This document shows, one piece after another, positions 1 to 64,000 of a stretch of DNA of 64,000 nt. Source of the DNA: Kordiimonas marina (GTDB taxonomy: Bacteria; Pseudomonadota; Alphaproteobacteria; Sphingomonadales; Kordiimonadaceae); the NCBI RefSeq assembly GCF_023006325.1, contig NZ_JAINDF010000007.1:62001-126000 (forward strand), read 5' to 3'. A program made the translations under genes and the position numbers. The notes under the pieces are model-generated. The model made no database searches. It saw only the letters and a list, made by a program, of their open reading frames with translations, and was not told the origin of the DNA. Numbering within the stretch: the stretch's first letter is position 1; each line of letters begins with the position of its first letter.

Positions 1-1142
1 CGCAGGGGCTCACCCAGCGCGGACGCGGGCGGCAGCACCGTGCCCTTCGGCTGTTCGGCCTCAACCAGGATACGGTCCATAAGCTGGTAAAAGGATTTCG
101 GGACCTTGGTGACTTCCTCCAGGATACCGAGCTGGAAATCGACGCCGGTGCGGTCGCCGTTCGCGGCATGACAGAAGGCGGCCATGCGCACCCAGTAAGG
201 GTTGCTGTCGGTCGCGCGGACGGCTTCAGCGCGGGAGCAGGCATCCGGCAACCGGCCTTCGAGGAGGTCGGCATTGGTGATGTGCCGGGCAAGCGCAGTC
301 CAGTCCCGGCCCTTCGGCAATGCATCGATCAGCGCGACATAGCCATCGACATCGCCAAGCTGTTCGAGAAGGTCGAGCCGGGTGGCGATGAAGCTGGTGA
401 TGTCCGCATCATTTTGCGGCGCGGGCAACGCCATCGGCGAGCGCACGAGCCGGTCTGCGATCTGACGCGATTCAGGTGACGCGGCGGCCTTCACGACCGC
501 CTTGAGCGCGGTTTCAACCTGGGAACGGCTATAGCCCTGCCAGAAAGTCGCCGGATACCCGACAACTGTTGCAGCTGCAACAGGCTGGGTACCGTCTGCG
601 ACAGTCCCGGACAGCACCGAAACGCCGGACGGGTCGAGCGTGGAGAGCGAGCCTTCAACGAGCGGTTCGTCGCTGATCGGGGTACCGGTTTCCGTCTCCG
701 CCTGGGCGGGGGCTACGGCCTGATCCTGCACAGGGGGCTGGCCGGTTTGCTGACCTGCCTGCTGATCCGCGGTTTGGGCTTGTCCCGCAGCCGCCATATC
801 CGGCGTGGCCGCGGAAGCCGGCGCGGGCGGAACCTTGACGCTGCCGGGGGCCACAAAAGGTTTCGGCAGGATGCTCTTGGGCGCCCCGATCGCCGGGCCT
901 TCCTGGCGTTTGGGTTTCGGGGTGCCGCCGAGGAAATAGGTTTCTTTCGGCTTGTCCGGATCCTGCACCGCGGGCGTTTGCACGACCGGCTTTTGCGGCT
1001 CCGCGGGTTTGGGTGTCTGGTCCTGCGCGGACACAGCCATCGGCACCATCAGCGACAGCGCGGCAACCGACGCAAACAGCCGGGCGCGCGTCCTCAGACG
1101 CCGGGACAGAAGATGCCCGCTATCAGGACGGGAAACGGTCAT
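1..1142 (-). CDS. Secreted hypothetical protein, C-terminus beyond left edge
   Basis: An open frame of 380 codons runs on the minus strand from an ATG at 1142 to the left edge without a stop, so the C-terminus is missing. After a basic start, residues about 19-38 are hydrophobic and end in Val-Ser-Ala-Gln, a plausible signal peptide with cleavage after Ala. Residues about 40-150 are low complexity, rich in Pro, Gln, Ala and Lys, like a periplasmic linker; from about 150 on it looks globular and alpha-helical, with no motif I recognise. The start overlaps the small membrane protein gene upstream by 20 bases, suggesting translational coupling. It is divergent from aroK. Function unknown. Confidence 0.75.
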   Translation of the reverse strand, partial: MTVSRPDSGHLLSRRLRTRARLFASVAALSLMVPMAVSAQDQTPKPAEPQKPVVQTPAVQDPDKPKETYFLGGTPKPKRQEGPAIGAPKSILPKPFVAPGSVKVPPAPASAATPDMAAAGQAQTADQQAGQQTGQPPVQDQAVAPAQAETETGTPISDEPLVEGSLSTLDPSGVSVLSGTVADGTQPVAAATVVGYPATFWQGYSRSQVETALKAVVKAAASPESRQIADRLVRSPMALPAPQNDADITSFIATRLDLLEQLGDVDGYVALIDALPKGRDWTALARHITNADLLEGRLPDACSRAEAVRATDSNPYWVRMAAFCHAANGDRTGVDFQLGILEEVTKVPKSFYQLMDRILVEAEQPKGTVLPPASALGEPL

Positions 1143-1263
1143 TGCTCAGGGTCTTGGTGACTTCCGCGGACGGCGCCGGAATGTCCCAGGTCATCAGGAA
1201 GATACCGCCACCCACGATCACAAGCGCGCCGAGTGCCAGCAGAAATTTTGTCAGTTTCGACAT
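1123..1263 (-). CDS. Small single-pass membrane protein, 46 aa
   Basis: ATG at 1263 opens a 46-codon frame ending in TGA at 1123-1125. The protein begins Met-Ser-Lys-Leu-Thr-Lys, then has one hydrophobic segment (residues about 7-25, rich in Leu, Val, Ile and Gly) and a short tail with a Met-Thr-Trp-Asp-Ile-Pro-Ala-Pro motif. I recall similar very small proteins next to the secreted gene that follows in other alphaproteobacteria, but cannot check this here. The stop lies inside the downstream gene (overlap 1123-1142), so the two are probably co-translated, and the products may work together in the envelope. Function unknown. Confidence 0.6.
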   Translation of the reverse strand: MSKLTKFLLALGALVIVGGGIFLMTWDIPAPSAEVTKTLSNDRFPS

Positions 1264-1520
1264 GAACAATCCTTATTTTCCAAGACGCCCGCGATACCCT
1301 CTGCGGGCCCCTGCCTGCCCGTGTTATAGGATGCACACATTCCCAAGTCCAGCCCAAGAACCCGTCGCGAACCATCACAGAAGGGTTCACCGGCCCCACA
1401 CCCCGCAGGCACGATAAGGTCCGCAGCGTTACCCGCTTTTGGGGCGGAATTATGGAACGGAAGCAACTGTTTCAGATAAAAGCGTTGGCAGCGCCAAAGC
1501 GCCCGTATAAACAGGCATCT

Positions 1521-2114
1521 ATGTCGCGAAACGCAAAACAGCCCGATGAAGACGATAGCATGGCCCCGGCACTTGCCTGGACTGGCCGTACCATCGTGCT
1601 TGTCGGCCTGATGGGCGCGGGTAAAACCACGGTCGGACGGCGGCTTGCCCGCAGGCTCGGCCTCCCCTTCGTCGACAGCGACCATGAGATCGAAAAGGCC
1701 GCCGGCATGTCTGTGGCCGAGATTTTCGAGAATTTCGGCGAAGCGGAATTCCGCTCGGGCGAGCGCCGGGTGATCGCCCGGCTTCTGGACGGCAAGCCCA
1801 AGGTGGTGGCTACCGGCGGCGGCGCTTTCGTCAATGATGAAACCCGCACGCTGATCAAGGATGAGGGCCTGTCCATCTGGCTGGAGGCCAATATCGACGT
1901 GCTGGTCGAACGCACCAGCAGGCGTGATACCCGCCCGCTTCTGAAGCAGGGCGACCCGCGTGCGATCCTGACCCGGCTGAAGGCCGAGCGCGAACCCTTC
2001 TATGCCCAGGCCGACCTCAAGGTTGCCTCCGGCGCCGGGCCGCATGAGAATGTCGTGACCGCGATCATCGACACGCTCAGGGCCGAGCAGCAGCAAGGGA
2101 CCGTCCATGGCTGA
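1521..2114 (+). CDS. aroK: Shikimate kinase
   Basis: Phosphorylates shikimate to shikimate 3-phosphate with ATP, the fifth step of the chorismate pathway, in the cytosol. The P-loop Gly-Leu-Met-Gly-Ala-Gly-Lys-Thr is near residue 30, followed by the shikimate-binding Asp-Ser-Asp motif and the Gly-Gly-Gly-Ala-Phe glycine turn near 90. The start is uncertain: an in-frame ATG at 1452 would add 23 residues without similarity to the core, and another at 1560 would give 184 residues; 1521 gives 197. The 3' end overlaps aroB by eight bases, so the pair is translated together, and AroB also serves the same pathway. Confidence 0.93.
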
Positions 2115-3225
2115 CCCGCAAAAGCCCGCCACCGTGCATGTGCCGCTCGGCGACCGGTCCTACGATATCCTGATCGGCGAAGGCCTGCTGGCGAGCCTGG
2201 GCGACCTCGTCCGCCCGGTGATCCAGCACCCGCGTGTCGCCGTCGTCACCGATGAGAATGTCGCCCCGCTGTATCTGGACGCGGCCATAGCGTCGCTTGA
2301 GGCTGCAGGCATCACGGCCGACAGCGTCATCCTGCCCGCCGGCGAAGCCACCAAAAGCTGGGACCGTTTCGGTGAGTTAACGAATAGCCTGCTCGCCCTC
2401 AATATCGAGCGCAAGGATGCGCTCATCGCCCTCGGCGGCGGTGTCATCGGCGACATTACCGGCTTCGCGGCTGCCGTTCTCAGGCGCGGGATGGATTTCA
2501 TCCAGGTGCCGACCAGCCTGCTGGCGCAGGTGGACAGTTCCGTGGGCGGCAAGACCGGCATCAACACGGCGTATGGCAAGAACCTCGTCGGCGCCTTCCA
2601 CCAGCCGAAGCGGGTGATCATCGACCTCGCCTTCCTGGACACCCTGCCCGCGCGCGAGCTGCAGGCCGGCTATGCCGAAGTGGTGAAATACGGCCTGATC
2701 GACGACCCGGCCTTCTTCGCTTGGCTGGAAGAGAACGGTGCGCGCCTCAGGACCGGCGACCGCGCGGCCCAGGCTTATGCCATCCAGAAAAGCTGCGAAG
2801 CCAAGGCCCGCATCGTCGCTGAAGATGAATTTGAGAGCGGCAAACGCGCACTCCTCAACCTCGGCCACACGTTCGGCCACGCGCTCGAAGCCGAATGCGG
2901 GTATGACGGCACGCTGTTGCACGGCGAAGGCGTGGCAATCGGCATGGCGATGGCGCTCGACCTTTCCGCCCGGCTCGGCCTTGCGCCCGCAAGCGACCTT
3001 GAGCGCTATCTCGCCCATTTGGCCACGGTAAACATGCGCGGCCGCGCGAGCCAGATCGACAAGCCCCTTGATGCCGACACGCTCCTTGCCCATATGGCGC
3101 AGGACAAGAAGGTCGACGCCGGCGAGATCGTTTTCGTCCTCGGCCCCATTGGCGGCGCACGGACGGTGAAAGGCGTGGACCTTGATCTTGTGCGCGCGGT
3201 TCTGCATGATTCCCTCGCCGGTTAA
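2107..3225 (+). CDS. aroB: 3-dehydroquinate synthase
   Basis: Converts DAHP to 3-dehydroquinate, the second step of the shikimate pathway, using NAD and a divalent metal. The 372 residues match the family length. Visible marks are the Gly-Gly-Gly-Val-Ile-Gly-Asp NAD-binding stretch near residue 110, the [11 protein letters not shown] segment near 140, and metal ligands in Tyr-Ala-Glu-Val-Val-Lys, Leu-Gly-His-Thr-Phe-Gly-His and Leu-His-Gly-Glu. The ATG overlaps the end of aroK, and the CorC-type transporter gene follows after 28 bases, so the three probably form one transcript. Confidence 0.97.
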
Positions 3226-3253
3226 AAGCGCGGCGAGATAGGAGCTTATTGTC

Positions 3254-4564
3254 ATGGACGCGGTACATGCGGGCGAAAGCCTGTTCGACACCGAATTCTG
3301 GGTGACCTCAGGGATCATCTTCATCCTCCTTTGCCTGTCCGGCTTGTTCTCCGGCTCGGAAACCGCGCTGACGGCTTCGTCACGGGCACGCATCCACCAT
3401 ATGGCGAAGGCGGGCGACAAGCGGGCCGAGCGGGTTTCCCGCCTGACCGATGAACCCGAACGGCTGATCGGCGCCATCCTTCTTGGCAACAACCTCGTCA
3501 ACATCCTGGCATCAGCCATGGCGACCAGCCTGTTCCTCCATATCCTGGGGGACAGCGGCGTTTATATCGCCACCGCCGTGATGACGGGGCTGGTGCTGAT
3601 TTTCTCGGAAGTGCTGCCCAAGTCCTACGCGATCGCCAACCCGGACCGGACCGCGCTTTCGGTCGCTGGGTTCATCCGCATCATCGTGTTCCTGTTCGCG
3701 CCTGTGGTGGCCCTGGTGCAGTCGATCGTCCGGCTGACTTTGCGGATTTTCGGTATCGATATCTCGAACGTGCAATCGGTCCTGAGCGCACATGATGAGC
3801 TTCGGGGCACCATCGAGCTGCACCGCGCCGAAGGCGGCCTCGTCAAGGAAGACACAAGGATGCTGGGCAGCATCCTCGACCTCGACGACGTCACCATCGA
3901 AGACGTGATGATCCACCGCAAGAACATGCAGGCGGTCGATGTGAACGCCCCGGCCGATGACATCATCACCACCGTGGTCAGAAGCCCCTTCACCCGGCTG
4001 CCGGTTTATGACGGCGACCCGGAAAACATCGTCGGCGTGCTGCATGCCAAGGACGTGCTGCGCGCGTTCCGCCGGGCGGGCGGCCAGGTGCAGCGCTTCA
4101 ATGTGCGCCGGATCATGATCAAGCCCTGGTTCGTGCCGGAGACAACCAGCCTCAAGGAACAGCTGAACGCCTTTCTGGACCGCAAGATCCACTTCGCATT
4201 GGTGGTGGATGAATATGGTGCCATCCAGGGGCTGGTGACGCTGGAGGATATTCTGGAGGAAATCGTTGGCGATATTGCCGACGAGCATGACTTCGAGGTC
4301 CCCGGTGTCCAGCCGCAGCCGGACGGCAGCGTGCAGGTGGAAGGCACGGTCACGATCCGGGACCTCAACCGTATGTTCGACTGGCACCTGCCGGACGATG
4401 AGGCCACCACCATCGCGGGGCTGGTGATCCATGAAGCCGAGACCATCCCGATTGTCGGCAAGAGCTACACCTTCCACGGCTTCCGCTTCGAGGTGACCGC
4501 ACGCAGGCGCAACCAGATCACGGGCCTGAGGGTCAAAAAACTGCCGAAACCCGGCAAGGCCTGA
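3254..4564 (+). CDS. Hemolysin C/CorC (CNNM) family membrane protein
   Basis: A 436-residue membrane protein of the DUF21-CBS-CorC_HlyC layout. Residues about 15-190 hold the DUF21 region with several hydrophobic helices and the Ser-Gly-Ser-Glu-Thr-Ala-Leu-Thr-Ala motif near residue 35; two CBS domains lie at about 215-340; a CorC_HlyC domain closes the protein at about 350-430. The family is linked to Mg2+/Co2+ homeostasis (CorB/CNNM), though the substrate cannot be read from sequence. A GGAG ribosome site lies about ten bases before the ATG. Its place right behind aroB is common in alphaproteobacteria. Confidence 0.88.
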   Translation: MDAVHAGESLFDTEFWVTSGIIFILLCLSGLFSGSETALTASSRARIHHMAKAGDKRAERVSRLTDEPERLIGAILLGNNLVNILASAMATSLFLHILGDSGVYIATAVMTGLVLIFSEVLPKSYAIANPDRTALSVAGFIRIIVFLFAPVVALVQSIVRLTLRIFGIDISNVQSVLSAHDELRGTIELHRAEGGLVKEDTRMLGSILDLDDVTIEDVMIHRKNMQAVDVNAPADDIITTVVRSPFTRLPVYDGDPENIVGVLHAKDVLRAFRRAGGQVQRFNVRRIMIKPWFVPETTSLKEQLNAFLDRKIHFALVVDEYGAIQGLVTLEDILEEIVGDIADEHDFEVPGVQPQPDGSVQVEGTVTIRDLNRMFDWHLPDDEATTIAGLVIHEAETIPIVGKSYTFHGFRFEVTARRRNQITGLRVKKLPKPGKA

Positions 4565-4695
4565 CCTATCCGGCCTTCGCGGCGAAAAACCTGCGCCTCA
4601 AATTTGCCCCTATTGGCTGTCCAGATACCAGCTTGGGTGTTGGCGGCGATTATCGTCGGCACCCTTCCATTTCGCTTAGTAGGGGGAGATTTACT

Positions 4696-5403
4696 ATGCT
4701 GCGATCTGGCCTTTTTGCCTTGTCTCTTGTTTTAGTCTCATTCACGTCCGCCCATGCCGATGAGGCAGGCACCCGCCTGATGGCCCAGATGAAGGAAGCC
4801 ATGGGCGGTGCCGCGCTCGATGCGCCAAAGGGGTTCCATGAAACCGGGGCTCTCGGCCAGGGCGACCATGCCGCCACGTATGAAACCTGGGGTGACCTTC
4901 ATGCGCTCAGGAGCGTTAGCCAAATGACACGCGGCGGTGCCACCTTCACCCACGGCTTCGACGGCAAGCAAGCCTGGATGATGGGCCCCGACGGCAAGGT
5001 GCGCACCGACACCTCGCCCGCAGGCATCGCCAGCGCCAAGCTGACCGCTTATCTCACCGTTGGCGGCTATTTCTATCCGGGCCGCTTCCCGGCCGACTTC
5101 GCCTATCAGGGCAAGAAGGACGCGAACGGCGAAACTTATGACGTCGTCACCATCACGCCGGAAGGCTGCGACCCTGTCGACTTCTGGCTCGATGCCAAAG
5201 ACCATAAGCTGCAGCGGATGACAGGCACCGACCAGGGCCAGGCTTTCGTTGGCGAGGTCAAACGCTACAAGCTCATGGACAAAGTCTGGGTTGGTGTGGA
5301 CATCACTCAGTCAGTCGGCGGGCATGAGACGCGGCTTCATCTGGCATCCTACAAATTCGCCGATGTCCCGGCGGACAAGTTCGCGCCGCCCGCTTCCAAG
5401 TAA
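4696..5403 (+). CDS. Secreted LolA/outer-membrane-lipoprotein-like hypothetical protein
   Basis: The ATG at 4696 is chosen because a strong purine tract (AGGGGGAG) sits just ahead and the product then begins with a clean signal peptide: Met-Leu-Arg-Ser, a hydrophobic core, and Ala-His-Ala before Asp (cleavage near residue 19). An upstream ATG at 4633 would spoil this. The mature part, about 215 residues, is rich in beta-type alternation with Gly-Phe-Asp-Gly-Lys-Gln-Ala-Trp and a late Lys-Leu-Gln-Arg motif, as in proteins with LolA/MucB-like folds. A similar gene lies at 48290-49048. Role unknown, perhaps lipid or lipoprotein binding in the periplasm. A terminator follows. Confidence 0.7.
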   Translation: MLRSGLFALSLVLVSFTSAHADEAGTRLMAQMKEAMGGAALDAPKGFHETGALGQGDHAATYETWGDLHALRSVSQMTRGGATFTHGFDGKQAWMMGPDGKVRTDTSPAGIASAKLTAYLTVGGYFYPGRFPADFAYQGKKDANGETYDVVTITPEGCDPVDFWLDAKDHKLQRMTGTDQGQAFVGEVKRYKLMDKVWVGVDITQSVGGHETRLHLASYKFADVPADKFAPPASK

Positions 5404-5430
5404 TCTGGACGGCACAGGCTCATAAACGAC

Positions 5431-5457
5431 AAAGGCGGGCATCGTGGCCCGCCTTTT
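5431..5457. terminator. Bidirectional intrinsic terminator
   Basis: A perfect 10-bp stem (AAAGGCGGGC / GCCCGCCTTT) with a six-base loop, followed by TTTT on the plus strand and preceded by AAA, lies between the convergent ends of the secreted protein gene (5403) and htpG (5486). It can serve both directions. Confidence 0.8.
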
Positions 5458-5485
5458 CTCATTCAGTTGAAGGCTGATCCCTCGC

Positions 5486-7384
5486 TTACACGAGGCCTTT
5501 TTCCATCGCCGCGGACAAGCGGCGGGCAAAGGCGGCAGGATCTTCGAGCGGGTCGCCTTCAAGGATTTTGGCCTGGTCGAGGATCAGCCACACATCGTCC
5601 GAGAGCGCATCAACCGCGCCCTTGTCGCCTGCCTTGTCGGCCAGCTTGCGGATAAGCGCGTGGGACGGGTTGATCTCCAGCACCTTGGCGGTGACGGCGT
5701 CGATCTGGTTATGGGCCTTGAGGATGCGCTCAAGATGCATGTCCATACCGCTGTCATCCGCGACGAGACAGGCGGCGGTTTCGGTCAGGCGGTCGGACGG
5801 GCGCACGTCCTTGATCTTGTCCCCCAGCACCTGCTTCATCATGGTGATGAGCGTGGTCATCGCGCCTTCGGTGGCCTTGTCCTTCTTGTCGGCATCCTTG
5901 TCTTCGCCGGCGATATCCTTGAGGTCGCTGGCGCCGCGGGTGATCGACTTGAACGGCTTGCCGTCAAAGTCCGTCACCATCTGGAGCCAGAAATCATCGA
6001 CCGCGTCAGAGAGCAGCAGCACTTCGATACCCTTGGCCTTGAAGCCTTCAAGCTGCGGGCTGCGCGCGACCGACTTTTCATCCGGCCCGGTGACATAATA
6101 GATGGCGGACTGCTTGTCCTTCATGCGCGCGACATAGTCAGCCAGGCTGGTCCAGCCGTCGGTACCGGTGGAGCGGAAGCGCGCCAGCTTCAGCAGCTGT
6201 TCGCGGCGCTCGAAATCCTCATAGAGGCCTTCCTTGAGGACGGCGCCAAACTGGCCCCAAAGCGCGAGGAATTTTTCCTCGTCCTTGTCCGCGAGCTTTT
6301 CGAACTCGGCCAGCACTTTCTTGGTGATCGCCTTCGACATGCGCTGGAGCGTCGGGTTGTTCTGCAGCATTTCGCGGCTGATGTTGAGCGGCAGGTCCTG
6401 GCTGTCGACCACGCCGCGCACGAAGCGGAGCCAGCCGGGCAGCAGGTCTTCGCTGTCTTCGGTGATGAAGACGCGTTTGACATACAGCTTCACCTTGCCT
6501 TTGCGGGCGGGGTCGAACAGGTCCATCGGCTGCTGGGTCGGCACGAACAGGAGTACGGTATATTCCTGCATGCCCTCGGCCTTATAGTGCAGCGTGAGCG
6601 CCGGCTCATCGAAGGCGTGGCCGACGTGATGGTAGAATTCCTTATACTGATCATCGGTGATCTCGGACTTGGGACGGGTCCAGATGGCTGAGCCTTCGTT
6701 GACGACCTGGGGCTCCTCAGCGCCCTTGTCCTTGTCATCGCCTCCGACGGCGGCCAGCGTGATCGGCACAGCGATATGGTCGCTGTAGGTGGTAACGACT
6801 TTCCTGAGGCGGAACTGGTCGAGATATTCGTCGGCATCGTCCTTGAGATGCAGGCAGATTTCAGTGCCGCGGCCATCTTTCTGGGCCGGGCTGATTTCAT
6901 AGGTGCCTTCGCCGCCGCTTTCCCAGGCCCAGGCTTCACTTTCCCCGGCCCGTTTCGTGGTGACCACCACTTTGTCCGCGACCATGAAGACCGAGTAGAA
7001 ACCGATGCCGAACTGGCCGATGAGCTGCATGTCTTTTTTGCTGTCGCCGGTCAGCTGGTCCATGAATTTGGCGGTGCCGGAGCGGGCGATGGTGCCCAGG
7101 TGGCTGATCAGGTCATCCCGGTTCATGCCGATGCCGTTATCGGCCACCGTGATGGTCTTGGCCTTTTTGTCGGCGGTTATGGTGATGCCGAAGTCGGTGC
7201 CGTCTTCCATCAGCGCGGTGTTGGATTGCGCTTCATAGCGGAGCTTATCGCACGCATCCGAGGCGTTCGAAATCAGCTCCCGCAGGAAAATCTCGCGTTC
7301 GGAATAAACCGAATGCACCATCATGTGAAGGAGGCGCGATACTTCAGCCTCAAACCCCATTTTCTCCGTTTTTACGTCAGCCAT
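5486..7384 (-). CDS. htpG: Molecular chaperone HtpG (bacterial Hsp90)
   Basis: ATP-dependent cytosolic chaperone of 632 residues, the usual length. The N-terminal GHKL ATPase domain shows Glu-Leu-Ile-Ser-Asn-Ala-Ser-Asp-Ala near residue 40, Asp-Asn-Gly-Ile-Gly-Met near 84 and Gly-Gln-Phe-Gly-Ile-Gly-Phe-Tyr-Ser near 125. The middle domain has Leu-Pro-Leu-Asn-Ile-Ser-Arg-Glu near 330, and the C-terminal dimerisation domain ends near 620. A Lys/Asp-rich linker (residues about 500-515) is visible. It reads toward the terminator at 5431. The 103-base gap upstream carries a strong hairpin; no CIRCE element or clear sigma-32 promoter was found. Confidence 0.97.
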   Translation of the reverse strand: MADVKTEKMGFEAEVSRLLHMMVHSVYSEREIFLRELISNASDACDKLRYEAQSNTALMEDGTDFGITITADKKAKTITVADNGIGMNRDDLISHLGTIARSGTAKFMDQLTGDSKKDMQLIGQFGIGFYSVFMVADKVVVTTKRAGESEAWAWESGGEGTYEISPAQKDGRGTEICLHLKDDADEYLDQFRLRKVVTTYSDHIAVPITLAAVGGDDKDKGAEEPQVVNEGSAIWTRPKSEITDDQYKEFYHHVGHAFDEPALTLHYKAEGMQEYTVLLFVPTQQPMDLFDPARKGKVKLYVKRVFITEDSEDLLPGWLRFVRGVVDSQDLPLNISREMLQNNPTLQRMSKAITKKVLAEFEKLADKDEEKFLALWGQFGAVLKEGLYEDFERREQLLKLARFRSTGTDGWTSLADYVARMKDKQSAIYYVTGPDEKSVARSPQLEGFKAKGIEVLLLSDAVDDFWLQMVTDFDGKPFKSITRGASDLKDIAGEDKDADKKDKATEGAMTTLITMMKQVLGDKIKDVRPSDRLTETAACLVADDSGMDMHLERILKAHNQIDAVTAKVLEINPSHALIRKLADKAGDKGAVDALSDDVWLILDQAKILEGDPLEDPAAFARRLSAAMEKGLV

Positions 7385-7420
7385 TGGTCCCTCTTGTACT
7401 TGATACCTGCACCTGTGCTG

Positions 7421-7450
7421 TTTGGGCGCGCACGGCTGTGCCCGCCCAAA
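7421..7450 (-). promoter_or_regulatory. Hairpin in the gap between the ABC operon and htpG
   Basis: A 30-base inverted repeat: eight perfectly paired bases (TTTGGGCG / CGCCCAAA), one mismatch, four more pairs and a four-base loop. It lies 37 bases ahead of the htpG ATG and 38 bases beyond the stop of the DUF4340 gene, both on the minus strand. No T-run follows on the minus strand, so it is a weak terminator candidate; it could equally be a leader hairpin of htpG mRNA. It does not match CIRCE. Confidence 0.45.
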
Positions 7451-7487
7451 AATTGCTGTCCTGAATTTAGGAAGTTAAACCGCCGGT

Positions 7488-8534
7488 TCAAGAGCCGCTT
7501 TTCGCCGCGTCCGTCTTGGCTTCCAGAAAATCCTTGCGCGAGCGGGTCAAAAGCTCACCCGTGCGGTCCGACAGACGGTAAAGCCAGCCGGTGGTCCGCG
7601 CATTGATGTCAGCGGCTTCCTTGGCGCCGTCCACAGGCGCGCCCTTGAGCTCCCCGGCCTTGCCTTCTTCCCGCGCCTTGGCGTCAAAACTAGCCGCAAC
7701 CTGCGCCCAGGTGCCGCCGTCCATGCTGTAAAGCGTCAGCGTGAGCGTGAGCCCGTCATGGGTGGTGGCAACCACCTTGCCCTTGGGGTCCATCAGCGGG
7801 TTCGCAATCTTGCGGACATCGGTGACGGACAGGTAGGCGAGCGCGCGGGACGGTTCCCGAAGCTCCCACACCGGGGCGGTTTTCTCGCCCTTCTTGAGGC
7901 CTTCAAGCGTGAAGTCTTCCGAGCCCAGCGGCCGCGTCAGCGTGGCATCACCAATTTTCAGCTGGGCGAAACGGCTTTCGTCGAGGTCAAGCACGCGGGT
8001 GTCAAGCCACCAGACCGGGTCGGCCTTGGCGTCCGCCAGCCCCGTGACCAGCCAGGCGCGGGTGTCCTTCTCCTGGTAGATATAGGTGAGCGAGCGGCCG
8101 TCAGCACCATCCTTGCGCGTGCCCATGTCGAACTGGGCCAGCGTCTTACCGTCCTTGCCCTTGAGCGTGATGGCAAGCGCTTTCTTGCCCAGGCCGATGC
8201 GGTCGAAATGGTCCTTATTGTCGGTTTTCGGGTCGCGCCGTTTAGACAGCGCCATCCCACGCAGGACACCGACAAGCTTCGTCATGTCAGCGGGGTAATT
8301 GTCCCGCTCGGTGACTACCCAGCCGTCCTTCCCCTGCTTGATCACCGCCGCTTTATCGCCTGCCTTCAGGTCAAGCTCGGTCGCGTCATTGATATGCTTG
8401 TCGAGGGCCGCGAACGTATGTTCACCGCGCGCGCCCTGGTCCAGCGTCGGGTCTTCGCCGAAGAGAACCCAGATCGCGGCCAGAACAGCGAAAAGGGTGA
8501 GATATCCGAGAATGTTGGTCAGTCTTTCAGACAT
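7488..8534 (-). CDS. DUF4340 domain protein, last gene of GldAFG-like operon
   Basis: A 348-residue protein with one hydrophobic N-terminal helix (residues about 5-25, Ile-Leu-Gly-Tyr-Leu-Thr-Leu-Phe) and a long periplasmic beta-rich part that fits DUF4340. DUF4340 genes are regularly found after GldG-like genes in ABC-2 export operons, as here: ATPase, permease, GldG-like, DUF4340, all minus strand with overlaps or short gaps (54 bases before this gene). It is probably an extracytoplasmic partner of the GldG-like protein. Residues around 40-130 repeat Lys-Asp-Gly-Lys-Thr-type hairpins. No catalytic motif seen. Substrate unknown. Confidence 0.75.
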   Translation of the reverse strand: MSERLTNILGYLTLFAVLAAIWVLFGEDPTLDQGARGEHTFAALDKHINDATELDLKAGDKAAVIKQGKDGWVVTERDNYPADMTKLVGVLRGMALSKRRDPKTDNKDHFDRIGLGKKALAITLKGKDGKTLAQFDMGTRKDGADGRSLTYIYQEKDTRAWLVTGLADAKADPVWWLDTRVLDLDESRFAQLKIGDATLTRPLGSEDFTLEGLKKGEKTAPVWELREPSRALAYLSVTDVRKIANPLMDPKGKVVATTHDGLTLTLTLYSMDGGTWAQVAASFDAKAREEGKAGELKGAPVDGAKEAADINARTTGWLYRLSDRTGELLTRSRKDFLEAKTDAAKSGS

Positions 8535-8588
8535 GCCTTGCTCTTACCTTGGTCCTGACTTTGCCCCGCTGCCGGGCGGCACACAGGC

Positions 8589-10454
8589 TTACGCCTGATG
8601 CCGCCTGCGACGGCGCCTGAGCTGTACCCTAACGAGGGCGAAAATAACAATAAGGAATGGCACCAGCGCGATATTGATTACCGCCAGCACCGAGCCGAGA
8701 TGCTCGATCTCGCGCCTCAGGCTGTGCTTGACCGCCCGAAGCTGCTTCCGCGTTTCCAGAAGCTGGGTCCGGAACGACGCCATTTCCTGTTCCTGGTCAG
8801 GCGACAGCACGCTGGTGTCCCCCGGCTTTTGCGATTCCAGGTTCTTGAGCCTGTCCTCGGTCTCATTCAGGCGTTTCTGCAGCGTCTGTTCCTGGGCGAG
8901 ATATTTGGTCTCCGCGTCCTGACGGATACGCTCAACCACCTCAAACGGCCGCTTGGAAATGCCGCGGCCACGCAGGCCAATGAGCGCGTCCGAGCCGGTC
9001 ATATTATCGACAAGGCCGAGGATGAAGCTGCCGTTACCGGCAATCGGCACGACAATGCGCTGACCCAGAAGGTTCTGGAGCTGCACCCAGAAGCGGTCAT
9101 CGAACAGGTCGGTATCGGCCGTGACGACAAGATTAATGTTGCCACTGGCGACCGCCGGGTCCTTCTGTGGCATCCCTTCCTTGGCGACCCGCGCCGGGAA
9201 AGCGGTCTTGGCGGGGCCGGAAACCCGTGCCGACAGCACGTAGGATTTCCCGCTCGGCTTCATGCCGCGCAGCAGCATATCCGGGTCCGGCATGCCGACC
9301 GCGCGCTTGGCATCATACAGCATCGACGCCGTACTGGTGCGGACCAGCGGCTGGAACTTGGTGGTCGCGCCCTTGATGGGCTCAAGCACCCCGCTTGTGG
9401 CCATGTTCAGGTTGCTCACCGCGCCGGTGACCACGTCATCCTGCGCGAGGAAATCCTTGATGACCGACAGCCAGAAGACATAGTCCTTCACCTGGTCGGA
9501 GCTGTAGCCGCCCATCTGGACCCGCTGGGCCAGGGAGGCATCGCCCACCACTTTGCCTTCGGGCATATCGACGCCCCAGGCCTTCAGGAGCGGGCCGAGC
9601 GAAGACGCGTTCGGCGTGGTCGCGCGCGGGTTCGCCGCTTCGGAATGCGGGTCAAGGAACACCAGCGCCCGACCGCCCTTCAGCACATATTGGTCGATCT
9701 GATAAAGCTGGTCGTCGCTTAACTGCGGCGGCTGCACGACCATCAGGACATCGGTGTCCTTCGGCAGCGCCTTGAAGTCCGGCTGCAGCATCTGGACATC
9801 ATAGGATTCCTTCAGCTGCTGATAGATGACATAGGGCTGGGACTGCCCCTGCATCGCCGCCTGCGGGCCGCCTTCGCCATACTGCATCGGCAAGGTGGTC
9901 AGCAGCGCCAGCTTCTTGCGGCCCGTGTGGTCGAGCCCGGCAATCAGCTTGACGATGTCATATTCGAGGAATTTTTCCCGGTCCTGCGCGAAGAAGGCGA
10001 TATCGCCCTCGCCGTCGGTGGTGTTGGTCGCCTTGAGGCCGAGGTAAAGCGTGGAGCCATCCCCGAGCGGCACGCCCTTCAGCCCCGCCGCCACGGCATC
10101 ATCCTCGGCTTCCGAGAAAGGTTCGGGGTCGATGACCGACAGCCGCACCTTGTCCGGGTTCGCCGAGACGAACGAGCGGAGCAGATCCTCCACCCGCTTG
10201 CCGTAGCTGAGGAGCTGCGGGTAAGCGGCCGCGAGCGAACGCGAGAAATAGAATTTGAGCGTGACCGGCTCGTCCAGATTGCCGAGCATCTTTTCCGTCC
10301 CCGGCGACAGGGTATAAAGCCCTTCTTCCGTGAGGTCGAGCTGGGTGCCGCGCATATAACGGTCGATCAACACCGTCAGCGACAGGAACAACATGACCGC
10401 GAGGACGATCTGCACGCCCGGTCGGGCCATGAATTTGGTCGTGGGGTTAGACAT
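8589..10454 (-). CDS. GldG-like ABC transporter accessory membrane protein
   Basis: A 621-residue protein of the GldG type (ABC-type uncharacterised transport system domain). It has a transmembrane helix near residues 12-30, a large extracytoplasmic region with the family-typical Leu-Thr-Glu-Glu-Gly-Leu-Tyr-Thr-Leu-Ser-Pro-Gly motif at about 38-50, a coiled coil near 515-560 (Gln/Glu/Leu rich, including Ala-Glu-Thr-Lys-Tyr-Leu-Ala-Gln) and a second helix at about 590-610 followed by a basic Arg-Arg-Arg tail. Its ATG overlaps the permease stop by one base (TGATG), so translation is coupled. Named after Bacteroidetes gliding proteins, but in proteobacteria the cargo is unknown. Confidence 0.85.
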   Translation of the reverse strand: MSNPTTKFMARPGVQIVLAVMLFLSLTVLIDRYMRGTQLDLTEEGLYTLSPGTEKMLGNLDEPVTLKFYFSRSLAAAYPQLLSYGKRVEDLLRSFVSANPDKVRLSVIDPEPFSEAEDDAVAAGLKGVPLGDGSTLYLGLKATNTTDGEGDIAFFAQDREKFLEYDIVKLIAGLDHTGRKKLALLTTLPMQYGEGGPQAAMQGQSQPYVIYQQLKESYDVQMLQPDFKALPKDTDVLMVVQPPQLSDDQLYQIDQYVLKGGRALVFLDPHSEAANPRATTPNASSLGPLLKAWGVDMPEGKVVGDASLAQRVQMGGYSSDQVKDYVFWLSVIKDFLAQDDVVTGAVSNLNMATSGVLEPIKGATTKFQPLVRTSTASMLYDAKRAVGMPDPDMLLRGMKPSGKSYVLSARVSGPAKTAFPARVAKEGMPQKDPAVASGNINLVVTADTDLFDDRFWVQLQNLLGQRIVVPIAGNGSFILGLVDNMTGSDALIGLRGRGISKRPFEVVERIRQDAETKYLAQEQTLQKRLNETEDRLKNLESQKPGDTSVLSPDQEQEMASFRTQLLETRKQLRAVKHSLRREIEHLGSVLAVINIALVPFLIVIFALVRVQLRRRRRRHQA

Positions 10455-11191
10455 CAGCCTGCCTCCCTCTTGCTTTCAATCACCAGGGCATTGATCCAGA
10501 GCCACAAGGCGATGACCGCGGCGAAATAGACCACGTCCGCCAGGGAGACGACACCTTTCTGGAGATTGTTGAAGTGGGTAAGGAAGGACAAGTTGGCGAT
10601 GGTCAGCACAATCTGATGCCCGGCCCAGCCTGAGAAGGCATCCAGCACCATCGGCAGGCCCGAGACCAGGAACAGGAAGCACACGGCAACCGACAGGATG
10701 AAGGCCACCACCTGGTTCTTGGTCGTCGCCGACAGGGCGGCACCGATGGCGAGATAAGCCGACGCCAGAAGGAGCGAACCGACATAGCCGGTGATGATCA
10801 CGCCATTGTCGGGCGAGCCGAGCCAGTTGACCGTGATCCAGATTGGGGCGGTGAGTAGGAGCGCCACGCCCGCGAACGCCACGGCGGCCAGATATTTGCC
10901 GATCACGGTGGCACCCAGGGGGATCGGCAGCGTGAGCAACAGCTCAAACGTGCCGCTCCGGCGTTCCTCGGCCCACAGCCGCATGGCGATGGCGGGCATC
11001 AGGAACAGGTAAAGCCATGGCTGGTAGGCGAAGAAGGAGACGAGGTCCGCCTGCTCGCGCTGGTAAAAATGGCCGACATAGAAGGTGAACATCCCCTGCA
11101 TGATCAGGTAAATCACCAGGAAGACATAGGCGACGGGGGTGGAGAAATAGCTCGCGAATTCGCGGGCGAATACGGTACGGACCACGCTCAT
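10454..11191 (-). CDS. ABC-2 type transporter permease (GldF-like)
   Basis: A 245-residue membrane protein with about six hydrophobic helices and the ABC-2 permease signature Thr-Pro-Val-Ala-Tyr-Val-Phe-Leu near residue 18 and Arg-Leu-Trp-Ala-Glu-Glu-Arg-Arg-Ser-Gly-Thr near 70, typical of GldF/NosY-like permeases. The start at 11191 is chosen because it forms an ATGA overlap with the ATPase stop; an upstream in-frame start would add 26 residues that lie inside the ATPase gene. With the ATPase it should form an export-type ABC transporter in the inner membrane. Confidence 0.88.
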   Translation of the reverse strand: MSVVRTVFAREFASYFSTPVAYVFLVIYLIMQGMFTFYVGHFYQREQADLVSFFAYQPWLYLFLMPAIAMRLWAEERRSGTFELLLTLPIPLGATVIGKYLAAVAFAGVALLLTAPIWITVNWLGSPDNGVIITGYVGSLLLASAYLAIGAALSATTKNQVVAFILSVAVCFLFLVSGLPMVLDAFSGWAGHQIVLTIANLSFLTHFNNLQKGVVSLADVVYFAAVIALWLWINALVIESKREAG

Positions 11192-12135
11192 CTTGACCCT
11201 CCTTCCGTCACTTGCCGGAACACGTCGTCCAGCCTGCCAGGGTCGACCGAGAACTGGCTGACCTGCCAATTGCTGACGGCAGCGATATCCCCGATGGAAT
11301 CGGCGATGTCCATATTGTCGCGCGGGATGACGGTCAGACGCATATGGTCCCCTTCGCTTGCCGCCTCGACACCGGCGACCATCTTGATGCGCTTGATGGC
11401 GGACGCGGCCTTCTCGGCGGTTTCCTGCGGCACCAGCATGGTAACGGCGTTGCGGTATTTCGACCGTGCCTTCAAGTCCGACGGTGTGCCGTCCGCGACG
11501 ATACGGCCACGGTTGATGATGACCGCGCGGTGGCAGAGCGCGTCGACTTCTTCCAGAATATGGGTGGAAATGATGATAGCGCGGCCAACCGACATGGCTT
11601 CGATCAGGCGTCTGACTTCATGCTTCTGGTTCGGGTCCAGCCCGTCCGTCGGTTCATCGAGGATCAGCACATCCGGCGCGTGCAATATGGCACCCGCGAG
11701 CCCGACCCTGCGGCGGTAGCCTTTGGACAGGGTTTCGATCCGCTGGTCCATCACGCTGCCGAGATGAACGGCAGCAGCCGCGCTTTCAACCACATCCAGC
11801 TGCTCGGCCTTGGCGATACCGTGGCTGGCGGCAACGAACATCAGGAAATCCCGGACGTCCATTTCGCCATAAAGCGGCGCACCTTCGGGCAGATAGCCGA
11901 TACGCCTGCGCGCGGCGACATTGCCCGTGGTCACCACGTCACCGCACACGCGGGCAACCCCGGCGGTGGGTGCCAGGAACCCGGTCAGCATTTTCATCGT
12001 CGTGGTTTTACCGGCACCGTTCGGGCCCAGAAACCCGAGCACTTCGCCTTTCTTCACAGAAAGCGAAATACCGTCCACTGCGCGGAACTCACCGAAATGC
12101 TTGCTAAGCGCCTCAGCTTCCAGAAGCACATCCAT
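11188..12135 (-). CDS. ABC transporter ATP-binding protein (GldA-like)
   Basis: A 315-residue ATPase. Walker A Gly-Pro-Asn-Gly-Ala-Gly-Lys-Thr-Thr lies near residue 38, the signature Leu-Ser-Lys-Gly-Tyr-Arg-Arg-Arg near 136, Walker B Val-Leu-Ile-Leu-Asp-Glu-Pro near 155 and the H-loop His in Ile-Ile-Ser-Thr-His-Ile near 190. The last 80 or so residues form the extra C-terminal domain seen in ABC-2 exporter ATPases. It is the first gene of the four-gene minus-strand operon and couples to the permease by an ATGA overlap. An 89-base gap separates it from the GST gene upstream. Confidence 0.92.
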   Translation of the reverse strand: MDVLLEAEALSKHFGEFRAVDGISLSVKKGEVLGFLGPNGAGKTTTMKMLTGFLAPTAGVARVCGDVVTTGNVAARRRIGYLPEGAPLYGEMDVRDFLMFVAASHGIAKAEQLDVVESAAAAVHLGSVMDQRIETLSKGYRRRVGLAGAILHAPDVLILDEPTDGLDPNQKHEVRRLIEAMSVGRAIIISTHILEEVDALCHRAVIINRGRIVADGTPSDLKARSKYRNAVTMLVPQETAEKAASAIKRIKMVAGVEAASEGDHMRLTVIPRDNMDIADSIGDIAAVSNWQVSQFSVDPGRLDDVFRQVTEGGSR

Positions 12136-12224
12136 ACGAATTTTCCCCCGAGGTCGTGCCTGTCATTGTTTTATACTGATCCCGTTTGATAGAACCTGCG
12201 CCGCATGAAGGCAAGGACCGATCC

Positions 12225-12923
12225 TTATGCCGCGCCTGAGTGACCGAGCTTGGCCTTCAGGCAATGCCCGTCATATAGATCGAGCATCCTGGAACGCCAC
12301 CCGGCGATAAGGTCGTCCGGCTCCAGAAGCTCGAACGGGGACGCAATCCGCGCCCACATGAAATTCCCCATCAGGGCATAGTCGGCCCAGGCCGGGGCAT
12401 TGCCCGACAGGAACGGCTGCGCCTTCAGGGCCGCCCGGATCGGCGATAGCGTCTTGCGGAAAGCCGTCACTGCCTGCTCCCGTCCGGCCTGCAGGTCCTC
12501 CAGCGTCGCGCCCAGGCGCTGTTCCCGGCTTTCGCGGAAATAGGCCGCATTCCCGGCATCCTGAAGGCCGACAATATCGGCGATAATCATCGGAAAGATG
12601 GGGTTGAGGACCGTCCGGTCCAGATAGGCGTTGAGCACCCGCGCCTGCCCCTCGGCAATGGCACCACCAAACAGCGGTTTTTCAGGGTAGGTGTGGTCGA
12701 GATAAAGCGCGATGTCGAAACTGTCTTTAACCCAGGTATCGCCGTCCCTCAGGACCGGCACAGTCTTGGAATTTGCCGGTTCAAGCGGCTCCTTTTCCAA
12801 AAACCTGAGCGGAACACCTTCGAAATCGAGCCCCTTATGGAGAAGACACAGGCGAACGCGCCATGTGTAAGGGCTGTAACGCACGTCGCGGTCCGCGCCG
12901 CACAATTCGAAAAGCTGCCGCAT
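12225..12923 (-). CDS. Glutathione S-transferase family protein
   Basis: A 232-residue protein of the GST fold. The N-terminal thioredoxin-like part has Ser-Pro-Tyr-Thr-Trp-Arg-Val-Arg near residue 13, and the glutathione-binding region shows Thr-Val-Pro-Val-Leu-Arg-Asp-Gly-Asp-Thr-Trp followed by Asp-Ser near 60; the C-terminal half is alpha-helical with an Ala-Trp-Ala-Asp-Tyr motif near 195, as in the usual Ala-Asp of the family. The start at 12923 follows a GGGAGAT ribosome site by six bases; an in-frame start seven codons earlier lacks one. Substrate unknown. It reads away from a 360-base gap that holds a structured RNA candidate. Confidence 0.85.
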   Translation of the reverse strand: MRQLFELCGADRDVRYSPYTWRVRLCLLHKGLDFEGVPLRFLEKEPLEPANSKTVPVLRDGDTWVKDSFDIALYLDHTYPEKPLFGGAIAEGQARVLNAYLDRTVLNPIFPMIIADIVGLQDAGNAAYFRESREQRLGATLEDLQAGREQAVTAFRKTLSPIRAALKAQPFLSGNAPAWADYALMGNFMWARIASPFELLEPDDLIAGWRSRMLDLYDGHCLKAKLGHSGAA

Positions 12924-12962
12924 AAATATCTCCCTTGCCGTCATATTGCTCAGACAAAGCCT

Positions 12963-13166
12963 GCCCTGTGGGTGCCTGGCTGTCGAGCCTCAATTGGTGA
13001 AAGCGGGACCAGAAAACGGTCCGGGATATCGGCCCCAGATAGAAACTGGCCCGGCTGAGGGACAGTGCGAAGATGAGGGGGCTAGGGGTTCAGCGCTTCG
13101 CAGAGCAGCCGGGCCAGTCGAGGCCAACGGTCTTACCCTCTGCCCGCATTAAGGCGGACTAGGGGC
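12963..13166 (+). ncRNA. Structured RNA candidate, 6S-like fold
   Basis: The 360-base gap 12924-13283 has no gene but a strong fold. Arms ACTGGCCCGGCTG (13045-13057) and CAGCCGGGCCAGT (13106-13118) pair perfectly over 13 bp; nested inside, TGCGAAG (13066-13072) pairs with CTTCGCA (13096-13102). The ends also pair imperfectly (12963-12976 with 13153-13166), leaving two single-stranded flanks around the long hairpin. A closing stem, open bubble and long terminal hairpin over about 200 nt is the architecture of 6S RNA, and 5' GTGG-TG/GTCGAGCC elements resemble alphaproteobacterial 6S as I recall it. The strand is not proven. It could also be a leader of the GST gene read on the minus strand. Confidence 0.35.
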
Positions 13167-13214
13167 TCAAATGCGGCAAGAAAGTGGCAACTTTTACGCG
13201 CACCCCTTACAACG

Positions 13215-13238
13215 GAAAACCCGGCCAAAAAGGCCGGG
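13215..13238 (-). terminator. Intrinsic terminator of the GIN-domain gene
   Basis: On the minus strand CCCGGCC, a TTTTT loop, GGCCGGG and then TTTT follow the stop of the GIN-domain gene at 13284 by about 45 bases. The 7-bp all-GC stem and U-run make a good terminator. Confidence 0.8.
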
Positions 13239-13283
13239 TCCCCTTGAAAATGCTTGGAAAATCAGGCTATCAACTTGCTGTGA

Positions 13284-13982
13284 TCAACGGATCATCACAT
13301 CGCCGGAACCACGAACACGCGAATTCATGTGGCCAGGTTTGCCGTGAACGGTCACGTCACCGGAGCCGGCAATACTGACGTCTGCCTTTTCGCTCGCGTA
13401 CACGCTGACATCACCCGACCCACGCACGGAAACATCGGCTTCCTTGCACTGGAATTTGGTGGCCTTGATGTCACCAGAACCGGCCAGGTCAACATCAATA
13501 CGGTCACAGGTACCGTCGAGGTCGACATCACCCGAGCCCGCCAGGTCCAGCTCGAACTTGCCGATCTGGCCGTTGTGGAAGGCCACGTCGCCCGAGCCCT
13601 TGAGGTCCAGGTCGAACGCGTCACCCTTGGCGCCGTCCACCATCAGGTCGCCCGAGCCATAAAGCCCCGCGGCCTTAAGGGACGGTACGGTGATCGTCAC
13701 CTTCATCACCTTGATATGGTGCCAGCTGCCGCGCTCCATGCCGATTTCAAGCTTGCCGCCCGAAACCTTGGTATAGAGCTTGTCGATGATGTCGCTGTCG
13801 GCTTCCACCTTCACCGACTGGGCCTTGCCCACAACGATATTCACATCCATCGAGCCCTTGAGCTTGACGGCATCGAACGCCGGGACATCGCGGGTCTGCT
13901 CGGCCGTGTCTTTGGCGGAAGCCGCCAGGCTGGTGCCAAGGAGAGCCGTGGCAATCACGGCGCTGGAAATCAGTTTTTTCAT
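13284..13982 (-). CDS. Secreted GIN-domain (DUF2807) protein with GSGD repeats
   Basis: A 232-residue protein with a signal peptide (residues 1-23, ending Ala-Ser-Ala) and a GIN/DUF2807 domain, a right-handed beta-helix-like fold found in putative adhesin head proteins. The motif Gly-Ser-Gly-Asp plus a beta strand recurs seven times between about residue 108 and the C-terminus, as stacked turns. The early Val-Pro-Ala-Phe-Asp-Ala-Val-Lys-Leu-Lys-Gly-Ser segment near 33-45 is typical for the family start. It lies 65 bases behind a second GIN gene in the same direction and ends at a terminator. Function is unknown; envelope stress or surface roles are only guesses. Confidence 0.85.
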   Translation of the reverse strand: MKKLISSAVIATALLGTSLAASAKDTAEQTRDVPAFDAVKLKGSMDVNIVVGKAQSVKVEADSDIIDKLYTKVSGGKLEIGMERGSWHHIKVMKVTITVPSLKAAGLYGSGDLMVDGAKGDAFDLDLKGSGDVAFHNGQIGKFELDLAGSGDVDLDGTCDRIDVDLAGSGDIKATKFQCKEADVSVRGSGDVSVYASEKADVSIAGSGDVTVHGKPGHMNSRVRGSGDVMIR

Positions 13983-14047
13983 GGATCTATCCTCTGCTGT
14001 TTATTGTTCCGGGATGTCGGAAAGTCATACGGGGGCCGCACGCCGCC

Positions 14048-14737
14048 TTAGCGGATGCGGATCGACCCCAGGCCACCGGTATCCTTGCGGACATCTTTTG
14101 GGTGGCCGTAAACGGTAATTTTGCCAATTCCGCTTACATCGGCATCGACGCTGTCGCTAGCATGAACGCTGGCCGAACCAACACCCTTCACCGCGACGTC
14201 AACATCTTTGCAGGTCATGTCTTCGGCATCCACTTTGCCGGCACCCTTGATGTCCAGGTCGAACTTGTCGCAGCTGCCCTCAATCGTCAGGTTGGCTGCA
14301 CCACGGATATCAACACTAAGATCGCCACCCTTGAAGCCGTCCATGGTGCCATCAACCGCGCCCAGCACTTCAAAGCCCTTCAGGCTTTCCATGTTGATGG
14401 TTACGGTCACCTCGTCGTCCTGCAGGTGGATATTGTGCTTGTCCTCATCGGTCATATCGATCACGAGCGTGTCGCCCTCGACATAAGTTTTGACCTTGTC
14501 CTGATAATCGTCCTCGGTCGCGACATCGACCGATTGCGACTTACCGACGCTGAGCTTGAGCTCAATACCGCCCTTGACGCGGATATTGTGGAAAGGGGCT
14601 ACGTCCCGGGTCTGGTGTACCTTGTCACCATGGTCATGGCCGAAGGCCAGGGTCGGAACGGAATGAAAAGCTGCCAGGCCGACAACAGTCAGGCCAATAG
14701 CAAACACACCCATCTTGCGGGTTGCAATAGTCTTCAT
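14048..14737 (-). CDS. Secreted GIN-domain (DUF2807) protein, second copy
   Basis: A 229-residue paralogue of the gene that follows it. The start at 14737 is chosen because the product then begins Met-Lys-Thr-Ile with a signal peptide ending near residue 32 (Pro-Thr-Leu-Ala-Phe-Gly) before a His/Asp-rich stretch (Gly-His-Asp-His-Gly-Asp-Lys-Val-His) that could bind metal. The beta-turn repeats are more worn than in the neighbour (Gly-Ala-Ala, Gly-Ala-Gly, Gly-Val-Gly, Gly-Ile-Gly, Gly-Leu-Gly instead of Gly-Ser-Gly). Both begin with Thr-Arg-Asp-Val and share the closing Gly-Ser/Gly-Asp-x-x-Ile-Arg. A tandem duplication followed by divergence is likely. Confidence 0.83.
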   Translation of the reverse strand: MKTIATRKMGVFAIGLTVVGLAAFHSVPTLAFGHDHGDKVHQTRDVAPFHNIRVKGGIELKLSVGKSQSVDVATEDDYQDKVKTYVEGDTLVIDMTDEDKHNIHLQDDEVTVTINMESLKGFEVLGAVDGTMDGFKGGDLSVDIRGAANLTIEGSCDKFDLDIKGAGKVDAEDMTCKDVDVAVKGVGSASVHASDSVDADVSGIGKITVYGHPKDVRKDTGGLGSIRIR

Positions 14738-14919
14738 GGAATAATCCTCGCTTTGTCTGTCGTGTGCCGTCCAGTGTCTTTTTGCACATATTTCGGCCTG
14801 ATATATATGGCACCGACCATGCTGCTCGTCAACTGGACTCAGCATCCGAAATGCGCGGAAGCCCCGTGAACCTTGCCAAATGAGCGCTTTTTTAGCACAA
14901 TAGTCATGAAGAGGAGTGC

Positions 14920-15291
14920 ATGGACGAAATATCATCTATCCATCAGTTGCAGGCGACGCCGTCCTCCAAATGGGCGGGCCGGTCGGCAGATCAGCGCGTT
15001 TATTTCATCCGGCCCGAGCTTGCCCAAATCCTCAATGTCTATGGCCGCATGGTCGCCGCCGGAAAGTGGTGTGACTATGCCATCGACCACCTGCCCAAAA
15101 TGGCTGTTTTCTCTATCTTCCGGCGCGCGAGCGAGATGCCGCTTTACCGCATCGTCAAGGAACCGTCACACGCTGGCGCCCAAGGCGCCTGGCGGATCAT
15201 GGGGATGGACGGGCAGGTGCTGAAGCGCGGCAAACAGCTGGACCAGCTTCTGCGCTATTTCGACCGCCAGCTTCTGAAGGCGGTGGACTGA
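14920..15291 (+). CDS. DUF2794 domain-containing protein
   Basis: A 123-residue soluble protein matching the alphaproteobacterial DUF2794 family: Val-Tyr-Phe-Ile-Arg-Pro-Glu-Leu near residue 27, Val-Ala-Ala-Gly-Lys-Trp-Cys-Asp-Tyr-Ala-Ile near 45 and Phe-Arg-Arg-Ala-Ser-Glu-Met-Pro-Leu-Tyr-Arg near 68 fit the conserved core as I know it. Function unknown. The ATG follows GAGGAG by seven bases. The stop faces the end of the Nramp-like gene with only seven bases between, so the two are convergent. The 182 bases ahead, shared with the divergent GIN gene, must hold both promoters. Confidence 0.88.
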   Translation: MDEISSIHQLQATPSSKWAGRSADQRVYFIRPELAQILNVYGRMVAAGKWCDYAIDHLPKMAVFSIFRRASEMPLYRIVKEPSHAGAQGAWRIMGMDGQVLKRGKQLDQLLRYFDRQLLKAVD

Positions 15292-15298
15292 GCCAACC

Positions 15299-16567
15299 TC
15301 AGCCCCACACCACACACAGATAAACCCCGGCAAACAGCACTAAAACGGCAATACCGGTGAAGCTCCAGACCTTCATCAGCTTGCTTGGCTGCATGTCCTT
15401 GGGGATATCCCCGCCGAACACCGCGCGGTGGTTAAAGCAGGCCAGAAGGGGGGCGGTCAGGAAGGCGATTGAGGTCACGAGGTCGATGAAGGCCCGGAAG
15501 CTGGACAGGAACTGGGTGAGCAGAAGCATCGCCGCGATCAGCATCCCGACCATGACGAGGCGGTAGCCCCGCGTGCGGTCAAGCCCCGCGGGCTCATACG
15601 GCTTGTCCTGAAGCGCCAGCCCCGCAGACACCAACACCCGCGTCACACCGTCGACCACAGCGAGGACGGTGGTGAACATCACCGAAATCGCCGCACCGCC
15701 GAGCACCGGGGCCGCCCAGGCACCGAGCGTGCTGTCATAAAGCTTGATGATTTGGGCGGCGAAGCCGGGTGCGGTGTCGGCAGGCGCTATCCCGCCTGCA
15801 TGCAGCACGCCCGCGCCCAGAAGCACGAAACAGATTGCCAGGATCGCCGTGCCCATATAGCCGATGTCAAAATCGGTCAGCACCTGGCCGATATGGCGCT
15901 TGCCGGGTGCGGCATGGCCTTCCGCCATTTTGGCCACGGTCCAGAGCGACGTCATCACCGAGGCTTCAAGCGCTGACGGCATCCAGCCCGCGAGCGCGAC
16001 CACAAACATCATGGTTTTGGCATCCACCTTGGGCGCGGTTGCCGGATAAAAGGACCAATCCACATGCGGCAGCGCCATCGCGGTCGCCAAAAGCGTGCAG
16101 AAAGTGATCAGCCCGACGAAAATCTTGTTCAAGCGGTCCAGCCAGACATAGTGGCCAAGGATGAGGATCAGCGCCGCCACCAGCATCACACCGGCTGTCA
16201 GCGTCAGGATACCAAGGCCGATACCGAACACAGTCTTGACGATACCTGCCGTTACCAGTGACACCGCGGCGATGGCGAAACCGTCCGCGAACAGCAGCAC
16301 GAGAAACAGGAACAGAAGCGCCGTCCGCCCTTGGTTCTTATAGCCGTCCACCAGGCTTTTGCCGGTCGCGGCGGCATAGTGCGAGCCAAAGCGGAACGCC
16401 GGATATTTGAAAAAGTTGGCGAGGATAACCACCGACAGAAGGCCGATACCGAACACGGCGCCCGCGCGGGTCGACTGTACGAAGTGCGATGTCCCAACCG
16501 CAGCGCCCGCGAACAAAAGCCCCGGCCCGAAAAAGCGCCAGAAGCCCTTCCCGTCATTCTCTTTCAT
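15299..16567 (-). CDS. Nramp-like transporter lacking canonical metal ligands
   Basis: A 422-residue membrane protein with about eleven hydrophobic helices, recognisable as the Nramp (NRAMP/MntH) superfamily from Phe-Gly-Pro-Gly-Leu-Leu-Phe-Ala-Gly-Ala near residue 13 and the overall helix pattern. In true Nramp metal carriers helix 1 carries Asp-Pro-Gly-Asn and helix 6 Met-Pro-His. Here helix 1 reads Ala-Val-Gly-Thr-Ser-His and helix 6 Gly-Trp-Met-Pro-Ser-Ala, so the Asp, the Asn and the His are replaced. It is unlikely to be a Mn2+/Fe2+ carrier of the classic kind; substrate unknown. It is alone on its strand, convergent with DUF2794. Confidence 0.82.
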   Translation of the reverse strand: MKENDGKGFWRFFGPGLLFAGAAVGTSHFVQSTRAGAVFGIGLLSVVILANFFKYPAFRFGSHYAAATGKSLVDGYKNQGRTALLFLFLVLLFADGFAIAAVSLVTAGIVKTVFGIGLGILTLTAGVMLVAALILILGHYVWLDRLNKIFVGLITFCTLLATAMALPHVDWSFYPATAPKVDAKTMMFVVALAGWMPSALEASVMTSLWTVAKMAEGHAAPGKRHIGQVLTDFDIGYMGTAILAICFVLLGAGVLHAGGIAPADTAPGFAAQIIKLYDSTLGAWAAPVLGGAAISVMFTTVLAVVDGVTRVLVSAGLALQDKPYEPAGLDRTRGYRLVMVGMLIAAMLLLTQFLSSFRAFIDLVTSIAFLTAPLLACFNHRAVFGGDIPKDMQPSKLMKVWSFTGIAVLVLFAGVYLCVVWG

Positions 16568-16831
16568 ACGGTTTCTTCCCTATTCCCTGTCCCTTTGCCC
16601 GGCACGCTAGCACCCCCATGCGCGGCGGTCGAGCAGACTTTCGTGCAGGCTTGACCGCGCAGTGATTGCATGACACAAGGCGCGCGGGCCATGGACCGCC
16701 CGCCCCCCGCAGCCTGATGGCATGGTGAAGGTCCCTTGATGATTTTTCGTTCGTCTTATCAACCGAAACGGTGAAGGACGGCAACGCGGGACCCCGAACC
16801 AAACGATCACCTTTCGTGGAAAGACGACCCC

Positions 16832-17299
16832 ATGACTAATCCCTCAGATATGGCAAAAGCACGGGCCAAGCGGTTGCGTGCGTATCTTACCGGCGCGGGC
16901 TTACCCGTCAGCCACAGCCAAAGCCTGGAAGCCATCGCCCATGAAGACGGCTTTCGGGACTGGAACACGCTGTCGGCGCACCTGCGGCAAGCAGCTTCCC
17001 CCGAGGAAAAGCCCGCCAAAAGCGATATCTCAGAAAACGGCTGCCCCTTCACGCTCGGCAGCCGGGCCGCCGGGTTTTATTACAACACCCCCTTCACCGG
17101 GCAGGTCCGCGGTATTGAAATGACCGCGCGCGACGGCGTGTGGCGGATCACGCTGCAGTTCAACAAGCGCCTGAAGGTCACGATGGGCGACCATCTCGAC
17201 ATGGCCAGACAGCGCGTGCGCCTGACGGTCGACCGCCTGGGTAGGTCGGTCAATCTGGCGGGCAAGGCCGATGGCCATGCCCAGATCGCTCCAGCCTGA
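16832..17299 (+). CDS. Glyoxalase-related small protein
   Basis: A 155-residue protein. The first 55 residues match the glyoxalase-related N-terminal domain: Ala-Lys-Ala-Arg-Ala-Lys-Arg-Leu-Arg near 8, His-Ser-Gln-Ser-Leu-Glu-Ala-Ile-Ala near 30 and Gly-Phe-Arg-Asp-Trp-Asn-Thr-Leu-Ser-Ala near 44. The rest (about 75-155) is beta-rich and basic with no glyoxalase metal ligands. Function unknown; it is not an enzyme on sequence grounds. It is flanked by minus-strand transporter genes, with a 264-base gap upstream in which I see no further gene. Confidence 0.65.
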   Translation: MTNPSDMAKARAKRLRAYLTGAGLPVSHSQSLEAIAHEDGFRDWNTLSAHLRQAASPEEKPAKSDISENGCPFTLGSRAAGFYYNTPFTGQVRGIEMTARDGVWRITLQFNKRLKVTMGDHLDMARQRVRLTVDRLGRSVNLAGKADGHAQIAPA

Positions 17300-17322
17300 C
17301 AGGGTACGTCAAGGACAGTGGC

Positions 17323-19044
17323 TTAAGCGCCGCTGTCCTTCCGCCGCGCACGGATCGCCGCCACCGCCTGCTTGATCGAGGGCTTGAAGATCACGCTGGG
17401 CGGCCGGACACCATGCACCAGCAGATCATGCCGGACAGCCGACCGCGCGCCACTGATGGCGAGCTGGATACCCTGCCCCTTGATGCGCGCCGCCATCGCC
17501 GCGATGGTGTTGGCCGCGGTGGCATCGAGGAACGGCACCGCCGACAGGTCCAGCACCAGCGCCTTACCGGGGTCGTTGATGCGGTCAAGGACCGCGCCCA
17601 CCATCGACGCCGCACCGAAGAAGAAGGCCCCGCTGATCCGGTAGATCACCACGTCATTTTCGGACGAATAGGCAGCGTTATAGGGCTGGCGGTCTTCCGC
17701 GGGTGCATCCGCCGCGTCCTCTTCCACCACCGGCATGTGCATCTCAATCTCGGTCGACCGTGACATGCGGTGGATGAAGACGAGGGCTGCGATGCTGAAG
17801 CCCACAAGGATCGCTTCGGTAAGGTCCCGGAATACCGTAAGACCGAAGGTCGCGAAAAAGGCCAGCGCCTCCCCCTTCGAGGCCCGCATCAGGATTGCAA
17901 TCGCATGGCGTTCGATCATGTTCCAGGCGACAACCGCCAGCACGGCGGCAAGCGCCGCCAGCGGGATATAGGCCGCAAGCGGCGCCGCCACGAGGATGAA
18001 GACCGCAAGCGTGATCGAATGCACAATGCCGGAGATCGGCCCGTGGGCGCCCGCGCGCACGTTGGTCGCCGTCCGGGCAATGGTGCCGGTGACACACAGC
18101 CCGCCGAACAGCGCCGAAGCGATATTGGCCGCCCCCTGCGCCACCAGTTCGCAGTTGGAGCGGTGACGCCTGCCGCTCATGCCGTCCGCCACCACGGCGG
18201 AGAGCAGTGATTCGATCGCCCCCAGAAGCGCGAAGGCAATGGCATCAGGCAGCACGGCTTGCGCCTTGGCCAGCGTGAAAGTCGGCAGGTGCGGCATCGG
18301 CAGGCTCGAGGGGATACCGCCGAACTTGCTGCCGATGGTCTGGATATCGAGCGAAAAACCCGCCGTCAGCGCCGCGGCGACACCGACCGCGATCAGCATC
18401 CCCGGCAGGCGCGGCTGCCAGCGCTTGAGCCCAAGGATGATCAGGACAGACAGCGCCGCAACCGCTGTGGCGGCCCCGTCAAAGGTCGGCAGGGCGTGCC
18501 ACAGGACCGGCAGTTTCTTCAGGATAGGTCCAGGCTCCGCCCCCGTAATCTGGAGGCCGAGGAGCGAGGAAACCTGACTCGCGAAAATGATAACCGCGAT
18601 CCCGGCGGTGAAGCCCACCGTCACCGGGTACGGGATGAATTTGATATAGGTGCCGAGCTGTAAGAAGCCGATCGCCAGCAGGAAAACCCCCGCCATCAGC
18701 GTGGTGAGCAAGAGCCCGTCGATCCCGTGGCGCGCGCCGGTGGCCGCCACCAGGATAATGAAAGCGCCCGCGGGTCCACCGATCTGGAACCGGCTGCCGC
18801 CAAGCGCGGACACCAGCACCCCGCCGAAGATGGCGGCATAAAGCCCGCGTTCAGGTGCCACGCCGGAGGCGATCGCGATCGCCATCGACAGCGGCAGCGC
18901 GACAATCGCCACCGTGAGGCCCGAGATGATATCGGCACGCAGATGGGAAAGCCCGTAGCCTTCCCGGAAGACGGTGATGAGTTTGGGCAGGAATAGGTCG
19001 AAATACGCCCCGGCCCGTGACCGGGAAACAGTCTGATTATCCAT
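17323..19044 (-). CDS. SulP family anion transporter with STAS domain
   Basis: A 573-residue inner-membrane protein. Residues about 25-425 hold the SulP/Sulfate_transp core with 10-14 helices, including Ile-Ser-Gly-Leu-Thr-Val-Ala-Ile-Val-Ala-Leu-Pro near 40 and Gly-Gly-Pro-Ala-Gly-Ala-Phe near 92. A cytosolic STAS domain covers about 460-565 (Ile-Ser-Gly-Ala-Phe-Phe-Phe-Gly-Ala-Ala, then Val-Leu-Asp-Leu-Ser). Family members move sulfate, bicarbonate or dicarboxylates by sodium or proton coupling; substrate cannot be read here. A second SulP gene at 33372 is shorter and paired with a universal stress protein, so the two are probably not redundant. Confidence 0.9.
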   Translation of the reverse strand: MDNQTVSRSRAGAYFDLFLPKLITVFREGYGLSHLRADIISGLTVAIVALPLSMAIAIASGVAPERGLYAAIFGGVLVSALGGSRFQIGGPAGAFIILVAATGARHGIDGLLLTTLMAGVFLLAIGFLQLGTYIKFIPYPVTVGFTAGIAVIIFASQVSSLLGLQITGAEPGPILKKLPVLWHALPTFDGAATAVAALSVLIILGLKRWQPRLPGMLIAVGVAAALTAGFSLDIQTIGSKFGGIPSSLPMPHLPTFTLAKAQAVLPDAIAFALLGAIESLLSAVVADGMSGRRHRSNCELVAQGAANIASALFGGLCVTGTIARTATNVRAGAHGPISGIVHSITLAVFILVAAPLAAYIPLAALAAVLAVVAWNMIERHAIAILMRASKGEALAFFATFGLTVFRDLTEAILVGFSIAALVFIHRMSRSTEIEMHMPVVEEDAADAPAEDRQPYNAAYSSENDVVIYRISGAFFFGAASMVGAVLDRINDPGKALVLDLSAVPFLDATAANTIAAMAARIKGQGIQLAISGARSAVRHDLLVHGVRPPSVIFKPSIKQAVAAIRARRKDSGA

Positions 19045-19098
19045 GGTGCGACAGCCTTACACGGCGGCGCCACAGGTACCTGTCAGCGACTGCCGCCT

Positions 19099-19386
19099 TT
19101 ACTCCGATTGTTGGCCTTTTTGGGCGTCGGATGGTACGCCCGGCTCCTTCAGCCGCACGCCGCGGCCTCCTGACAGGCTTTGGCCATGATCGCCGATCAG
19201 ATCGACACCGGCGGCGTCCAGCGCGGTCACCACCTTCATCAGCGTATCGACCACGCCGCGTACATGGCCCTGGCTTGCTTCCATGCGTTGGATGGTCGGC
19301 ACCGAAACGCCGGCTTTCTCCGCCAAGGTTTTCTGGTCCATGCCCAGAAGGGCACGTGCGGCCCGTAGTTGTGCAGCTGTGATCAT
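19099..19386 (-). CDS. Small helix-turn-helix regulator (Cro/CI type)
   Basis: A 95-residue protein whose first 55 residues form an XRE-type HTH: Leu-Arg-Ala-Ala-Arg-Ala-Leu-Leu-Gly-Met near 8, Gln-Lys-Thr-Leu-Ala-Glu-Lys-Ala-Gly-Val-Ser near 18 and Val-Pro-Thr-Ile-Gln-Arg-Met-Glu near 29, with a helical tail (Thr-Leu-Met-Lys-Val-Val) near 48. The last 30 residues look disordered. It lies 54 bases ahead of the SulP gene in the same direction, so it may control or be cotranscribed with that transporter. A perfect palindrome 20 bases ahead of its ATG may be its operator. Confidence 0.8.
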   Translation of the reverse strand: MITAAQLRAARALLGMDQKTLAEKAGVSVPTIQRMEASQGHVRGVVDTLMKVVTALDAAGVDLIGDHGQSLSGGRGVRLKEPGVPSDAQKGQQSE

Positions 19387-19406
19387 GTTTATAGACCTGT
19401 CAGATC

Positions 19407-19421
19407 CATCGATTATCGATG
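19407..19421. promoter_or_regulatory. Perfect 15-base palindrome ahead of HTH gene
   Basis: CATCGAT-T-ATCGATG is a perfect palindrome starting 20 bases upstream of the HTH start (19386) in an AT-rich gap. Its position over the expected promoter suggests an autoregulatory operator. No binding data; inference from place and symmetry. Confidence 0.45.
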
Positions 19422-19456
19422 ATAATACATTTATAATGATATTTCAAACATCACTA

Positions 19457-20404
19457 TTACGGTTTAATCCGATTTCTCCGGTCAAGGTGACCTGTCCGGA
19501 AACGGATCGGTGTTGCAAGCGGCGTCACCTCGGCCTCGCCTTCGCCGAGATAATCGCCATCCAGTTGGAGCGGCACATCCGCCGCCCCAAGCCAAAGAGT
19601 AGTGCCAAGCTCAAGCGCCAGGGGCTCCGCGCGCCGGTCAAGGCGGCCAAGCGCCAGCATAAGCTGGTCGAGGATACGGGCGAAAAGCCCACGGCCCGTC
19701 ATCATCAGGCAGGCGAGGCCCGGCTCGCCGACCGCGGTACGTCGGGTCAGAATGAACGGCCCGGCATAGCGCTGGATATTGGCGGCGATGAGCCAGCGGC
19801 AGGTGCCTTCACCGCCTGCGTCCTTCTTCCCCCTGGCCGTGCGCCAGGCGATATCCGGCCCTTTGTGGGTTGCGAACAGTGTCCTGAACGTGGCGGGCAC
19901 GAAGGCAAGGCGGCCAATCACCGCCTTCAGCTTGGGCGACACCCGGCTCAGCACTGCGGCATCAAAGCCCGCGCCCAGCCAGCAGAAGCCGAGGTGGCTC
20001 TCACCACCCAGCGTCACCGAAAACGGGTAAAGGTCGATCACATTCTTGGCCATCAGCGCATGGACGACATGGCGGCTGGAGCGGCGCCCATGTGGCAGAT
20101 AGCCCAACTCCCGCGCGAGCACATTAGCCGTTCCGCCGGGGATGATTCCAACCGGCAGCTTGTGGTCCTTCAGCCCCGTCGCCACTTCGCGGATGGTGCC
20201 GTCCCCGCCCGCGGCGATGATCAGGTCCGCCTTGTCGCCTTCGGCCAGGTCACGGGCGATCTCGGTCGCGTGGCCCGGCGCCTGGGTGTCGAGGATTTCG
20301 ACCGGATAACCGGCACGGCTCAGCCTTTTCGCCACCTTGGCGATAAAAGGGCCGTTCTGCCGCCCGGCGTTCGGGTTGCGGATGATGGCGATACGGTCGG
20401 TCAT
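19457..20404 (-). CDS. Diacylglycerol/lipid kinase family protein
   Basis: A 315-residue protein of the DAGK catalytic (YegS/DagK) family. The N-terminal domain has Arg-Asn-Pro-Asn-Ala-Gly near residue 9 and the ATP-binding Gly-Gly-Asp-Gly-Thr near 66, followed by Pro-Gly-Gly-Thr-Ala-Asn near 92; the second domain is beta-rich and ends in a Leu-Gln-Leu-Asp-Gly-Asp motif near 280. It phosphorylates a lipid (diacylglycerol, ceramide or a similar lipid) with ATP at the inner membrane. It is convergent with nothing and divergent from the permease at 20603. Which lipid is used is unknown. Confidence 0.88.
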   Translation of the reverse strand: MTDRIAIIRNPNAGRQNGPFIAKVAKRLSRAGYPVEILDTQAPGHATEIARDLAEGDKADLIIAAGGDGTIREVATGLKDHKLPVGIIPGGTANVLARELGYLPHGRRSSRHVVHALMAKNVIDLYPFSVTLGGESHLGFCWLGAGFDAAVLSRVSPKLKAVIGRLAFVPATFRTLFATHKGPDIAWRTARGKKDAGGEGTCRWLIAANIQRYAGPFILTRRTAVGEPGLACLMMTGRGLFARILDQLMLALGRLDRRAEPLALELGTTLWLGAADVPLQLDGDYLGEGEAEVTPLATPIRFRTGHLDRRNRIKP

Positions 20405-20602
20405 GTCAGGCGGTCACGGTTATTTTCTTGCCCCGCCGGAGGTAGCCTCCGGCTTCTGTCCCCAGTCATTCGGTCCGGCCTTTATAGCCGGGCTTTGCCC
20501 TGTAACCAACGGCTAAGTCGTCGCGCCCTGCTGTCATGCCACCTACTTTTTTATCGGGCGGAGCAAACTGGGCGTTGCACAAACACCCGCGAGCGGGCAA
20601 AC

Positions 20603-21829
20603 ATGCCGCCCATGCATACGACACCCGTTATCCTGCTGGTCACCGCCTTCCTGTGCGTCCTCATGCTGCGGCCCAAGGCTGCCGGCCACCCTTTCTGGCG
20701 CGCGATGGCAACGCCGCTTGCCTCGATCATCGGCTCAGGCTTTCTTGTGGTCGGGCCGCTGCTCGCGCACCTGATGGGCTCCTACGCCCTCATCGCCATG
20801 GCTGCCCTTTGCGGCGCGGGATATCTATTCGGGTCGGCGATCCGCAGCAATATCCGGCTGTTTGAGCCGCTGATGACCGGCGGCCAGCTTTCCAGCACGC
20901 TCAAATGGTTCGAGCGCGGCAGCAATTATGCACTCGCGGTCGCCTATGTGATCTCGGTCACCTATTACCTGAACCTGTTTGGCGCTTTTCTCCTCAAGTC
21001 CGCCGATGTGGTGGACCCCTTCTACAGCCGTCTGGCGGCAAGCGCCGTGCTGATGCTGATCGGCACTGTCGGCCTGTTCCGCGGCCTGGGCGGGCTGGAA
21101 CGCATGGAAGTGGTGTCCGTCAGCCTCAAACTGGCGGTGATCGGCGGGCTGGTGGCCGGGCTGACCGTCATCAATGTCGGGGCCGCAGGGTCCATCACCG
21201 ACGCGTGGCCCAAGGCGCACTGGGACGGCATGGAAACCTTCCGGGTCGGGCTCGGCCTTATTCTCCTGGTGCAGGGGTTCGAGACCTCCCGTTACCTCGG
21301 CGTCCGCTATGACCGGGACACGCGCATCCGTTCCATGCGCTATGCCCAGCTTTTGTCGACGGTGATTTACGTCAGCTTCATTGGCCTTGCGCTTTATTAT
21401 CTCTCGCCGGGGAATGGTGAGCTGACCGTGGGCAGCGAAACCGCGATCATCGACCAACTGATGCCGCTTTCCACCGCGGTGATGCCGCTTCTGAGCCTCG
21501 CGGCGCTGGCATCACAATTCTCCGCGGCCGTGGCCGACACCGGTGGCGGGGGCGGGTTGATGAGCGAGCTTTCGGGTGGCAGCCTCAAGGCCAACTGGGG
21601 CTATACGCTTCTGTGTGCCTGTGCGCTCTTCATCACATGGCAGGCGGATATCTATGAGATCATCGCCTACGCCTCCCGCGCTTTCGCCGCCTATTATATG
21701 TTACAGGCCGGGCTTGCCACCATGTTGACCTGGCGCGCGGGCGAACGCACCCGCGCCGGCTTCCACGCCGCCGCCTGCCTCCTCGGCGCCGCCATCCTCC
21801 TGTTCGGCCTGCCCGCCGAAACGGCATAA
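20603..21829 (+). CDS. APC-like multi-pass permease
   Basis: A membrane protein of 408 residues (from ATG 20603; a second in-frame ATG three codons later is equally possible). It has about eleven hydrophobic helices with a Pro-Leu-Ala-Ser-Ile-Ile-Gly-Ser-Gly-Phe motif near residue 37 that resembles the substrate-binding Gly-Ser-Gly of APC-superfamily helix 1, and a Gln-Gly-Phe-Glu-Thr-Ser-Arg-Tyr stretch near 225. A frame running back to 19283 is open but its codons there are antisense to the lipid kinase, so it is not part of the gene. Substrate unknown. Confidence 0.75.
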   Translation: MPPMHTTPVILLVTAFLCVLMLRPKAAGHPFWRAMATPLASIIGSGFLVVGPLLAHLMGSYALIAMAALCGAGYLFGSAIRSNIRLFEPLMTGGQLSSTLKWFERGSNYALAVAYVISVTYYLNLFGAFLLKSADVVDPFYSRLAASAVLMLIGTVGLFRGLGGLERMEVVSVSLKLAVIGGLVAGLTVINVGAAGSITDAWPKAHWDGMETFRVGLGLILLVQGFETSRYLGVRYDRDTRIRSMRYAQLLSTVIYVSFIGLALYYLSPGNGELTVGSETAIIDQLMPLSTAVMPLLSLAALASQFSAAVADTGGGGGLMSELSGGSLKANWGYTLLCACALFITWQADIYEIIAYASRAFAAYYMLQAGLATMLTWRAGERTRAGFHAAACLLGAAILLFGLPAETA

Positions 21830-21853
21830 ATATGCGATGAGGGGACCGCAGGC

Positions 21854-22264
21854 GTGAGCAGTGAAAAAGAACTGTTAGAGATAGTGGGCCGCAACTGGGC
21901 TGATGATGCGCGCAAATACTCTGAGTTCTACGACTTGCTCCGCTCATATCTGGAAGATAGCGACACCCCTGATCAAACAATCTTCGAGACGCTGGCTAAG
22001 CGCGTGGCCATTGCCTACCACGACCAAAAGATTGGGTATGAGCAAGGGGATTCGATCATGAATTACCTTTGGCTCGAGTGTCTTTCAGAGATGACGAAGG
22101 GCCACCTTGAGGACATACCCCCAGTGTTGATGGAAATGTATGAAGCATTCGACGCTGGCGAGTTCTACCGAACAGATGACCAATCTGACGATCCCGTCAA
22201 AGAACATACAGACCCGGCCATAGCTCGTTTCGTTGAAGGCCTTGAGGTGGCTTCCAAACGATAA
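21854..22264 (+). CDS. Hypothetical protein of low GC, next to tRNA-Thr
   Basis: A 136-residue acidic protein from a GTG start 24 bases behind the permease gene. Base composition is visibly lower in GC (near half) than the roughly 60-65 percent of its neighbours, and codons such as TTA, AGA and ATA appear that are rare elsewhere in the window. It is helical, with Gly-Asp-Ser-Ile-Met-Asn-Tyr-Leu-Trp near residue 63 and Tyr-Glu-Ala-Phe-Asp-Ala-Gly-Glu near 97, features of uncharacterised small proteins that I associate loosely with immunity-type families. It ends 26 bases from the 3' end of tRNA-Thr. Probably acquired; function unknown. Confidence 0.65.
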   Translation: MSSEKELLEIVGRNWADDARKYSEFYDLLRSYLEDSDTPDQTIFETLAKRVAIAYHDQKIGYEQGDSIMNYLWLECLSEMTKGHLEDIPPVLMEMYEAFDAGEFYRTDDQSDDPVKEHTDPAIARFVEGLEVASKR

Positions 22265-22289
22265 ATCAGCGATTTTAGAGGGGGAAGGA

Positions 22290-22364
22290 TGGTGCTGCTG
22301 GGGAGATTTGAACTCCCGGCCTCTCCCTTACCAAGGGAGTGCTCTACCCCTGAGCTACAGCAGC
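22290..22364 (-). tRNA. tRNA-Thr (GGT)
   Basis: On the minus strand a 75-nt cloverleaf: acceptor GCTGCTG / CAGCAGC, D-arm with AGCTCAGGGGTAGAGC, anticodon stem CTCCC / GGGAG around TTGGTAA giving anticodon GGT (threonine, ACC/ACT codons), T-arm with GGGAGTTCAAATCTCCC and an encoded A-CCA end at 22290-22293. All stems pair. Confidence 0.97.
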
Positions 22365-22534
22365 CTGCACCGGATTGTGGACACACGTTTGCGCCGCACG
22401 CCGGGGCTATTGCCACAGCGCCGGGACGGATGCAAGTCAAAAGAGTCAGAAATTATGACCGCCGGATCCACCATATCCGGCGCAAGTCCATTTCCCCCTT
22501 GAAAAAGCCGCCGTTTTTGCGGCATCTATCAGCC

Positions 22535-22690
22535 ATGACCGAAACCAAAAAAAATACGGCGCCACAAAAAAACGCTGACGAGAAACTCAAGTCGGACGAC
22601 AAACAGGCGCGTCTGGCCGAAGCGCTGCGCGCCAACCTGCGCCGCCGCAAGGCCCAAGCCCGCGACCGGCGCGATACCGGCAGCAAATAA
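22535..22690 (+). CDS. Small basic conserved protein, 51 aa
   Basis: A 51-residue, Lys/Arg/Ala-rich protein. The second half (Arg-Leu-Ala-Glu-Ala-Leu-Arg-Ala-Asn-Leu-Arg-Arg-Arg-Lys-Ala-Gln-Ala-Arg) resembles small proteins I recall near murA in other alphaproteobacteria. The start at 22535 is the ATG just ahead of the Lys-rich section; the open frame before it overlaps the tRNA gene and is not coding. Probably nucleic-acid binding by charge, but this is a guess. The 173 bases to dcd include a GC-rich hairpin-like stretch and no gene. Confidence 0.6.
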   Translation: MTETKKNTAPQKNADEKLKSDDKQARLAEALRANLRRRKAQARDRRDTGSK

Positions 22691-22863
22691 AGCTGCGCCC
22701 CCGGCTGCGCGGCCCCATACTGCATAGCCACTATATCTGGTAGAAAGCGGCTTGTGGACCCGGGCGGATTGCCTTACAAATCGCCCTATTCAGGGAAGCG
22801 CGCGCCGGTTCGCAACCACCGGCAGAAACACACGCGAAACGCAAAAGAGGGGAGCCCACAACC

Positions 22864-23418
22864 ATGGCCATCATGTCCGATAAATGGATTCGCACAATGT
22901 CACAGGAACATGGCATGATCGAACCCTTCGTCGACGGCCAGGTACGTGAAGGCAATATCTCCTACGGCCTGTCCTCCTATGGCTATGACGCGCGCGTGGC
23001 GCCTGAGTTCAAGATTTTCACCAATGTGGATTCGGCCGTTGTCGACCCTAAGGATTTTTCGCCGAAAAGCTTCGTCGACCGCAACACCGACGTCTGCATC
23101 ATTCCGCCCAACAGCTTCGCGCTCGCGCGCACCGTGGAATATTTCCGCGTGCCCAAGGACGTGCTGGTCATCTGCCTCGGCAAATCCACCTACGCCCGCT
23201 GCGGCATCATCGTGAACGTGACCCCGCTGGAGCCGGGCTGGGAAGGCCACGTGACGCTGGAATTTTCCAACACCACGCCGCTGCCCGCGAAGATTTACGC
23301 CAACGAAGGCGCGTGCCAGTTCCTGTTCCTGCAAGGCAACGAACCGTGCGAAACCGCCTATTCCGACCGCAGCGGCAAATACCAGGGCCAGACCGGCGTC
23401 ACGCTTCCGAAGCTCTGA
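22864..23418 (+). CDS. dcd: dCTP deaminase
   Basis: Deaminates dCTP to dUTP, feeding dTMP synthesis. The 184 residues and the motifs fit well: Ser-Tyr-Gly-Tyr-Asp-Ala-Arg-Val near residue 39, Gly-Lys-Ser-Thr-Tyr-Ala-Arg-Cys-Gly near 107, and [13 protein letters not shown] near 124 with the catalytic Glu. The ATG has GAGGGGAG about ten bases before it. The homotrimer is cytosolic. It stands ahead of murA in the same direction with a 169-base gap that could hold a separate promoter. Confidence 0.97.
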
Positions 23419-23587
23419 TTGGGCCGAAGCGCTGATCGGTCTGACAACCGCTCCATTGGTACCATCACAATTGGGGCCAGCCTTTGCCGCCAAGCTGCCT
23501 TGATTCGGTGTGAAACAGGCATCAACATCCAACCGCCCCTTTAAAGGCGGTCAAAATAGAAAACGGCCAGAGAAGAAAACAGACCGA

Positions 23588-24871
23588 ATGGAAAAACTGC
23601 TGATCCAGGGCGGCAAGGCCCTTCATGGCACGGTGCCGATTTCGGGCGCGAAGAACTCCGCGCTCAAGCTGATGTGCGCGTCGCTTCTGAGCCCGGAACC
23701 GCTGACGCTGAATAACCTGCCACGGCTTGCCGATATCACCACGCTGATCGACCTCCTCAACCACATGGGGGTCACCGTCACCATTGCGGGCAGCAAGGGC
23801 GGCACCAAGGTGACCGGCCGCAGCCTGACCTTCGATGCCGGCACTATTTCCGACACCGTCGCGCCCTATGACATCGTGCGCAAGATGCGCGCCTCGATCC
23901 TCGTGCTCGGCCCCTTGGTGGCGCGCGCGGGCGAAGCGATCGTGAGCTTGCCCGGCGGCTGCGCCATCGGCAACCGGCCGATCGATTTGCACCTGAAGGC
24001 GCTCGCCGCCCTTGGTGCCGATATCGATATCGAGCAGGGCTATGTCCGCGCGAGTGCGCCGCAGGGCTTAACCGGCGGCAAGATCCGCTTCCCGTTCGTT
24101 TCCGTCGGCGCGACCGAAAACGCGCTGATGGCAGCCACCCTCGCCAAGGGCACCACCGTCATCGAGAACGCCGCGCGTGAGCCGGAAATCGCCGACCTCG
24201 CCGCCTGCCTGACCGCCATGGGCGCCAAGATCGAGGGCGCGGGCCACGAAACCATCACGGTTGAAGGCGTCGACCAGCTTCACGGTGCCACCCACACGGT
24301 GATGCCGGACCGGGTCGAAGCCGGGTCCTACGGCGTCGCGGCCTTGATGACCCGCGGCAACCTGCTCCTTGAAGGCGCCCGCGCCGAAGACATGCAGGCC
24401 ACCCTGGATGCGCTCACCGAAGCCGGCGGTATCGTCGAGATCGAAGAAGACGGCGTGCGGGTCAAATCCAACGGTCATATCAAGGGCTTCAACCTGGTGA
24501 CCCAGCCGTTCCCCGGCTTCGCCACCGACATGCAGGCCCAGTTCATGGCGCTCGCCTGCGTGGCCGAAGGCGCCAGCGTGATCACCGAAGCCATCTTCGA
24601 GAACCGCTTCATGCATGTGCCGGAACTGTGCCGCCTGGGCGCGGATATTACCGTCACCGGCTCCAGTGCCACCATCCGCGGGGTCAGCGCGCTCAAGGGT
24701 GCGCCGGTGATGGCGACCGACCTTAGGGCCAGCATGGGGCTCGCGCTCGCAGGGCTTGTCGCGACGGGGGAAACCTCGGTCAACCGGCTCTATCATCTGG
24801 ACCGTGGCTATGAGCGGCTGGAAGAAAAATTGCGCCAAGTTGGCGCGGTGGTTGATCGCGTGCCCGCCTAG
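23588..24871 (+). CDS. murA: UDP-N-acetylglucosamine 1-carboxyvinyltransferase
   Basis: Transfers enolpyruvate from PEP to UDP-GlcNAc, the first committed step of peptidoglycan synthesis. The 427 residues from the ATG at 23588 fit the family; a 26-codon upstream extension begins with a Lys/Arg-rich stretch and is unlikely. Marks: Ile-Ser-Gly-Ala-Lys-Asn near 20 (catalytic Lys), Leu-Pro-Gly-Gly-Cys-Ala-Ile-Gly near 122 with the PEP/fosfomycin Cys, and the late Arg-Gly-Tyr-Glu-Arg-Leu. The stop TAG is built from a TA target and the first G of an inverted-repeat element; without that element the frame would run 11 codons further. Confidence 0.97.
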
Positions 24872-25134
24872 GGTCAGGCCCTGCAAATATGATTTATTCA
24901 GCAGGAGAGATTTTGGGGACGGGACAGGAAGGAGCCCGCAGGAATATCGGGGCTATTTCAAGGGGGCCTGACGCCTCCCGGCGTCAAAAGGTCCCTGCCC
25001 TCCGGGTCAGTCTATGAAAGCGCAGGCCAGCGGCGACAGTCTCATAAAGGGGGCCCACCCTTGATGTCGCCTGTCTTCTTGCCCTGCGCTTTCCTAGACT
25101 GACTGAATGAAACCATGTTTACAGGGCCTGACCC
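24871..25134. mobile_element. 264-bp TA-flanked inverted-repeat element (MITE-like)
   Basis: The ends match as inverted repeats: the first 13 bases GGGTCAGGCCCTG are identical and about 30 bases agree with only a few differences. TA stands on both sides (24869-24870 and 25135-25136), as for IS630/mariner-type insertions that duplicate TA. Inside there is a second, perfectly placed inverted repeat, arms 25006-25026 and 25083-25103 (one mismatch), with 7 more pairs nested (25032-25038 / 25065-25071), so the whole element can fold into nested hairpins. It carries no open reading frame of size, hence non-autonomous. It also spans the 306-base gap between murA and DUF2948; nothing else is seen in that gap. 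Confidence 0.7.
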
Positions 25135-25177
25135 TACGCCTACATTGCGATGCGAATCGTAGTGGAATGATGGCTTT

Positions 25178-25609
25178 ATGACTGAAACACTGAAACTCAT
25201 GGCCCAAACGGCCGACGACCTTACCGTCCTATCCTCGCTTCTGCAGGATGCGGCTGTGCGCGTGGGGGATATCGCCTGGCTGCCGCTCGAGCGGCGCTTT
25301 GCGCTGGTCGGCAACCGGTTCCGCTGGGAGAAAAAGCGGCGCTTCTTCCGCCCGAAAGGCGAACGCGTCCGTACCGGTCTTACGCTCACGGGGGTTCTGA
25401 GCGCGGAGACCAATGGGCTGAACCTCCAGAATAAGGGGGACGTGCTGGATCTTCTGTCCGTCACAGCAGAAGCAGCCGGCGACGATTTTGTCATCCTGTT
25501 CGCGTTCGCAGGCGGGGCCACCATCCGCCTGACAGCCGAATGTATCGAAGCATCGCTCAGCGACCTGGGGGAAGCGTGGGAAGCGCTCTCACGTCCTGAG
25601 CATGACTGA
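25178..25609 (+). CDS. DUF2948 family protein
   Basis: A 143-residue soluble protein of the alphaproteobacterial DUF2948 family: [11 protein letters not shown] near residue 5, [10 protein letters not shown] near 22, and Phe-Arg-Trp-Glu near 48 are typical. The late Leu-Thr-Ala-Glu-Cys-Ile-Glu is also family-like. Function unknown; it is often next to his genes, and here hisG follows after 26 bases, hisD after that. It likely belonged to a murA-DUF2948-hisGD string before the repeat element went in. Confidence 0.87.
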
Positions 25610-25635
25610 CCACCGTTTGTTTGGAGCCCCTCACC

Positions 25636-26292
25636 ATGGAGCTGAGTGAAAAACTTGTCCTGGCGCTGCCCAAGGGCCGGATCCTTGAAGAAGTGATGCC
25701 GCTTGTCCGCGCCGCCGGGATCGAACCCGAAGCTGCGTTCGACGACCCCAAGTCCCGCGCGCTGGAGTTCGACACCAACATTCCCGGCCTCAGCATCATC
25801 CGCGTGCGCGCGTTCGATGCCGCCACTTTCGTCGCCTTCGGCGCCGCGCATCTGGGTGTGGTGGGCAACGACGTGCTGCAGGAATTCGGCTATGCCGACC
25901 TTTACTCCCCGCTCGATCTCGACATCGGCCACTGCCGCCTGTCGCTGGCGATGCCGGTGGATGAGGCAACCGAGGACCCGAAGGAATGGTCCCACATCCG
26001 CGTGGCGACAAAGTACCCGAACATGACCCGGCGCTATTATGCCGAGCGTGGCATCCAGGCCGAATGCATCAAGCTGAACGGCGCGATGGAACTGGCGCCC
26101 AAGCTGGGGCTCAGCCGCCGCATCGTCGACCTTGTCTCCACTGGTGGCACGCTGAAGGCCAACGGCCTCAAGGAAGTGGAAGTGCTGACACACATCAGCT
26201 CCCGCCTTGTGGTCAACCGTCCGGCGTTCAAGACGCGCCCGCGTGAGATCAGCTACTGGATCGACCGTTTCCGGGAGGCAACAAATGGCTGA
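25636..26292 (+). CDS. hisG: ATP phosphoribosyltransferase, short catalytic form
   Basis: First step of histidine synthesis: ATP plus PRPP to phosphoribosyl-ATP. The product has 218 residues and lacks the C-terminal histidine-binding domain of long HisG, so it is the short form that needs HisZ as regulatory partner; no hisZ gene is in the window. Marks: Leu-Ala-Leu-Pro-Lys-Gly-Arg-Ile near 8, Gly-Val-Val-Gly-Asn-Asp near 75 and the PRPP-binding Asp-Leu-Val-Ser-Thr-Gly-Gly-Thr-Leu near 165. Start at the ATG 25636; an in-frame TTG five codons earlier is less likely. The stop overlaps hisD by eight bases. Confidence 0.95.
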
Positions 26293-27580
26293 GCGCCTGA
26301 ATAGCCGCGCGGCTGATTTCGAAGCCGCCTTTACCGCCCTTCTGAGCGCCAAGCGCGAAACCACGCCGGACGTACGCGAAGCCGTCCGCCATATCCTCGC
26401 TGACGTCCAAGCAGACGGCGACGACGCCCTCTACCGCCTGACCGAACGTTTCGACCGTTTCGATGCCCGCACCCGCGGCCTGAAAATCGGCGACGCTGAA
26501 GTCGACGCGGCTGTGGCCTCGGTGGATGCCGACACCATGCACGCGCTCAGCATCGCGGCGGACCGGATCCGCGCTTTCCACGCACGCCAGTTGCCCGCGG
26601 ATATCGACTATAAGGACGACACCGGCACCCGGCTCGGCCAGGTTTGGAAGCCAGTGGAAGCCGCCGGGCTTTATGTCCCGGGCGGCACCGCAAGCTACCC
26701 GTCGAGCGTGCTGATGAACGCGATCCCCGCGGCGGTTGCCGGGGTGGACCGCGTGGTCATGGTGGTGCCGACGCCCGATGACGTTCTCAACCCGCTGGTG
26801 CTGGCCGCAGCCCGCCTTGGCGGCGTGACCGAGATTTACCGCATCGGCGGCGCGCAGGCTGTGGGCGCGCTGGCATACGGCACCGAAACGATTGCGCCGG
26901 TCGACAAGATCGTCGGCCCCGGCAACGCCTATGTCGCGGAAGCCAAGCGTCAGGTGTTCGGCCAGGTCGGCATCGACACCATCGCCGGACCGAGCGAAAT
27001 CCTCGTGGTCGCCGACGACCAGAACGACCCGCGCTGGATTGCCGCTGACCTCCTGTCGCAGGCCGAGCATGACACTGCGGCCCAAAGCATCCTGATCACC
27101 GACAACGCCAGCTTCGCCGACAAGGTCGAGGCCGCGGTCGAGGAACACCTGAAAACGCTGCCGCGCAAGGATATCGCAGGCACCAGCTGGGCTGACTTCG
27201 GCGCCATCATCGTCGTCGATACGCTCAAGCACGCGCTGCCGCTGATCAACCGGCTGGCGCCTGAACACCTTGAGCTCGCGACCGAAAACCCGGAAGAGCT
27301 TATGGCGGGCGTGAAGAACGCCGGCGCCATCTTCCTCGGCCGTCACACCCCGGAAGCCATCGGTGATTATGTCGCAGGTCCCAACCACGTGCTGCCAACC
27401 GCACGGGCCGCGCGCTTCTCCGGCGGGCTCAGCGTCTATGACTTCATGAAGCGCACCACGTTTGTGGGCTGCACGGCGGACAGCCTTGCCGACATCGGCC
27501 CCGCTGCGATCCGACTCGCGGAAGAGGAAGGCCTCGGCGCCCACGCGCTTTCTGTCGCCATCCGGCTCGCGGACAGGTAA
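26285..27580 (+). CDS. hisD: Histidinol dehydrogenase
   Basis: Last two steps of histidine synthesis: oxidises L-histidinol to histidine with two NAD+, using Zn2+. The 431-residue length fits. Marks: Gly-Leu-Tyr-Val-Pro-Gly-Gly-Thr-Ala near 132, [11 protein letters not shown] near 195, Gly-Pro-Ser-Glu near 240, Asp-Leu-Leu-Ser-Gln-Ala-Glu-His near 260 (Zn ligands) and a Gly-Pro-Asn-His-Val-Leu-Pro motif near 365. Start at ATG 26285, inside the end of hisG, so the pair is translationally coupled. Confidence 0.97.
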
Positions 27581-27590
27581 AAGGGGTTGC

Positions 27591-28088
27591 ATGTCTGATC
27601 AGAAACTCGTCGATGTGCAGCTTGATCAATCCACCATCGTGCGCTGGAGCGCCGATGTGGAGCATGAGCGCCGCATTGCGATTTATGATCTGCTGGAAGA
27701 AAACAGCTTCGAGCTTCTGAAGTCATCCGACGAAAGCTACAGCGGCCCCTACAAGCTGCACCTGGGCGTCCAGGAAGGCCGGCTGGTGTTCGACGTCACC
27801 AACGTTGGCAACCATCCGCTGATGAGCTTCCGCCTGGCGATGACACCCTTCCGCCGCATCATCCGCGACTATTTCGCCATCTGCGACAGCTATTATGAGG
27901 CGATCAAGACCGCGAGCCCGTCACAGATCGAGGCCATCGATATGGGCCGCCGCGGCCTTCATAACGAAGGCAGCATGCTGTTGATGGAACGGCTGGACGG
28001 CAAAATCAAAATCGATACCCAAACCGCCAGACGGCTGTTCACGCTTGTCTGTGTCCTGCACCTTAAAGAAGGCCGAGGCCCCCGATGA
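27591..28088 (+). CDS. UPF0262 family protein
   Basis: A 165-residue protein of the UPF0262 family, nearly always found between hisD and a low-molecular-weight phosphatase gene in alphaproteobacteria. Core marks are Val-Glu-His-Glu-Arg-Arg-Ile-Ala-Ile-Tyr-Asp-Leu near residue 23, Tyr-Lys-Leu-His-Leu-Gly near 52 and Arg-Arg-Ile-Ile-Arg-Asp-Tyr-Phe near 87. Function unknown. ATG at 27591 follows hisD by ten bases. The stop overlaps the phosphatase start as ATGA, so they are cotranslated. Confidence 0.93.
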   Translation: MSDQKLVDVQLDQSTIVRWSADVEHERRIAIYDLLEENSFELLKSSDESYSGPYKLHLGVQEGRLVFDVTNVGNHPLMSFRLAMTPFRRIIRDYFAICDSYYEAIKTASPSQIEAIDMGRRGLHNEGSMLLMERLDGKIKIDTQTARRLFTLVCVLHLKEGRGPR

Positions 28089-28525
28089 CCCCGACCCAAT
28101 CCCCTATGCCGCGCAGCATCCTGTTTGTCTGCAACCAGAATGCGGTCAGAAGCCCGATGGCCGAAGCCCTGGCGAAACGCCACACCAAAGGCCGCATTTT
28201 CGTGGAATCGGTCGGGCTGATCGCAGGCGCGCTCGATCCCTTCTCGGTCGCCGCCATGGCCGAGGAGAAGATCGATATCTCCAACCATGAGGCCAAGACC
28301 CTGCAGGATGTTGACCTGCATGCCTTCGACCTGATCATCACGCTGACGCCGGAGTCCCATGCCCATATCGTCCGTCTGATTGGCGATAGCCGCCCGCCGG
28401 TGGAATATTGGCCGACCCCGGACCCGTCCGACGCTGAAGGCAACCGAAGCCAGATCATGGACAGCTACCGGCTGGTCCGCGACCACCTGGAAGTCAGGAT
28501 CGCCGACCGTTTTACCTTCCCCTAA
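28085..28525 (+). CDS. Low-molecular-weight protein-tyrosine-phosphatase-like protein
   Basis: A 146-residue protein of the LMW phosphatase/arsenate reductase fold. The P-loop Cys-Asn-Gln-Asn-Ala-Val-Arg-Ser (C-x5-R) is near residue 16, and the general-acid region Trp-Pro-Thr-Pro-Asp-Pro near 108 takes the place of the usual Asp-Pro. It hydrolyses phosphotyrosine or reduces arsenate; context does not decide. It is the last gene before a 187-base gap ahead of infA and is coupled to the UPF0262 gene by ATGA. As the P-loop lacks the second Cys of thioredoxin-type arsenate reductases, phosphatase is favoured. Confidence 0.85.
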   Translation: MTPTQSPMPRSILFVCNQNAVRSPMAEALAKRHTKGRIFVESVGLIAGALDPFSVAAMAEEKIDISNHEAKTLQDVDLHAFDLIITLTPESHAHIVRLIGDSRPPVEYWPTPDPSDAEGNRSQIMDSYRLVRDHLEVRIADRFTFP

Positions 28526-28712
28526 CGCCTTTTCTTCGCCGCCGCGCACGACGATTTAGTTGCATGAGCACCACAATTGGCCCCGGATAGGCGTCCCAGA
28601 GTCACAAATCTGGCGCAGGATGCGCCAAAATTGTTGCATTTCTGCCGCAACGCCGTCATGTATGAGCGCGGCCAAGCGCCCACATGAAAGAAAGCCATAC
28701 CAAGGAGACAAA

Positions 28713-28931
28713 ATGGCTAAAGAAGAAGTTTTGGAAATGCGCGGCACAGTCACCGAACTGTTGCCGAACGCCATGTTCCGAGTGAAACTTGAAAACGGCC
28801 ACGAGATCCTCGGCCATACCGCCGGCAAAATGCGCAAAAACCGCATTCGGGTTCTGGCGGGTGACGACGTACTGGTTGAACTGACCCCGTACGACCTGAC
28901 CAAAGGCCGCATTACCTACCGTTTCAAATAA
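28713..28931 (+). CDS. infA: Translation initiation factor IF-1
   Basis: A 72-residue single OB-fold protein, the usual length. Met-Ala-Lys-Glu-Glu at the start, [14 protein letters not shown] near 11 and Met-Arg-Lys-Asn-Arg-Ile-Arg-Val near 39 match IF-1. It binds the ribosomal A site during initiation. The ATG has an AAGGAG ribosome site ten bases before it. Followed by maf, RNase G and yacG in the standard alphaproteobacterial order. The 187-base gap ahead must hold its promoter. Confidence 0.98.
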
Positions 28932-28947
28932 GACGCCGGGTGGGTTG

Positions 28948-29583
28948 ATGGCTTTGCGCCCTACAGATACACCCGCCGTGTCCCTCGGTTCCCCGTCCAT
29001 CCCCCGTTTTGTGCTCGCCTCCGCTTCGCCGCGGCGCCGGGACCTGCTAGCCCAGATCGGTATTACCCCGGACCTGATAGCACCGGCGGACCTGGACGAA
29101 ACACCTGACCCCCGCGAAAAACCGAAGCCCCACGCCGAACGGCTCGCGCGCGAAAAAGCCGCTGCGGTCGCCCGTGAGCACGAAGACGCGCTGACCCTTG
29201 CCGCCGATACGGTCGTCGCCTGTGGCCACCGGATTCTCCCGAAGGCCGAGGATGAGGCAACCGCCCGCGCGTGCCTGAAGCTCCTGTCAGGCCGCCGCCA
29301 CCGGGTGATCACCGGGATTTCGCTGGTCTTGCCGAATGGTCGCCAGCTGACCAAGTCGGTCACCACCACAGTCGCCTTCAAGGCCTTGTCCGCCGCCGAC
29401 ATCGACCGCTATATCGCAAGCGGCGACTGGCACGGCAAAGCCGGGGGCTATGCGATCCAGGGATTGGCTGCCACGTTCGTGCGCTTTATCTCCGGCTCCT
29501 ACAGCAATGTCGTCGGCCTGCCGCTTTTTGAGGTCGGCGGCTGGCTTGAAACCCACCTCAAAGACGGAAACGCCCCTCAATGA
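28948..29583 (+). CDS. maf: Maf-family nucleoside triphosphate pyrophosphatase
   Basis: A 211-residue Maf/HAM1-fold protein that hydrolyses non-canonical or pyrimidine NTPs (dTTP/UTP type) to monophosphates. Marks: Leu-Ala-Ser-Ala-Ser-Pro-Arg-Arg near residue 23 (Ser-x-Ser-x-Arg-Arg), Ala-Ala-Asp-Thr-Val-Val near 88 with the catalytic Asp, and Gly-Lys-Ala-Gly-Gly-Tyr-Ala-Ile-Gln-Gly near 165. ATG 28948 is used; a TTG one codon earlier is possible. Its stop overlaps the RNase G ATG by four bases (ATGA). Confidence 0.93.
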   Translation: MALRPTDTPAVSLGSPSIPRFVLASASPRRRDLLAQIGITPDLIAPADLDETPDPREKPKPHAERLAREKAAAVAREHEDALTLAADTVVACGHRILPKAEDEATARACLKLLSGRRHRVITGISLVLPNGRQLTKSVTTTVAFKALSAADIDRYIASGDWHGKAGGYAIQGLAATFVRFISGSYSNVVGLPLFEVGGWLETHLKDGNAPQ

Positions 29584-30968
29584 CCGGCACCATGCTTATC
29601 GAACCCGGCATCGGCCAGTGGCGCAGCGCCGTCCTGGGCGACGATGAACTGCCGGTGACGCTTACTTTCCATGAAGACATCGCGCTCAGCGCTGCAGGCG
29701 CCCTTTTCGATGCCCGCGTTACCCGCGTCGATGCCCATCTCGACATCGCCTTCCTCGACCTGGGGGATGACCGCGACGGCATGCTGAGCCTCAGGCGCGC
29801 CAAGCTTATCGCGGGCGGGCGTGCCGAGACGATCAGCGACTGCGTGACCGAAGGCCAGATGCTGCGCGTGCAGGTGGTCGCCGAACCGTCCGCGCTGGAT
29901 GACAAGGCGCTGCCGGTCACGCCGCGTCCCCGCCTGACCGGGCGGTATGTGGTCGCCGAAGCCGGGGGCGCGCGCCTGAGTTTCAGCAAGGACCTGGGCC
30001 CCAAAACGGTCAAGACACTGACCCCGATGCTGACCGGGGCCGCCAGCCGCGCGGCGCTGATCGTCCGCAGCCGCGCCGGGGAAGTGCCCGCCGAGGCCGT
30101 CGCGGTTGAGGCCGACTGGCTCACCGGTATCCTGGGCGCAAAATGCGCGGACAAGCCCGGGCTGGTGCATGCCTTCAGCCCGCTTGAGCAGGCCCTCCTC
30201 GCCGTCGGCCAGGGCACGGAAAGCCTTCTGATCGAAGGCGCGGATGCGCTGGCGCAGACAAAAGCCATGGCAGAGACCCGCTGGCCGGACCTCAGCGGCC
30301 TTGCCGAGCTTTACAAAGACACCACACCGATGTTCGAAGCCTTCGGGGTTGAAGAAGCGATCGAGGAAGCCCTGGGCGACCGGATCGAGCTGCCGTCCGG
30401 CGGCTGGCTTTCGGTCCATGAAACCCCGGCCGTGACCGCCATCGACGTCAATATGGGCGGGGCGCTCAAGGGCCGAAGCGCGGGCGAGGCCAAGCTGGTC
30501 GTCAACCTGGAGGCCGCGCTTGCGATCGCTTATCACCTGCGCTTCCAGGATATCGGCGGGCTGGTCGTCGTCGACTTTATCGACATGGCCGCCAAAGGGG
30601 CCGCGAAGGACCTTATGGACGTGCTTTCCGGCGCGCTCAAGGAAGATCATGTGCCGGTCCAGCATACCGGCCTTTCCATGTTCGGGCTGATGGAGCTTAA
30701 CCGCAAACGCAGCGGCTTGTCGCTCAGGCAGCGGATGCTGCGCCAGCACAAGGCGACCGACCGTCCCGCGGCTGTAGCGCTGAAGCTGATCCGCGATGGC
30801 GTCCGCCTCGGCCGCACCGCCAGCCCCGGCAACCTGACCGTGACCGCCCCCAAGCCCGTGCTGACCTGGCTTGAACGCCATACGGACCTGCTGGATGCCC
30901 TCAAGGCCCAGACGAGCCGTGCCGTCACCCTGGCCGAAGGCACGCCAGCCGACATCCATCTCGGCTGA
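29580..30968 (+). CDS. rng: Ribonuclease E/G family protein, short form
   Basis: A 462-residue RNase E/G-like endoribonuclease that should process rRNA or mRNA 5' ends. It has an S1-like region (residues about 35-110, Ala-Phe-Leu-Asp-Leu-Gly-Asp) and the catalytic section with Thr-Ala-Ile-Asp-Val-Asn-Met-Gly near residue 295 and Val-Val-Asp-Phe-Ile-Asp-Met near 325, whose Asp residues bind Mg2+. The Zn-link Cys-Pro-x-Cys of typical RNase E/G, expected after the Leu-Asn-Arg-Lys-Arg motif near 375, is missing: Leu-Arg-Gln-Arg-Met-Leu follows. Coupled to maf by ATGA. The call as RNase G rather than E rests on length. Confidence 0.85.
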   Translation: MTGTMLIEPGIGQWRSAVLGDDELPVTLTFHEDIALSAAGALFDARVTRVDAHLDIAFLDLGDDRDGMLSLRRAKLIAGGRAETISDCVTEGQMLRVQVVAEPSALDDKALPVTPRPRLTGRYVVAEAGGARLSFSKDLGPKTVKTLTPMLTGAASRAALIVRSRAGEVPAEAVAVEADWLTGILGAKCADKPGLVHAFSPLEQALLAVGQGTESLLIEGADALAQTKAMAETRWPDLSGLAELYKDTTPMFEAFGVEEAIEEALGDRIELPSGGWLSVHETPAVTAIDVNMGGALKGRSAGEAKLVVNLEAALAIAYHLRFQDIGGLVVVDFIDMAAKGAAKDLMDVLSGALKEDHVPVQHTGLSMFGLMELNRKRSGLSLRQRMLRQHKATDRPAAVALKLIRDGVRLGRTASPGNLTVTAPKPVLTWLERHTDLLDALKAQTSRAVTLAEGTPADIHLG

Positions 30969-30992
30969 GCATCGAATACGGAGAGCCGCCCC

Positions 30993-31217
30993 ATGACCGA
31001 TCGTAAAAAGACCGAGCAGCCCACAGCCACCAGCACAGTGCCCGTCGGCAAATGCCCCGAATGCGGCAAGCCTGCCGTCACGGCCTACCGGCCCTTCTGT
31101 TCCAAACGCTGCGCCGACGTGGACCTCGGCCGCTGGTTCAATGAAAGCTATGTGTTGCCGGGCGATAGCGAAATCCCCGACGCGGACGGGGACGATTCCC
31201 TGCCCGGCGGGCGCTGA
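30993..31217 (+). CDS. yacG: DNA gyrase inhibitor YacG
   Basis: A 74-residue zinc protein: Cys-Pro-Glu-Cys near residue 19 and Cys-Ser-Lys-Arg-Cys near 36 form the four-Cys zinc site, followed by [10 protein letters not shown], the family signature. YacG binds GyrB and blocks DNA binding in other bacteria. The ATG follows an AGAG purine run. It ends the infA-maf-rng-yacG cluster, with 24 bases to RNase G. The acidic C-terminal tail is common. Confidence 0.95.
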
Positions 31218-31350
31218 CGCTCCCTGCCTGCGGCCGCCGGTCACCCGGATGCGTTGCGAAGCATTCTCAATTTTCGCTTGCGGAACCACCCCTGCCTGAG
31301 GGAAGATAGCGCCGTCGATTGGGGCGACAGCAACATCTGAAGGGGCCGTT

Positions 31351-31893
31351 TTGCAAGACGCTGACCGGCTTATCGACCTTTGGCACACCCTGCCGCGGCA
31401 GAATGGGGAATCCTTGCCCCGCCGCAGCAGCTTGTCGATTGCCGCCATCGCGCCCATCCTCAGCCACTGCTGGCAGATGCGCTGGCGCAATGGGACCGAC
31501 TTCACCATAAAGCTGATGGGCGAAAAGCTGATCGAGACCTGGGGCCGCGACCTCAGCGGCAAAAACCTGTTTACCGCCTTGCCCCAGCCTTACTGCGACA
31601 CGCTCAACCGCATGGTCGCCCCGCTTTTTGCAAAGCCCTGTGCGCTCATCGTCACCCGGCACCTGAAGAAGGGCAAAGGCGGCCTTTATGAGTTTTCCAA
31701 TCTGTCCTTGCCGATGCTGGACACCGACGGCGATGCCTGCGTGGTGTTCGGCATGAGCCAGGTCACCCAGCTCGCCCCCGAACGCCCCTATTCCGGCAAG
31801 CTTTCCTTCGTAGGCGGCGAGATTAAAAGCGCCCGCTTTCTCGACCTCGGCTTCGGCGTCGCCGAGGCGGATTTCCTCAAGACTACCGCCTGA
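31351..31893 (+). CDS. PAS-fold (PAS_5/DUF1457-like) protein
   Basis: A 180-residue protein starting at TTG 31351, after a good AAGGGG ribosome site eight bases ahead. It fits the PAS_5-type family of alphaproteobacteria: Leu-Ile-Asp-Leu-Trp near residue 6, Pro-Arg-Arg-Ser-Ser-Leu near 23 and Met-Gly-Glu-Lys-Leu-Ile-Glu-Thr-Trp-Gly-Arg-Asp-Leu-Ser-Gly near 56, then Leu-Pro-Met-Leu-Asp near 118. It has no kinase, GGDEF or HTH output domain, so it may bind a ligand and work with partners elsewhere. The 133-base gap to yacG holds no gene. Confidence 0.7.
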   Translation: MQDADRLIDLWHTLPRQNGESLPRRSSLSIAAIAPILSHCWQMRWRNGTDFTIKLMGEKLIETWGRDLSGKNLFTALPQPYCDTLNRMVAPLFAKPCALIVTRHLKKGKGGLYEFSNLSLPMLDTDGDACVVFGMSQVTQLAPERPYSGKLSFVGGEIKSARFLDLGFGVAEADFLKTTA

Positions 31894-32052
31894 CTGTCGC
31901 CCGAAACACGGCCTGCCGCACTTGGCCGCGGATCATCGCCCGCCCGCAGTCAAAAAATTGAAATCAGCGCTGGACACCCACGGGAATATTGGCTAAAAGC
32001 CCCTTCGCTGACTGACGGTGGCAGCGCCTATTGCCGCCGATATTCCGATTAT

Positions 32053-32128
32053 GCCCGGGTAGCTCAGTTGGTAGAGCAGCGGATTGAAAATCCGCGTGTC
32101 GGTGGTTCGAATCCGCCCCCGGGCACCA
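32053..32128 (+). tRNA. tRNA-Phe (GAA)
   Basis: A 76-nt cloverleaf: acceptor GCCCGGG / CCCGGGC, D-arm AGCTCAGTTGGTAGAGC, anticodon stem GCGGA / TCCGC around TTGAAAA giving GAA (phenylalanine), T-arm with GGTTCGAATCC and an encoded ACCA end. A strong terminator follows three bases later. Confidence 0.98.
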
Positions 32129-32130
32129 TT

Positions 32131-32163
32131 AAAAAAGCCACTCCTTCGGGGGTGGCTTTTTTA
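32131..32163 (+). terminator. Intrinsic terminator of tRNA-Phe
   Basis: AAAAAAGCCAC, a loop containing TTCG, then GTGGCTTTTTT: a strong stem with a six-base U-run right behind tRNA-Phe. Confidence 0.9.
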
Positions 32164-32368
32164 ATGGCTCCTGCGGGGATCGGCGAGAACCGCTGTTCGT
32201 ATGCGGAGCAGAGCGTAGCAGACGTGAAGGGCTTAAGCCCGGAACGTCAATCCGCCCACCCCCGACCGCAAACCCTCGTATGACCCCCATGTGAAATTAT
32301 TTGATGACAGCAGCGCCCGGCTCCGCCAGAAATGGCTGCCTATGGACCTGTCTTTCCGGGGAAGATGA

Positions 32369-33181
32369 ATGCAGCTCGACAGTTACCTCACCCATATCGG
32401 CTTCACGGGCAAACCCGGGACAGACCTTGCGACCCTGCGCCAAATTCACCGGCTGCACGCGGAGACCATCCCCTACGAGAACCTCGACGTGCTGGCCCGT
32501 GTGCCGCTCGGCACGGATGTGGGCGCGGCCTATGACAAGATCGTCGGGCACAAGCGCGGCGGCTGGTGCTATGAGATGAACGGCCTTCTGGGCTGGGCGC
32601 TCAGCAGCATCGGCTTTGCTGTCACCCCGGTCGCCGCGGGTGTGGACCGCGCCAGCCGCGGGGACAGCTCGGTCGGCGGGCACCTGGCGCTTCTCATCGA
32701 CCTGGACGGCCAGCGTTACCTGGCCGACGTCGGCTTCGGTGACGGCCTCATGGAGCCCGCGCCCCTCAAGGAAGGCCCTTTCACGCAAGGCCAATGGACC
32801 TTCCGGCTGGAGAAGCTGGACGGCGCATGGTGGCGGTTCCACAATCACCCGGAAGGGGCTGCGCCATCGTTTGACTTCACCGAGGAGACCGCGAGCCCCG
32901 CGCTTATGGCGGAGAAATGCCAGTTCCAGCAGACCTCGCCCCTGTCCCCCTTCGTTGAGAATGCCGTATGCCAGCGGCATTTTCCCGACCGGCTGGAGGT
33001 CATGCGCGGCCGGGTCCTCAAAACCGTCCGGGCTGGCGATGTCGCGAGCCGCCGCATCGCCGATATCGACGACTACCGCCAAACGCTCATGACCCTGTTC
33101 GGCATTGAGGTCGACGCCCTGGAGCCCATCTGGCAGAAAATCCTCAAGCGCGACGCCGAGCTTTTCCCTGAAGACCAGTAA
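32369..33181 (+). CDS. nat: Arylamine N-acetyltransferase
   Basis: A 270-residue NAT-family enzyme that moves acetyl or acyl from CoA to arylamines. The catalytic triad is visible: Cys in Arg-Gly-Gly-Trp-Cys-Tyr-Glu-Met near residue 69, His in Val-Gly-Gly-His-Leu near 108 and Asp in Ala-Asp-Val-Gly-Phe-Gly-Asp near 124; Ile-Pro-Tyr-Glu-Asn near 35 is also typical. The start is an ATG at 32369 after GGGGAAG. Between the tRNA terminator and this gene are about 205 bases with no gene. Natural substrate is unknown; it stands alone on its strand ahead of a SulP gene. Confidence 0.93.
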   Translation: MQLDSYLTHIGFTGKPGTDLATLRQIHRLHAETIPYENLDVLARVPLGTDVGAAYDKIVGHKRGGWCYEMNGLLGWALSSIGFAVTPVAAGVDRASRGDSSVGGHLALLIDLDGQRYLADVGFGDGLMEPAPLKEGPFTQGQWTFRLEKLDGAWWRFHNHPEGAAPSFDFTEETASPALMAEKCQFQQTSPLSPFVENAVCQRHFPDRLEVMRGRVLKTVRAGDVASRRIADIDDYRQTLMTLFGIEVDALEPIWQKILKRDAELFPEDQ

Positions 33182-33371
33182 CACCTTGCTATAGCGGTAC
33201 AATCCCGCATGACGGGGTTACGCCGCCTCGAAGCGAGCTCTCATCACCCCCGAAAAACGTTGGAAACCGCGGCGTTTTTCTATATGAGACGCCCTTTCGA
33301 TGAGTGGCCCATAGAGGATGGTGGCGGGAAAGGCCTGCTTAAGGCCCATCCTTCTAAATACAAGGTAAGGC

Positions 33372-34856
33372 ATGTCTTCTGTATCCCGACTTCGCGCCGA
33401 ATGGTTCGGCAATATCCGCAGCGACCTTCTCGCCGGTATGGTGGTGGCGCTGGCGCTGATCCCGGAGGCGATCGCCTTCTCGATCATCGCGGGGGTCGAC
33501 CCCAAGGTCGGGCTTTATGCCTCCTTCTGTATCGCCATGACCATCGCCATCGTCGGCGGACGGCCGGGTATGATTTCGGCGGCCACGGGTGCCATGGCGC
33601 TCGTCATGGTCACGCTGGTGAAAGACCACGGCCTGAATTACCTGTTCGCCACCACGATATTGACCGGCTTTATCCAGATCGGCGCAGGCGCGCTGAGGCT
33701 CGGGTCCCTCCTCCGCTTCGTCTCCCGCTCGGTGGTGACCGGGTTCGTGAACGCGCTGGCGATCCTCATCTTCATGGCGCAGCTGCCGCAGTTCGTCGGC
33801 GCGGGGCCGATGATGTATGCGATGGTCGCGGCCGGGCTTGGCATCATTTACCTGTTGCCGCGGCTGACCCGCGCGGTGCCGTCGCCGCTCATCGCCATCA
33901 TCATCCTGACCATCGTCAGCATCAGCTTCGGGCTGGATTTGCGCACGGTCGGCGATATGGGCGAGCTGCCGCACGACCTGCCGAACTTCCTGTTCCCGGA
34001 TGTACCGCTCACGTGGGAGACGCTGACCATCATCGCGCCCTATGCCTTCACGCTGGCGGCCGTCGGCCTCCTTGAGACGCTAATGACCTCGGTGATCGTC
34101 GATGACCTCACAGATACGAACAGCCAGAAGAACCGCGAATGCGCGGGCCAGGGTGTGGCCAATATCGTCGCCGGCATGTTCGGCGGCATGGCGGGCTGCG
34201 CCATGATCGGCCAGTCGGTCATCAACGTGAAATCCGGCGGGCGCGGACGCCTGTCCACCTTCTTCGCCGGGCTGTTCCTCCTGTTCCTTATCCTCGTGCT
34301 CGATGACTGGGTGCGGCAGATCCCGATGGCGGCGCTGGTCTCCGTCATGATCATGGTCTCGATCGGCACCTTCAGCTGGGCCTCGGTCAAGAACCTGCGG
34401 ACGCACCCGAAAAGCTCCAGCCTGGTGATGATTGTCACCGTCATTGTCGTGGTGCTGACCCACGACCTGGCGAAGGGCGTGTTTGTCGGTGTGCTGATGA
34501 GCGCGCTGTTCTTCGCCCGCAAGGTCGCGCACCTGCAGGCCGTGACGTCCGAGGCGGGCGCGGACGGCAACAGCCGCACCTATCATGTGCACGGCCAGGT
34601 CTTCTTCGCGTCGGCGCCGCAGTTCGTGGCCGCCTTCGATTTCAAGGAGGTGATCGGGCGCGTCACCATCGACCTGACCCATGCCCATTTCTGGGATTTG
34701 TCAGCGGTCGGTGCGCTCGATAAGGTGGTGATGAAGTTCCGGCGCGAAGGCACGGAGGTCGAGCTTCTCGGCCTCAATGAAGCCAGCGCCACCATCGTCG
34801 ACCGCCTGGGGGAACACAATAAACCCGACGCCGTCGACATGGCGCCGGGGCACTAG
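33372..34856 (+). CDS. SulP family anion transporter with STAS domain
   Basis: A 494-residue SulP carrier. The transport core covers residues about 5-370 with the [12 protein letters not shown] motif near 22; a STAS domain follows at about 395-485 (Val-His-Gly-Gln-Val-Phe-Phe-Ala, then [10 protein letters not shown]). Its substrate may be sulfate, bicarbonate or another anion. It is 15 bases ahead of a universal stress protein gene in the same direction, so they are probably cotranscribed. In the 190-base gap upstream, AT-rich arms (AAAAACG / CGTTTTT) could mark the end of the previous transcript, but this is weak. Confidence 0.92.
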
Positions 34857-34871
34857 GGGTAAGGGAAGATC

Positions 34872-35723
34872 ATGGGCAATATCATCGCATGTGTGGACGG
34901 CTCGGCTTATGCCGACAGCGTCTGCGACCTGGCTGCATGGGCGGCTTCGCGCACGGACGGGACCGTCTCGCTTCTGCATGTGGCGGCACCGCACACGGAC
35001 ACCGCCATCAAGGGTGACCTCAGCGGCCAGATCGGCCTCGGCGCCAAAAGCGAGCTTCTGGCGGAGCTGACCGAAGCCGAAGCCGAGCATGGCCGTCAGG
35101 AGCAGAAAAAGGGGCAGGAAATCCTCGACCGCGCCGAGGAACGCTTCCATGCGAAAAGCGACGCATCGGTGACGCGCATCCACCGCCGCGGTGACTTTTT
35201 CGAAAATGTCGCCGAACTGGAATCCAGCGCCGACCTCATCATCCTCGGCAAACAGGGCGAGGACAGCGTGGGTGCGGCGGACCATCTGGGCGCCGAACTG
35301 GCTGAGCTGATGCGCACCCCGCACCAGCCGATCCTGCTGGCCGCGCGCGAAAGCACGCCGATGGGGCGCATCCTGATCGCCTTCGATGGCGGCAAGGCCT
35401 GCATGCGCGCCGTGGACTATGCCGCAAAGAGCCCGCTTTTGAAGGGCCTTGATTGCCACCTCGTCACCGTGGGCACCAAGGCGGAAGCGGCGATGAAAAC
35501 CGCCGCAGAGACGCTGGCATCAGCGGGGCTGAGTGTGCGCACCGAGGTGCTGACCGGGTCTTCCGTGCCGGGTGCGGTGCAGGCCTATGCCGACGCCCGC
35601 GCCACCGACCTGCTCGTGATCGGGGCGTCGAGCCATTCGAAAATCCATCACCTGATCTGGGGCAGCACCACCGAGGCCCTCATCCTGCATGCCGATGGCC
35701 CGGTGCTGCTGTTCGGCGCCTGA
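34872..35723 (+). CDS. Tandem universal stress protein (UspA)
   Basis: A 283-residue protein with two UspA folds. The first (residues about 1-155) begins Ile-Ile-Ala-Cys-Val-Asp-Gly-Ser near 4 and ends near Pro-Ile-Leu-Leu-Ala; the second begins Ile-Leu-Ile-Ala-Phe-Asp-Gly-Gly near 168 and ends with Leu-Val-Ile-Gly-Ala-Ser-Ser-His-Ser and a late Gly-Ser-Thr-Thr-Glu-Ala-Leu near 262, the ATP-binding type Gly-x-x-x-x-Ser/Thr pattern. It follows the SulP gene by 15 bases, and SulP-Usp partnerships suggest control of the transporter by stress or ATP state; this is inference. Confidence 0.87.
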   Translation: MGNIIACVDGSAYADSVCDLAAWAASRTDGTVSLLHVAAPHTDTAIKGDLSGQIGLGAKSELLAELTEAEAEHGRQEQKKGQEILDRAEERFHAKSDASVTRIHRRGDFFENVAELESSADLIILGKQGEDSVGAADHLGAELAELMRTPHQPILLAARESTPMGRILIAFDGGKACMRAVDYAAKSPLLKGLDCHLVTVGTKAEAAMKTAAETLASAGLSVRTEVLTGSSVPGAVQAYADARATDLLVIGASSHSKIHHLIWGSTTEALILHADGPVLLFGA

Positions 35724-35729
35724 GCGACT

Positions 35730-36581
35730 TCAATCGCCGAAGATTTGCTTCTGCCATTTGGCGACCTTCAGCGGGTAGCGTTCGGGCATCAGGCGGATGA
35801 GGCGGTCGAGGAACTTGGCCTGGCCGGTGATGACGATGCGGCTTTTCCCGCGCGCGACACCGTTCAGTATCACCGCCGCGGCTTCGTCCGCCGTGGTTTT
35901 GAACAGCTTCTCGTTATAAACCTTCATCCGCGCTTCGGCCTGGGCGCGTTCCTCCGGCGTCATGGATTTGTTATCGTCCATCGCCGCCGTGGCGATATTG
36001 GTCTTGATGCCACCCGGATGGACGACACAGACCTTCACCGGCAGCTCGCCCAAGAGCATCTCGATCCGCACCGTTTCGGTGAAACCGCGCACGGCGAACT
36101 TTGACGTGCAGTAAGCCGTCATGCCGCCCTGCGCCATCAGGCCATTGAGGCTGGAGATATTGACCACCTGGCCATCGCCGCTTTCAATCAGGTGCGGCAG
36201 GAACACGCGCGTGCCATGGATGACGCCCCAGAGGTTGATGCGGAACACATCTTCCATCTGGCCATCTTCCAGATCGAGCAGCACGCCACCGCCCCGGGCG
36301 ATGCCGGCATTGTTATAGATCTGGTGGACGATGCCGAAATGGTCTTTCACATGGGCGGCATAGGCGCGCCAGGCTTCCAGGTCACCAACATCCAGATGTT
36401 TGGTGTCCACCTCGGCGCCCTTCGCGCGCACCATGTCCGCGGTTTCGGCGAGCGTAGTGTCATTGACGTCGGAAAGCGCAAGGCGCGCACCCCGATCCGC
36501 GAGGCCGAGGGCGAGTGCGCGGCCGATGCCGCTGCCCGCACCGGTGATGGCGGCAACTTTACCTTGGAATGTCGCTTTCAT
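35730..36581 (-). CDS. Short-chain dehydrogenase/reductase
   Basis: A 283-residue classical SDR. The cofactor motif Thr-Gly-Ala-Gly-Ser-Gly-Ile-Gly lies near residue 14, Asn-Asn-Ala-Gly near 91, catalytic Ser near 142 and Tyr-Cys-Thr-Ser-Lys near 156 (Tyr-x-x-x-Lys). It should oxidise an alcohol or reduce a ketone with NAD(P)H. It is the third gene of a minus-strand operon with a flavin monooxygenase and an alpha/beta hydrolase (both overlaps of about four bases), so it likely acts on the same substrate chain. C-terminal half is basic. No regulator gene follows. Confidence 0.9.
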   Translation of the reverse strand: MKATFQGKVAAITGAGSGIGRALALGLADRGARLALSDVNDTTLAETADMVRAKGAEVDTKHLDVGDLEAWRAYAAHVKDHFGIVHQIYNNAGIARGGGVLLDLEDGQMEDVFRINLWGVIHGTRVFLPHLIESGDGQVVNISSLNGLMAQGGMTAYCTSKFAVRGFTETVRIEMLLGELPVKVCVVHPGGIKTNIATAAMDDNKSMTPEERAQAEARMKVYNEKLFKTTADEAAAVILNGVARGKSRIVITGQAKFLDRLIRLMPERYPLKVAKWQKQIFGD

Positions 36582-37456
36582 ACGGCCCCCACATGGTCGG
36601 CGAACAGGGATACGAGCTCAGGGTTCACACTGTCCGCGAGGTCATGGCCCATGCCCTTGATGCTGATATGGCGGCTGCCCTTGATGGCGGCCGCGGTGGC
36701 TTTGCCGCCGCTTGCGTTCACCATCGGGTCGCGGTCGCCATGGATGACGAGCGTCGGCACGCTGATGCGCTGCACCTCGGCCGTGCGGTCGCCCGACTTG
36801 AGGATGGCGGCCAGCTGGCGGCCGATGCCGATATGCGGGTTGGCACCGCCCCGGTCCCAGGCTTCGCCCATATAGGCGGCGCAGCGTTCCTCATTGATCG
36901 CGTGGCCGCGGCCGCCGATGATGCGCATGGTCTCGATATAGCGCCGGATCGCTTCCTCGCGCGTCGCGGGCGGGCCCGCCATCATGCGCAGCAGCATACG
37001 GAACGACGGCTGGCCGACGCTCCTCGCCCCCGTGGTCGAGAAGATCGAGGTCAGCGTCTTCACGCGTCCAGGCGCGCGCGCCGCCAGCGTCTGGCCGATC
37101 ATGCCGCCCATCGACATGCCGGCCACATGCACGGACTTGAGGCCCAGATGGTCGAGAAGCCCGGCGGCGTCCCCGGCCATGTCGCCGAGGTCGTAGTTCG
37201 CCGGGTTCATCTTGCGGGTCAGCATCTGCATCTTGGTGGGCGGTGCCGCATGGTGGCGCGACGAGCGGCCGACATCGCGGTTATCGTAGGTGATGACCTG
37301 GAAGCCGCGGGCCATGAGGTCCTCGACCATCGGCCGCGGCCAGGAATGCAGCTGCAGCGTGAGCCCGGCGATCAGAAGCACCGGCTCGCCCTCGCCTTCG
37401 ACCTTGTAGCAAAGCTTGATGCCGTTCTTGAGGGTGCAGAAGTGTTCGTCGCTCAT
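36578..37456 (-). CDS. Alpha/beta hydrolase
   Basis: A 292-residue alpha/beta hydrolase. The nucleophile elbow Gly-Met-Ser-Met-Gly-Gly is near residue 115, the oxyanion-type start Val-Leu-Leu-Ile-Ala-Gly-Leu-Thr near 25, an Asp in Gly-Asp-Arg-Asp-Pro-Met near 235, and the catalytic His in Met-Gly-His-Asp-Leu near 270. Its start overlaps the monooxygenase stop by four bases and its own stop overlaps the SDR start by four. Behind a Baeyer-Villiger-type enzyme it would hydrolyse the ester or lactone formed. Substrate is unproven. Confidence 0.88.
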   Translation of the reverse strand: MSDEHFCTLKNGIKLCYKVEGEGEPVLLIAGLTLQLHSWPRPMVEDLMARGFQVITYDNRDVGRSSRHHAAPPTKMQMLTRKMNPANYDLGDMAGDAAGLLDHLGLKSVHVAGMSMGGMIGQTLAARAPGRVKTLTSIFSTTGARSVGQPSFRMLLRMMAGPPATREEAIRRYIETMRIIGGRGHAINEERCAAYMGEAWDRGGANPHIGIGRQLAAILKSGDRTAEVQRISVPTLVIHGDRDPMVNASGGKATAAAIKGSRHISIKGMGHDLADSVNPELVSLFADHVGAV

Positions 37457-38967
37457 GCGGTCGCCTTCTCTTTCTTGGGCTCATGCGTCGGGGCGGGCGA
37501 GAGATGAAGCGCGGGGTCGATCACCGGCCCATGCTTCACCATATGCGCGTCGGCGATATAGCTGAAGGTCATTTCCCAGGGTTCGCGGTCGCCCTGGCGC
37601 GGCATCCAGCGGATCGCGCGCTTGACGTAACCGGCGCCGAAGTCCATGAGCGGACGGGTTTCGATCTCGCCTTCCGGGCGTTCGGGCACGCACACGGCCA
37701 TGCCGCGGTCGTCCATTTCCTTGAGGAGACGGCAGAAATACTGGCACAGGAGGCCGATCTTGAGCGTCCAGGAGGAGTTGGTATAGCCGACCGCGAAACA
37801 GAAGTTGGGCACGCCGTCGAGCATCATGCCCTTGAACACCAGTTTCTGGGGCGGCAGCACACGCTTGTGGTCAACCCTCAGCTCAATACCGCCGAACAGC
37901 TTCATGTTAAGCCCGGTTGCGGTGACGATGATATCCGCGGGGATTTCCTCACCTGATTCCATCAGCACGCCGGTCTCGGTGAAGCGGTCGATCTGGCCTG
38001 TGACGATGGAGGCGCGGCCTGCCGACAGCTCCTTGAAAAAGTCACCGTCCGGCACGGCGCATAGGCGTTGGTCCCACGGGCCGTAAGGCGGCTTGAAATG
38101 GACATCGACAGGGTAGCCTTCCGGCAGTTCCTTGACGTTCATCTTGCGGATCCAGTTGCGCGCGGCGTTGGGGAATTTCTGGCAGAAAAGCCAGACCCAG
38201 CGCTGACGCCGGACGTTTTTCCAGCGCGTGAGGGCGTAGGCGGTTTTCGCGGGCAGCCAGCGCTTGAGCCAGTTGCCGATCTTGTCCTCGGATGGCATCG
38301 GCAGCACATAGGTGGGCGTGCGCTGGATTTGCGTAACATGCGCGGCCGTCGGTGTCATCGCGGGCACCAGCGTCACGGCGGTGGCGCCACTGCCGATCAC
38401 GGCGATGCGCTTGCCGGTATAATCGAGATCCTCCGGCCAGTGCTGCGGGTGGATGATCTGGCCCTTAAAGTCTTCCTCGCCTTTGAACTCGGGCCGGAAA
38501 CCTTCGTCATAATCATAATAGCCGGTCGCGCCAAACAGCCACCGGCATTTGATGGTGACATCAGCATCGATATCACTGCGGTGGAGGGTAACGGTCCAGA
38601 GCGCTTCCTCGCTGTCCCAGTTCGCGCCCGTGACCTTGTGGTGGAAACGGATCTTTTTCTCGAGATCATACTCTTCCACGGTTTCGCGCAGGTAGGACAT
38701 GATCTCATCCGCCCCGGCGATCGCCTTGTCGCTTCGCCAGGGTTTGAAATCATAGCCGAAGGTGAACAGGTCCGAATCCGAGCGGATGCCGGGATAACGG
38801 AACAGGTCCCACGTCCCGCCGATCTCACCACGGCCTTCAACGATCGCCCAGGTTTTTTCCGGCAGGTCGGTCGTCAGGTAGCAACCGCAGCCGATCCCGG
38901 AGATGCCTGCGCCGACGATCAGAACGTCGAGCGGCTCTTCCCCCGAAAATGAGTGAATAGCATTCAT
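37453..38967 (-). CDS. Flavin-containing monooxygenase (Baeyer-Villiger/AlmA-like)
   Basis: A 504-residue class B flavoprotein monooxygenase. The FAD motif Gly-Ala-Gly-Ile-Ser-Gly-Ile-Gly is near residue 18, then Gly-Gly-Thr-Trp-Asp-Leu-Phe-Arg-Tyr-Pro-Gly near 54, and the NADPH motif Gly-Ser-Gly-Ala-Thr-Ala near 190. These resemble EthA and the long-chain alkane enzyme AlmA more than cyclohexanone monooxygenase. The start at 38967 is chosen for a GGAAGGAATG ribosome site; nine upstream codons lack one. It begins an operon with a hydrolase and an SDR, running away from a PucR-type regulator gene. Substrate unknown: an alkane, ketone or terpenoid are the open choices. Confidence 0.87.
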   Translation of the reverse strand: MNAIHSFSGEEPLDVLIVGAGISGIGCGCYLTTDLPEKTWAIVEGRGEIGGTWDLFRYPGIRSDSDLFTFGYDFKPWRSDKAIAGADEIMSYLRETVEEYDLEKKIRFHHKVTGANWDSEEALWTVTLHRSDIDADVTIKCRWLFGATGYYDYDEGFRPEFKGEEDFKGQIIHPQHWPEDLDYTGKRIAVIGSGATAVTLVPAMTPTAAHVTQIQRTPTYVLPMPSEDKIGNWLKRWLPAKTAYALTRWKNVRRQRWVWLFCQKFPNAARNWIRKMNVKELPEGYPVDVHFKPPYGPWDQRLCAVPDGDFFKELSAGRASIVTGQIDRFTETGVLMESGEEIPADIIVTATGLNMKLFGGIELRVDHKRVLPPQKLVFKGMMLDGVPNFCFAVGYTNSSWTLKIGLLCQYFCRLLKEMDDRGMAVCVPERPEGEIETRPLMDFGAGYVKRAIRWMPRQGDREPWEMTFSYIADAHMVKHGPVIDPALHLSPAPTHEPKKEKATA

Positions 38968-39023
38968 GTCACATTCCTTCCCATCTGTGAGCATGACGCA
39001 GAAGGGTCAAGGATAGAAGGTGC

Positions 39024-39035
39024 AATATGCATATT
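39024..39035. promoter_or_regulatory. Palindrome in divergent promoter region
   Basis: The 90 bases 38968-39057 between the divergent monooxygenase and PucR genes are AT-rich against their surroundings and hold the perfect 12-base palindrome AATATGCATATT. Nearby ATATTTGCAT repeats part of it. The place and symmetry suggest an operator for the PucR-type protein next to it; both promoters must lie in these 90 bases. Confidence 0.45.
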
Positions 39036-39057
39036 TCATTGCTATATTTGCATCAAT

Positions 39058-40251
39058 ATGACCCAAATCTCACCACGCATCCGCGAATTGCTCCGCGCCG
39101 GGGCTGAACGGTCGCTCCAGTCCTCGCAGGAGTGGCTGAGCGCCATCGACATCGCGACCATGGAAGCCATCGGCGGCATGGGCGACCCGGTCGCCATGGC
39201 GCGAATGCGCCGCGCCAACCGCCTGAACGTCATCCATTGGGCCACCGCCACTATCCGCGCGCCGGGGGAACCTATGGCCCCGAACCTGACGTCTGAGATA
39301 TTGCAGACCGCGCGCGATCAGGTGCGCCAGGGGTCACCCGAGGCACTTCAGAAAGCGTTTCGGGCCGGGCAGAATGTCGGCTGGACCCAGTGGATGGAGA
39401 TCGCCTTCGAGCTCACCGATGATCCTGCGGAATTGAAGGAGCTTCTCGACGTTTCAGCTCGCTCAATCGCGCAGTTTATCGAGGTGACCGTCGACGCCCT
39501 CCTCAAGCAGATGGAGCGCGAGCGCGCCGAACTGTCCCGCGGGTCGCCCACCGAACGGCGGGAGCTGGTGAGCGCCATCCTGAACCGGCAACCGATGGAT
39601 CTGCAGGCCACCAGCCGCAAGCTCGGCTACCGGCTCGACCAGGCGCACCAGGCCGTCATCATCTGGAGCGAGGACCCGGAACCCGACGCCGCTGCGCTCG
39701 ACGGCATGGCCGAAACCCTGAAAGCCCGCATGGGCGACCTGCCAACCCTGACGATTGTGGAAAACCGGGCGGCGCTGTGGCTGTGGCTGCCGCGTGCCTT
39801 GGCGGCTGAAGACGTGGAGCCCCTGTGCCCGCCGTCGTTGCGCATCGCCCTCGGCCCGCGCGCGGAAGGCGTTGGCGGTTTCGGGCGCAGCCATCAGGGC
39901 GCACGGCTGGCCCAGCGCATCCTCTCCGGCGCGGCGCATGAGCGGCGGGTGGCAAGCTATGCCATGGTCAAGCTGGTGTCGGTGCTGACCCAGGACAAGA
40001 ACAGCCTGCAGGCCTTTACCGCTGATACGCTGGGCAAGCTGGCCGAAGCCCCGGTGGCACTTCGGGAATCGCTGCTAACCTTCCTGTCGCTCGGCTGCAA
40101 CAGCTCCCACACCGCCGAGAAGCTCGGCATTCACCGCAACACGCTCCTCAGGCACATCGCCCGCGCGGAAGACCTGCTGCCGCGCCCCTTAGATGACAGC
40201 TCCCGCCTCACGGTCGCCGTCGCGCTCGAAGCGCTCCGCTGGCAGGTATAA
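39058..40251 (+). CDS. PucR/CdaR-type transcriptional regulator
   Basis: A 397-residue regulator. The C-terminal HTH of the PucR/CdaR kind shows Ser-Leu-Gly-Cys-Asn-Ser-Ser-His-Thr-Ala-Glu-Lys-Leu-Gly-Ile-His-Arg-Asn-Thr-Leu near residues 343-362, and the centre (about 170-300) has a GGDEF-like fold region as in this family. The N-terminal 160 residues look helical, with no known sensor. The start ATG at 39058 lies just behind the palindrome; a 35-codon extension upstream would cross it. Divergent from the monooxygenase operon, it is its likely regulator. A terminator follows 14 bases after the stop. Confidence 0.85.
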   Translation: MTQISPRIRELLRAGAERSLQSSQEWLSAIDIATMEAIGGMGDPVAMARMRRANRLNVIHWATATIRAPGEPMAPNLTSEILQTARDQVRQGSPEALQKAFRAGQNVGWTQWMEIAFELTDDPAELKELLDVSARSIAQFIEVTVDALLKQMERERAELSRGSPTERRELVSAILNRQPMDLQATSRKLGYRLDQAHQAVIIWSEDPEPDAAALDGMAETLKARMGDLPTLTIVENRAALWLWLPRALAAEDVEPLCPPSLRIALGPRAEGVGGFGRSHQGARLAQRILSGAAHERRVASYAMVKLVSVLTQDKNSLQAFTADTLGKLAEAPVALRESLLTFLSLGCNSSHTAEKLGIHRNTLLRHIARAEDLLPRPLDDSSRLTVAVALEALRWQV

Positions 40252-40264
40252 CCGGACCTCAAAT

Positions 40265-40300
40265 GAAAAACCCGCCAAAGTCGGCGGGCTTTCCTTTTCT
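40265..40300. terminator. Intrinsic terminator between PucR gene and MCP gene
   Basis: CCCGCC-aaagtc-GGCGGG, with AAAAA before and a pyrimidine/T run after it. It can end the PucR-type gene on the plus strand and, with the TTTTT it shows on the minus strand, the convergent chemotaxis gene. Confidence 0.8.
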
Positions 40301-40320
40301 CAAACCATTGGCTCCGATGG

Positions 40321-42408
40321 TCAGGCGGCACGGATTTTCGCGAGAAACTCGCTGACCTTCTGGCTCATCACTTCGGACTGTTCGGACAGGTCCCCGGCCG
40401 ACGCCAGCACCTGCGCCGCAGCCGCCCCGGTCGTCTGCGCCGCTTCGCTGACCCCCTGGATATTGGAGGTCACATCATCGGTGCCAGCCGCCGTCTGCTG
40501 AACGGTGGAGGCGATCTCATTGGTTGCGGCCCCCTGCTCCTCAACCGCCGCGGCAATCATGCTCGACACCTCGCTCATCGACGAGATGGTCTTGTTGATG
40601 CCCTGGATCGACTGGACCGCGCGTTCCGCCTCGGCCTGAATGTCCGAGACCTGACGGCTGATGTCCTCGGTCGCCTTCGCGGTCTGCTGCGCGAGCGCCT
40701 TCACCTCGGTCGCGACAACCGCGAAGCCCTTGCCGGCTTCGCCCGCGCGCGCAGCCTCGATCGTGGCATTGAGCGCCAGCAGGTTGGTCTGGTCCGCGAT
40801 CTCATTGATGAGCGCGACCACATTGCCGATCTTGACTGCGGATTCTGCCAGGCCCTTCATGCCGTGGTCGGCCCGCTGGCCCTCATCGACCGCGGACTGC
40901 GCCATGCTGGTGCTGCTGCTGACCTGACGGCTGATCTCCTGGATCGAGGCGGACAGTTCCTCCGCACTGGTCGCGACCGACTGAACGTGCGCGGCCGTCT
41001 GTTGTGCTGCAGCGGCAACAGTTGCGGATTGCTGGCCTGTTTCCTCTGCAGTCGACGACATGGAGCTTGCCGTCTCCCGCAGTTCGGTGCTCGCTGACGC
41101 CAGCGTGGCCAACATGCCGGAGACGGCGCTGTCGAACTCCCCGATCAGGCCTTCGATATAGACCTGACGCTTGCGTTCGGCTTCACGCTGGGCTTCCTTC
41201 TCCTTCTCCTTGGCGAGGCGTTCCTCCTCCTCGGCGATCTGGCGCAGGCGGTCTTCCTCCTGACGCTGCTTCTCCTGCTCCTCCAGCCGGCGGTTTTCAA
41301 TCAGCTTCTGTTTGAAGACTTCCAGCCCTTCAGCCATGGTGCCGATCTCATCGGCCCGGTTGCGGCCGTTGATCTCAATATCCAACTTATCGCTTGCAAG
41401 GCTTTCGATATCACCGGTGAGCGCCAAAACAGGCCGGGAGATACCGCGGCCGATGGCATAGGCCGCACCACTACCGAAGAGAATGCTTGCGATGGAGATA
41501 AGGATGGTCAGGAGCACTGCCGTCCCCATGGCCGCCTGCATTCTCGGCCCGAGCGTGTCCTGCTCCCGCTTGATCGAGAGCTTCATCTGTTCGAGCGCGT
41601 CGGAGACCTGCGGTCCGATCACATCCATCTTGCCCTGGACGAGCGCATTGCGGCTATCGAGCACCGACTTTGCCTTCTGGAACGAGGCGTCATAGTCGGC
41701 GCGCATATCCTCCAGCCCTTTTACCAGGGCTTTGTGGCTTTCGCTTTTACGCGCCGCCATGAGCTTTTCCAGATGCGTCTTGGCCGAGGCGGCATAATCA
41801 CGCGCATGGCGGTAATTGGCCTCCGCGCCTGACATCAGATATTTGTTGGCGTGAAACCGCATCATCGTGGTGTGGTGAAGCGCGGCGCTCGCCGGCATCA
41901 GGGTGCCGACATCATTGGCTGACGCTGCCTGCTGCTCCAACCCCACCAACTGGCTTTCGAGCTTGGGGCCAAGAACATCCAGTTTATTGGCGACCAGGTC
42001 GTCTTTCTGACGTTGATAGCTAACAACCTTGTCGAAACTGGCCAGATAATCCGCCAGCCCCGAATCGGTTTTGTCGACAACCGCCTTTTTCTTCGGATCA
42101 TCAATCATAGCGCGCAATTCCTTGCTCATTTCAACCGTCACGTTGGACCGGTCCTGGGCATGGTTGAGCGCTTCATCCGAGGAGGTGAGCAGGAAGTCTT
42201 TCGTCGCGATACGGGTGGAGAGCAGGTTCGCCTGAATACGGGCCGCCTGGTTGGCTTGCCGCGCGATCTTGCGGTATTCGACGAAACTGTTTTTGCCCGA
42301 TGTGAGATTATAGCCCGCAACAAGGGCCACCAGCACCAGAAGCGCCAGCACAACGCCAAACCCGCCGAATATCTTGGTTGATATCTTCAGCCTGTCGAGA
42401 AAGGACAT
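40321..42408 (-). CDS. Methyl-accepting chemotaxis protein
   Basis: A 695-residue receptor. A first transmembrane helix (about 13-33), a long periplasmic helical domain of roughly 260 residues, a second helix (about 300-320), a HAMP domain (about 322-375) and then an unusually charged section rich in Glu, Arg and Lys (about 378-415) lead into the signalling domain, whose tip Glu-Ile-Ala-Asp-Gln-Thr-Asn-Leu-Leu-Ala-Leu-Asn is near residue 540. It directs flagellar motility to a ligand in the periplasm, unknown here. No che genes sit nearby. In the 281 bases upstream I see AT-rich promoter-like DNA and no gene. Confidence 0.95.
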   Translation of the reverse strand: MSFLDRLKISTKIFGGFGVVLALLVLVALVAGYNLTSGKNSFVEYRKIARQANQAARIQANLLSTRIATKDFLLTSSDEALNHAQDRSNVTVEMSKELRAMIDDPKKKAVVDKTDSGLADYLASFDKVVSYQRQKDDLVANKLDVLGPKLESQLVGLEQQAASANDVGTLMPASAALHHTTMMRFHANKYLMSGAEANYRHARDYAASAKTHLEKLMAARKSESHKALVKGLEDMRADYDASFQKAKSVLDSRNALVQGKMDVIGPQVSDALEQMKLSIKREQDTLGPRMQAAMGTAVLLTILISIASILFGSGAAYAIGRGISRPVLALTGDIESLASDKLDIEINGRNRADEIGTMAEGLEVFKQKLIENRRLEEQEKQRQEEDRLRQIAEEEERLAKEKEKEAQREAERKRQVYIEGLIGEFDSAVSGMLATLASASTELRETASSMSSTAEETGQQSATVAAAAQQTAAHVQSVATSAEELSASIQEISRQVSSSTSMAQSAVDEGQRADHGMKGLAESAVKIGNVVALINEIADQTNLLALNATIEAARAGEAGKGFAVVATEVKALAQQTAKATEDISRQVSDIQAEAERAVQSIQGINKTISSMSEVSSMIAAAVEEQGAATNEIASTVQQTAAGTDDVTSNIQGVSEAAQTTGAAAAQVLASAGDLSEQSEVMSQKVSEFLAKIRAA

Positions 42409-42689
42409 AAGTCACCTCTTCCGTTAGCGCAGGGATAGATGCACGGCCTACACGGTACTCAACAGAAAAAACACGGCATAAGAGTGTGCGTGCAATTCTA
42501 AGCCCCCCGCTTCCATTGCACATAAATTTTATAATAATTATAAATACTTAACTATCTTTTAAAATTCATGACAAGACTTGCCACAAGTCTTTAGGCCATA
42601 CGTTTAGGCGCCCGCACCCAACCCTCACGGGTACGGGACAGTGTACAGCCTGTCACGCAGGGATTGGCGTTCTGAAGGACGTGGGCCGC

Positions 42690-44084
42690 TTAGCGGACGA
42701 AGACCCTATAACCCCACGCGGGCAGCGTCAGCTTATCCCCCGCCTTGAGCGTCACCGCCTTGCCGCTGAAGAGCTCCCTATACTGCCCTTCATACAGCGT
42801 TTCCTTGAAACTGACCGTCTGGGGTGCCTTCGAGAAGTTGATCACGGCGAACACCTTGTCCCTGGCGTTCTGGCGCACGAAGCTCAGCACCTTTTTGGGC
42901 GCGTCGTTCGGCACCTTGATCATGGTGGCGCCCCAATGGCCGTTCCAGAGCGCGGTGTTGCGCTTCTTGAGCGCGAACAGGGTTTTATAAAGCGCTTCCT
43001 GCGGGCTTTTCTTCCATTTGATCGGGTCTTTTTCGAAGAAGGCGAGCCGGTGGTCGAGCCCCGCTTCCTGGCCGTTATAGATCATGGGGAAACCCTGGCC
43101 GACGACCGACAGCACCGTGGCGGCACCCAGCGCAGGCCCGAAATTCTCCCGCGTGGTGCCTTCCCAGGCGTTGACGTCATGGTTGCTGGTATAGACCATG
43201 CGGTAGGCGTCCTTGGGGTAGGCGCTTTCGTTCCAGCTGTAATAGACAAACAGCGCGCCGAGGTCGGCCTTGCCCTGGGCGATTTCATGGACAGCCTTCC
43301 ACCAGCTCCAGGCGTAGGTCATGTCGAACGCGCGGGCGTGCAGGTCACGGGATTCCCATTCCGCCAGCATGAAGACCGGCTTGATGGCGTCCAGCTCCGC
43401 GCGGACATTGTTCCAGAAATCGACCGGCACGAACCCGGCGACATCACAGCGGTAGCCGTCGATATCGGCTTCCTGCACCCAATATTTCATCGCGCGGGTC
43501 ATATATTCCCGGAGCGCGGGTTTGGAATAATTGAGGTCGATGATATCGCTCCAGTCCCACCAGGGCGTGGGGTGGAAATCGCCCTTATAGTCACGCTCAT
43601 ACCAGTCCGGGTGCTTGGTGCGCATGGGGTTATCCCACGCCGTATGGTTGGCGACCCAGTCGAGGATCACATGCATCCCGAGCTTGTGGGCGGTGGCGAC
43701 AAAATGCTTGAGGTCGGCGAGCGTGCCAAACTCCGGGTTCACGGCGAAATAGTCCTTCACCGAATAGGGACTGCCAAGCGTGCCTTTGCGGTTCTGGACC
43801 CCGATCGGGTTGACCGGCATCAGCCAGATGATATCGATGCCGAGGTCCTTCAGGCGCTTAAGCTGTTTCTCCGCGGCCCGGAAGGTGCCCTCGGGCGTGA
43901 ACTGGCGCGTGTTCAGCTCATAGATCACCGCGTTCTTGGACCAGTCCGGGTGCTGGATCTTGATATAGGGCTGGGGCTGGTAGCGTGCCGGAACCGAGGG
44001 CTCCGCCGTTACGGAGGGGGCCGCCGCGAAGGCGACCAATAGGATAGCGGCCGCGCGCACCAGAGCAGAACATCCAAACTTCAT
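42690..44084 (-). CDS. Secreted alpha-amylase family (GH13) glycosidase
   Basis: A 464-residue enzyme with a signal peptide (residues 1-28, ending Val-Thr-Ala). GH13 marks: Gln-Phe-Thr-Pro-Glu-Gly-Thr-Phe near 58, Val-Ile-Leu-Asp-Trp-Val-Ala-Asn-His near 134, Gly-Tyr-Arg-Cys-Asp-Val-Ala near 201 (nucleophile Asp), Met-Leu-Ala-Glu-Trp near 228 (acid Glu) and Ser-Asn-His-Asp near 292. It hydrolyses alpha-glucans in periplasm or outside. The start at 44084 follows GGGGAAGAT; an upstream frame to 44291 is open but overlaps an AT-rich gap. No sugar transporter or regulator is near. Confidence 0.92.
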   Translation of the reverse strand: MKFGCSALVRAAAILLVAFAAAPSVTAEPSVPARYQPQPYIKIQHPDWSKNAVIYELNTRQFTPEGTFRAAEKQLKRLKDLGIDIIWLMPVNPIGVQNRKGTLGSPYSVKDYFAVNPEFGTLADLKHFVATAHKLGMHVILDWVANHTAWDNPMRTKHPDWYERDYKGDFHPTPWWDWSDIIDLNYSKPALREYMTRAMKYWVQEADIDGYRCDVAGFVPVDFWNNVRAELDAIKPVFMLAEWESRDLHARAFDMTYAWSWWKAVHEIAQGKADLGALFVYYSWNESAYPKDAYRMVYTSNHDVNAWEGTTRENFGPALGAATVLSVVGQGFPMIYNGQEAGLDHRLAFFEKDPIKWKKSPQEALYKTLFALKKRNTALWNGHWGATMIKVPNDAPKKVLSFVRQNARDKVFAVINFSKAPQTVSFKETLYEGQYRELFSGKAVTLKAGDKLTLPAWGYRVFVR

Positions 44085-44300
44085 AGCATCTTCCCCAGAC
44101 CTTGTTTGATAGCCAATGCAAATATACAGCAAAATCAGTGCAAAAATATTGCAAATTTTCATACACGCGACAGGCAGCGCGTGAGGGGAGGTCAAAAAGT
44201 CGCGCTTTCGCCCTGAAAGACGGACTTGCAAAGCCGATTTTTTGGGTTTAAAGCCATTTTTGCCTGACAGCATATGGCTGTCCTCAGGCACCGGCGGAAC

Positions 44301-44376
<76 letters not shown>

Positions 44377-44656
44377 CCGCCCTCTTTCCTTTATTACACC
44401 TTCGCTATTCGGCTCATCGTCCGTGCCCATGGCTTTCGACCATGGACACCCAGCAGTGTCCATTGCTTCGATATAGGCAATATTTACCTATTTCACCTAT
44501 CGGCAGTTTCGGCAAATTTTGCCTATGCGGCAATATATGCCGCTTCTGGCCCGCATCAGGCGGTTCAGCCCTGTTACCTAAAAATTTAATAAAATATGAA
44601 GAGTCCCAACGAGTCGCTGAGCCGATTCTTCAAAATACCAGCTATTCCGCGGCTTT

Positions 44657-44672
44657 TGGCACACTGCCTGCA
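44657..44672 (+). promoter_or_regulatory. Sigma-54-type promoter of the flagellin gene
   Basis: TGGCACACTGCCTGCA has GG and GC with ten bases between, the sigma-54 (-24/-12) pattern TGGCAC-N5-TTGCA with one mismatch, about 85 bases ahead of the flagellin ATG. The 380-base gap 44377-44756 carries no gene; its first half is AT-rich with short repeats such as CCTAT and GGCAA that could bind an activator like FlbD. Confidence 0.6.
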
Positions 44673-44756
44673 TATCCCTCTGGTGGACGAAAAGCGTCAG
44701 TACAGAATGTCCTGCCCTTTCGCCCCGATACTTAACCCCTTTGAGGCATTAGAAGA

Positions 44757-45893
44757 ATGTTCTCGGTTAACACCAACGCTGGCGCCCTGAGCGCGCTGCA
44801 GAACCTGTCGGGCACCAATAAAGTGCTCAACACCACGCAGACCCGGATCAACACCGGTCTGAAAGTGTCCTCTGCGCGCGACAATGCGGCCGCTTATTCC
44901 ATCGCCCAGAAGATGCGCGGCGACATCGCAGGCCTTAATGCCGCGAAGTCATCACTTGACCGCGCCACATCCGAGACAGATGTCGCGCTCGCTGGCGCCC
45001 AAGCTGTTTCCGACCTTCTCATCGCCATGAAAGAAAAGGCTGTTGCGGCGAAGGATGCTGGCCTCGATGTCAACAGCCGCACCGCGCTCAATGATGACTT
45101 CCAGCAGCTCAAGGCACAGATTACTTCGATCGTCCAGAACGCCAGCTTCAACGGCAAGAACCTGCTGACCGGCGATAGCCTTAGCGCCATCACCACAGCG
45201 GACGGCAGCAGCGCCAACACCATCAGCACCACCGTCACTTCGCTGACGCTCAGCTCGCTCGCGCTCGATACCGCTAGTGTTTCAACAGTCGGCGGCACGT
45301 CATATACCGTTACACCCGCATATACGCCGAACACATCGGCGTACCCCTTCGACACCTGGCTTGCAGGCAATACCGGCGCAGATGCTGCATTCACTCAGGC
45401 GTTCCAGCGCGAAGGCTGGATTTCGGGCGGGCAAACAGCTTCTGGTCTCGTGGATGGCACCACCAAACCAAGTGACGTCAACCCGGCGCTCACCCAGTGG
45501 TTTGTTGACGATGCCACATGGACCTTTAAGAGCCCCTATATTTCAGTCGGCACCGTTTCCGGTGTCGGTGGATATGCCGTCGTCGGCGGAACCTTTGCCT
45601 CTGGCGGCAGCTCCGGCGCTGATGCTGCCGTCTCTGCTATCGACGCCGCCATCAGCACCGTGAACTCCGTGCTCTCGAAGCTGGGCTCGACCTCCAACCG
45701 GCTCGACACCCAAAAGGGATTCGCCGGCAAGCTTTCTGACGCGCTGACCACCGGCGTCGGCAACCTGGTGGATGCGGACATGGCCAAGGAAAGCGCCAAC
45801 CTGCAATCCTACCAGACCAAGCAACAACTCGGTCTTCAAGCCCTCAGTATCGCCAACCAAGCCCCGCAGAGTATCCTGTCGCTGTTCCGTTAG
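44757..45893 (+). CDS. Flagellin
   Basis: A 378-residue flagellin. The N-terminal D0/D1 part (residues 1-140) is classic ([11 protein letters not shown] near 4, Ser-Ala-Arg-Asp-Asn-Ala-Ala near 39) and so is the C-terminal part ([10 protein letters not shown] near 335, ending Ile-Leu-Ser-Leu-Phe-Arg). Residues about 160-290 are a variable, Ser/Thr/Gly/aromatic-rich central domain with no similarity I recognise. No other flagellar gene is near, so it is an isolated flagellin. The ATG follows AGAAGA; promoter given separately. Confidence 0.96.
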
Positions 45894-46014
45894 GGCCATG
45901 CGCCCCCGAAGGACAGGCCGTAGCCACCCGCTGCGGCCTTTGTCATTTGCATCCATCCCGCCCGGTGCTATGGATAGCCGCGAACGCAGGCCGTATCTGA
46001 GGAAAATGCACGCT

Positions 46015-47055
46015 ATGACCGAAAGCCCGATCAAGCTCACCGAATATAGCCACGGCGCCGGGTGCGGCTGCAAAATCTCGCCCAAGGTGCTGGACACCAT
46101 CCTGACCAGCGCGCTCTCGATCGCGCCGGACCCGCACCTCTTGGTCGGCAATGCGAGCCGGGATGACGCCGCCGCCTATGACATCGGGGGTGGTCAGGCG
46201 ATCCTCAGTACCACCGACTTTTTCATGCCGATCGCCGATGACCCGTTCGACTTCGGCCGTATCGCCGCCACCAACGCCATCAGCGACATTTACGCCATGG
46301 GCGGCAGGCCCCTGATGGCGATCGCCATCCTCGGCTGGCCGGTCAATACCCTGCCCGCCGATGTGGCAGCGCGGGTGATCGATGGCGGCCGCAGCGTCTG
46401 CCGCGATGCCGGTATCCCGCTCGCCGGGGGCCACAGCATCGACGCGCCGGAGCCGATCTTCGGCCTCGCCGTCACGGGCCAGGTGGAAACCAAGCACCTG
46501 AAACAGAACAACACGGCGGAAGCAGGCACGGCGCTTTACCTGACCAAACCGCTCGGCGTCGGCATCCTCACCACCGCGCAGAAGCAGAAGAAGCTTAGAC
46601 CTGAGCATGAAACGCTGGCGCGTGACACCATGTGCAAACTCAACAGCATCGGCGCCACCCTCGCGCCGCTCAGTTGCGTGACCGCGATGACCGACGTCAC
46701 CGGTTTCGGCCTGATGGGCCACCTGATCGAGATGTGCGAAGGCAGCGGCGTGCGCGCGGTGATCGACTATGACGCCGTCCCGACCCTTGGCCCGGTGAAG
46801 GACTATCTGGCCGCAGGCTGCGTGCCCGGCGGCACCGGCCGCAATTTCGAAAGCTATGGCGACAAGGCCGGACCGATGAGCGACGAACAGCGGCTGATCC
46901 TGTGTGACCCGCAAACCAGTGGCGGCCTGCTGATCGCCGCCCACAGCGACGGCCTGGGGGACATGCTGGCCGCGTTCGAGGCCGCCGGGATGACGCTGGA
47001 GCCGATCGGTGAGCTGATCCCGGCAGGTGACGGCCCCCTGGTGACGGTGCGCTGA
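46015..47055 (+). CDS. selD: Selenide, water dikinase
   Basis: Makes selenophosphate from selenide and ATP. The 346-residue protein has the catalytic Gly-Ala-Gly-Cys-Gly-Cys-Lys-Ile near residue 14 with Cys, not selenocysteine, at the active site, and [11 protein letters not shown] near 86. Start at ATG 46015, with GAGGAA ahead; an ATG three codons earlier is possible. The mnmH gene follows after four bases, so the selenophosphate here is meant mainly for tRNA 2-selenouridine. No selA or selB is in the window. Confidence 0.95.
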
Positions 47056-47059
47056 GCCC

Positions 47060-48160
47060 ATGGCTGAGAACCGCCCCAATACCGACGACTATAAGCGCCT
47101 GTTCCTCGAAGACGTGCCGATGATGGACATGCGCGCGCCGGTGGAATTCAGCCACGGCGCCTTCCCCACGGCCACCAGCCTGCCGCTGATGACCGACAAG
47201 GAACGCGAAACCGTCGGCATCACCTACAAGGAAAAAGGCCAGGACGCCGCGATCGAGATGGGGCACAGCCTGGTCCACGGCGACATCAAGGAAGCCCGCG
47301 TTGCCGCCTGGAAGGCCTTCGCCGAGGCGCACCCCGAGGGCTATCTCTACTGTTTCCGCGGCGGGCTCAGGTCGCAGATTTCCCAAGGCTGGCTCAAAGA
47401 AGCTGGGGTGCCTTACCCGCTCGTCAAGGGTGGCTACAAGGCCATGCGCCGCTTCCTGATCGAGACGACCGAGCGCATCGCGGCCAATGAGGAGTTCATC
47501 ATCGTCGGCGGCCGCACCGGCACCGGCAAAACCGTGGTCATCAATGCCATCGAAAAATCAGTCGACCTCGAAGGCCTCGCCAACCACCGGGGCTCCAGCT
47601 TCGGGCGCCGGATCGGCGACCAGCCGACGCCGATCAATTTCGAGAATGCGCTCGCGATCCAGCTTCTGAAGGTCAGCGAACGTCTGAAGGGACCGATCTT
47701 CCTCGAAGATGAAAGCAACCGTATCGGTGGGCTCGGCCTGCCGCTCCCCATCGCGGAGCGCATGAGCGAATGGCCGCTCGCCCTCATCGAAGAACCGATG
47801 GAAGCCCGCATCGACAATATCCACCGCGACTATGTCACCGGCCTTCTGGCCGAGCATGAAACCGCCTACGGCGACAAGGGCTTCGAAAGCTTCGACGAGT
47901 TCCTGACAAGCGCGCTTTACCGCGTACGCAAAAGGCTCGGCGGCGCGCGCTACGCGGACATCAACACGCTTCTGCGCACCGCGCTCGACATCCATCGGGA
48001 GAGTGGCAACACCGATGCCCACCGTGCCTGGATCGAGGCCCTGCTGACCCAATATTACGACCCGATGTATGATTACCAGCTGTCGCAAAAGACCCAGAGG
48101 ATTCTGTTCAAAGGCACCGGCGCCGAGCTGATCGCCTGGCAAAAAGCCACCTATGGCTGA
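47060..48160 (+). CDS. mnmH: tRNA 2-selenouridine synthase
   Basis: Also known as SelU/YbbB. It replaces sulfur by selenium at the wobble 2-thiouridine of some tRNAs, with selenophosphate from SelD. The N-terminal rhodanese domain (residues about 10-130) carries the active Cys in Tyr-Cys-Phe-Arg-Gly-Gly-Leu-Arg-Ser near 95; the P-loop domain begins with Gly-Gly-Arg-Thr-Gly-Thr-Gly-Lys-Thr near 150. Length 366 is standard. It is in an operon with selD, with four bases between. The product should need 2-thiouridine tRNA made by MnmA. Confidence 0.96.
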   Translation: MAENRPNTDDYKRLFLEDVPMMDMRAPVEFSHGAFPTATSLPLMTDKERETVGITYKEKGQDAAIEMGHSLVHGDIKEARVAAWKAFAEAHPEGYLYCFRGGLRSQISQGWLKEAGVPYPLVKGGYKAMRRFLIETTERIAANEEFIIVGGRTGTGKTVVINAIEKSVDLEGLANHRGSSFGRRIGDQPTPINFENALAIQLLKVSERLKGPIFLEDESNRIGGLGLPLPIAERMSEWPLALIEEPMEARIDNIHRDYVTGLLAEHETAYGDKGFESFDEFLTSALYRVRKRLGGARYADINTLLRTALDIHRESGNTDAHRAWIEALLTQYYDPMYDYQLSQKTQRILFKGTGAELIAWQKATYG

Positions 48161-48289
48161 CAACCGCCTGCCTGCCACGGACGATTATTTCCGTTTGAGA
48201 CAGGACACGCGTCTATGGCACTCTGCACCGAAGATGTAACGAAGCCCCGCCTGAAGGGGCCTGCGACACGGGATACAAGGAAACGCATC

Positions 48290-49048
48290 ATGAAACAGCT
48301 GGCGACCTGGCTTCTCATCCTTTTCATGGCCCCCGCGGCGATGGCGAGCGCGCCGACTCTGGAACAGATCCTCGATGCCAATGCCCACGCCAGCGGTGAC
48401 AAGAACGCCCTCGCCAACCGCCAGACGGTGGAAATGAAGCTGGTCATCAAGGAACCGACCTTTGTCGGCACAGCCCATTACCGGGCCACCCGGGACGGCC
48501 GGATGCGCATCGACATTTATTCCGGCGTCAAGCGGGTCTTCACGGAAGCTTTTGACGGGCATCACGGCTGGCAGCAACGCGGTGAGGATACCGAAGTCAC
48601 CGACATGAGCCCGGCGGGTGAAGCCGCTGTGCGCCGCGGCGTGATCGGCAACATGGTGCTTCTCAGGGACCGGCCCAAACTCGGCTACCGCTTAAGCCTG
48701 GCTGGCATGACCAGCATCGGTGGCACCCGCTATTATCTGGTCGACAGTATCGCCCCGGACGGATTTGCCGAACGCTTGTATATCAACACGGAAACCTTCC
48801 TCACCGAACGCAGCCGCGAAGCCAGTGCGCTGCACCCGGATGCCAACCCGGCCATTAAATATTATGAGAAGGTGCAAGAGGGCTATGCCCGTGTCCAGGG
48901 CATCATGGTGGCGGCCAGAAGCATCAAATTCGACCTGAAAACCGGCACCGCGGTGCAGACAGCAGACGTCAAGGAATGCCGCTTCAATGCGCCCTTCAAG
49001 AGGTCTGTCTTCATGCGCCCGCCGCCGGGCCATAACCCGGCGCCTTAA
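48290..49048 (+). CDS. Secreted LolA/MucB-like hypothetical protein
   Basis: A 252-residue exported protein: Met-Lys-Gln-Leu-Ala-Thr-Trp-Leu-Leu-Ile, a hydrophobic stretch and Ala-Met-Ala-Ser-Ala near residue 20 suggest a signal peptide. The start at 48290 follows AAGGAAA; an open frame from 48215 adds only antisense-looking codons. The mature part has Ala-Ser-Gly-Asp-Lys-Asn-Ala-Leu-Ala near 35, then many beta strands such as Met-Arg-Ile-Asp-Ile-Tyr and Ala-Phe-Asp-Gly-His-His-Gly-Trp near 92, in which it resembles the product at 4696. Role unknown, perhaps lipoprotein or lipid handling. Confidence 0.7.
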   Translation: MKQLATWLLILFMAPAAMASAPTLEQILDANAHASGDKNALANRQTVEMKLVIKEPTFVGTAHYRATRDGRMRIDIYSGVKRVFTEAFDGHHGWQQRGEDTEVTDMSPAGEAAVRRGVIGNMVLLRDRPKLGYRLSLAGMTSIGGTRYYLVDSIAPDGFAERLYINTETFLTERSREASALHPDANPAIKYYEKVQEGYARVQGIMVAARSIKFDLKTGTAVQTADVKECRFNAPFKRSVFMRPPPGHNPAP

Positions 49049-49062
49049 GGGCGCGCCGTTTC

Positions 49063-49284
49063 TCAGTAGTGCGGCGGCCGGTCCACCGGTACGCCGTCCT
49101 CGCCTTCTTCAAGCTCCGCCACCCGGTCCCCCAGAAGGCCGAGCGCTTTCTGAAGCCGGTCGATTTCCTTCCACTGGCGGCTGGCGATATCGCTGAGGCT
49201 TTCGATCGCTTCCTCCTGGAATGCAAAGCGCACTTCAAGGTCATCCAACCGTGCCGCCAGGTCTTGCTTGTCCGTCACTATCAT
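49063..49284 (-). CDS. slyX: SlyX family protein
   Basis: A 73-residue coiled-coil protein: heptad-like Leu-Asp-Asp-Leu-Glu-Val-Arg-Phe-Ala-Phe-Gln-Glu near 10 and Ile-Asp-Arg-Leu-Gln-Lys-Ala-Leu near 38, ending in the family tag Arg-Pro-Pro-His-Tyr. Function unknown. The start at 49284 (Met-Ile-Val-Thr-Asp) follows GAAAGGG; the open frame before it is not conserved-looking. Convergent with the secreted protein gene, 14 bases apart. Confidence 0.85.
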   Translation of the reverse strand: MIVTDKQDLAARLDDLEVRFAFQEEAIESLSDIASRQWKEIDRLQKALGLLGDRVAELEEGEDGVPVDRPPHY

Positions 49285-49466
49285 GCCCTTTCTGATCCCG
49301 GGGAACGGCGGGATTGCCGACACCTCCGCCCCCATGGCTTCCATGTAGGGGAAAAGGCGGCAGGATGAAAGCCCTTCCGCGCGGGCTGTCCGTCATTTCG
49401 GCTGGACAGGCAAGGGACACAGCCCTACCTGTTGAGGGATACGACCATGACCCGGACCCGATACCC

Positions 49467-50015
49467 ATGACCGACACCAGCTTCACCTCCCGCGTTGCCA
49501 CCCTGGATGACCTTGACCTCATCAAGGCCGTGATGGACAATGCGATCAAACAGTTGCAGGCCGATTTCCTCAGCCCCGAGCAGGTGGAAGCCTCGGCCGA
49601 ACTGATGGGCCTGGATACCCAGCTTATCGAGGACGGCACCTATTTCCTGATCCTTGCCGAAAATGGCGACCTGGCGGGCTGCGGTGGTTGGAGCCGGCGC
49701 GCCACGCTTTATGGCGGCAACCACACCAAGGGCCGCGACGCCCGGCTTTTGAACCCTGAGACCGACCCCGCCCGCGTGCGCGCCATGTACACGAACCCGG
49801 CCTATACCCGCCGCGGCGTCGGCCGGAAAATCATGGACCTGTGCGAAGGCGCCGCAGCAAGCGAAGGCTTCCAGTCTTATGAGCTGATGGCCACGCTCGC
49901 CGGGGTGCCGCTTTACCGCGTGTGCGGCTACGCCCCGGTCGAAGAGGTTGCGGTCGAAACCTCGAACGGCGTCAAGGTGCCGCTGGTGCGGATGCAGAAG
50001 CATAAGGCCCCGTGA
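49467..50015 (+). CDS. GNAT-family N-acetyltransferase
   Basis: A 182-residue GNAT enzyme. The acetyl-CoA motif A is seen as Tyr-Thr-Arg-Arg-Gly-Val-Gly-Arg-Lys-Ile near residue 113 (Arg-x-x-Gly-x-Gly/Ala), followed by Cys-Glu-Gly-Ala-Ala; Gly-Gly-Trp-Ser-Arg-Arg near 75 is a usual beta strand. Substrate unknown. Its stop codon overlaps the next GNAT gene in TGATG, so two different acetyltransferases are cotranslated. The start at 49467 is chosen by domain length; the ribosome site is weak. Divergent from slyX. Confidence 0.8.
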   Translation: MTDTSFTSRVATLDDLDLIKAVMDNAIKQLQADFLSPEQVEASAELMGLDTQLIEDGTYFLILAENGDLAGCGGWSRRATLYGGNHTKGRDARLLNPETDPARVRAMYTNPAYTRRGVGRKIMDLCEGAAASEGFQSYELMATLAGVPLYRVCGYAPVEEVAVETSNGVKVPLVRMQKHKAP

Positions 50016-50530
50016 TGCTGATCCGGCCCGCTACCCATGATGACCTGCCGGGTATTCTTGAGGTCTATAATGACGTCGTCACGTCTTCGACCGCTGTCTA
50101 TAGCCGGGACCCAAGCGACCTTGCCGAACGGACACGCTGGTTCGAGGCGCGTGTAGCCCTCGGCTACCCGGTTCTGGTCGCCGAGAGCGAGGGCAGGATT
50201 GCAGGCTTTTCAAGCTTTGGCGACTTCCGGCCTTGGTGGGGCTTCCGCCACACGGTAGAACACAGTGTCTATGTCGCGGACGGCTTCCAGGGCCAGGGCG
50301 TGGGACGGAGGCTTGTCGAAGCCCTGTTCGCCCCCGCTGAAGCCCTGGGCAAACATGTCATGATCGCCGGGATCGATGCATCCAACGTGGGATCGGTCCG
50401 GTTTCATGAAAAACTGGGGTTTGAAACCGTGGGACACCTCCGGGAAGTTGGTCACAAGTTCGGTCACTGGCTCGACCTTGTTTTCATGCAGCGCTTCGTC
50501 GATGCCCCCGGCGCGGAACGGGAAGACTGA
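50015..50530 (+). CDS. GNAT N-acetyltransferase, phosphinothricin-type
   Basis: A 171-residue enzyme similar to phosphinothricin/methionine sulfoximine acetyltransferases (Bar/Pat, YncA): Met-Leu-Ile-Arg-Pro-Ala at the start, Tyr-Asn-Asp-Val-Val-Thr-Ser-Ser-Thr-Ala near 19, Gly-Gln-Gly-Val-Gly-Arg-Arg-Leu near 96 and Asp-Ala-Ser-Asn-Val-Gly-Ser near 123, then Leu-Gly-Phe-Glu near 136. It probably acetylates a small amine or amino-acid analogue. Translation is coupled to the GNAT gene before it. The long leader region of the next gene begins right after. Confidence 0.83.
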   Translation: MLIRPATHDDLPGILEVYNDVVTSSTAVYSRDPSDLAERTRWFEARVALGYPVLVAESEGRIAGFSSFGDFRPWWGFRHTVEHSVYVADGFQGQGVGRRLVEALFAPAEALGKHVMIAGIDASNVGSVRFHEKLGFETVGHLREVGHKFGHWLDLVFMQRFVDAPGAERED

Positions 50531-50852
50531 AGGGGTCAACCCCCGCGTGCGAGTCAAGCGCGATCATCACCCTGATTTTTGACAAAAAACCGATTCATGA
50601 CCCTCCCTGAAACCCGCAGAAGCCCTGGGGTTACGGGCCAAAAATGGCCGAAATCCGCCGCAAAAATTTGATCACAAAAAAAAGGTTGCAATCGGGGTAA
50701 AATGCGCGCATTTGCGCCTTCAGACGTAAGAGCGCACGTGCCACGACAAACCGTCATAGGGTTCGGACCGTACGGGTAACGACGCAAATCGTCCTTTGTT
50801 GATTGGCTGACTTCGGGAAGGGGTCGGCAGGATTGATTGAGGGGTTTGCCGG

Positions 50853-50999
50853 ATGGTCCGCATGAGTAAAGTGCAGCGTGCGCTGCATCACATTTCATCC
50901 ACCCAGATTGACATGGCAGAAAAGCATTTTCTGCCGCCCGAGATATTTGACTATTTCTCGGCCGTGCTGGAGCTGAGCCATAGCCCCGCGCATTCCTGA
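50853..50999 (+). CDS. Leader ORF of 48 codons ahead of decarboxylase gene
   Basis: Starting at ATG 50853 (a second ATG is three codons on) with GAGGGG eight bases ahead, a frame of 48 codons ends with TGA at 50997-50999, 105 bases before the decarboxylase ATG. The product is Asp/Glu/His-rich with Phe-Asp-Tyr-Phe-Ser-Ala-Val-Leu-Glu-Leu near residues 33-42. It shows no signal peptide and no known domain. Position, good ribosome site and the hairpins right after its stop make it a candidate leader peptide, as known for some ornithine decarboxylase genes in other bacteria. Translation is unproven. Confidence 0.5.
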   Translation: MVRMSKVQRALHHISSTQIDMAEKHFLPPEIFDYFSAVLELSHSPAHS

Positions 51000-51015
51000 A
51001 ACAGGATGCGCTGAG

Positions 51016-51104
51016 GCCGGGGAACCCCCGGCACCAATCTGGGCCCTGCAAACCGTGAAAGCGCAGGGCATTGTCCTTATCCTCCATTTGCAAGGACCAC
51101 GACG
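51016..51104 (+). promoter_or_regulatory. Structured leader with sequestered ribosome site (speF-like)
   Basis: Between leader ORF and decarboxylase ATG three stems lie in a row: GCCGGGG / CCCCGGC (51016-51032), GCCCTGC / GCAGGGC (51043-51049 with 51063-51069) and GTCCTT / AAGGAC (51073-51078 with 51092-51097). The last holds the Shine-Dalgarno AAGGA, eight bases before ATG 51105. An RNA element called speF is known ahead of ornithine decarboxylase genes in alphaproteobacteria; this leader may be it, but I cannot align to that family. The 322 bases 50531-50852 hold no gene I can support; the promoter should lie there. Confidence 0.55.
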
Positions 51105-52334
51105 ATGAAGATTTTGGAGGCTTTTCAAGGCACTGATGTATCCCGCGCCGATGCGCTGGAAGGTCTGAAGTTTTATGGCAGCGCCGCCCGTGCGATCGAC
51201 GGCGAAGACAGCAACGATGCCGTCCATATGCTGTTCCCCGAGAAGCTCGAGGCGGCGGCACATGAGTTCCTGACCGGCTTCCGGGGCGCGAGCCTCTATG
51301 CCGTCAAGGCCAACCCGCATCCGGCCGTGCTCAAGCTTTTGTGGCGCGCGGGCGTGCGCCGGTTTGATGTGGCATCACTGCGCGAGGTGGAATTGGTGTC
51401 CGACCTGCTGCCGGGCGCCGAGCTTTATTTCATGCATCCGGTCAAAAGCCGCCAGGCGATCCGCTTCGCTTACGGCCGCGGTGTGCGCGCTTTCTCCTTC
51501 GACAGCATGGATGAGCTCAACAAGATCGAGGCCGAAACCGGTGGCGCGTCCGACATCAGCCTGTTCCTGCGCCTTCAGGTCGAAGGCGGCGGGGCGGCTT
51601 ATGCGCTCGGCGGAAAATTCGGCGCGACGCTGATGGAAGCGCCGCTTCTGCTCTCGCGCGCCCGTCGCATGGCGCAGAAAATCGGCGTCTGCTTCCATGT
51701 CGGCTCGCAGTGCATGCAGCCTGGGGCCTACCGCGAAGCGCTCGTGAAAGTATCCGCCATGCTGCAGGGTGCTGGCATCAGTCTCGATGTCATCGATGTC
51801 GGCGGTGGCTTCCCCGTACCCTACCCGGGCATGGAACCACCCGCGATGCAGGTCTATTTTGATGCCATTCATACGGCACTTGATGACTGCGGTTTCGCGG
51901 ACACCGAAACCCTGTGCGAACCTGGCCGCGCGCTTGTCGCCAAAGCCGGGGCCGTTGCCGTGCGCGTGGAAATGCGCCGGGGCGATGACCTCTATCTCAA
52001 TGACGGCACGTATGGCGCGCTCTTCGACGCCGGGGTGCCCGGCTGGCAGTTCCCGATGGCGGTCCATACCGCCGACGGGCGCAAGCTGGCGCTCGGCCAG
52101 ACCGGGTTCCGCTTCTTCGGCCCGACCTGCGACAGCTGCGACAAGATGGAAGGCCCCTTCTTCCTGCCCGACGATATCGAGGAAGGCGACTGGATCGTCA
52201 TCCAGCATCTGGGCGCGTATGGCTTCACCATGCAGACCCGGTTCAACGGCTTCTATTCCGAAGACTTGGTGGCGGTTGAGGACATCGCGGCCAGCAATGG
52301 AACAGTTATGTTTCCGGTCCCGATAGCAGTTTAA
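51105..52334 (+). CDS. Ornithine decarboxylase-type (type III fold) PLP enzyme
   Basis: A 409-residue decarboxylase of the alanine racemase-like fold (ornithine/diaminopimelate/arginine group). The PLP lysine is in Tyr-Ala-Val-Lys-Ala-Asn-Pro near residue 68, His-Val-Gly-Ser-Gln near 200, Gly-Gly-Gly-Phe-Pro near 232, Glu-Pro-Gly-Arg near 268 and the Gly-Pro-Thr-Cys-Asp-Ser-Cys-Asp motif near 343 with the substrate-contacting Cys. Missing long N- and C-domains rule out speA-type arginine decarboxylase. Ornithine to putrescine is most likely, supported by the long leader. It acts in polyamine synthesis in the cytosol. Confidence 0.9.
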   Translation: MKILEAFQGTDVSRADALEGLKFYGSAARAIDGEDSNDAVHMLFPEKLEAAAHEFLTGFRGASLYAVKANPHPAVLKLLWRAGVRRFDVASLREVELVSDLLPGAELYFMHPVKSRQAIRFAYGRGVRAFSFDSMDELNKIEAETGGASDISLFLRLQVEGGGAAYALGGKFGATLMEAPLLLSRARRMAQKIGVCFHVGSQCMQPGAYREALVKVSAMLQGAGISLDVIDVGGGFPVPYPGMEPPAMQVYFDAIHTALDDCGFADTETLCEPGRALVAKAGAVAVRVEMRRGDDLYLNDGTYGALFDAGVPGWQFPMAVHTADGRKLALGQTGFRFFGPTCDSCDKMEGPFFLPDDIEEGDWIVIQHLGAYGFTMQTRFNGFYSEDLVAVEDIAASNGTVMFPVPIAV

Positions 52335-52472
52335 CGCTTCCTTAGGGACAGAGAGGCAAAATCGGACACGGGCGGTGGAGACGATCTCTACCGCCCATTT
52401 TGCCGAACCAATTGCCAAACGCCCAGAATTCAGTAGTCTTGAAGCGATTGGCGGGGAAAAACAGGGGCTGTC

Positions 52473-53597
52473 GTGCAGACCATCACAGACCTTTGGCATC
52501 CGACCGTGCTGCTGTTTCTGGCGACGTTGTTTCTGCCGGTTGCGCTTTTCAGCAAACGTCACAGCCTGCGGCGGATCGACCAGGGCTATAACGCCATTAT
52601 CCTCGGCAATGCCATCATCGCCGTGGCCGCTTTTCTCGATTATTTCGAAGAAATACCGGTCGGTCATGCCCTGGCTTTTCAACTGATCGGCAGCAAGTTC
52701 GACGGCATTGTCCTTCCCTACCTTTATGCCCCCGGCGTCATGCTGACCGCGTACGGTATCTATAAATGGCTGCCCGCCGTCCATCAGGTGAGCCATGAGA
52801 TCGAGCGTCGCAAAACCGCCGAAGCCGAGTTGCGCACCCTGCTTGAAGAAGTCAACCTGCTCGCCCGCCAGGCCGAGGAAGCGAACCGGTCGAAAAGCGA
52901 ATTTCTCGCCACCATGAGCCACGAACTGCGGACGCCGCTCAATGCCGTCATCGGCTTTACCGAAATGCTGCAGGCGGACATGTATACCGAGCCCGAAAAG
53001 CGAAATGAGTTCCTCGGCATTGTCGCGGACAGCGGCCGACACCTTCTGAATATCATCAATGACATTCTGGACCTGTCCCGGCTGGAAGCTGGCAAGATCG
53101 CCATCAATGCCGCACCGTTCCAATTGTGCCAACTGATGCAGGAGTGCGTTTCCTACACGGAACCGAGAATCCTGGAAAAGGGGCTCGGCATCGGGCTTGA
53201 CTGTGATGTCGACGGGATGGTCTCGGACCGCAGGCTTCTCAAACAGATTCTCCTCAACCTGCTCTCGAACGCGGTCAAATTCACACCGAACGGCGGACAT
53301 GTCGGTCTCACCGCCACGGGCACGGACAAAAATGTCGTCATCAAAGTCACCGACAGCGGCATCGGCATGACAGCGGAGGAAATCCGCCGCGCGATGGAAC
53401 CCTTCGTCCAGATCGACAATTCGCTCGCGCGCGCCCATGAAGGCACCGGGCTTGGTCTGCCGCTGGTTGAACGCTTCACCACGCTTCTGGAAGGCCGGAT
53501 GGAAATCTTTTCCGAAAAAGGTCAGGGCACGACCATCACCCTGACCATCCCGCGCACAGTCAGCACAGAAGCAGAAACACCCGGCGCCCTGATCTGA
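52473..53597 (+). CDS. Membrane-bound histidine kinase
   Basis: A 374-residue sensor kinase from a GTG start (GGGG-purine site ahead). Three or so hydrophobic helices lie in residues 8-105, a short coiled coil with Glu/Lys/Ala at 108-140, then the HisKA dimerisation helix with Met-Ser-His-Glu-Leu-Arg-Thr-Pro-Leu near residue 147, and the HATPase domain (N-box Asn-Leu-Leu-Ser-Asn-Ala-Val-Lys near 265, Asp-Ser-Gly-Ile-Gly-Met near 298, Gly-Thr-Gly-Leu-Gly-Leu-Pro near 328). No response regulator is next to it, so an orphan kinase. Its signal is unknown. Confidence 0.92.
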   Translation: MQTITDLWHPTVLLFLATLFLPVALFSKRHSLRRIDQGYNAIILGNAIIAVAAFLDYFEEIPVGHALAFQLIGSKFDGIVLPYLYAPGVMLTAYGIYKWLPAVHQVSHEIERRKTAEAELRTLLEEVNLLARQAEEANRSKSEFLATMSHELRTPLNAVIGFTEMLQADMYTEPEKRNEFLGIVADSGRHLLNIINDILDLSRLEAGKIAINAAPFQLCQLMQECVSYTEPRILEKGLGIGLDCDVDGMVSDRRLLKQILLNLLSNAVKFTPNGGHVGLTATGTDKNVVIKVTDSGIGMTAEEIRRAMEPFVQIDNSLARAHEGTGLGLPLVERFTTLLEGRMEIFSEKGQGTTITLTIPRTVSTEAETPGALI

Positions 53598-53611
53598 GAG
53601 CCTTCTAGGGC

Positions 53612-54268
53612 TCAGAAATCCGGTGCAACCTCAAAGGTGAGGCGGGCCCCTGTCACCGGGTGGGTGAGAACAAGCTCGGTGGCATGAAGCTGCAGCCGGG
53701 GCGCCATCGCCACCTGCTCGGGCGTGGCATAAAGCGTATCGCCAAGAATGGGGTGTCCTAGGCTTTGCATATGGACCCTCAGCTGGTGCGACCGCCCGGT
53801 GATGGGATGGAGCGACACACGGGTGCGGTCACCCAGGCGGTCCAGCACCCGGTAGCGTGTCACCGCCTTCTTGCCGGTCTCATGGTCGACAATATGCTTG
53901 GGCCGGTTGGGCCAGTCGACAATCAGCGGCAGGTCGATCTCACCCTCGTCCGTCTCGAGGTCACCGCCGACCACAGCGATATAGGTCTTCTCGGTCTGGC
54001 GTTCCTCGAACTGGCGGCTGATATGGCGGTGCGCCTCCATATTAAGCGCCATCACCATGATGCCGGAGGTCTCCATATCCAGCCGGTGAACGACCGTCGC
54101 GGTGCGGTGGTCCTTCTGCGTACGCCAGGCCAGGCTGTCCCGTTTCGCGCGCCCCCGCCCCGGCACGGACAACAGGCCGCTCGGCTTATTGAGCACGATC
54201 AGGTCATCGTCCTTATAGACGATATCCAGGAACGGCTCCTTGGGCGGATTATAGACAAGCTCGGTCAT
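53612..54268 (-). CDS. RluA-family RNA pseudouridine synthase
   Basis: A 218-residue enzyme. The catalytic stretch Val-His-Arg-Leu-Asp-Met-Glu-Thr-Ser-Gly is near residue 66 with the catalytic Asp; Leu-Asn-Lys-Pro-Ser-Gly-Leu-Leu-Ser-Val-Pro near 27 and His-Gln-Leu-Arg-Val-His near 174 confirm the family. It isomerises uridines in 23S rRNA or tRNA (RluA-type targets uncertain). Start at 54268 is chosen by the domain; an upstream frame adds 23 codons. It has no N-terminal S4 domain, in line with RluA rather than RluC/D. Convergent with the kinase gene. Confidence 0.88.
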   Translation of the reverse strand: MTELVYNPPKEPFLDIVYKDDDLIVLNKPSGLLSVPGRGRAKRDSLAWRTQKDHRTATVVHRLDMETSGIMVMALNMEAHRHISRQFEERQTEKTYIAVVGGDLETDEGEIDLPLIVDWPNRPKHIVDHETGKKAVTRYRVLDRLGDRTRVSLHPITGRSHQLRVHMQSLGHPILGDTLYATPEQVAMAPRLQLHATELVLTHPVTGARLTFEVAPDF

Positions 54269-54416
54269 CGGCGGCGCGTCGCTTTCCTTATAAGACAGAT
54301 GCTGCGCACATATCGGCGTTCGGCGCGCCAATGTCAAATGTCCTGCGCCGATTGCGCCCAGGGTAAAGTGTGATAGGGTGCGCGCGCATTCGCTTCATTC
54401 CTTCAAGGATAGTTCC

Positions 54417-55661
54417 ATGACCGACGCCAAATCCCCCTTCATTGCCATTATCGGCGCCGGTCCCGCAGGCCTGATGGCGGCAGAAGCGCTCGCCGAAGCG
54501 GGATACACGCCGGTCCTCTATGACGCCATGCCGACACCCGCCCGCAAATTCCTGATGGCGGGCAAGTCCGGGCTCAATATCACCCACAGGGAAGCACTGG
54601 AGCCGTTCCTCAGCCGCTATGGTGACGCGGAAGAAAAAATCGCGCCCGCCGTCCTCGCCTTCACCCCCAAAGCCATCCGCGACTGGGCCGCAGGGCTGGG
54701 CACCGAAACCTTCGTCGGCAGCTCGGGCCGGGTGTTCCCAACCGTCTTCAAGGCGTCCCCGCTTCTGCGCGCCTGGCTTAAGCGGCTGGACACGCTCGGC
54801 GTGACGCTGATGACCCGCCACCGCTTCACCGGCTGGGACACGGACGGCGCGCTTGTGTTCGAGACCCCGGAAGGCCGGAAGACCGTGAAGGCCGACGCCA
54901 CGCTGCTCGCGCTCGGCGGTGCCAGCTGGCCGCGCCTCGGCGCCGACGGCAGCTGGACCGAAGCGCTGGCGGCAAAAGGCGTCGACATCGCCCCCTTCCG
55001 GCCCGCCAATTGCGGCTTTGATGTCGCCTGGTCCGCATATTTCAAGGATCATTTCGAAGGCGAACCGGTTAAGGGCGCGGTGCTCCACGCCGGGGAACAC
55101 AGCCTGAAGGGCGACTTTGTCATCACCCGGAACGGCATTGAAGGCAGCGCGGTTTATGCGCTTTCCGCCCCCCTGCGCGACCGGATCGAAGCCGACGGCC
55201 AGGCGGTCCTCACGCTTGACCTCCTGCCCGACCGCTCAGCCGAAATGCTGACCACGCAGCTGTTGAAGCCGCGCGGCAAACGCTCGCTCGCCACGCACCT
55301 CAAGAAGGCCGTGCATATCAGCGGCGTGAAGGCCGGGCTGTTGCGCGAATGCCTGCCGAAGGATGTGATGACGGACCCGATCCGCCTGGCCGCCGCCCTC
55401 AAGGCTGTGCCGGTCACGCTGACCGCGCCGCGCCCGGTTGAGGAGGCGATCAGCATCGCGGGCGGCATCCGCTTCGATGCGCTCGACGATCATCTGATGC
55501 TGCAAGCCATGCCCGGCACCTTTGCCGCCGGGGAGATGGTCGACTGGGAAGCACCGACCGGCGGCTATCTCCTGACCGCCTGTCTCGCTGAAGGGCGGCA
55601 AGCCGCGCGCGGCATTCTCAAATGGTTGCAGAGCCAGCACAACAACGCGCCTACGCCATAA
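54417..55661 (+). CDS. HI0933-like/TIGR03862-type flavoprotein
   Basis: A 414-residue FAD protein. The dinucleotide motif Ile-Gly-Ala-Gly-Pro-Ala-Gly-Leu-Met-Ala-Ala-Glu is near 12, Ala-Gly-Lys-Ser-Gly-Leu-Asn-Ile-Thr-His near 46, and the HI0933-family Gly-Gly-Ala-Ser-Trp-Pro-Arg-Leu-Gly near 160 and Thr-Ala-Pro-Arg-Pro-Val-Glu-Glu-Ala near 340 follow. It is probably an NAD(P)H- or quinone-linked oxidoreductase with unknown substrate. Start at 54417 follows AAGGATAG; an upstream GTG frame is less likely. The gene stands alone, divergent from the pseudouridine synthase. Confidence 0.85.
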   Translation: MTDAKSPFIAIIGAGPAGLMAAEALAEAGYTPVLYDAMPTPARKFLMAGKSGLNITHREALEPFLSRYGDAEEKIAPAVLAFTPKAIRDWAAGLGTETFVGSSGRVFPTVFKASPLLRAWLKRLDTLGVTLMTRHRFTGWDTDGALVFETPEGRKTVKADATLLALGGASWPRLGADGSWTEALAAKGVDIAPFRPANCGFDVAWSAYFKDHFEGEPVKGAVLHAGEHSLKGDFVITRNGIEGSAVYALSAPLRDRIEADGQAVLTLDLLPDRSAEMLTTQLLKPRGKRSLATHLKKAVHISGVKAGLLRECLPKDVMTDPIRLAAALKAVPVTLTAPRPVEEAISIAGGIRFDALDDHLMLQAMPGTFAAGEMVDWEAPTGGYLLTACLAEGRQAARGILKWLQSQHNNAPTP

Positions 55662-55732
55662 AACCGCCATTGACGCCACGCACAAGAGGTTTAACAGTGA
55701 TCCCGGCAACAAGCAGCCGAGGGAGACCCGAT

Positions 55733-56629
55733 GTGAAATCCGTGACGCGATGGATATATGGCAGCTTGGTCAGTGCAGGTCTCAGTGCCGGCATGGCCAT
55801 GAGTGTTCAAGCCGACCCTGTAACCGAAGACCCGGCAACCATCGACCGCGCCAACCCGCCCGGCATGATCGAACTGACTGTGCCGTCCCACGGCGCCCAG
55901 ATGAACGGCCATCTCTATACCGCGAACGGCCCTGGCCCACACCCGACCGTGGTGATGCTGCACGGCTTTCCCGGCAATGAGAAAAACCTCGATCTCGCCC
56001 AGGCCCTCAGGCGCGCCGGGTTCAACACGCTCTATTTCCATTATCGCGGCGCCTGGGGCAGCGGCGGTAAATACAGCCTGCGCCATGTGCTTGAGGACGC
56101 GAACACGGCCGTCGCCTATGTCCGGGAAAAAGGCAAGGCCGGGCTCGACCGGATCGACCCCACCAGGATCAGCGTCGTCGGCCACAGCCTCGGCGGTTAT
56201 GCCGCGCTGATGACCGGCGCGACCGACAAAGCCATCACCTGCACGGTCGCCATTGCCCCGGGGGATATCGTGCCCCTGGTCGCCACCGTTAAAAGCAAGG
56301 ATGTGGTGGCAACGAATACCAACGAACCGGTGCCCGGGCTCGACGGCTATTCCTTCGGTGACCTGATCCGCGAAGCCCGGTCCGACACCGACTTTTTCGC
56401 GCTTGTCCCCAAAATGACCGGCTTCAAAGGGCGGCCGCTGATGATCATTTCCGGCGACAAGGACACTGTGGTACCCCTCAGCGTTCAGAAAGCCTCGGTG
56501 GATGCGGCAAAAGCCGCAGGCGCCAAGCCTTTCAAACGGCTTATCATGGATGCCGACCATGGTTTTTCCTGGCGCCGCATCGCCCTTGCCCGCGCTGTGG
56601 TGACCTGGATGGACGGCCATTGCCGCTGA
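55733..56629 (+). CDS. Secreted alpha/beta hydrolase
   Basis: A 298-residue hydrolase from GTG 55733, after GAGGGAGA. A signal peptide covers residues 1-27 (Leu-Ser-Ala-Gly-Met-Ala-Met-Ser-Val-Gln-Ala before Asp-Pro). The oxyanion-hole His-Gly-Phe-Pro-Gly-Asn is near residue 81, nucleophile elbow Gly-His-Ser-Leu-Gly-Gly near 150, Asp in Gly-Asp-Lys-Asp near 243 and His in Asp-His-Gly-Phe near 276. Similar to dipeptidyl/prolyl-type or acyl esterases; substrate unknown. The chorismate mutase gene follows 26 bases later. Confidence 0.85.
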   Translation: MKSVTRWIYGSLVSAGLSAGMAMSVQADPVTEDPATIDRANPPGMIELTVPSHGAQMNGHLYTANGPGPHPTVVMLHGFPGNEKNLDLAQALRRAGFNTLYFHYRGAWGSGGKYSLRHVLEDANTAVAYVREKGKAGLDRIDPTRISVVGHSLGGYAALMTGATDKAITCTVAIAPGDIVPLVATVKSKDVVATNTNEPVPGLDGYSFGDLIREARSDTDFFALVPKMTGFKGRPLMIISGDKDTVVPLSVQKASVDAAKAAGAKPFKRLIMDADHGFSWRRIALARAVVTWMDGHCR

Positions 56630-56655
56630 TTTAGTATTTTGTTTGGAACAAACCT

Positions 56656-57231
56656 ATGACATCGATGTTTGCCCGCCTGACCCGCTTCCTGAGCCACAGT
56701 CTGGCACTTATCCTTTTTGCCTCGATTGCCCACGCGGCCACCCCGGCAGCAACCAACGACCCGGTCGCCGCGCTGCGGGCTGTGATGGCCTCACGGCTGG
56801 CCCTGATGCCTGCCGTCGCCGCTTATAAGTGGAACCATCACCTACCGGTGGAGGACATGACCCGGGAATCCGACCTCCTCGACAAGATGATCGCCACCGC
56901 CGAGAAAAACGGTTTCGATCATGATTATGCCATCACCATGATCAGCGCGCAGATCGAAGCCGGTAAGGCGATCCAGGACCGGCTGATCGACGGCTGGCGC
57001 TTCAACCAGGCAGGCACGCTTGAGAACGAACGCGACCTGAAGGCCGACCTCAGGCCCAAGATTACCAAGCTGACCGAGAAGTTCCTCATGGCGGTGAAAG
57101 CCGCCCGCCCGGCGCTGGCTTCCTGCAAGGCGCAGGAAGAATTGCGCGACCCGCCTGACGGGTTGGAGGATGATATCATGGCCTGGCGCATCGCGGCCGA
57201 CGGCATTATCGACAGCACACCCTGCCGGTAA
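56656..57231 (+). CDS. Secreted chorismate mutase, AroQ gamma type
   Basis: A 191-residue periplasmic chorismate mutase of the AroQ-gamma class. A signal peptide covers residues 1-27 (Ile-Ala-His-Ala before Ala-Thr). Catalytic-type residues: Ser-Arg-Leu-Ala-Leu-Met near 45, Tyr-Lys-Trp-Asn near 56, Glu-Asp-Met-Thr-Arg-Glu near 66 and Gln-Ile-Glu-Ala-Gly-Lys near 96, where Arg, Lys, Glu and Gln bind chorismate in the family. It converts chorismate to prephenate outside the cytosol, an odd place for a biosynthetic step. It ends at a strong terminator and may be cotranscribed with the hydrolase. Confidence 0.85.
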   Translation: MTSMFARLTRFLSHSLALILFASIAHAATPAATNDPVAALRAVMASRLALMPAVAAYKWNHHLPVEDMTRESDLLDKMIATAEKNGFDHDYAITMISAQIEAGKAIQDRLIDGWRFNQAGTLENERDLKADLRPKITKLTEKFLMAVKAARPALASCKAQEELRDPPDGLEDDIMAWRIAADGIIDSTPCR

Positions 57232-57244
57232 ATACAGGATACAG

Positions 57245-57269
57245 AAAAGGGGCCCGATGGCCCCTTTTT
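57245..57269. terminator. Bidirectional intrinsic terminator
   Basis: AAAAGGGGCC-cgat-GGCCCCTTTT is a perfect 10-bp stem with U-runs on both strands, between the chorismate mutase gene and the convergent M24 peptidase gene. Confidence 0.92.
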
Positions 57270-57289
57270 CATGTCTCCCTCAGATGACT

Positions 57290-58507
57290 TCAGGCCTCAT
57301 AGCCGAACGGGTCGTCGATGCTGTGGCTCGGCTCTGTGAACCATTTGGGGCCCTTGTCGGTCATGTAGAAATGATCCTCCAGCCGCACGCCGAATTCACC
57401 ATAGATGCAGATCATCGGCTCGTTCGAGAAACACATGCCGGCCGCAAGCGGCGTGTCGACGCTTTTCACCAGATAGGGCCATTCATGGATATCGAGGCCG
57501 ATGCCGTGCCCGGTGCGGTGCGGCAGGCCCGGAACGGCATAGCCGGGGCCGTAGCCTTCGCTTTCCAGATAGCTGCGCGCGGCGATATCGACATCGCCAC
57601 AGCGTCTGCCCACGGCCGCGGCCTCAAACGCGGCCGCCTGCGCCGCTTTCTCATGGTTCCACACAGCGCGCTGCCGGGCGGACGGCGTGCCGTAAACATA
57701 GGTGCGGGTGATATCGGAGTTATAGCCCTGAAGCTGGCACCCGGTGTCGATGAGCACCATGTCGCCGTCCTGCAGGAGCTGGGGATTCTTCACCCCGTGC
57801 GGATAGGCCGTGGCCTCGCCGAACAGCACGATACAGAAATAGGAGCCGCCGGGCGCCCCGACAGCCTTGTGGGCTTCATGAATGAAGGCTGTGACTTCGG
57901 TGGTGCTGATACCGATCCGGAGGATACGCGCCGCCGCTTTATGGACCTCAAGCGTCATATCCTTGGCGCGCTGCATCAGCGCCAGTTCAGCGGCTGACTT
58001 GACCATGCGGCAGCCTGCGGTGACCGGCGTCGCGCTTGAAAAGCGAACGCCGGGGTTCGCGGTGGCGAGGCCGCCTGTCAGGAAATAGGGCGAGGCTTCA
58101 TCAAGCCCGACACGGCCGTCCGTGATGCCCATGGCCTTCATCATGTCGCCGAACAGGGCATAGGGGTTTTCATGTTCCTGCCAGCCGTGAACCTCGCCTT
58201 CGATCAGCCAATAATCCTTGAGCGTGCTGATCTCGAACGCCGGGGCGATATAATGGACGGCACCTTCCGCGGGGATGACCGCGCCGACCATGCGCTCACT
58301 GGCGTGCCAGCGGGTACCGGTGAAATAATAGAGGTTGGTGCCGGCATTGACATAGATAGCCGACAGGCCCTCGGCGCGCATCAGGGCCTGCGCCTTTCTG
58401 ATCCGGGCCTCAAACTCCACGCGGCCGATCGGCGCGATATCGCCGGTCATATCCTTGAGTGCCGCCAGTTCATGCTCCGGCGTGGAGCCGCCTACGCCAA
58501 TGGTCAT
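57290..58507 (-). CDS. M24 family Xaa-Pro-type metallopeptidase
   Basis: A 405-residue protein of the creatinase/prolidase type. An N-terminal creatinase-like domain (about 25-165) precedes the pita-bread domain with metal ligands Asp in Val-Leu-Ile-Asp-Thr-Gly near 252, Asp in Asn-Ser-Asp-Ile-Thr near 264, His in Gly-His-Gly-Ile-Gly-Leu near 336, Glu in Asn-Glu-Pro near 364 and Glu in Leu-Glu-Asp-His near 380. It cleaves X-Pro dipeptides or a similar bond in the cytosol. It is convergent with the chorismate mutase gene and has a 152-base gap to the next minus gene. Confidence 0.9.
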   Translation of the reverse strand: MTIGVGGSTPEHELAALKDMTGDIAPIGRVEFEARIRKAQALMRAEGLSAIYVNAGTNLYYFTGTRWHASERMVGAVIPAEGAVHYIAPAFEISTLKDYWLIEGEVHGWQEHENPYALFGDMMKAMGITDGRVGLDEASPYFLTGGLATANPGVRFSSATPVTAGCRMVKSAAELALMQRAKDMTLEVHKAAARILRIGISTTEVTAFIHEAHKAVGAPGGSYFCIVLFGEATAYPHGVKNPQLLQDGDMVLIDTGCQLQGYNSDITRTYVYGTPSARQRAVWNHEKAAQAAAFEAAAVGRRCGDVDIAARSYLESEGYGPGYAVPGLPHRTGHGIGLDIHEWPYLVKSVDTPLAAGMCFSNEPMICIYGEFGVRLEDHFYMTDKGPKWFTEPSHSIDDPFGYEA

Positions 58508-58659
58508 CTTGTGCCTCGTCCATTACTCAAATCAGGGTGTGCGGGGAGCCTATCACGCCCCGAACAGGGGACAAGGGTGTTGTGCGTAAGGACACAAAGA
58601 AGGTAGGCGGCCAAACCCTGCGGCCCCATGGAAACAGTTCTTGAGGCATAAGGCCCCGG

Positions 58660-58956
58660 TCAGTTGGAGGGCGCTTGATCCTCACCGCTCTCGAGCGGGA
58701 TTTCGATCTCGGTTTCACCGGCTTCCAGCATATAGACGGTGGCGATCATCGCCAGCTTGCCCATGTCTTCGGTGATGTTGCCGACATCGCGGGCGTGCAT
58801 ATAGCCGCTGAGGAGCGACGCCGCCTGGGCGTGGGTCATTTTCACTTCGGCGAGGATGGCGGCCACAACCGGATAGTCCGCCTCCGGCACGTCGAACGTG
58901 CCATGGAGAAAGCGTTCGCCATCCTTGAGAACCGTCACACTGAGCTGATGAGCCAT
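58660..58956 (-). CDS. Small hypothetical protein, 98 aa
   Basis: A 98-residue, acidic, helical protein with a beta-type start (Met-Ala-His-Gln-Leu-Ser-Val-Thr-Val-Leu-Lys-Asp-Gly-Glu-Arg-Phe). The start at 58956 follows AAGGGGG; the frame before it (24 codons) adds nothing family-like. Tandem motifs such as Met-Leu-Glu-Ala-Gly-Glu-Thr-Glu-Ile near 80 are not known to me. I do not recognise the family. It stands alone between the peptidase and the TonB-like gene. Confidence 0.6.
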   Translation of the reverse strand: MAHQLSVTVLKDGERFLHGTFDVPEADYPVVAAILAEVKMTHAQAASLLSGYMHARDVGNITEDMGKLAMIATVYMLEAGETEIEIPLESGEDQAPSN

Positions 58957-59125
58957 GAGGCCCCCTTCCGTCATACTGAATACCGGCTTTTCCGACAGGC
59001 GCCCCCCTTTGTCAAGGCAAGCGCCCATTTAAGGATTCTTAAGGCTTTTTCACCATACTCGCAGGCTTGTTATTTGCCGATAATCGCGCACACGCTTTAT
59101 AAAATGCTGTCCTGATGCGCATGGT

Positions 59126-59497
59126 ATGGTGACCTTCATGAGAAAATTTCTGCTCCCCTTGTTGTTTGCCCCCCTCGCCGTTGGCGTTGTCAGCCTTTCT
59201 GTCGCCCATGCCGATGCCATGTCGGACTGGACCAAGGCGGTTTCCAAACTTGTTGCCGCCAAGCAGGGCTATCCGCGCGCGGCCATCGCCCGCCAGCTTG
59301 AAGGCCGGGCCAAGGTACGGCTGACCGTCGCCGCCGACGGTACCATCAGCAATTATGAGATTATCGAACCCACGGGTAAGGGGCCGCTCGATCATGCGAT
59401 CCCGAAACTGATCGGCCGCATCAACCCGCTGCCGAAACTGCCGGGCGGCAAGGCCGAGATGACCTTTATCCTGCCGCTGGCCTGGAGCCTGGATTAA
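59126..59497 (+). CDS. Periplasmic TonB C-terminal-domain protein
   Basis: A 123-residue protein with a signal peptide (Met-Arg-Lys-Phe-Leu-Leu-Pro near residue 5; Ala-His-Ala near 29) and a TonB/TolA-like C-terminal domain: Pro-Arg-Ala-Ala-Ile-Ala-Arg-Gln-Leu-Glu-Gly-Arg-Ala-Lys-Val-Arg-Leu-Thr near 50, then Asp-Gly-Thr-Ile near 71. It lacks a membrane anchor and the long Pro-rich spacer of real TonB, so it may only borrow the fold. It is convergent with the TonB-dependent receptor gene at 59522. Start uncertain between ATG 59126 and 59138. Confidence 0.75.
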   Translation: MVTFMRKFLLPLLFAPLAVGVVSLSVAHADAMSDWTKAVSKLVAAKQGYPRAAIARQLEGRAKVRLTVAADGTISNYEIIEPTGKGPLDHAIPKLIGRINPLPKLPGGKAEMTFILPLAWSLD

Positions 59498-59521
59498 CCC
59501 AGCGCCTTTAGCGGGCTTTCC

Positions 59522-62500
59522 TCAGAAATCGAAAATCAGGCCGGCGTAGAAGCGGCGGCCCAGCACATCGAAATATTCCGGCATGGTATCGGCGACCGAG
59601 CCGTAGAAAATGCGCGGCGCCTTGCGGTCGAACAGGTTGCGGACCCCGGCATAAAGCGTCGCCCCGTCCCGGATCTCCCAGCGCGCCGACACATCATGGT
59701 ACCAGATGGCCGGGATTTGAGCGTCCTTCAGGTCCTTGAACTGGTTGCTGCTGACCGACGCCCCGCGGTAGCGGATATCCCAATCCAGCGTCACATCCCC
59801 GCGCGTGAAACTGCTGCTGACCTGGAACCTGTTGCGCGGATATTTGGCTTCGCCGAGCGCGTCATAGACGGCCCCATCCGCGCTATACTGGAAATCCACC
59901 TGGGCGTTGCGCGTATAGCGGCCGGTCAGGGTGAAATAATCGAGGGGGAAATGGCGGGCGATGCTGCGGAAATCGAGCGAATATTGCAGGTCGACATCGA
60001 CCCCCTCAATGGCGAAACGCCCGGAGTTGATCAGGCTGCTGGACACCGTCGTCAGTTCCCCCGTCCCCGAATCCCGCTGGATATAGGGCTCCCCCGTCGC
60101 CGGGTTGTTGCCGCAGTAGGGGTCCGAAAGACCGGCGCTGCCATAACAGCTGTTCAGGATCGTGCTTTCGCCCAGGTTGACGATGAAATTCTTCACCCGG
60201 ATGCGGAAGGCATCGACCGAGAACCGCAAGGCCCCCGGGAAGTTCCGCCAGAACTGGCCGGTATCGACCGTGAAGCCGACCGTCAGGTTGGAAGCGTCTT
60301 CCGCTTTCAAATCCGGGTTGCCATAGCGCTGGACCCCAACACCAACCGCCCTTTCAACAACCCCGTCCGGGACGCCGAGCGGGCCGTCGCTCGCGCAATT
60401 TGCCGCCACCACATCGGACGCCGGGTTGGTGCAAGGGTCGGTAACCGGATAATAGGAGTTCGGCCCGCCGGCATAGAGCTCGGCGATATCCGGGGCGCGC
60501 TTGCCCTTCTGGTAGGAGGCCCGGAACATGACACCGGGCGTCGGTTCCCAATAGCTGCTGACATGCCAGATGGAGGTGGCCCCCACCGAGGAATAGTCCG
60601 ACAGCCGCACGCCTGAGGATACGGTCAGTTCCTTCGCGAAGCGCACATCCTTCAGGATCGGCAGCGTGATATCGGTGAAGGCCTCCACAACGTGGAACTT
60701 GCCGTTCGAGCCTGGGAAGGTGAATGTCCCGGCCACCGGCCGTTTTATCAGCCCAGGGTCAGGCGTATCCGCCAGGCTTTCGCTGCGATATTCCAGCCCG
60801 ACAGACACCGTGGAATCCCCCAAGGGGCCAAGCGTGAAAGGCCCCGATGCCACTGCGGACAATATATGCTCATCGGTATGGATCGACCGCTCGGCATCCT
60901 GCGCCCGGTAAAAGGCCGCCTGTTGCGGCGTGATCTTGTTCTCCCCGAACGGATTGATCAGACTGCACAGCGGAAAACTGGCACAGAGCGCCGGGTCCAG
61001 CGCGATCTTGTAATTCGCCAGATCCATCAGGCCGTCCCGCACTTCATGGACAGAATTCCGGCCATATTGATAGTAAGCGTCATAGCTCCAGTTGCCGGAG
61101 AAGGAGCCCTGAAGCCCCATCATCACCCGGTAGCTGCGCCGCTGGATATGCGTGCGCCTGGGGCCAAGTTCAACCGCCCGGCGTTCGACAAGAACCCCCG
61201 AAGCATCGGTGATGTTGTTATCGGCCAGATACTGCCGGATGACATCGGGCACGAAGGGGTTATCGAGCGGGACGGACACGAAGCCGCTTTGGTTCACCAG
61301 CCCGGTCCCGATCGTGAACGGCAGCGGCGCAAGCTGCGAAACAATCTCGGTATCGGCGAAGGATGTTTCCAGGATGAGCCGCCGGTCCGGCGTTATCTCA
61401 TATTTGACGCTGAGGGTGCCGAAGATCCGGTCGATCGGCGTGACCAGCGTCGAATCCTTGGCATATTGGTAGCGTTGTTGCTTGTGCCCCGTATAGGGCT
61501 CCAGGCCGTGGCCGTCCTTGGTGAAATAGAAAAAATTTCCGGCATCGATGAGCGAGCCGTCGGCCCGGACAAAAGCGTCAAACCCACCCCGCGGCACCAC
61601 GTTGCTGCGGGCGAAACCGCGGGTGAAGACGCCCTGGCCGTAAGGCTGCGGCACACCATTGAGGGCATAGCCGCTGGGGTCGGAGGTGACCTGCCGGTCG
61701 CTGAGGAACAGCCCGCCCTGACGGTCGATCGACATGCTCGCCATCACGTTGCCGCGGCCGCCGGCGAATTCGGTGCCATAGGTCAGCGTGCCCAGAAATT
61801 CGTTATGGTCACCCCGATCCGTCAGCCCGCCCTGCATCGAGATGCTGGTGCCGTCATACTTGTCGCGCATGACGAAATTGATGACACCGGCGAGCGCATC
61901 GCCGCCGTAGGAGGTGGCCGCCCCGCCCGTCAGCACTTCGACCCGGTCGATAAGCGACGCCGACACGGTGTTGAGGTCGACGCCATAAAGCGACAGGCTG
62001 CCACCGAAGGACGGCGTGTAGCGGCGGCCATTCACCAGCACCAGCGTCCGCTGGGTACCGAGACCGCGCAGGTCCGCAAGGTTGAAGCCCGCAGGCGTAC
62101 CATAAAAGGCGGTGTTGGACGCCGTGATATCCGACAGCACAGACGGCATCTGAAACAGTTCATCAGCCACATTGACCGTGCCGCTGAAATGCAGCTTCTG
62201 GCCGTCGAGCGACGTGCTGGGGATGAATTTGGAATAAGGCGGGTTGGCTGTCCGGGTCGCCACGATCAGAAGCTCGTCGATCGGCGCGCCGACATCGGCG
62301 GTATAGGCGGGCGGGGCATCCGTCCCCGGCGCCGCATCGGCATCAGCGGTTTCAACCGTATCGGTTTTGGGTGCGGGCACGATGGTCAGGATGTTGCCGC
62401 CGACGTCCCTGATCCTGAGGCCGGTGCCAGCCAGAAGCCGTTCCAGCACTTCATGGACCGGATAGACGCCCTTGATTTCGGGCGCCGTACGGCCCGCCAC

Positions 62501-62692
62501 GAGGCGGCTGTCAAACACGAGGCCGAGGCCGGTCAGCTCGGAATAGCGCAACAAGGCATCGGAAAGTGGGCAGGGCGGCAGGTCAAACTGCTGGCGCGCG
62601 GTGGCATAGCGAGAGACAGCCGCCTGCGCCGATGCGCTGAGGGCCGTTCCTAACACTGCTGCCGCTAACATCCGTCTGATGCTACGCCTCAC
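59522..62692 (-). CDS. TonB-dependent receptor with STN domain
   Basis: A 1056-residue outer-membrane receptor from a GTG start (AAGGCGG site). A signal peptide (Ala-Ser-Ala-Gln-Ala near 23) is followed by an STN domain (residues about 38-110) that relays the signal to a FecR-type anti-sigma factor, a plug domain (about 150-290, Gly-Gly-Ala-Ala-Thr-Ser-Tyr-Gly-Gly-Asp-Ala near 260) and a 22-strand barrel ending in Leu-Ile-Phe-Asp-Phe. It imports an iron chelate or other large nutrient. It is last in a sigma-FecR-receptor operon on the minus strand. Ligand unknown. Confidence 0.95.
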   Translation of the reverse strand: MRRSIRRMLAAAVLGTALSASAQAAVSRYATARQQFDLPPCPLSDALLRYSELTGLGLVFDSRLVAGRTAPEIKGVYPVHEVLERLLAGTGLRIRDVGGNILTIVPAPKTDTVETADADAAPGTDAPPAYTADVGAPIDELLIVATRTANPPYSKFIPSTSLDGQKLHFSGTVNVADELFQMPSVLSDITASNTAFYGTPAGFNLADLRGLGTQRTLVLVNGRRYTPSFGGSLSLYGVDLNTVSASLIDRVEVLTGGAATSYGGDALAGVINFVMRDKYDGTSISMQGGLTDRGDHNEFLGTLTYGTEFAGGRGNVMASMSIDRQGGLFLSDRQVTSDPSGYALNGVPQPYGQGVFTRGFARSNVVPRGGFDAFVRADGSLIDAGNFFYFTKDGHGLEPYTGHKQQRYQYAKDSTLVTPIDRIFGTLSVKYEITPDRRLILETSFADTEIVSQLAPLPFTIGTGLVNQSGFVSVPLDNPFVPDVIRQYLADNNITDASGVLVERRAVELGPRRTHIQRRSYRVMMGLQGSFSGNWSYDAYYQYGRNSVHEVRDGLMDLANYKIALDPALCASFPLCSLINPFGENKITPQQAAFYRAQDAERSIHTDEHILSAVASGPFTLGPLGDSTVSVGLEYRSESLADTPDPGLIKRPVAGTFTFPGSNGKFHVVEAFTDITLPILKDVRFAKELTVSSGVRLSDYSSVGATSIWHVSSYWEPTPGVMFRASYQKGKRAPDIAELYAGGPNSYYPVTDPCTNPASDVVAANCASDGPLGVPDGVVERAVGVGVQRYGNPDLKAEDASNLTVGFTVDTGQFWRNFPGALRFSVDAFRIRVKNFIVNLGESTILNSCYGSAGLSDPYCGNNPATGEPYIQRDSGTGELTTVSSSLINSGRFAIEGVDVDLQYSLDFRSIARHFPLDYFTLTGRYTRNAQVDFQYSADGAVYDALGEAKYPRNRFQVSSSFTRGDVTLDWDIRYRGASVSSNQFKDLKDAQIPAIWYHDVSARWEIRDGATLYAGVRNLFDRKAPRIFYGSVADTMPEYFDVLGRRFYAGLIFDF

Positions 62693-62735
62693 CTGTCCGC
62701 CTTTCTTCTCTCCCGAAGGCTGCGTCTGATCCGTT

Positions 62736-63740
62736 TTAGCGATTTTGCTGTGCGTAAAGCAAGATCACACCATCGGACCGGCGAACGGCCATCAGCGAGA
62801 AGGCGGATTCGAGCGCATCAACCACGGCACCTTGATCGTTCACGGAGAAGGTTCCGGTCACAGGCAGGGTCCGCAGGTCGGAATCGGCAATCTCAAGCGG
62901 CGCTTTGAAATAACGGTTCAGGTCCTCCACCACATCGGCCAGCGGCGTCTGCTTGTAGCGGGCCTTGCCCTTGCGCCAGGCGAAAGCCCGGTCGGGGTCG
63001 AACGTCGCGACAGTGGCAGAATGGGTGGCGGCGGTATAGACGGCCTGCTCACCCGGGCGCAGAAGCGCCAGCTCCTGCGGCCGTGTGTTGTTGTTGTTTT
63101 CCTGCCGCTGGCTGACGGACACCAGCCCCGACAGCACGCTGATCAGGTTGGAGGAGGCCCCCATGCGCACGCTGAATTTGGTGCCAAGGTCCTGCACCTT
63201 GGTATCGCCCGCATAAACCAGGAAGGGATGCTTTTCGTCATGCTTGACCGAGAAGAAAGCTTCCCCGCGCTCGAGGGTTATCTCCCGGCGGCTGTCATTC
63301 ACCATCACCGAAACCTTGGTATCGGTATTGAGCTGCATGACGCTGCCATCGGCGAGATAGACCGTGGTGCGCTGACCTTTCTGGGTTTCATACTGCGCCG
63401 GTTTGGGCACCTGCATCCAAAGCGTGGCACCGATAACCGCGACAGCCGCGAACCCGGCTGCGATGGCGGAAATGCCCATGAAACGGCGACGCCTTTTGTG
63501 GGCGTCGGTCGCGGCTTCAAGGTCACGGACCATTTCTTCCTCAAGCGCCTGTTCGCCAACGGCATCGAGGCTGTCGACCATATCCCACAGGCTGTCGGCC
63601 GAGCTTGCGTTCGCCTCATCCTCGTCACGCCAGCGGTCATACGCTGCCGTCTCCTCAACGGTCATGGTGCCGGACAGCATCCGCGCGACCCATCGGGTCG
63701 AGTGCGTATCCTTATCCTGATGTCCATTCATCGCCATCAT
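62736..63740 (-). CDS. FecR-family anti-sigma factor
   Basis: A 334-residue single-pass protein. The N-terminal part (residues about 10-55, Trp-Val-Ala-Arg-Met-Leu-Ser-Gly and Asp-Arg-Trp-Arg-Asp-Glu-Asp) is the DUF4880-like sigma-binding domain, then a helix near 90-110, and a FecR beta-domain (about 125-230, Leu-Ala-Asp-Gly-Ser-Val-Met-Gln-Leu-Asn-Thr-Asp-Thr) plus a C-terminal STN-like piece (about 255-330). It takes the signal from the receptor across the inner membrane. A GTG at 63764 overlapping the sigma gene could be the start (342 residues). Confidence 0.92.
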   Translation of the reverse strand: MMAMNGHQDKDTHSTRWVARMLSGTMTVEETAAYDRWRDEDEANASSADSLWDMVDSLDAVGEQALEEEMVRDLEAATDAHKRRRRFMGISAIAAGFAAVAVIGATLWMQVPKPAQYETQKGQRTTVYLADGSVMQLNTDTKVSVMVNDSRREITLERGEAFFSVKHDEKHPFLVYAGDTKVQDLGTKFSVRMGASSNLISVLSGLVSVSQRQENNNNTRPQELALLRPGEQAVYTAATHSATVATFDPDRAFAWRKGKARYKQTPLADVVEDLNRYFKAPLEIADSDLRTLPVTGTFSVNDQGAVVDALESAFSLMAVRRSDGVILLYAQQNR

Positions 63741-63760
63741 GGTTCCAAGCCTTACTTCTC

Positions 63761-64000
63761 TCACCCTTTGCCCCGGCGGCCCCGCCGCGGCATCGGTAGA
63801 ACTGTTGATGCTGATGTCCGTACAAGGCGCCCCCTCAGTCGCCGCAGTGCGTCCATCATATATTTTTCGACGGTGCTCTCAGACACCGACATTTCAACCG
63901 CTATGTCCCCGTAGGTCTTTCCCTCGAAGCGGTTCTTGATAAAGGCGGCCCGTGGCTTTTCCGGCAGCTGCCGGATCGCATCCACGAGCGCGTGAGCGTC
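63761..64000 (-). CDS. FecI-type ECF sigma factor, N-terminus beyond right edge
   Basis: The last 79 codons of an ECF sigma factor that begins past the right edge. Region sigma-4 is seen: Leu-Pro-Glu-Lys-Pro-Arg-Ala-Ala-Phe near the edge, Tyr-Gly-Asp-Ile-Ala-Val-Glu-Met-Ser-Val-Ser-Glu-Ser-Thr-Val-Glu-Lys forming the HTH, and Met-Met-Asp-Ala-Leu-Arg-Arg. FecI-type members direct transcription of receptor operons when FecR releases them. The stop overlaps the upper FecR start (GTGA), so translation is coupled. The C-terminal tail is Arg/Gly-rich. Confidence 0.93.
   Translation of the reverse strand, partial: DAHALVDAIRQLPEKPRAAFIKNRFEGKTYGDIAVEMSVSESTVEKYMMDALRRLRGRLVRTSASTVLPMPRRGRRGKG

Follow-up and report, generated by a model that had tools for sequence, protein, structure and literature searches.

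What does a long leader with a small open reading frame (ORF) do in front of an ornithine decarboxylase (ODC) gene, whose product is the enzyme of the first step of polyamine synthesis? The question is raised by a gap of 574 bases (50531-51104) upstream of the ODC gene of Kordiimonas marina, located within a stretch of 64,000 nucleotides that was analysed as a whole and is hereafter called the window. An earlier note on this DNA had described in the gap a 48-codon ORF at 50853-50999, the GAGGGG site preceding it and three stems following it, all of which lie where it had placed them (Table 1). It had further suggested that translation of the small ORF, or binding of ornithine or a polyamine, opens the last of these stems, which pairs the ribosome site of the ODC gene. 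On balance, we favour a two-layer translational leader, in which an RNA would gate translation of the small upstream ORF (uORF) and uORF translation would in turn license ODC expression.

The closest solved structures to the window ODC are those of lysine/ornithine and ornithine decarboxylases. The enterobacterial SpeF enzyme has a fold that differs from the alanine-racemase fold (PF02784) of the window ODC.

Table 1. Features of the ODC leader and its downstream gene, in coordinates of the window.
Feature	Position	Strand	Details
Conserved promoter	50686..50714	+	−35 TTGCAA (50686-50691), 17-nt spacer, −10 CATTTG (50709-50714)
ar45-like 5′ domain	50723..50793	+	Covariance models R1 and R2; position matches that of Rfam ar45 loci
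Hairpin TCCTT.GTTGATTGGCTGAC / GTCGGCAGGATTGATTGAGGGG, masking the small ORF's Shine-Dalgarno sequence	50792..50844	+	Comparison with shuffles; pair-preserving changes
GAGGGG, Shine-Dalgarno sequence preceding the small ORF	50839..50844	+	Purine run kept a few nt 5′ of the start codon in relatives
Leader ORF, 48 codons plus TGA, MVRMSKVQRALHHISSTQIDMAEKHFLPPEIFDYFSAVLELSHSPAHS	50853..50999	+	Frame and C-terminus kept in relatives; in-frame purifying selection
Hairpin GCGCAT.TCCTGAAACAGG.ATGCGC, across the leader ORF's stop codon	50988..51011	+	Also in relatives, with pair-preserving changes
Hairpin GCCGGGG-AAC-CCCCGGC	51016..51032	+	Part of the consensus fold of six relatives; pairs changed on both sides
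Hairpin GCCCTGC...GCAGGGC	51043..51069	+	In the minimum free energy structure; positional counterparts only in relatives
GTCCTT...AAGGAC, a weak stem covering the ODC ribosome site	51073..51097	+	z −1.22; not in the consensus fold
ODC, 409 aa, alanine-racemase-type PLP fold	51105..52334	+	PF02784, PF00278; PDB relatives 5gjm, 2plj, 1d7k

A conserved promoter and RNA element upstream of the leader ORF

In nearly all of 60 homologous leaders, inspection by eye reveals a CTTGCA box, a spacer of 17 or 18 nt and a box resembling CATATG or TATATT, placed at a constant distance of ~8 nt 5′ of a conserved RNA element. A strict scan of the window leader for the sigma-70 consensus returned no promoter match. 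Because the conserved promoter ends ~8 nt 5′ of the element, the transcript probably starts at ~50721, and a start 3′ of 51016, which the earlier note had named as the finding that would count against its reading, is unlikely.

The RNA element itself, at 50723-50848 and thus 5′ of the small ORF, was absent from that note. ODC leaders of related genomes have in common, upstream of the ORF, the series GACGTAAGAGCGCACGTGCC...GTACGGGTAACGACGC...CGTCCTTTGTTGATTGG...GGATTGATTGAGGGG, and RNAalifold predicts for ten such leaders a 5′ domain followed by a long hairpin, in whose 3′ arm the small ORF has its Shine-Dalgarno sequence. In the window, the 5′ domain is closed by pairing of GACG (50723-50726) with CGTC (50790-50793), and inner pairs join GCG (50732-50734) to CGC (50783-50785) and CGT (50737-50739) to ACG (50779-50781). 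Its core consists of GCACGTGCC and GTAACGACG, after which comes a T-rich stretch. Among relatives, the closing stem varies (GACGC/GCGTC, GCCC/GGGC, CCGTC/GACGG) through changes that look compensatory; in single sequences, it did not reach significance over shuffles.

The masking hairpin is supported by both its stability (z −4.32; none of 200 shuffles as stable) and its evolution, as 17 of its 19 pairs show two-sided pair-preserving changes across 58 distinct sequences. For the element as a whole, 88.9% of cells are paired in these 58 sequences and 21 of the 25 pairs have changed on both sides, with a covariation score of 0.475 as compared to 0.201 after shuffling and no more than 0.153 after sliding, all in an alignment fitted to a covariance model, R1, which was built from ten leaders and whose structure was obtained by RNAalifold on their MAFFT alignment.

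Searches with R1 matched 39 of the 385 genomes of an alphaproteobacterial sample covering the class and, within the order, 19 of 398, while a second model, R2, built from 42 sequences with no speF-type leader among them, matched 69 of the 385 sampled genomes. The association with ODC is close to exclusive: an ODC gene follows 57 of 60 copies and 44 of 45 further copies, and the element precedes two ODC subfamilies whose mutual identity is only ~33%. Many genomes (G469, G395, G302, G093, G327, G466 and others) contain two or three copies, located 5′ of ODC paralogues from both deep subfamilies. In four loci (L132, L133, L151, L152), ~1.4 kb lie between the element and ODC.

A probable gate in two layouts

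Which start codon follows the masked site differs between copies. It is that of ODC itself in L055, L056, L059, L060, L062, L068, L069, L079 and others, as well as in the further copies L124, L128, L130, L142 and L149, while in most other copies, including the window, it opens a short uORF. Both layouts are found within a single genus (direct in L059 and L062, with a short ORF in L057), and the ODC tree requires at least six changes between them. Since the two layouts alternate while the element remains near-exclusively in front of ODC, the hairpin would act on initiation of whichever ORF comes next, with the leader ORF as an interposed module; this pattern is the strongest argument for such a view. 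Genomes with the direct layout would also favour the same direction of control, i.e. an open gate giving more ODC. In L055, ODC starts directly at the conserved ATGGTCCG, which in the window starts the leader ORF. L054, from the same genus as L055, has only a two-codon ORF at that place, perhaps a decaying leader ORF.

Relationship to the speF and ar45 leaders

To our knowledge, the speF leader has been an orphan among conserved RNAs since 2005, with no ligand found in twenty years. The earlier note had pointed to the occurrence of this element ahead of alphaproteobacterial ODC genes, and the link to the window leader holds for the 5′ part by homology but not for the Rfam speF model itself, which finds no match. 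Neither speF nor ar45 of Rfam matched the window leader at the gathering threshold or up to E 10; speF was also without a match in the window's own genome, and ar45 in the window-type relatives scanned. Membership of RF00518 (speF; curated threshold 37 bits) or RF02347 (ar45; 40 bits) by model score was rejected, as these thresholds were not reached. Two other Rfam matches, to Ms_IGR-5 (E 0.7) and CRISPR-DR16 (E 7.6), are weak and were put down to chance.

The homology emerges from searches in the opposite direction. In three speF-matching loci that were scanned, Rfam ar45 lies directly 5′ of speF, and both R1 and R2 match the ar45 region, extend into the start of speF and end at a conserved GAAGAGG. 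R2 matched all 12 of 12 held-out ar45+speF loci, each at the ar45 start and with E values from 5e-7 to 5e-4, as compared to 0.76 at best in controls. Because this model had seen no speF-type leader in training, we conclude that the window element is homologous to these leaders and belongs, as a divergent form, to the speF/ar45 lineage. The homologous 5′ domain and the hairpin bearing the Shine-Dalgarno sequence occur in the window in the same order upstream of ODC, and in the ODC tree the speF-type leaders form one supported clade, which lies inside the wider set of ODCs preceded by the element.

The speF/ar45 leader (RF00518 plus RF02347) is, like that of the window, found before ODC and has the GCACGTGCC / GCAACGACG core in common with it, likewise followed by a T-rich stretch and a long hairpin with a Shine-Dalgarno-like purine run. 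In contrast to the window, speF-type leaders carry extra conserved blocks 3′ of the purine run and lack a consistent uORF: no consistent start codon or frame was found in ar45+RF00518 leaders. In the original description of speF, conservation starts near the transcription start, one stem is capped by a large insertion and ~80 conserved nucleotides lie in a long bulged stem-loop (Corbino et al. 2005, PMC1273637).

The leader ORF and its peptide

The ATG of the leader ORF follows GAGGGG by 8 nt, and the ORF ends ~105 nt before the ATG of ODC. Conservation of its frame with a synonymous bias, which the earlier note had proposed as a check, was borne out by pN/pS values in related leaders, indicating selection at the protein level: 0.15 (L086/L089), 0.28-0.38 (L084/85/88) and 0.31 (L058/L061) in frame, as compared to 0.65-2.06 in other frames. 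For the window and L083, whose ODCs are 83% identical, the overall pN/pS is 0.58 in frame, as compared to 0.78 and 1.38 for the two alternative frames. In this pair, the C-terminal half is nearly unchanged even at silent sites, as would be expected if RNA and peptide were both constrained.

A search of the leader peptide against NCBIfam, Pfam and PDB chains, libraries that may not include SpeFL, gave no match. The most conserved part of the uORFs in the window group is their C-terminus, DYFSxVLxLxHxPAH. Other uORFs end in FWRFRFVVLDKHSP (an order-level group), GRKNPLSS or SSMRAPD, and VLDKHSP is also among the end motifs. Across these different endings, S-S or S-P occurs within the last 11 residues of 29 of 46 uORFs, as compared to 6.3 in shuffles, for a motif chosen post hoc. 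Of 46 distinct uORFs (25-70 codons), 28 have an in-frame AGT among their final nine codons, as compared to 4 and 0 in the other frames. AGT makes up 35 of 75 serine codons at uORF ends, 11 of 122 elsewhere in these uORFs and 33 of 873 within ODC genes—counts that are descriptive only because the motif was noticed post hoc and the sequences are related. This rare serine codon is kept in frame close to the uORF end in relatives such as L058, L061, L126, L169, L084, L085 and L153, while the serine preceding it is encoded freely by TCN and AGY codons. The conserved AGT suggests a constraint at the codon or nucleotide level, such as a programmed pause. The window clade is without AGT and has AGC, ACN or ATG at the corresponding place; as the AGT-serine codon of most uORFs is missing, its peptide may work differently.

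Structures between the leader ORF and ODC

The minimum free energy structure of 50985-51104 (z −4.0; none of 200 shuffles as good) comprises the three stems of the earlier note and an additional hairpin across the ORF's stop codon. A hairpin of this kind, with the stop codon in its loop or 3′ arm, recurs in nine leaders from the wider group around the window (null p from 0 to 0.075 for each leader taken singly) and in L023, and pair-preserving changes turn GCGCATC/GATGCGC into GCGCGTC/GACGCGC. The stop hairpin and the stem at 51016-51032 together reach z −4.5 and constitute the RNAalifold consensus of six relatives. Of the three stems of the earlier note, that at 51016-51032 shows two-sided changes, while the stem at 51043-51069 recurs by position only and that at 51073-51097 lies outside the consensus fold.

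This last stem, which the earlier note had made the key switch, is the weakest part of the leader: folded alone, it is equalled by 24 of 200 shuffles. A UCCU located 5′ of the AGGA at the ODC site is found in the window and three relatives of the same genus (L083, L087, L094). Masking of the ODC site beyond that of shuffled gaps was seen only in L087 and L094 (at 3% and 7% of shuffles, respectively), and shuffled window gaps mask the site equally well. Modelling a ribosome on the uORF stop codon produced no consistent opening of the ODC site across five relatives. One candidate mechanism, in which a stalled ribosome opens the ODC site through re-pairing of the 3′ arm of the stop hairpin, appears plausible by eye in the window; it was rejected, having no counterpart in L083 and L036 and inconsistent accessibility. 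A search for a universal RNA motif 3′ of the element found none beyond GC-rich words.

Comparison with known systems

The earlier note had known of no combined ORF-plus-RNA switch of this form, but there are precedents: odc1 (PMC8632094) and orf34-speF (PMC6386406) already bring together RNA structure and a small ORF in front of ODC. Closest in design is odc1 (uORF-25-1), described in Sphingomonas and its relatives, an alphaproteobacterial RNA preceding ODC in which, as in the window, a stem masks the ribosome site of a conserved leader ORF; in reporters, both starts proved to be used. It differs from the window leader in sequence and structure and has tandem UUG starts two nt apart as well as an invariant 11-aa peptide beside the ODC start (PMC8632094). 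The long stem masking the uORF ribosome site is present in the window, and the tandem UUG and the 11-aa uORF are absent. R2 did not match sphingomonad-type loci that apparently carry odc1 (best control E 0.76). A family from the same order (f5; L019, L021, L022, L024, L025, L026) has another conserved element before ODC, GCTGCCCC..GGGGACTTCC..AAGGCAGC..GGGGGTCCCTTGA, which resembles odc1; the two loci tested had no match in Rfam 15.

The orf34 (SpeFL)-speF leader of Salmonella and E. coli resembles that of the window in having a leader ORF of similar length before ODC and structures both 3′ of its stop codon and over the ODC site (PMC6386406), while peptide and RNA are different. In Salmonella, experiments bear out the logic proposed here: speF depends on translation of orf34, which counters Rho and makes the ribosome site accessible (PMC6386406). 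A similar hierarchy, with an RNA controlling a small uORF and the uORF controlling the gene, is reported for the B12 (PMC11260477) and Mbox (PMC12810186) riboswitches of Mycobacterium tuberculosis; unlike in the window, the ligands are known there, and the RNAs are unrelated. In the searchable literature, which leaves most subscription papers outside, we found no extension of speF/ar45 to these genomes, nor its covarying masking hairpin, its alternation between uORF and direct-ODC layouts or the AGT codon.

Proposed mechanism and alternatives

In the two-layer leader that we favour, the first layer (50723-50848) would consist of the 5′ domain and, after it, the hairpin that hides the Shine-Dalgarno sequence used by the next ORF, and the second of the 48-codon leader peptide, ending at the hairpin across its own stop codon. 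The 5′ domain would let the mask open, allowing ribosomes to translate the leader ORF. A ribosome reaching, and probably pausing at, the C-terminal peptide and stop codon would then prevent the stop hairpin from forming, which would keep the downstream leader open for ODC synthesis by counteracting a masked ODC site, Rho or both. If the leader were not translated, ODC would stay low. The homology, the masking hairpin, the selection on the uORF, the stop hairpin and the interchange of layouts all come from comparison between genomes. A switching role for the element, pausing of ribosomes by the leader peptide and an increase, not a decrease, of ODC through uORF translation are inferences; the signal would presumably be ornithine or a polyamine. 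By analogy with Salmonella orf34-speF (PMC6386406), licensing of ODC by leader translation is the best-supported reading.

The sensing might instead reside entirely in the peptide, which, while still inside the ribosome tunnel, would detect ornithine or a polyamine and stall at its end, leaving the RNA to set basal initiation only. Such an arrest peptide would fit the strong conservation of DYFSxVLxLxHxPAH in the window group, the distinct end motifs of other uORFs (GRKNPLSS, VLDKHSP), the S-S/S-P and AGT enrichment near the end and the precedent of enterobacterial speF. Yet genomes with the RNA element but without a uORF must regulate ODC peptide-free, the peptide end is not common class-wide and stalling cannot be read from sequence, so that we regard this as possible rather than probable. 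Conversely, the ar45-like domain could bind a small molecule as a metabolite riboswitch, with the masking hairpin as expression platform and the uORF as a passive relay. The highly conserved core (GCACGTGCC, GTAACGACG), the presence of a suitable platform, the near-exclusive association with ODC and the direct-ODC genomes, where the element alone suffices, argue for this idea, which is likewise possible rather than probable: the loop of the 5′ domain varies in both length and sequence, and in-line probing of the Agrobacterium tumefaciens speF RNA detected no binding of ornithine, lysine, diaminopimelate, putrescine, cadaverine or spermidine (PMC1273637). The same in vitro result with these six metabolites lends no support to the ornithine or polyamine ligand proposed in the earlier note.

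We consider it unlikely that the leader is a transcription attenuator, in which a terminator made up of the closing stem and the T-run would compete against the masking hairpin, yielding the ar45 ‘sRNA’ as terminated product. This would account for the T-run directly after the stem in most relatives and for the ar45 transcript that is separate from the downstream leader in Sinorhizobium meliloti and Bartonella (PMC7717549). In the window, however, the T-run amounts to no more than CCTTTGTT, a terminator was not called there, and the closing stem and the masking hairpin need not compete because they overlap by only two bases. That the region merely combines an unselected ORF with ordinary hairpins in a GC-rich leader is highly improbable: many spurious ORFs of like length do occur nearby and the stem at 51073-51097 is within chance, but covariation, frame-specific selection and the class-wide conservation of position contradict such a view.

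Beyond the two-layer leader of the window, a more speculative generalisation would make the speF/ar45 lineage a class-wide RNA gate controlling either ODC itself or a leader peptide placed in between, with the peptides as a new arrest or pausing group, many having a conserved in-frame AGT near the end, and with gate and peptide sensing polyamine status as a double sensor. At a more basic level, the comparisons suggest that ar45, as the 5′ half, and the hairpin following it form one gate on translation initiation, and that the gated ORF is often a leader peptide instead of ODC. The occurrence of both layouts within one genus constitutes a natural two-way experiment. If this picture is true, ligand searches using the RNA alone may have covered only half of the sensor.

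Elsewhere in the window, the adjacent ORFs at 45772-47055 and 47060-48160 resemble, as judged by eye from their translations only, SelD (selenophosphate synthase) and tRNA 2-selenouridine synthase (rhodanese plus P-loop), respectively.
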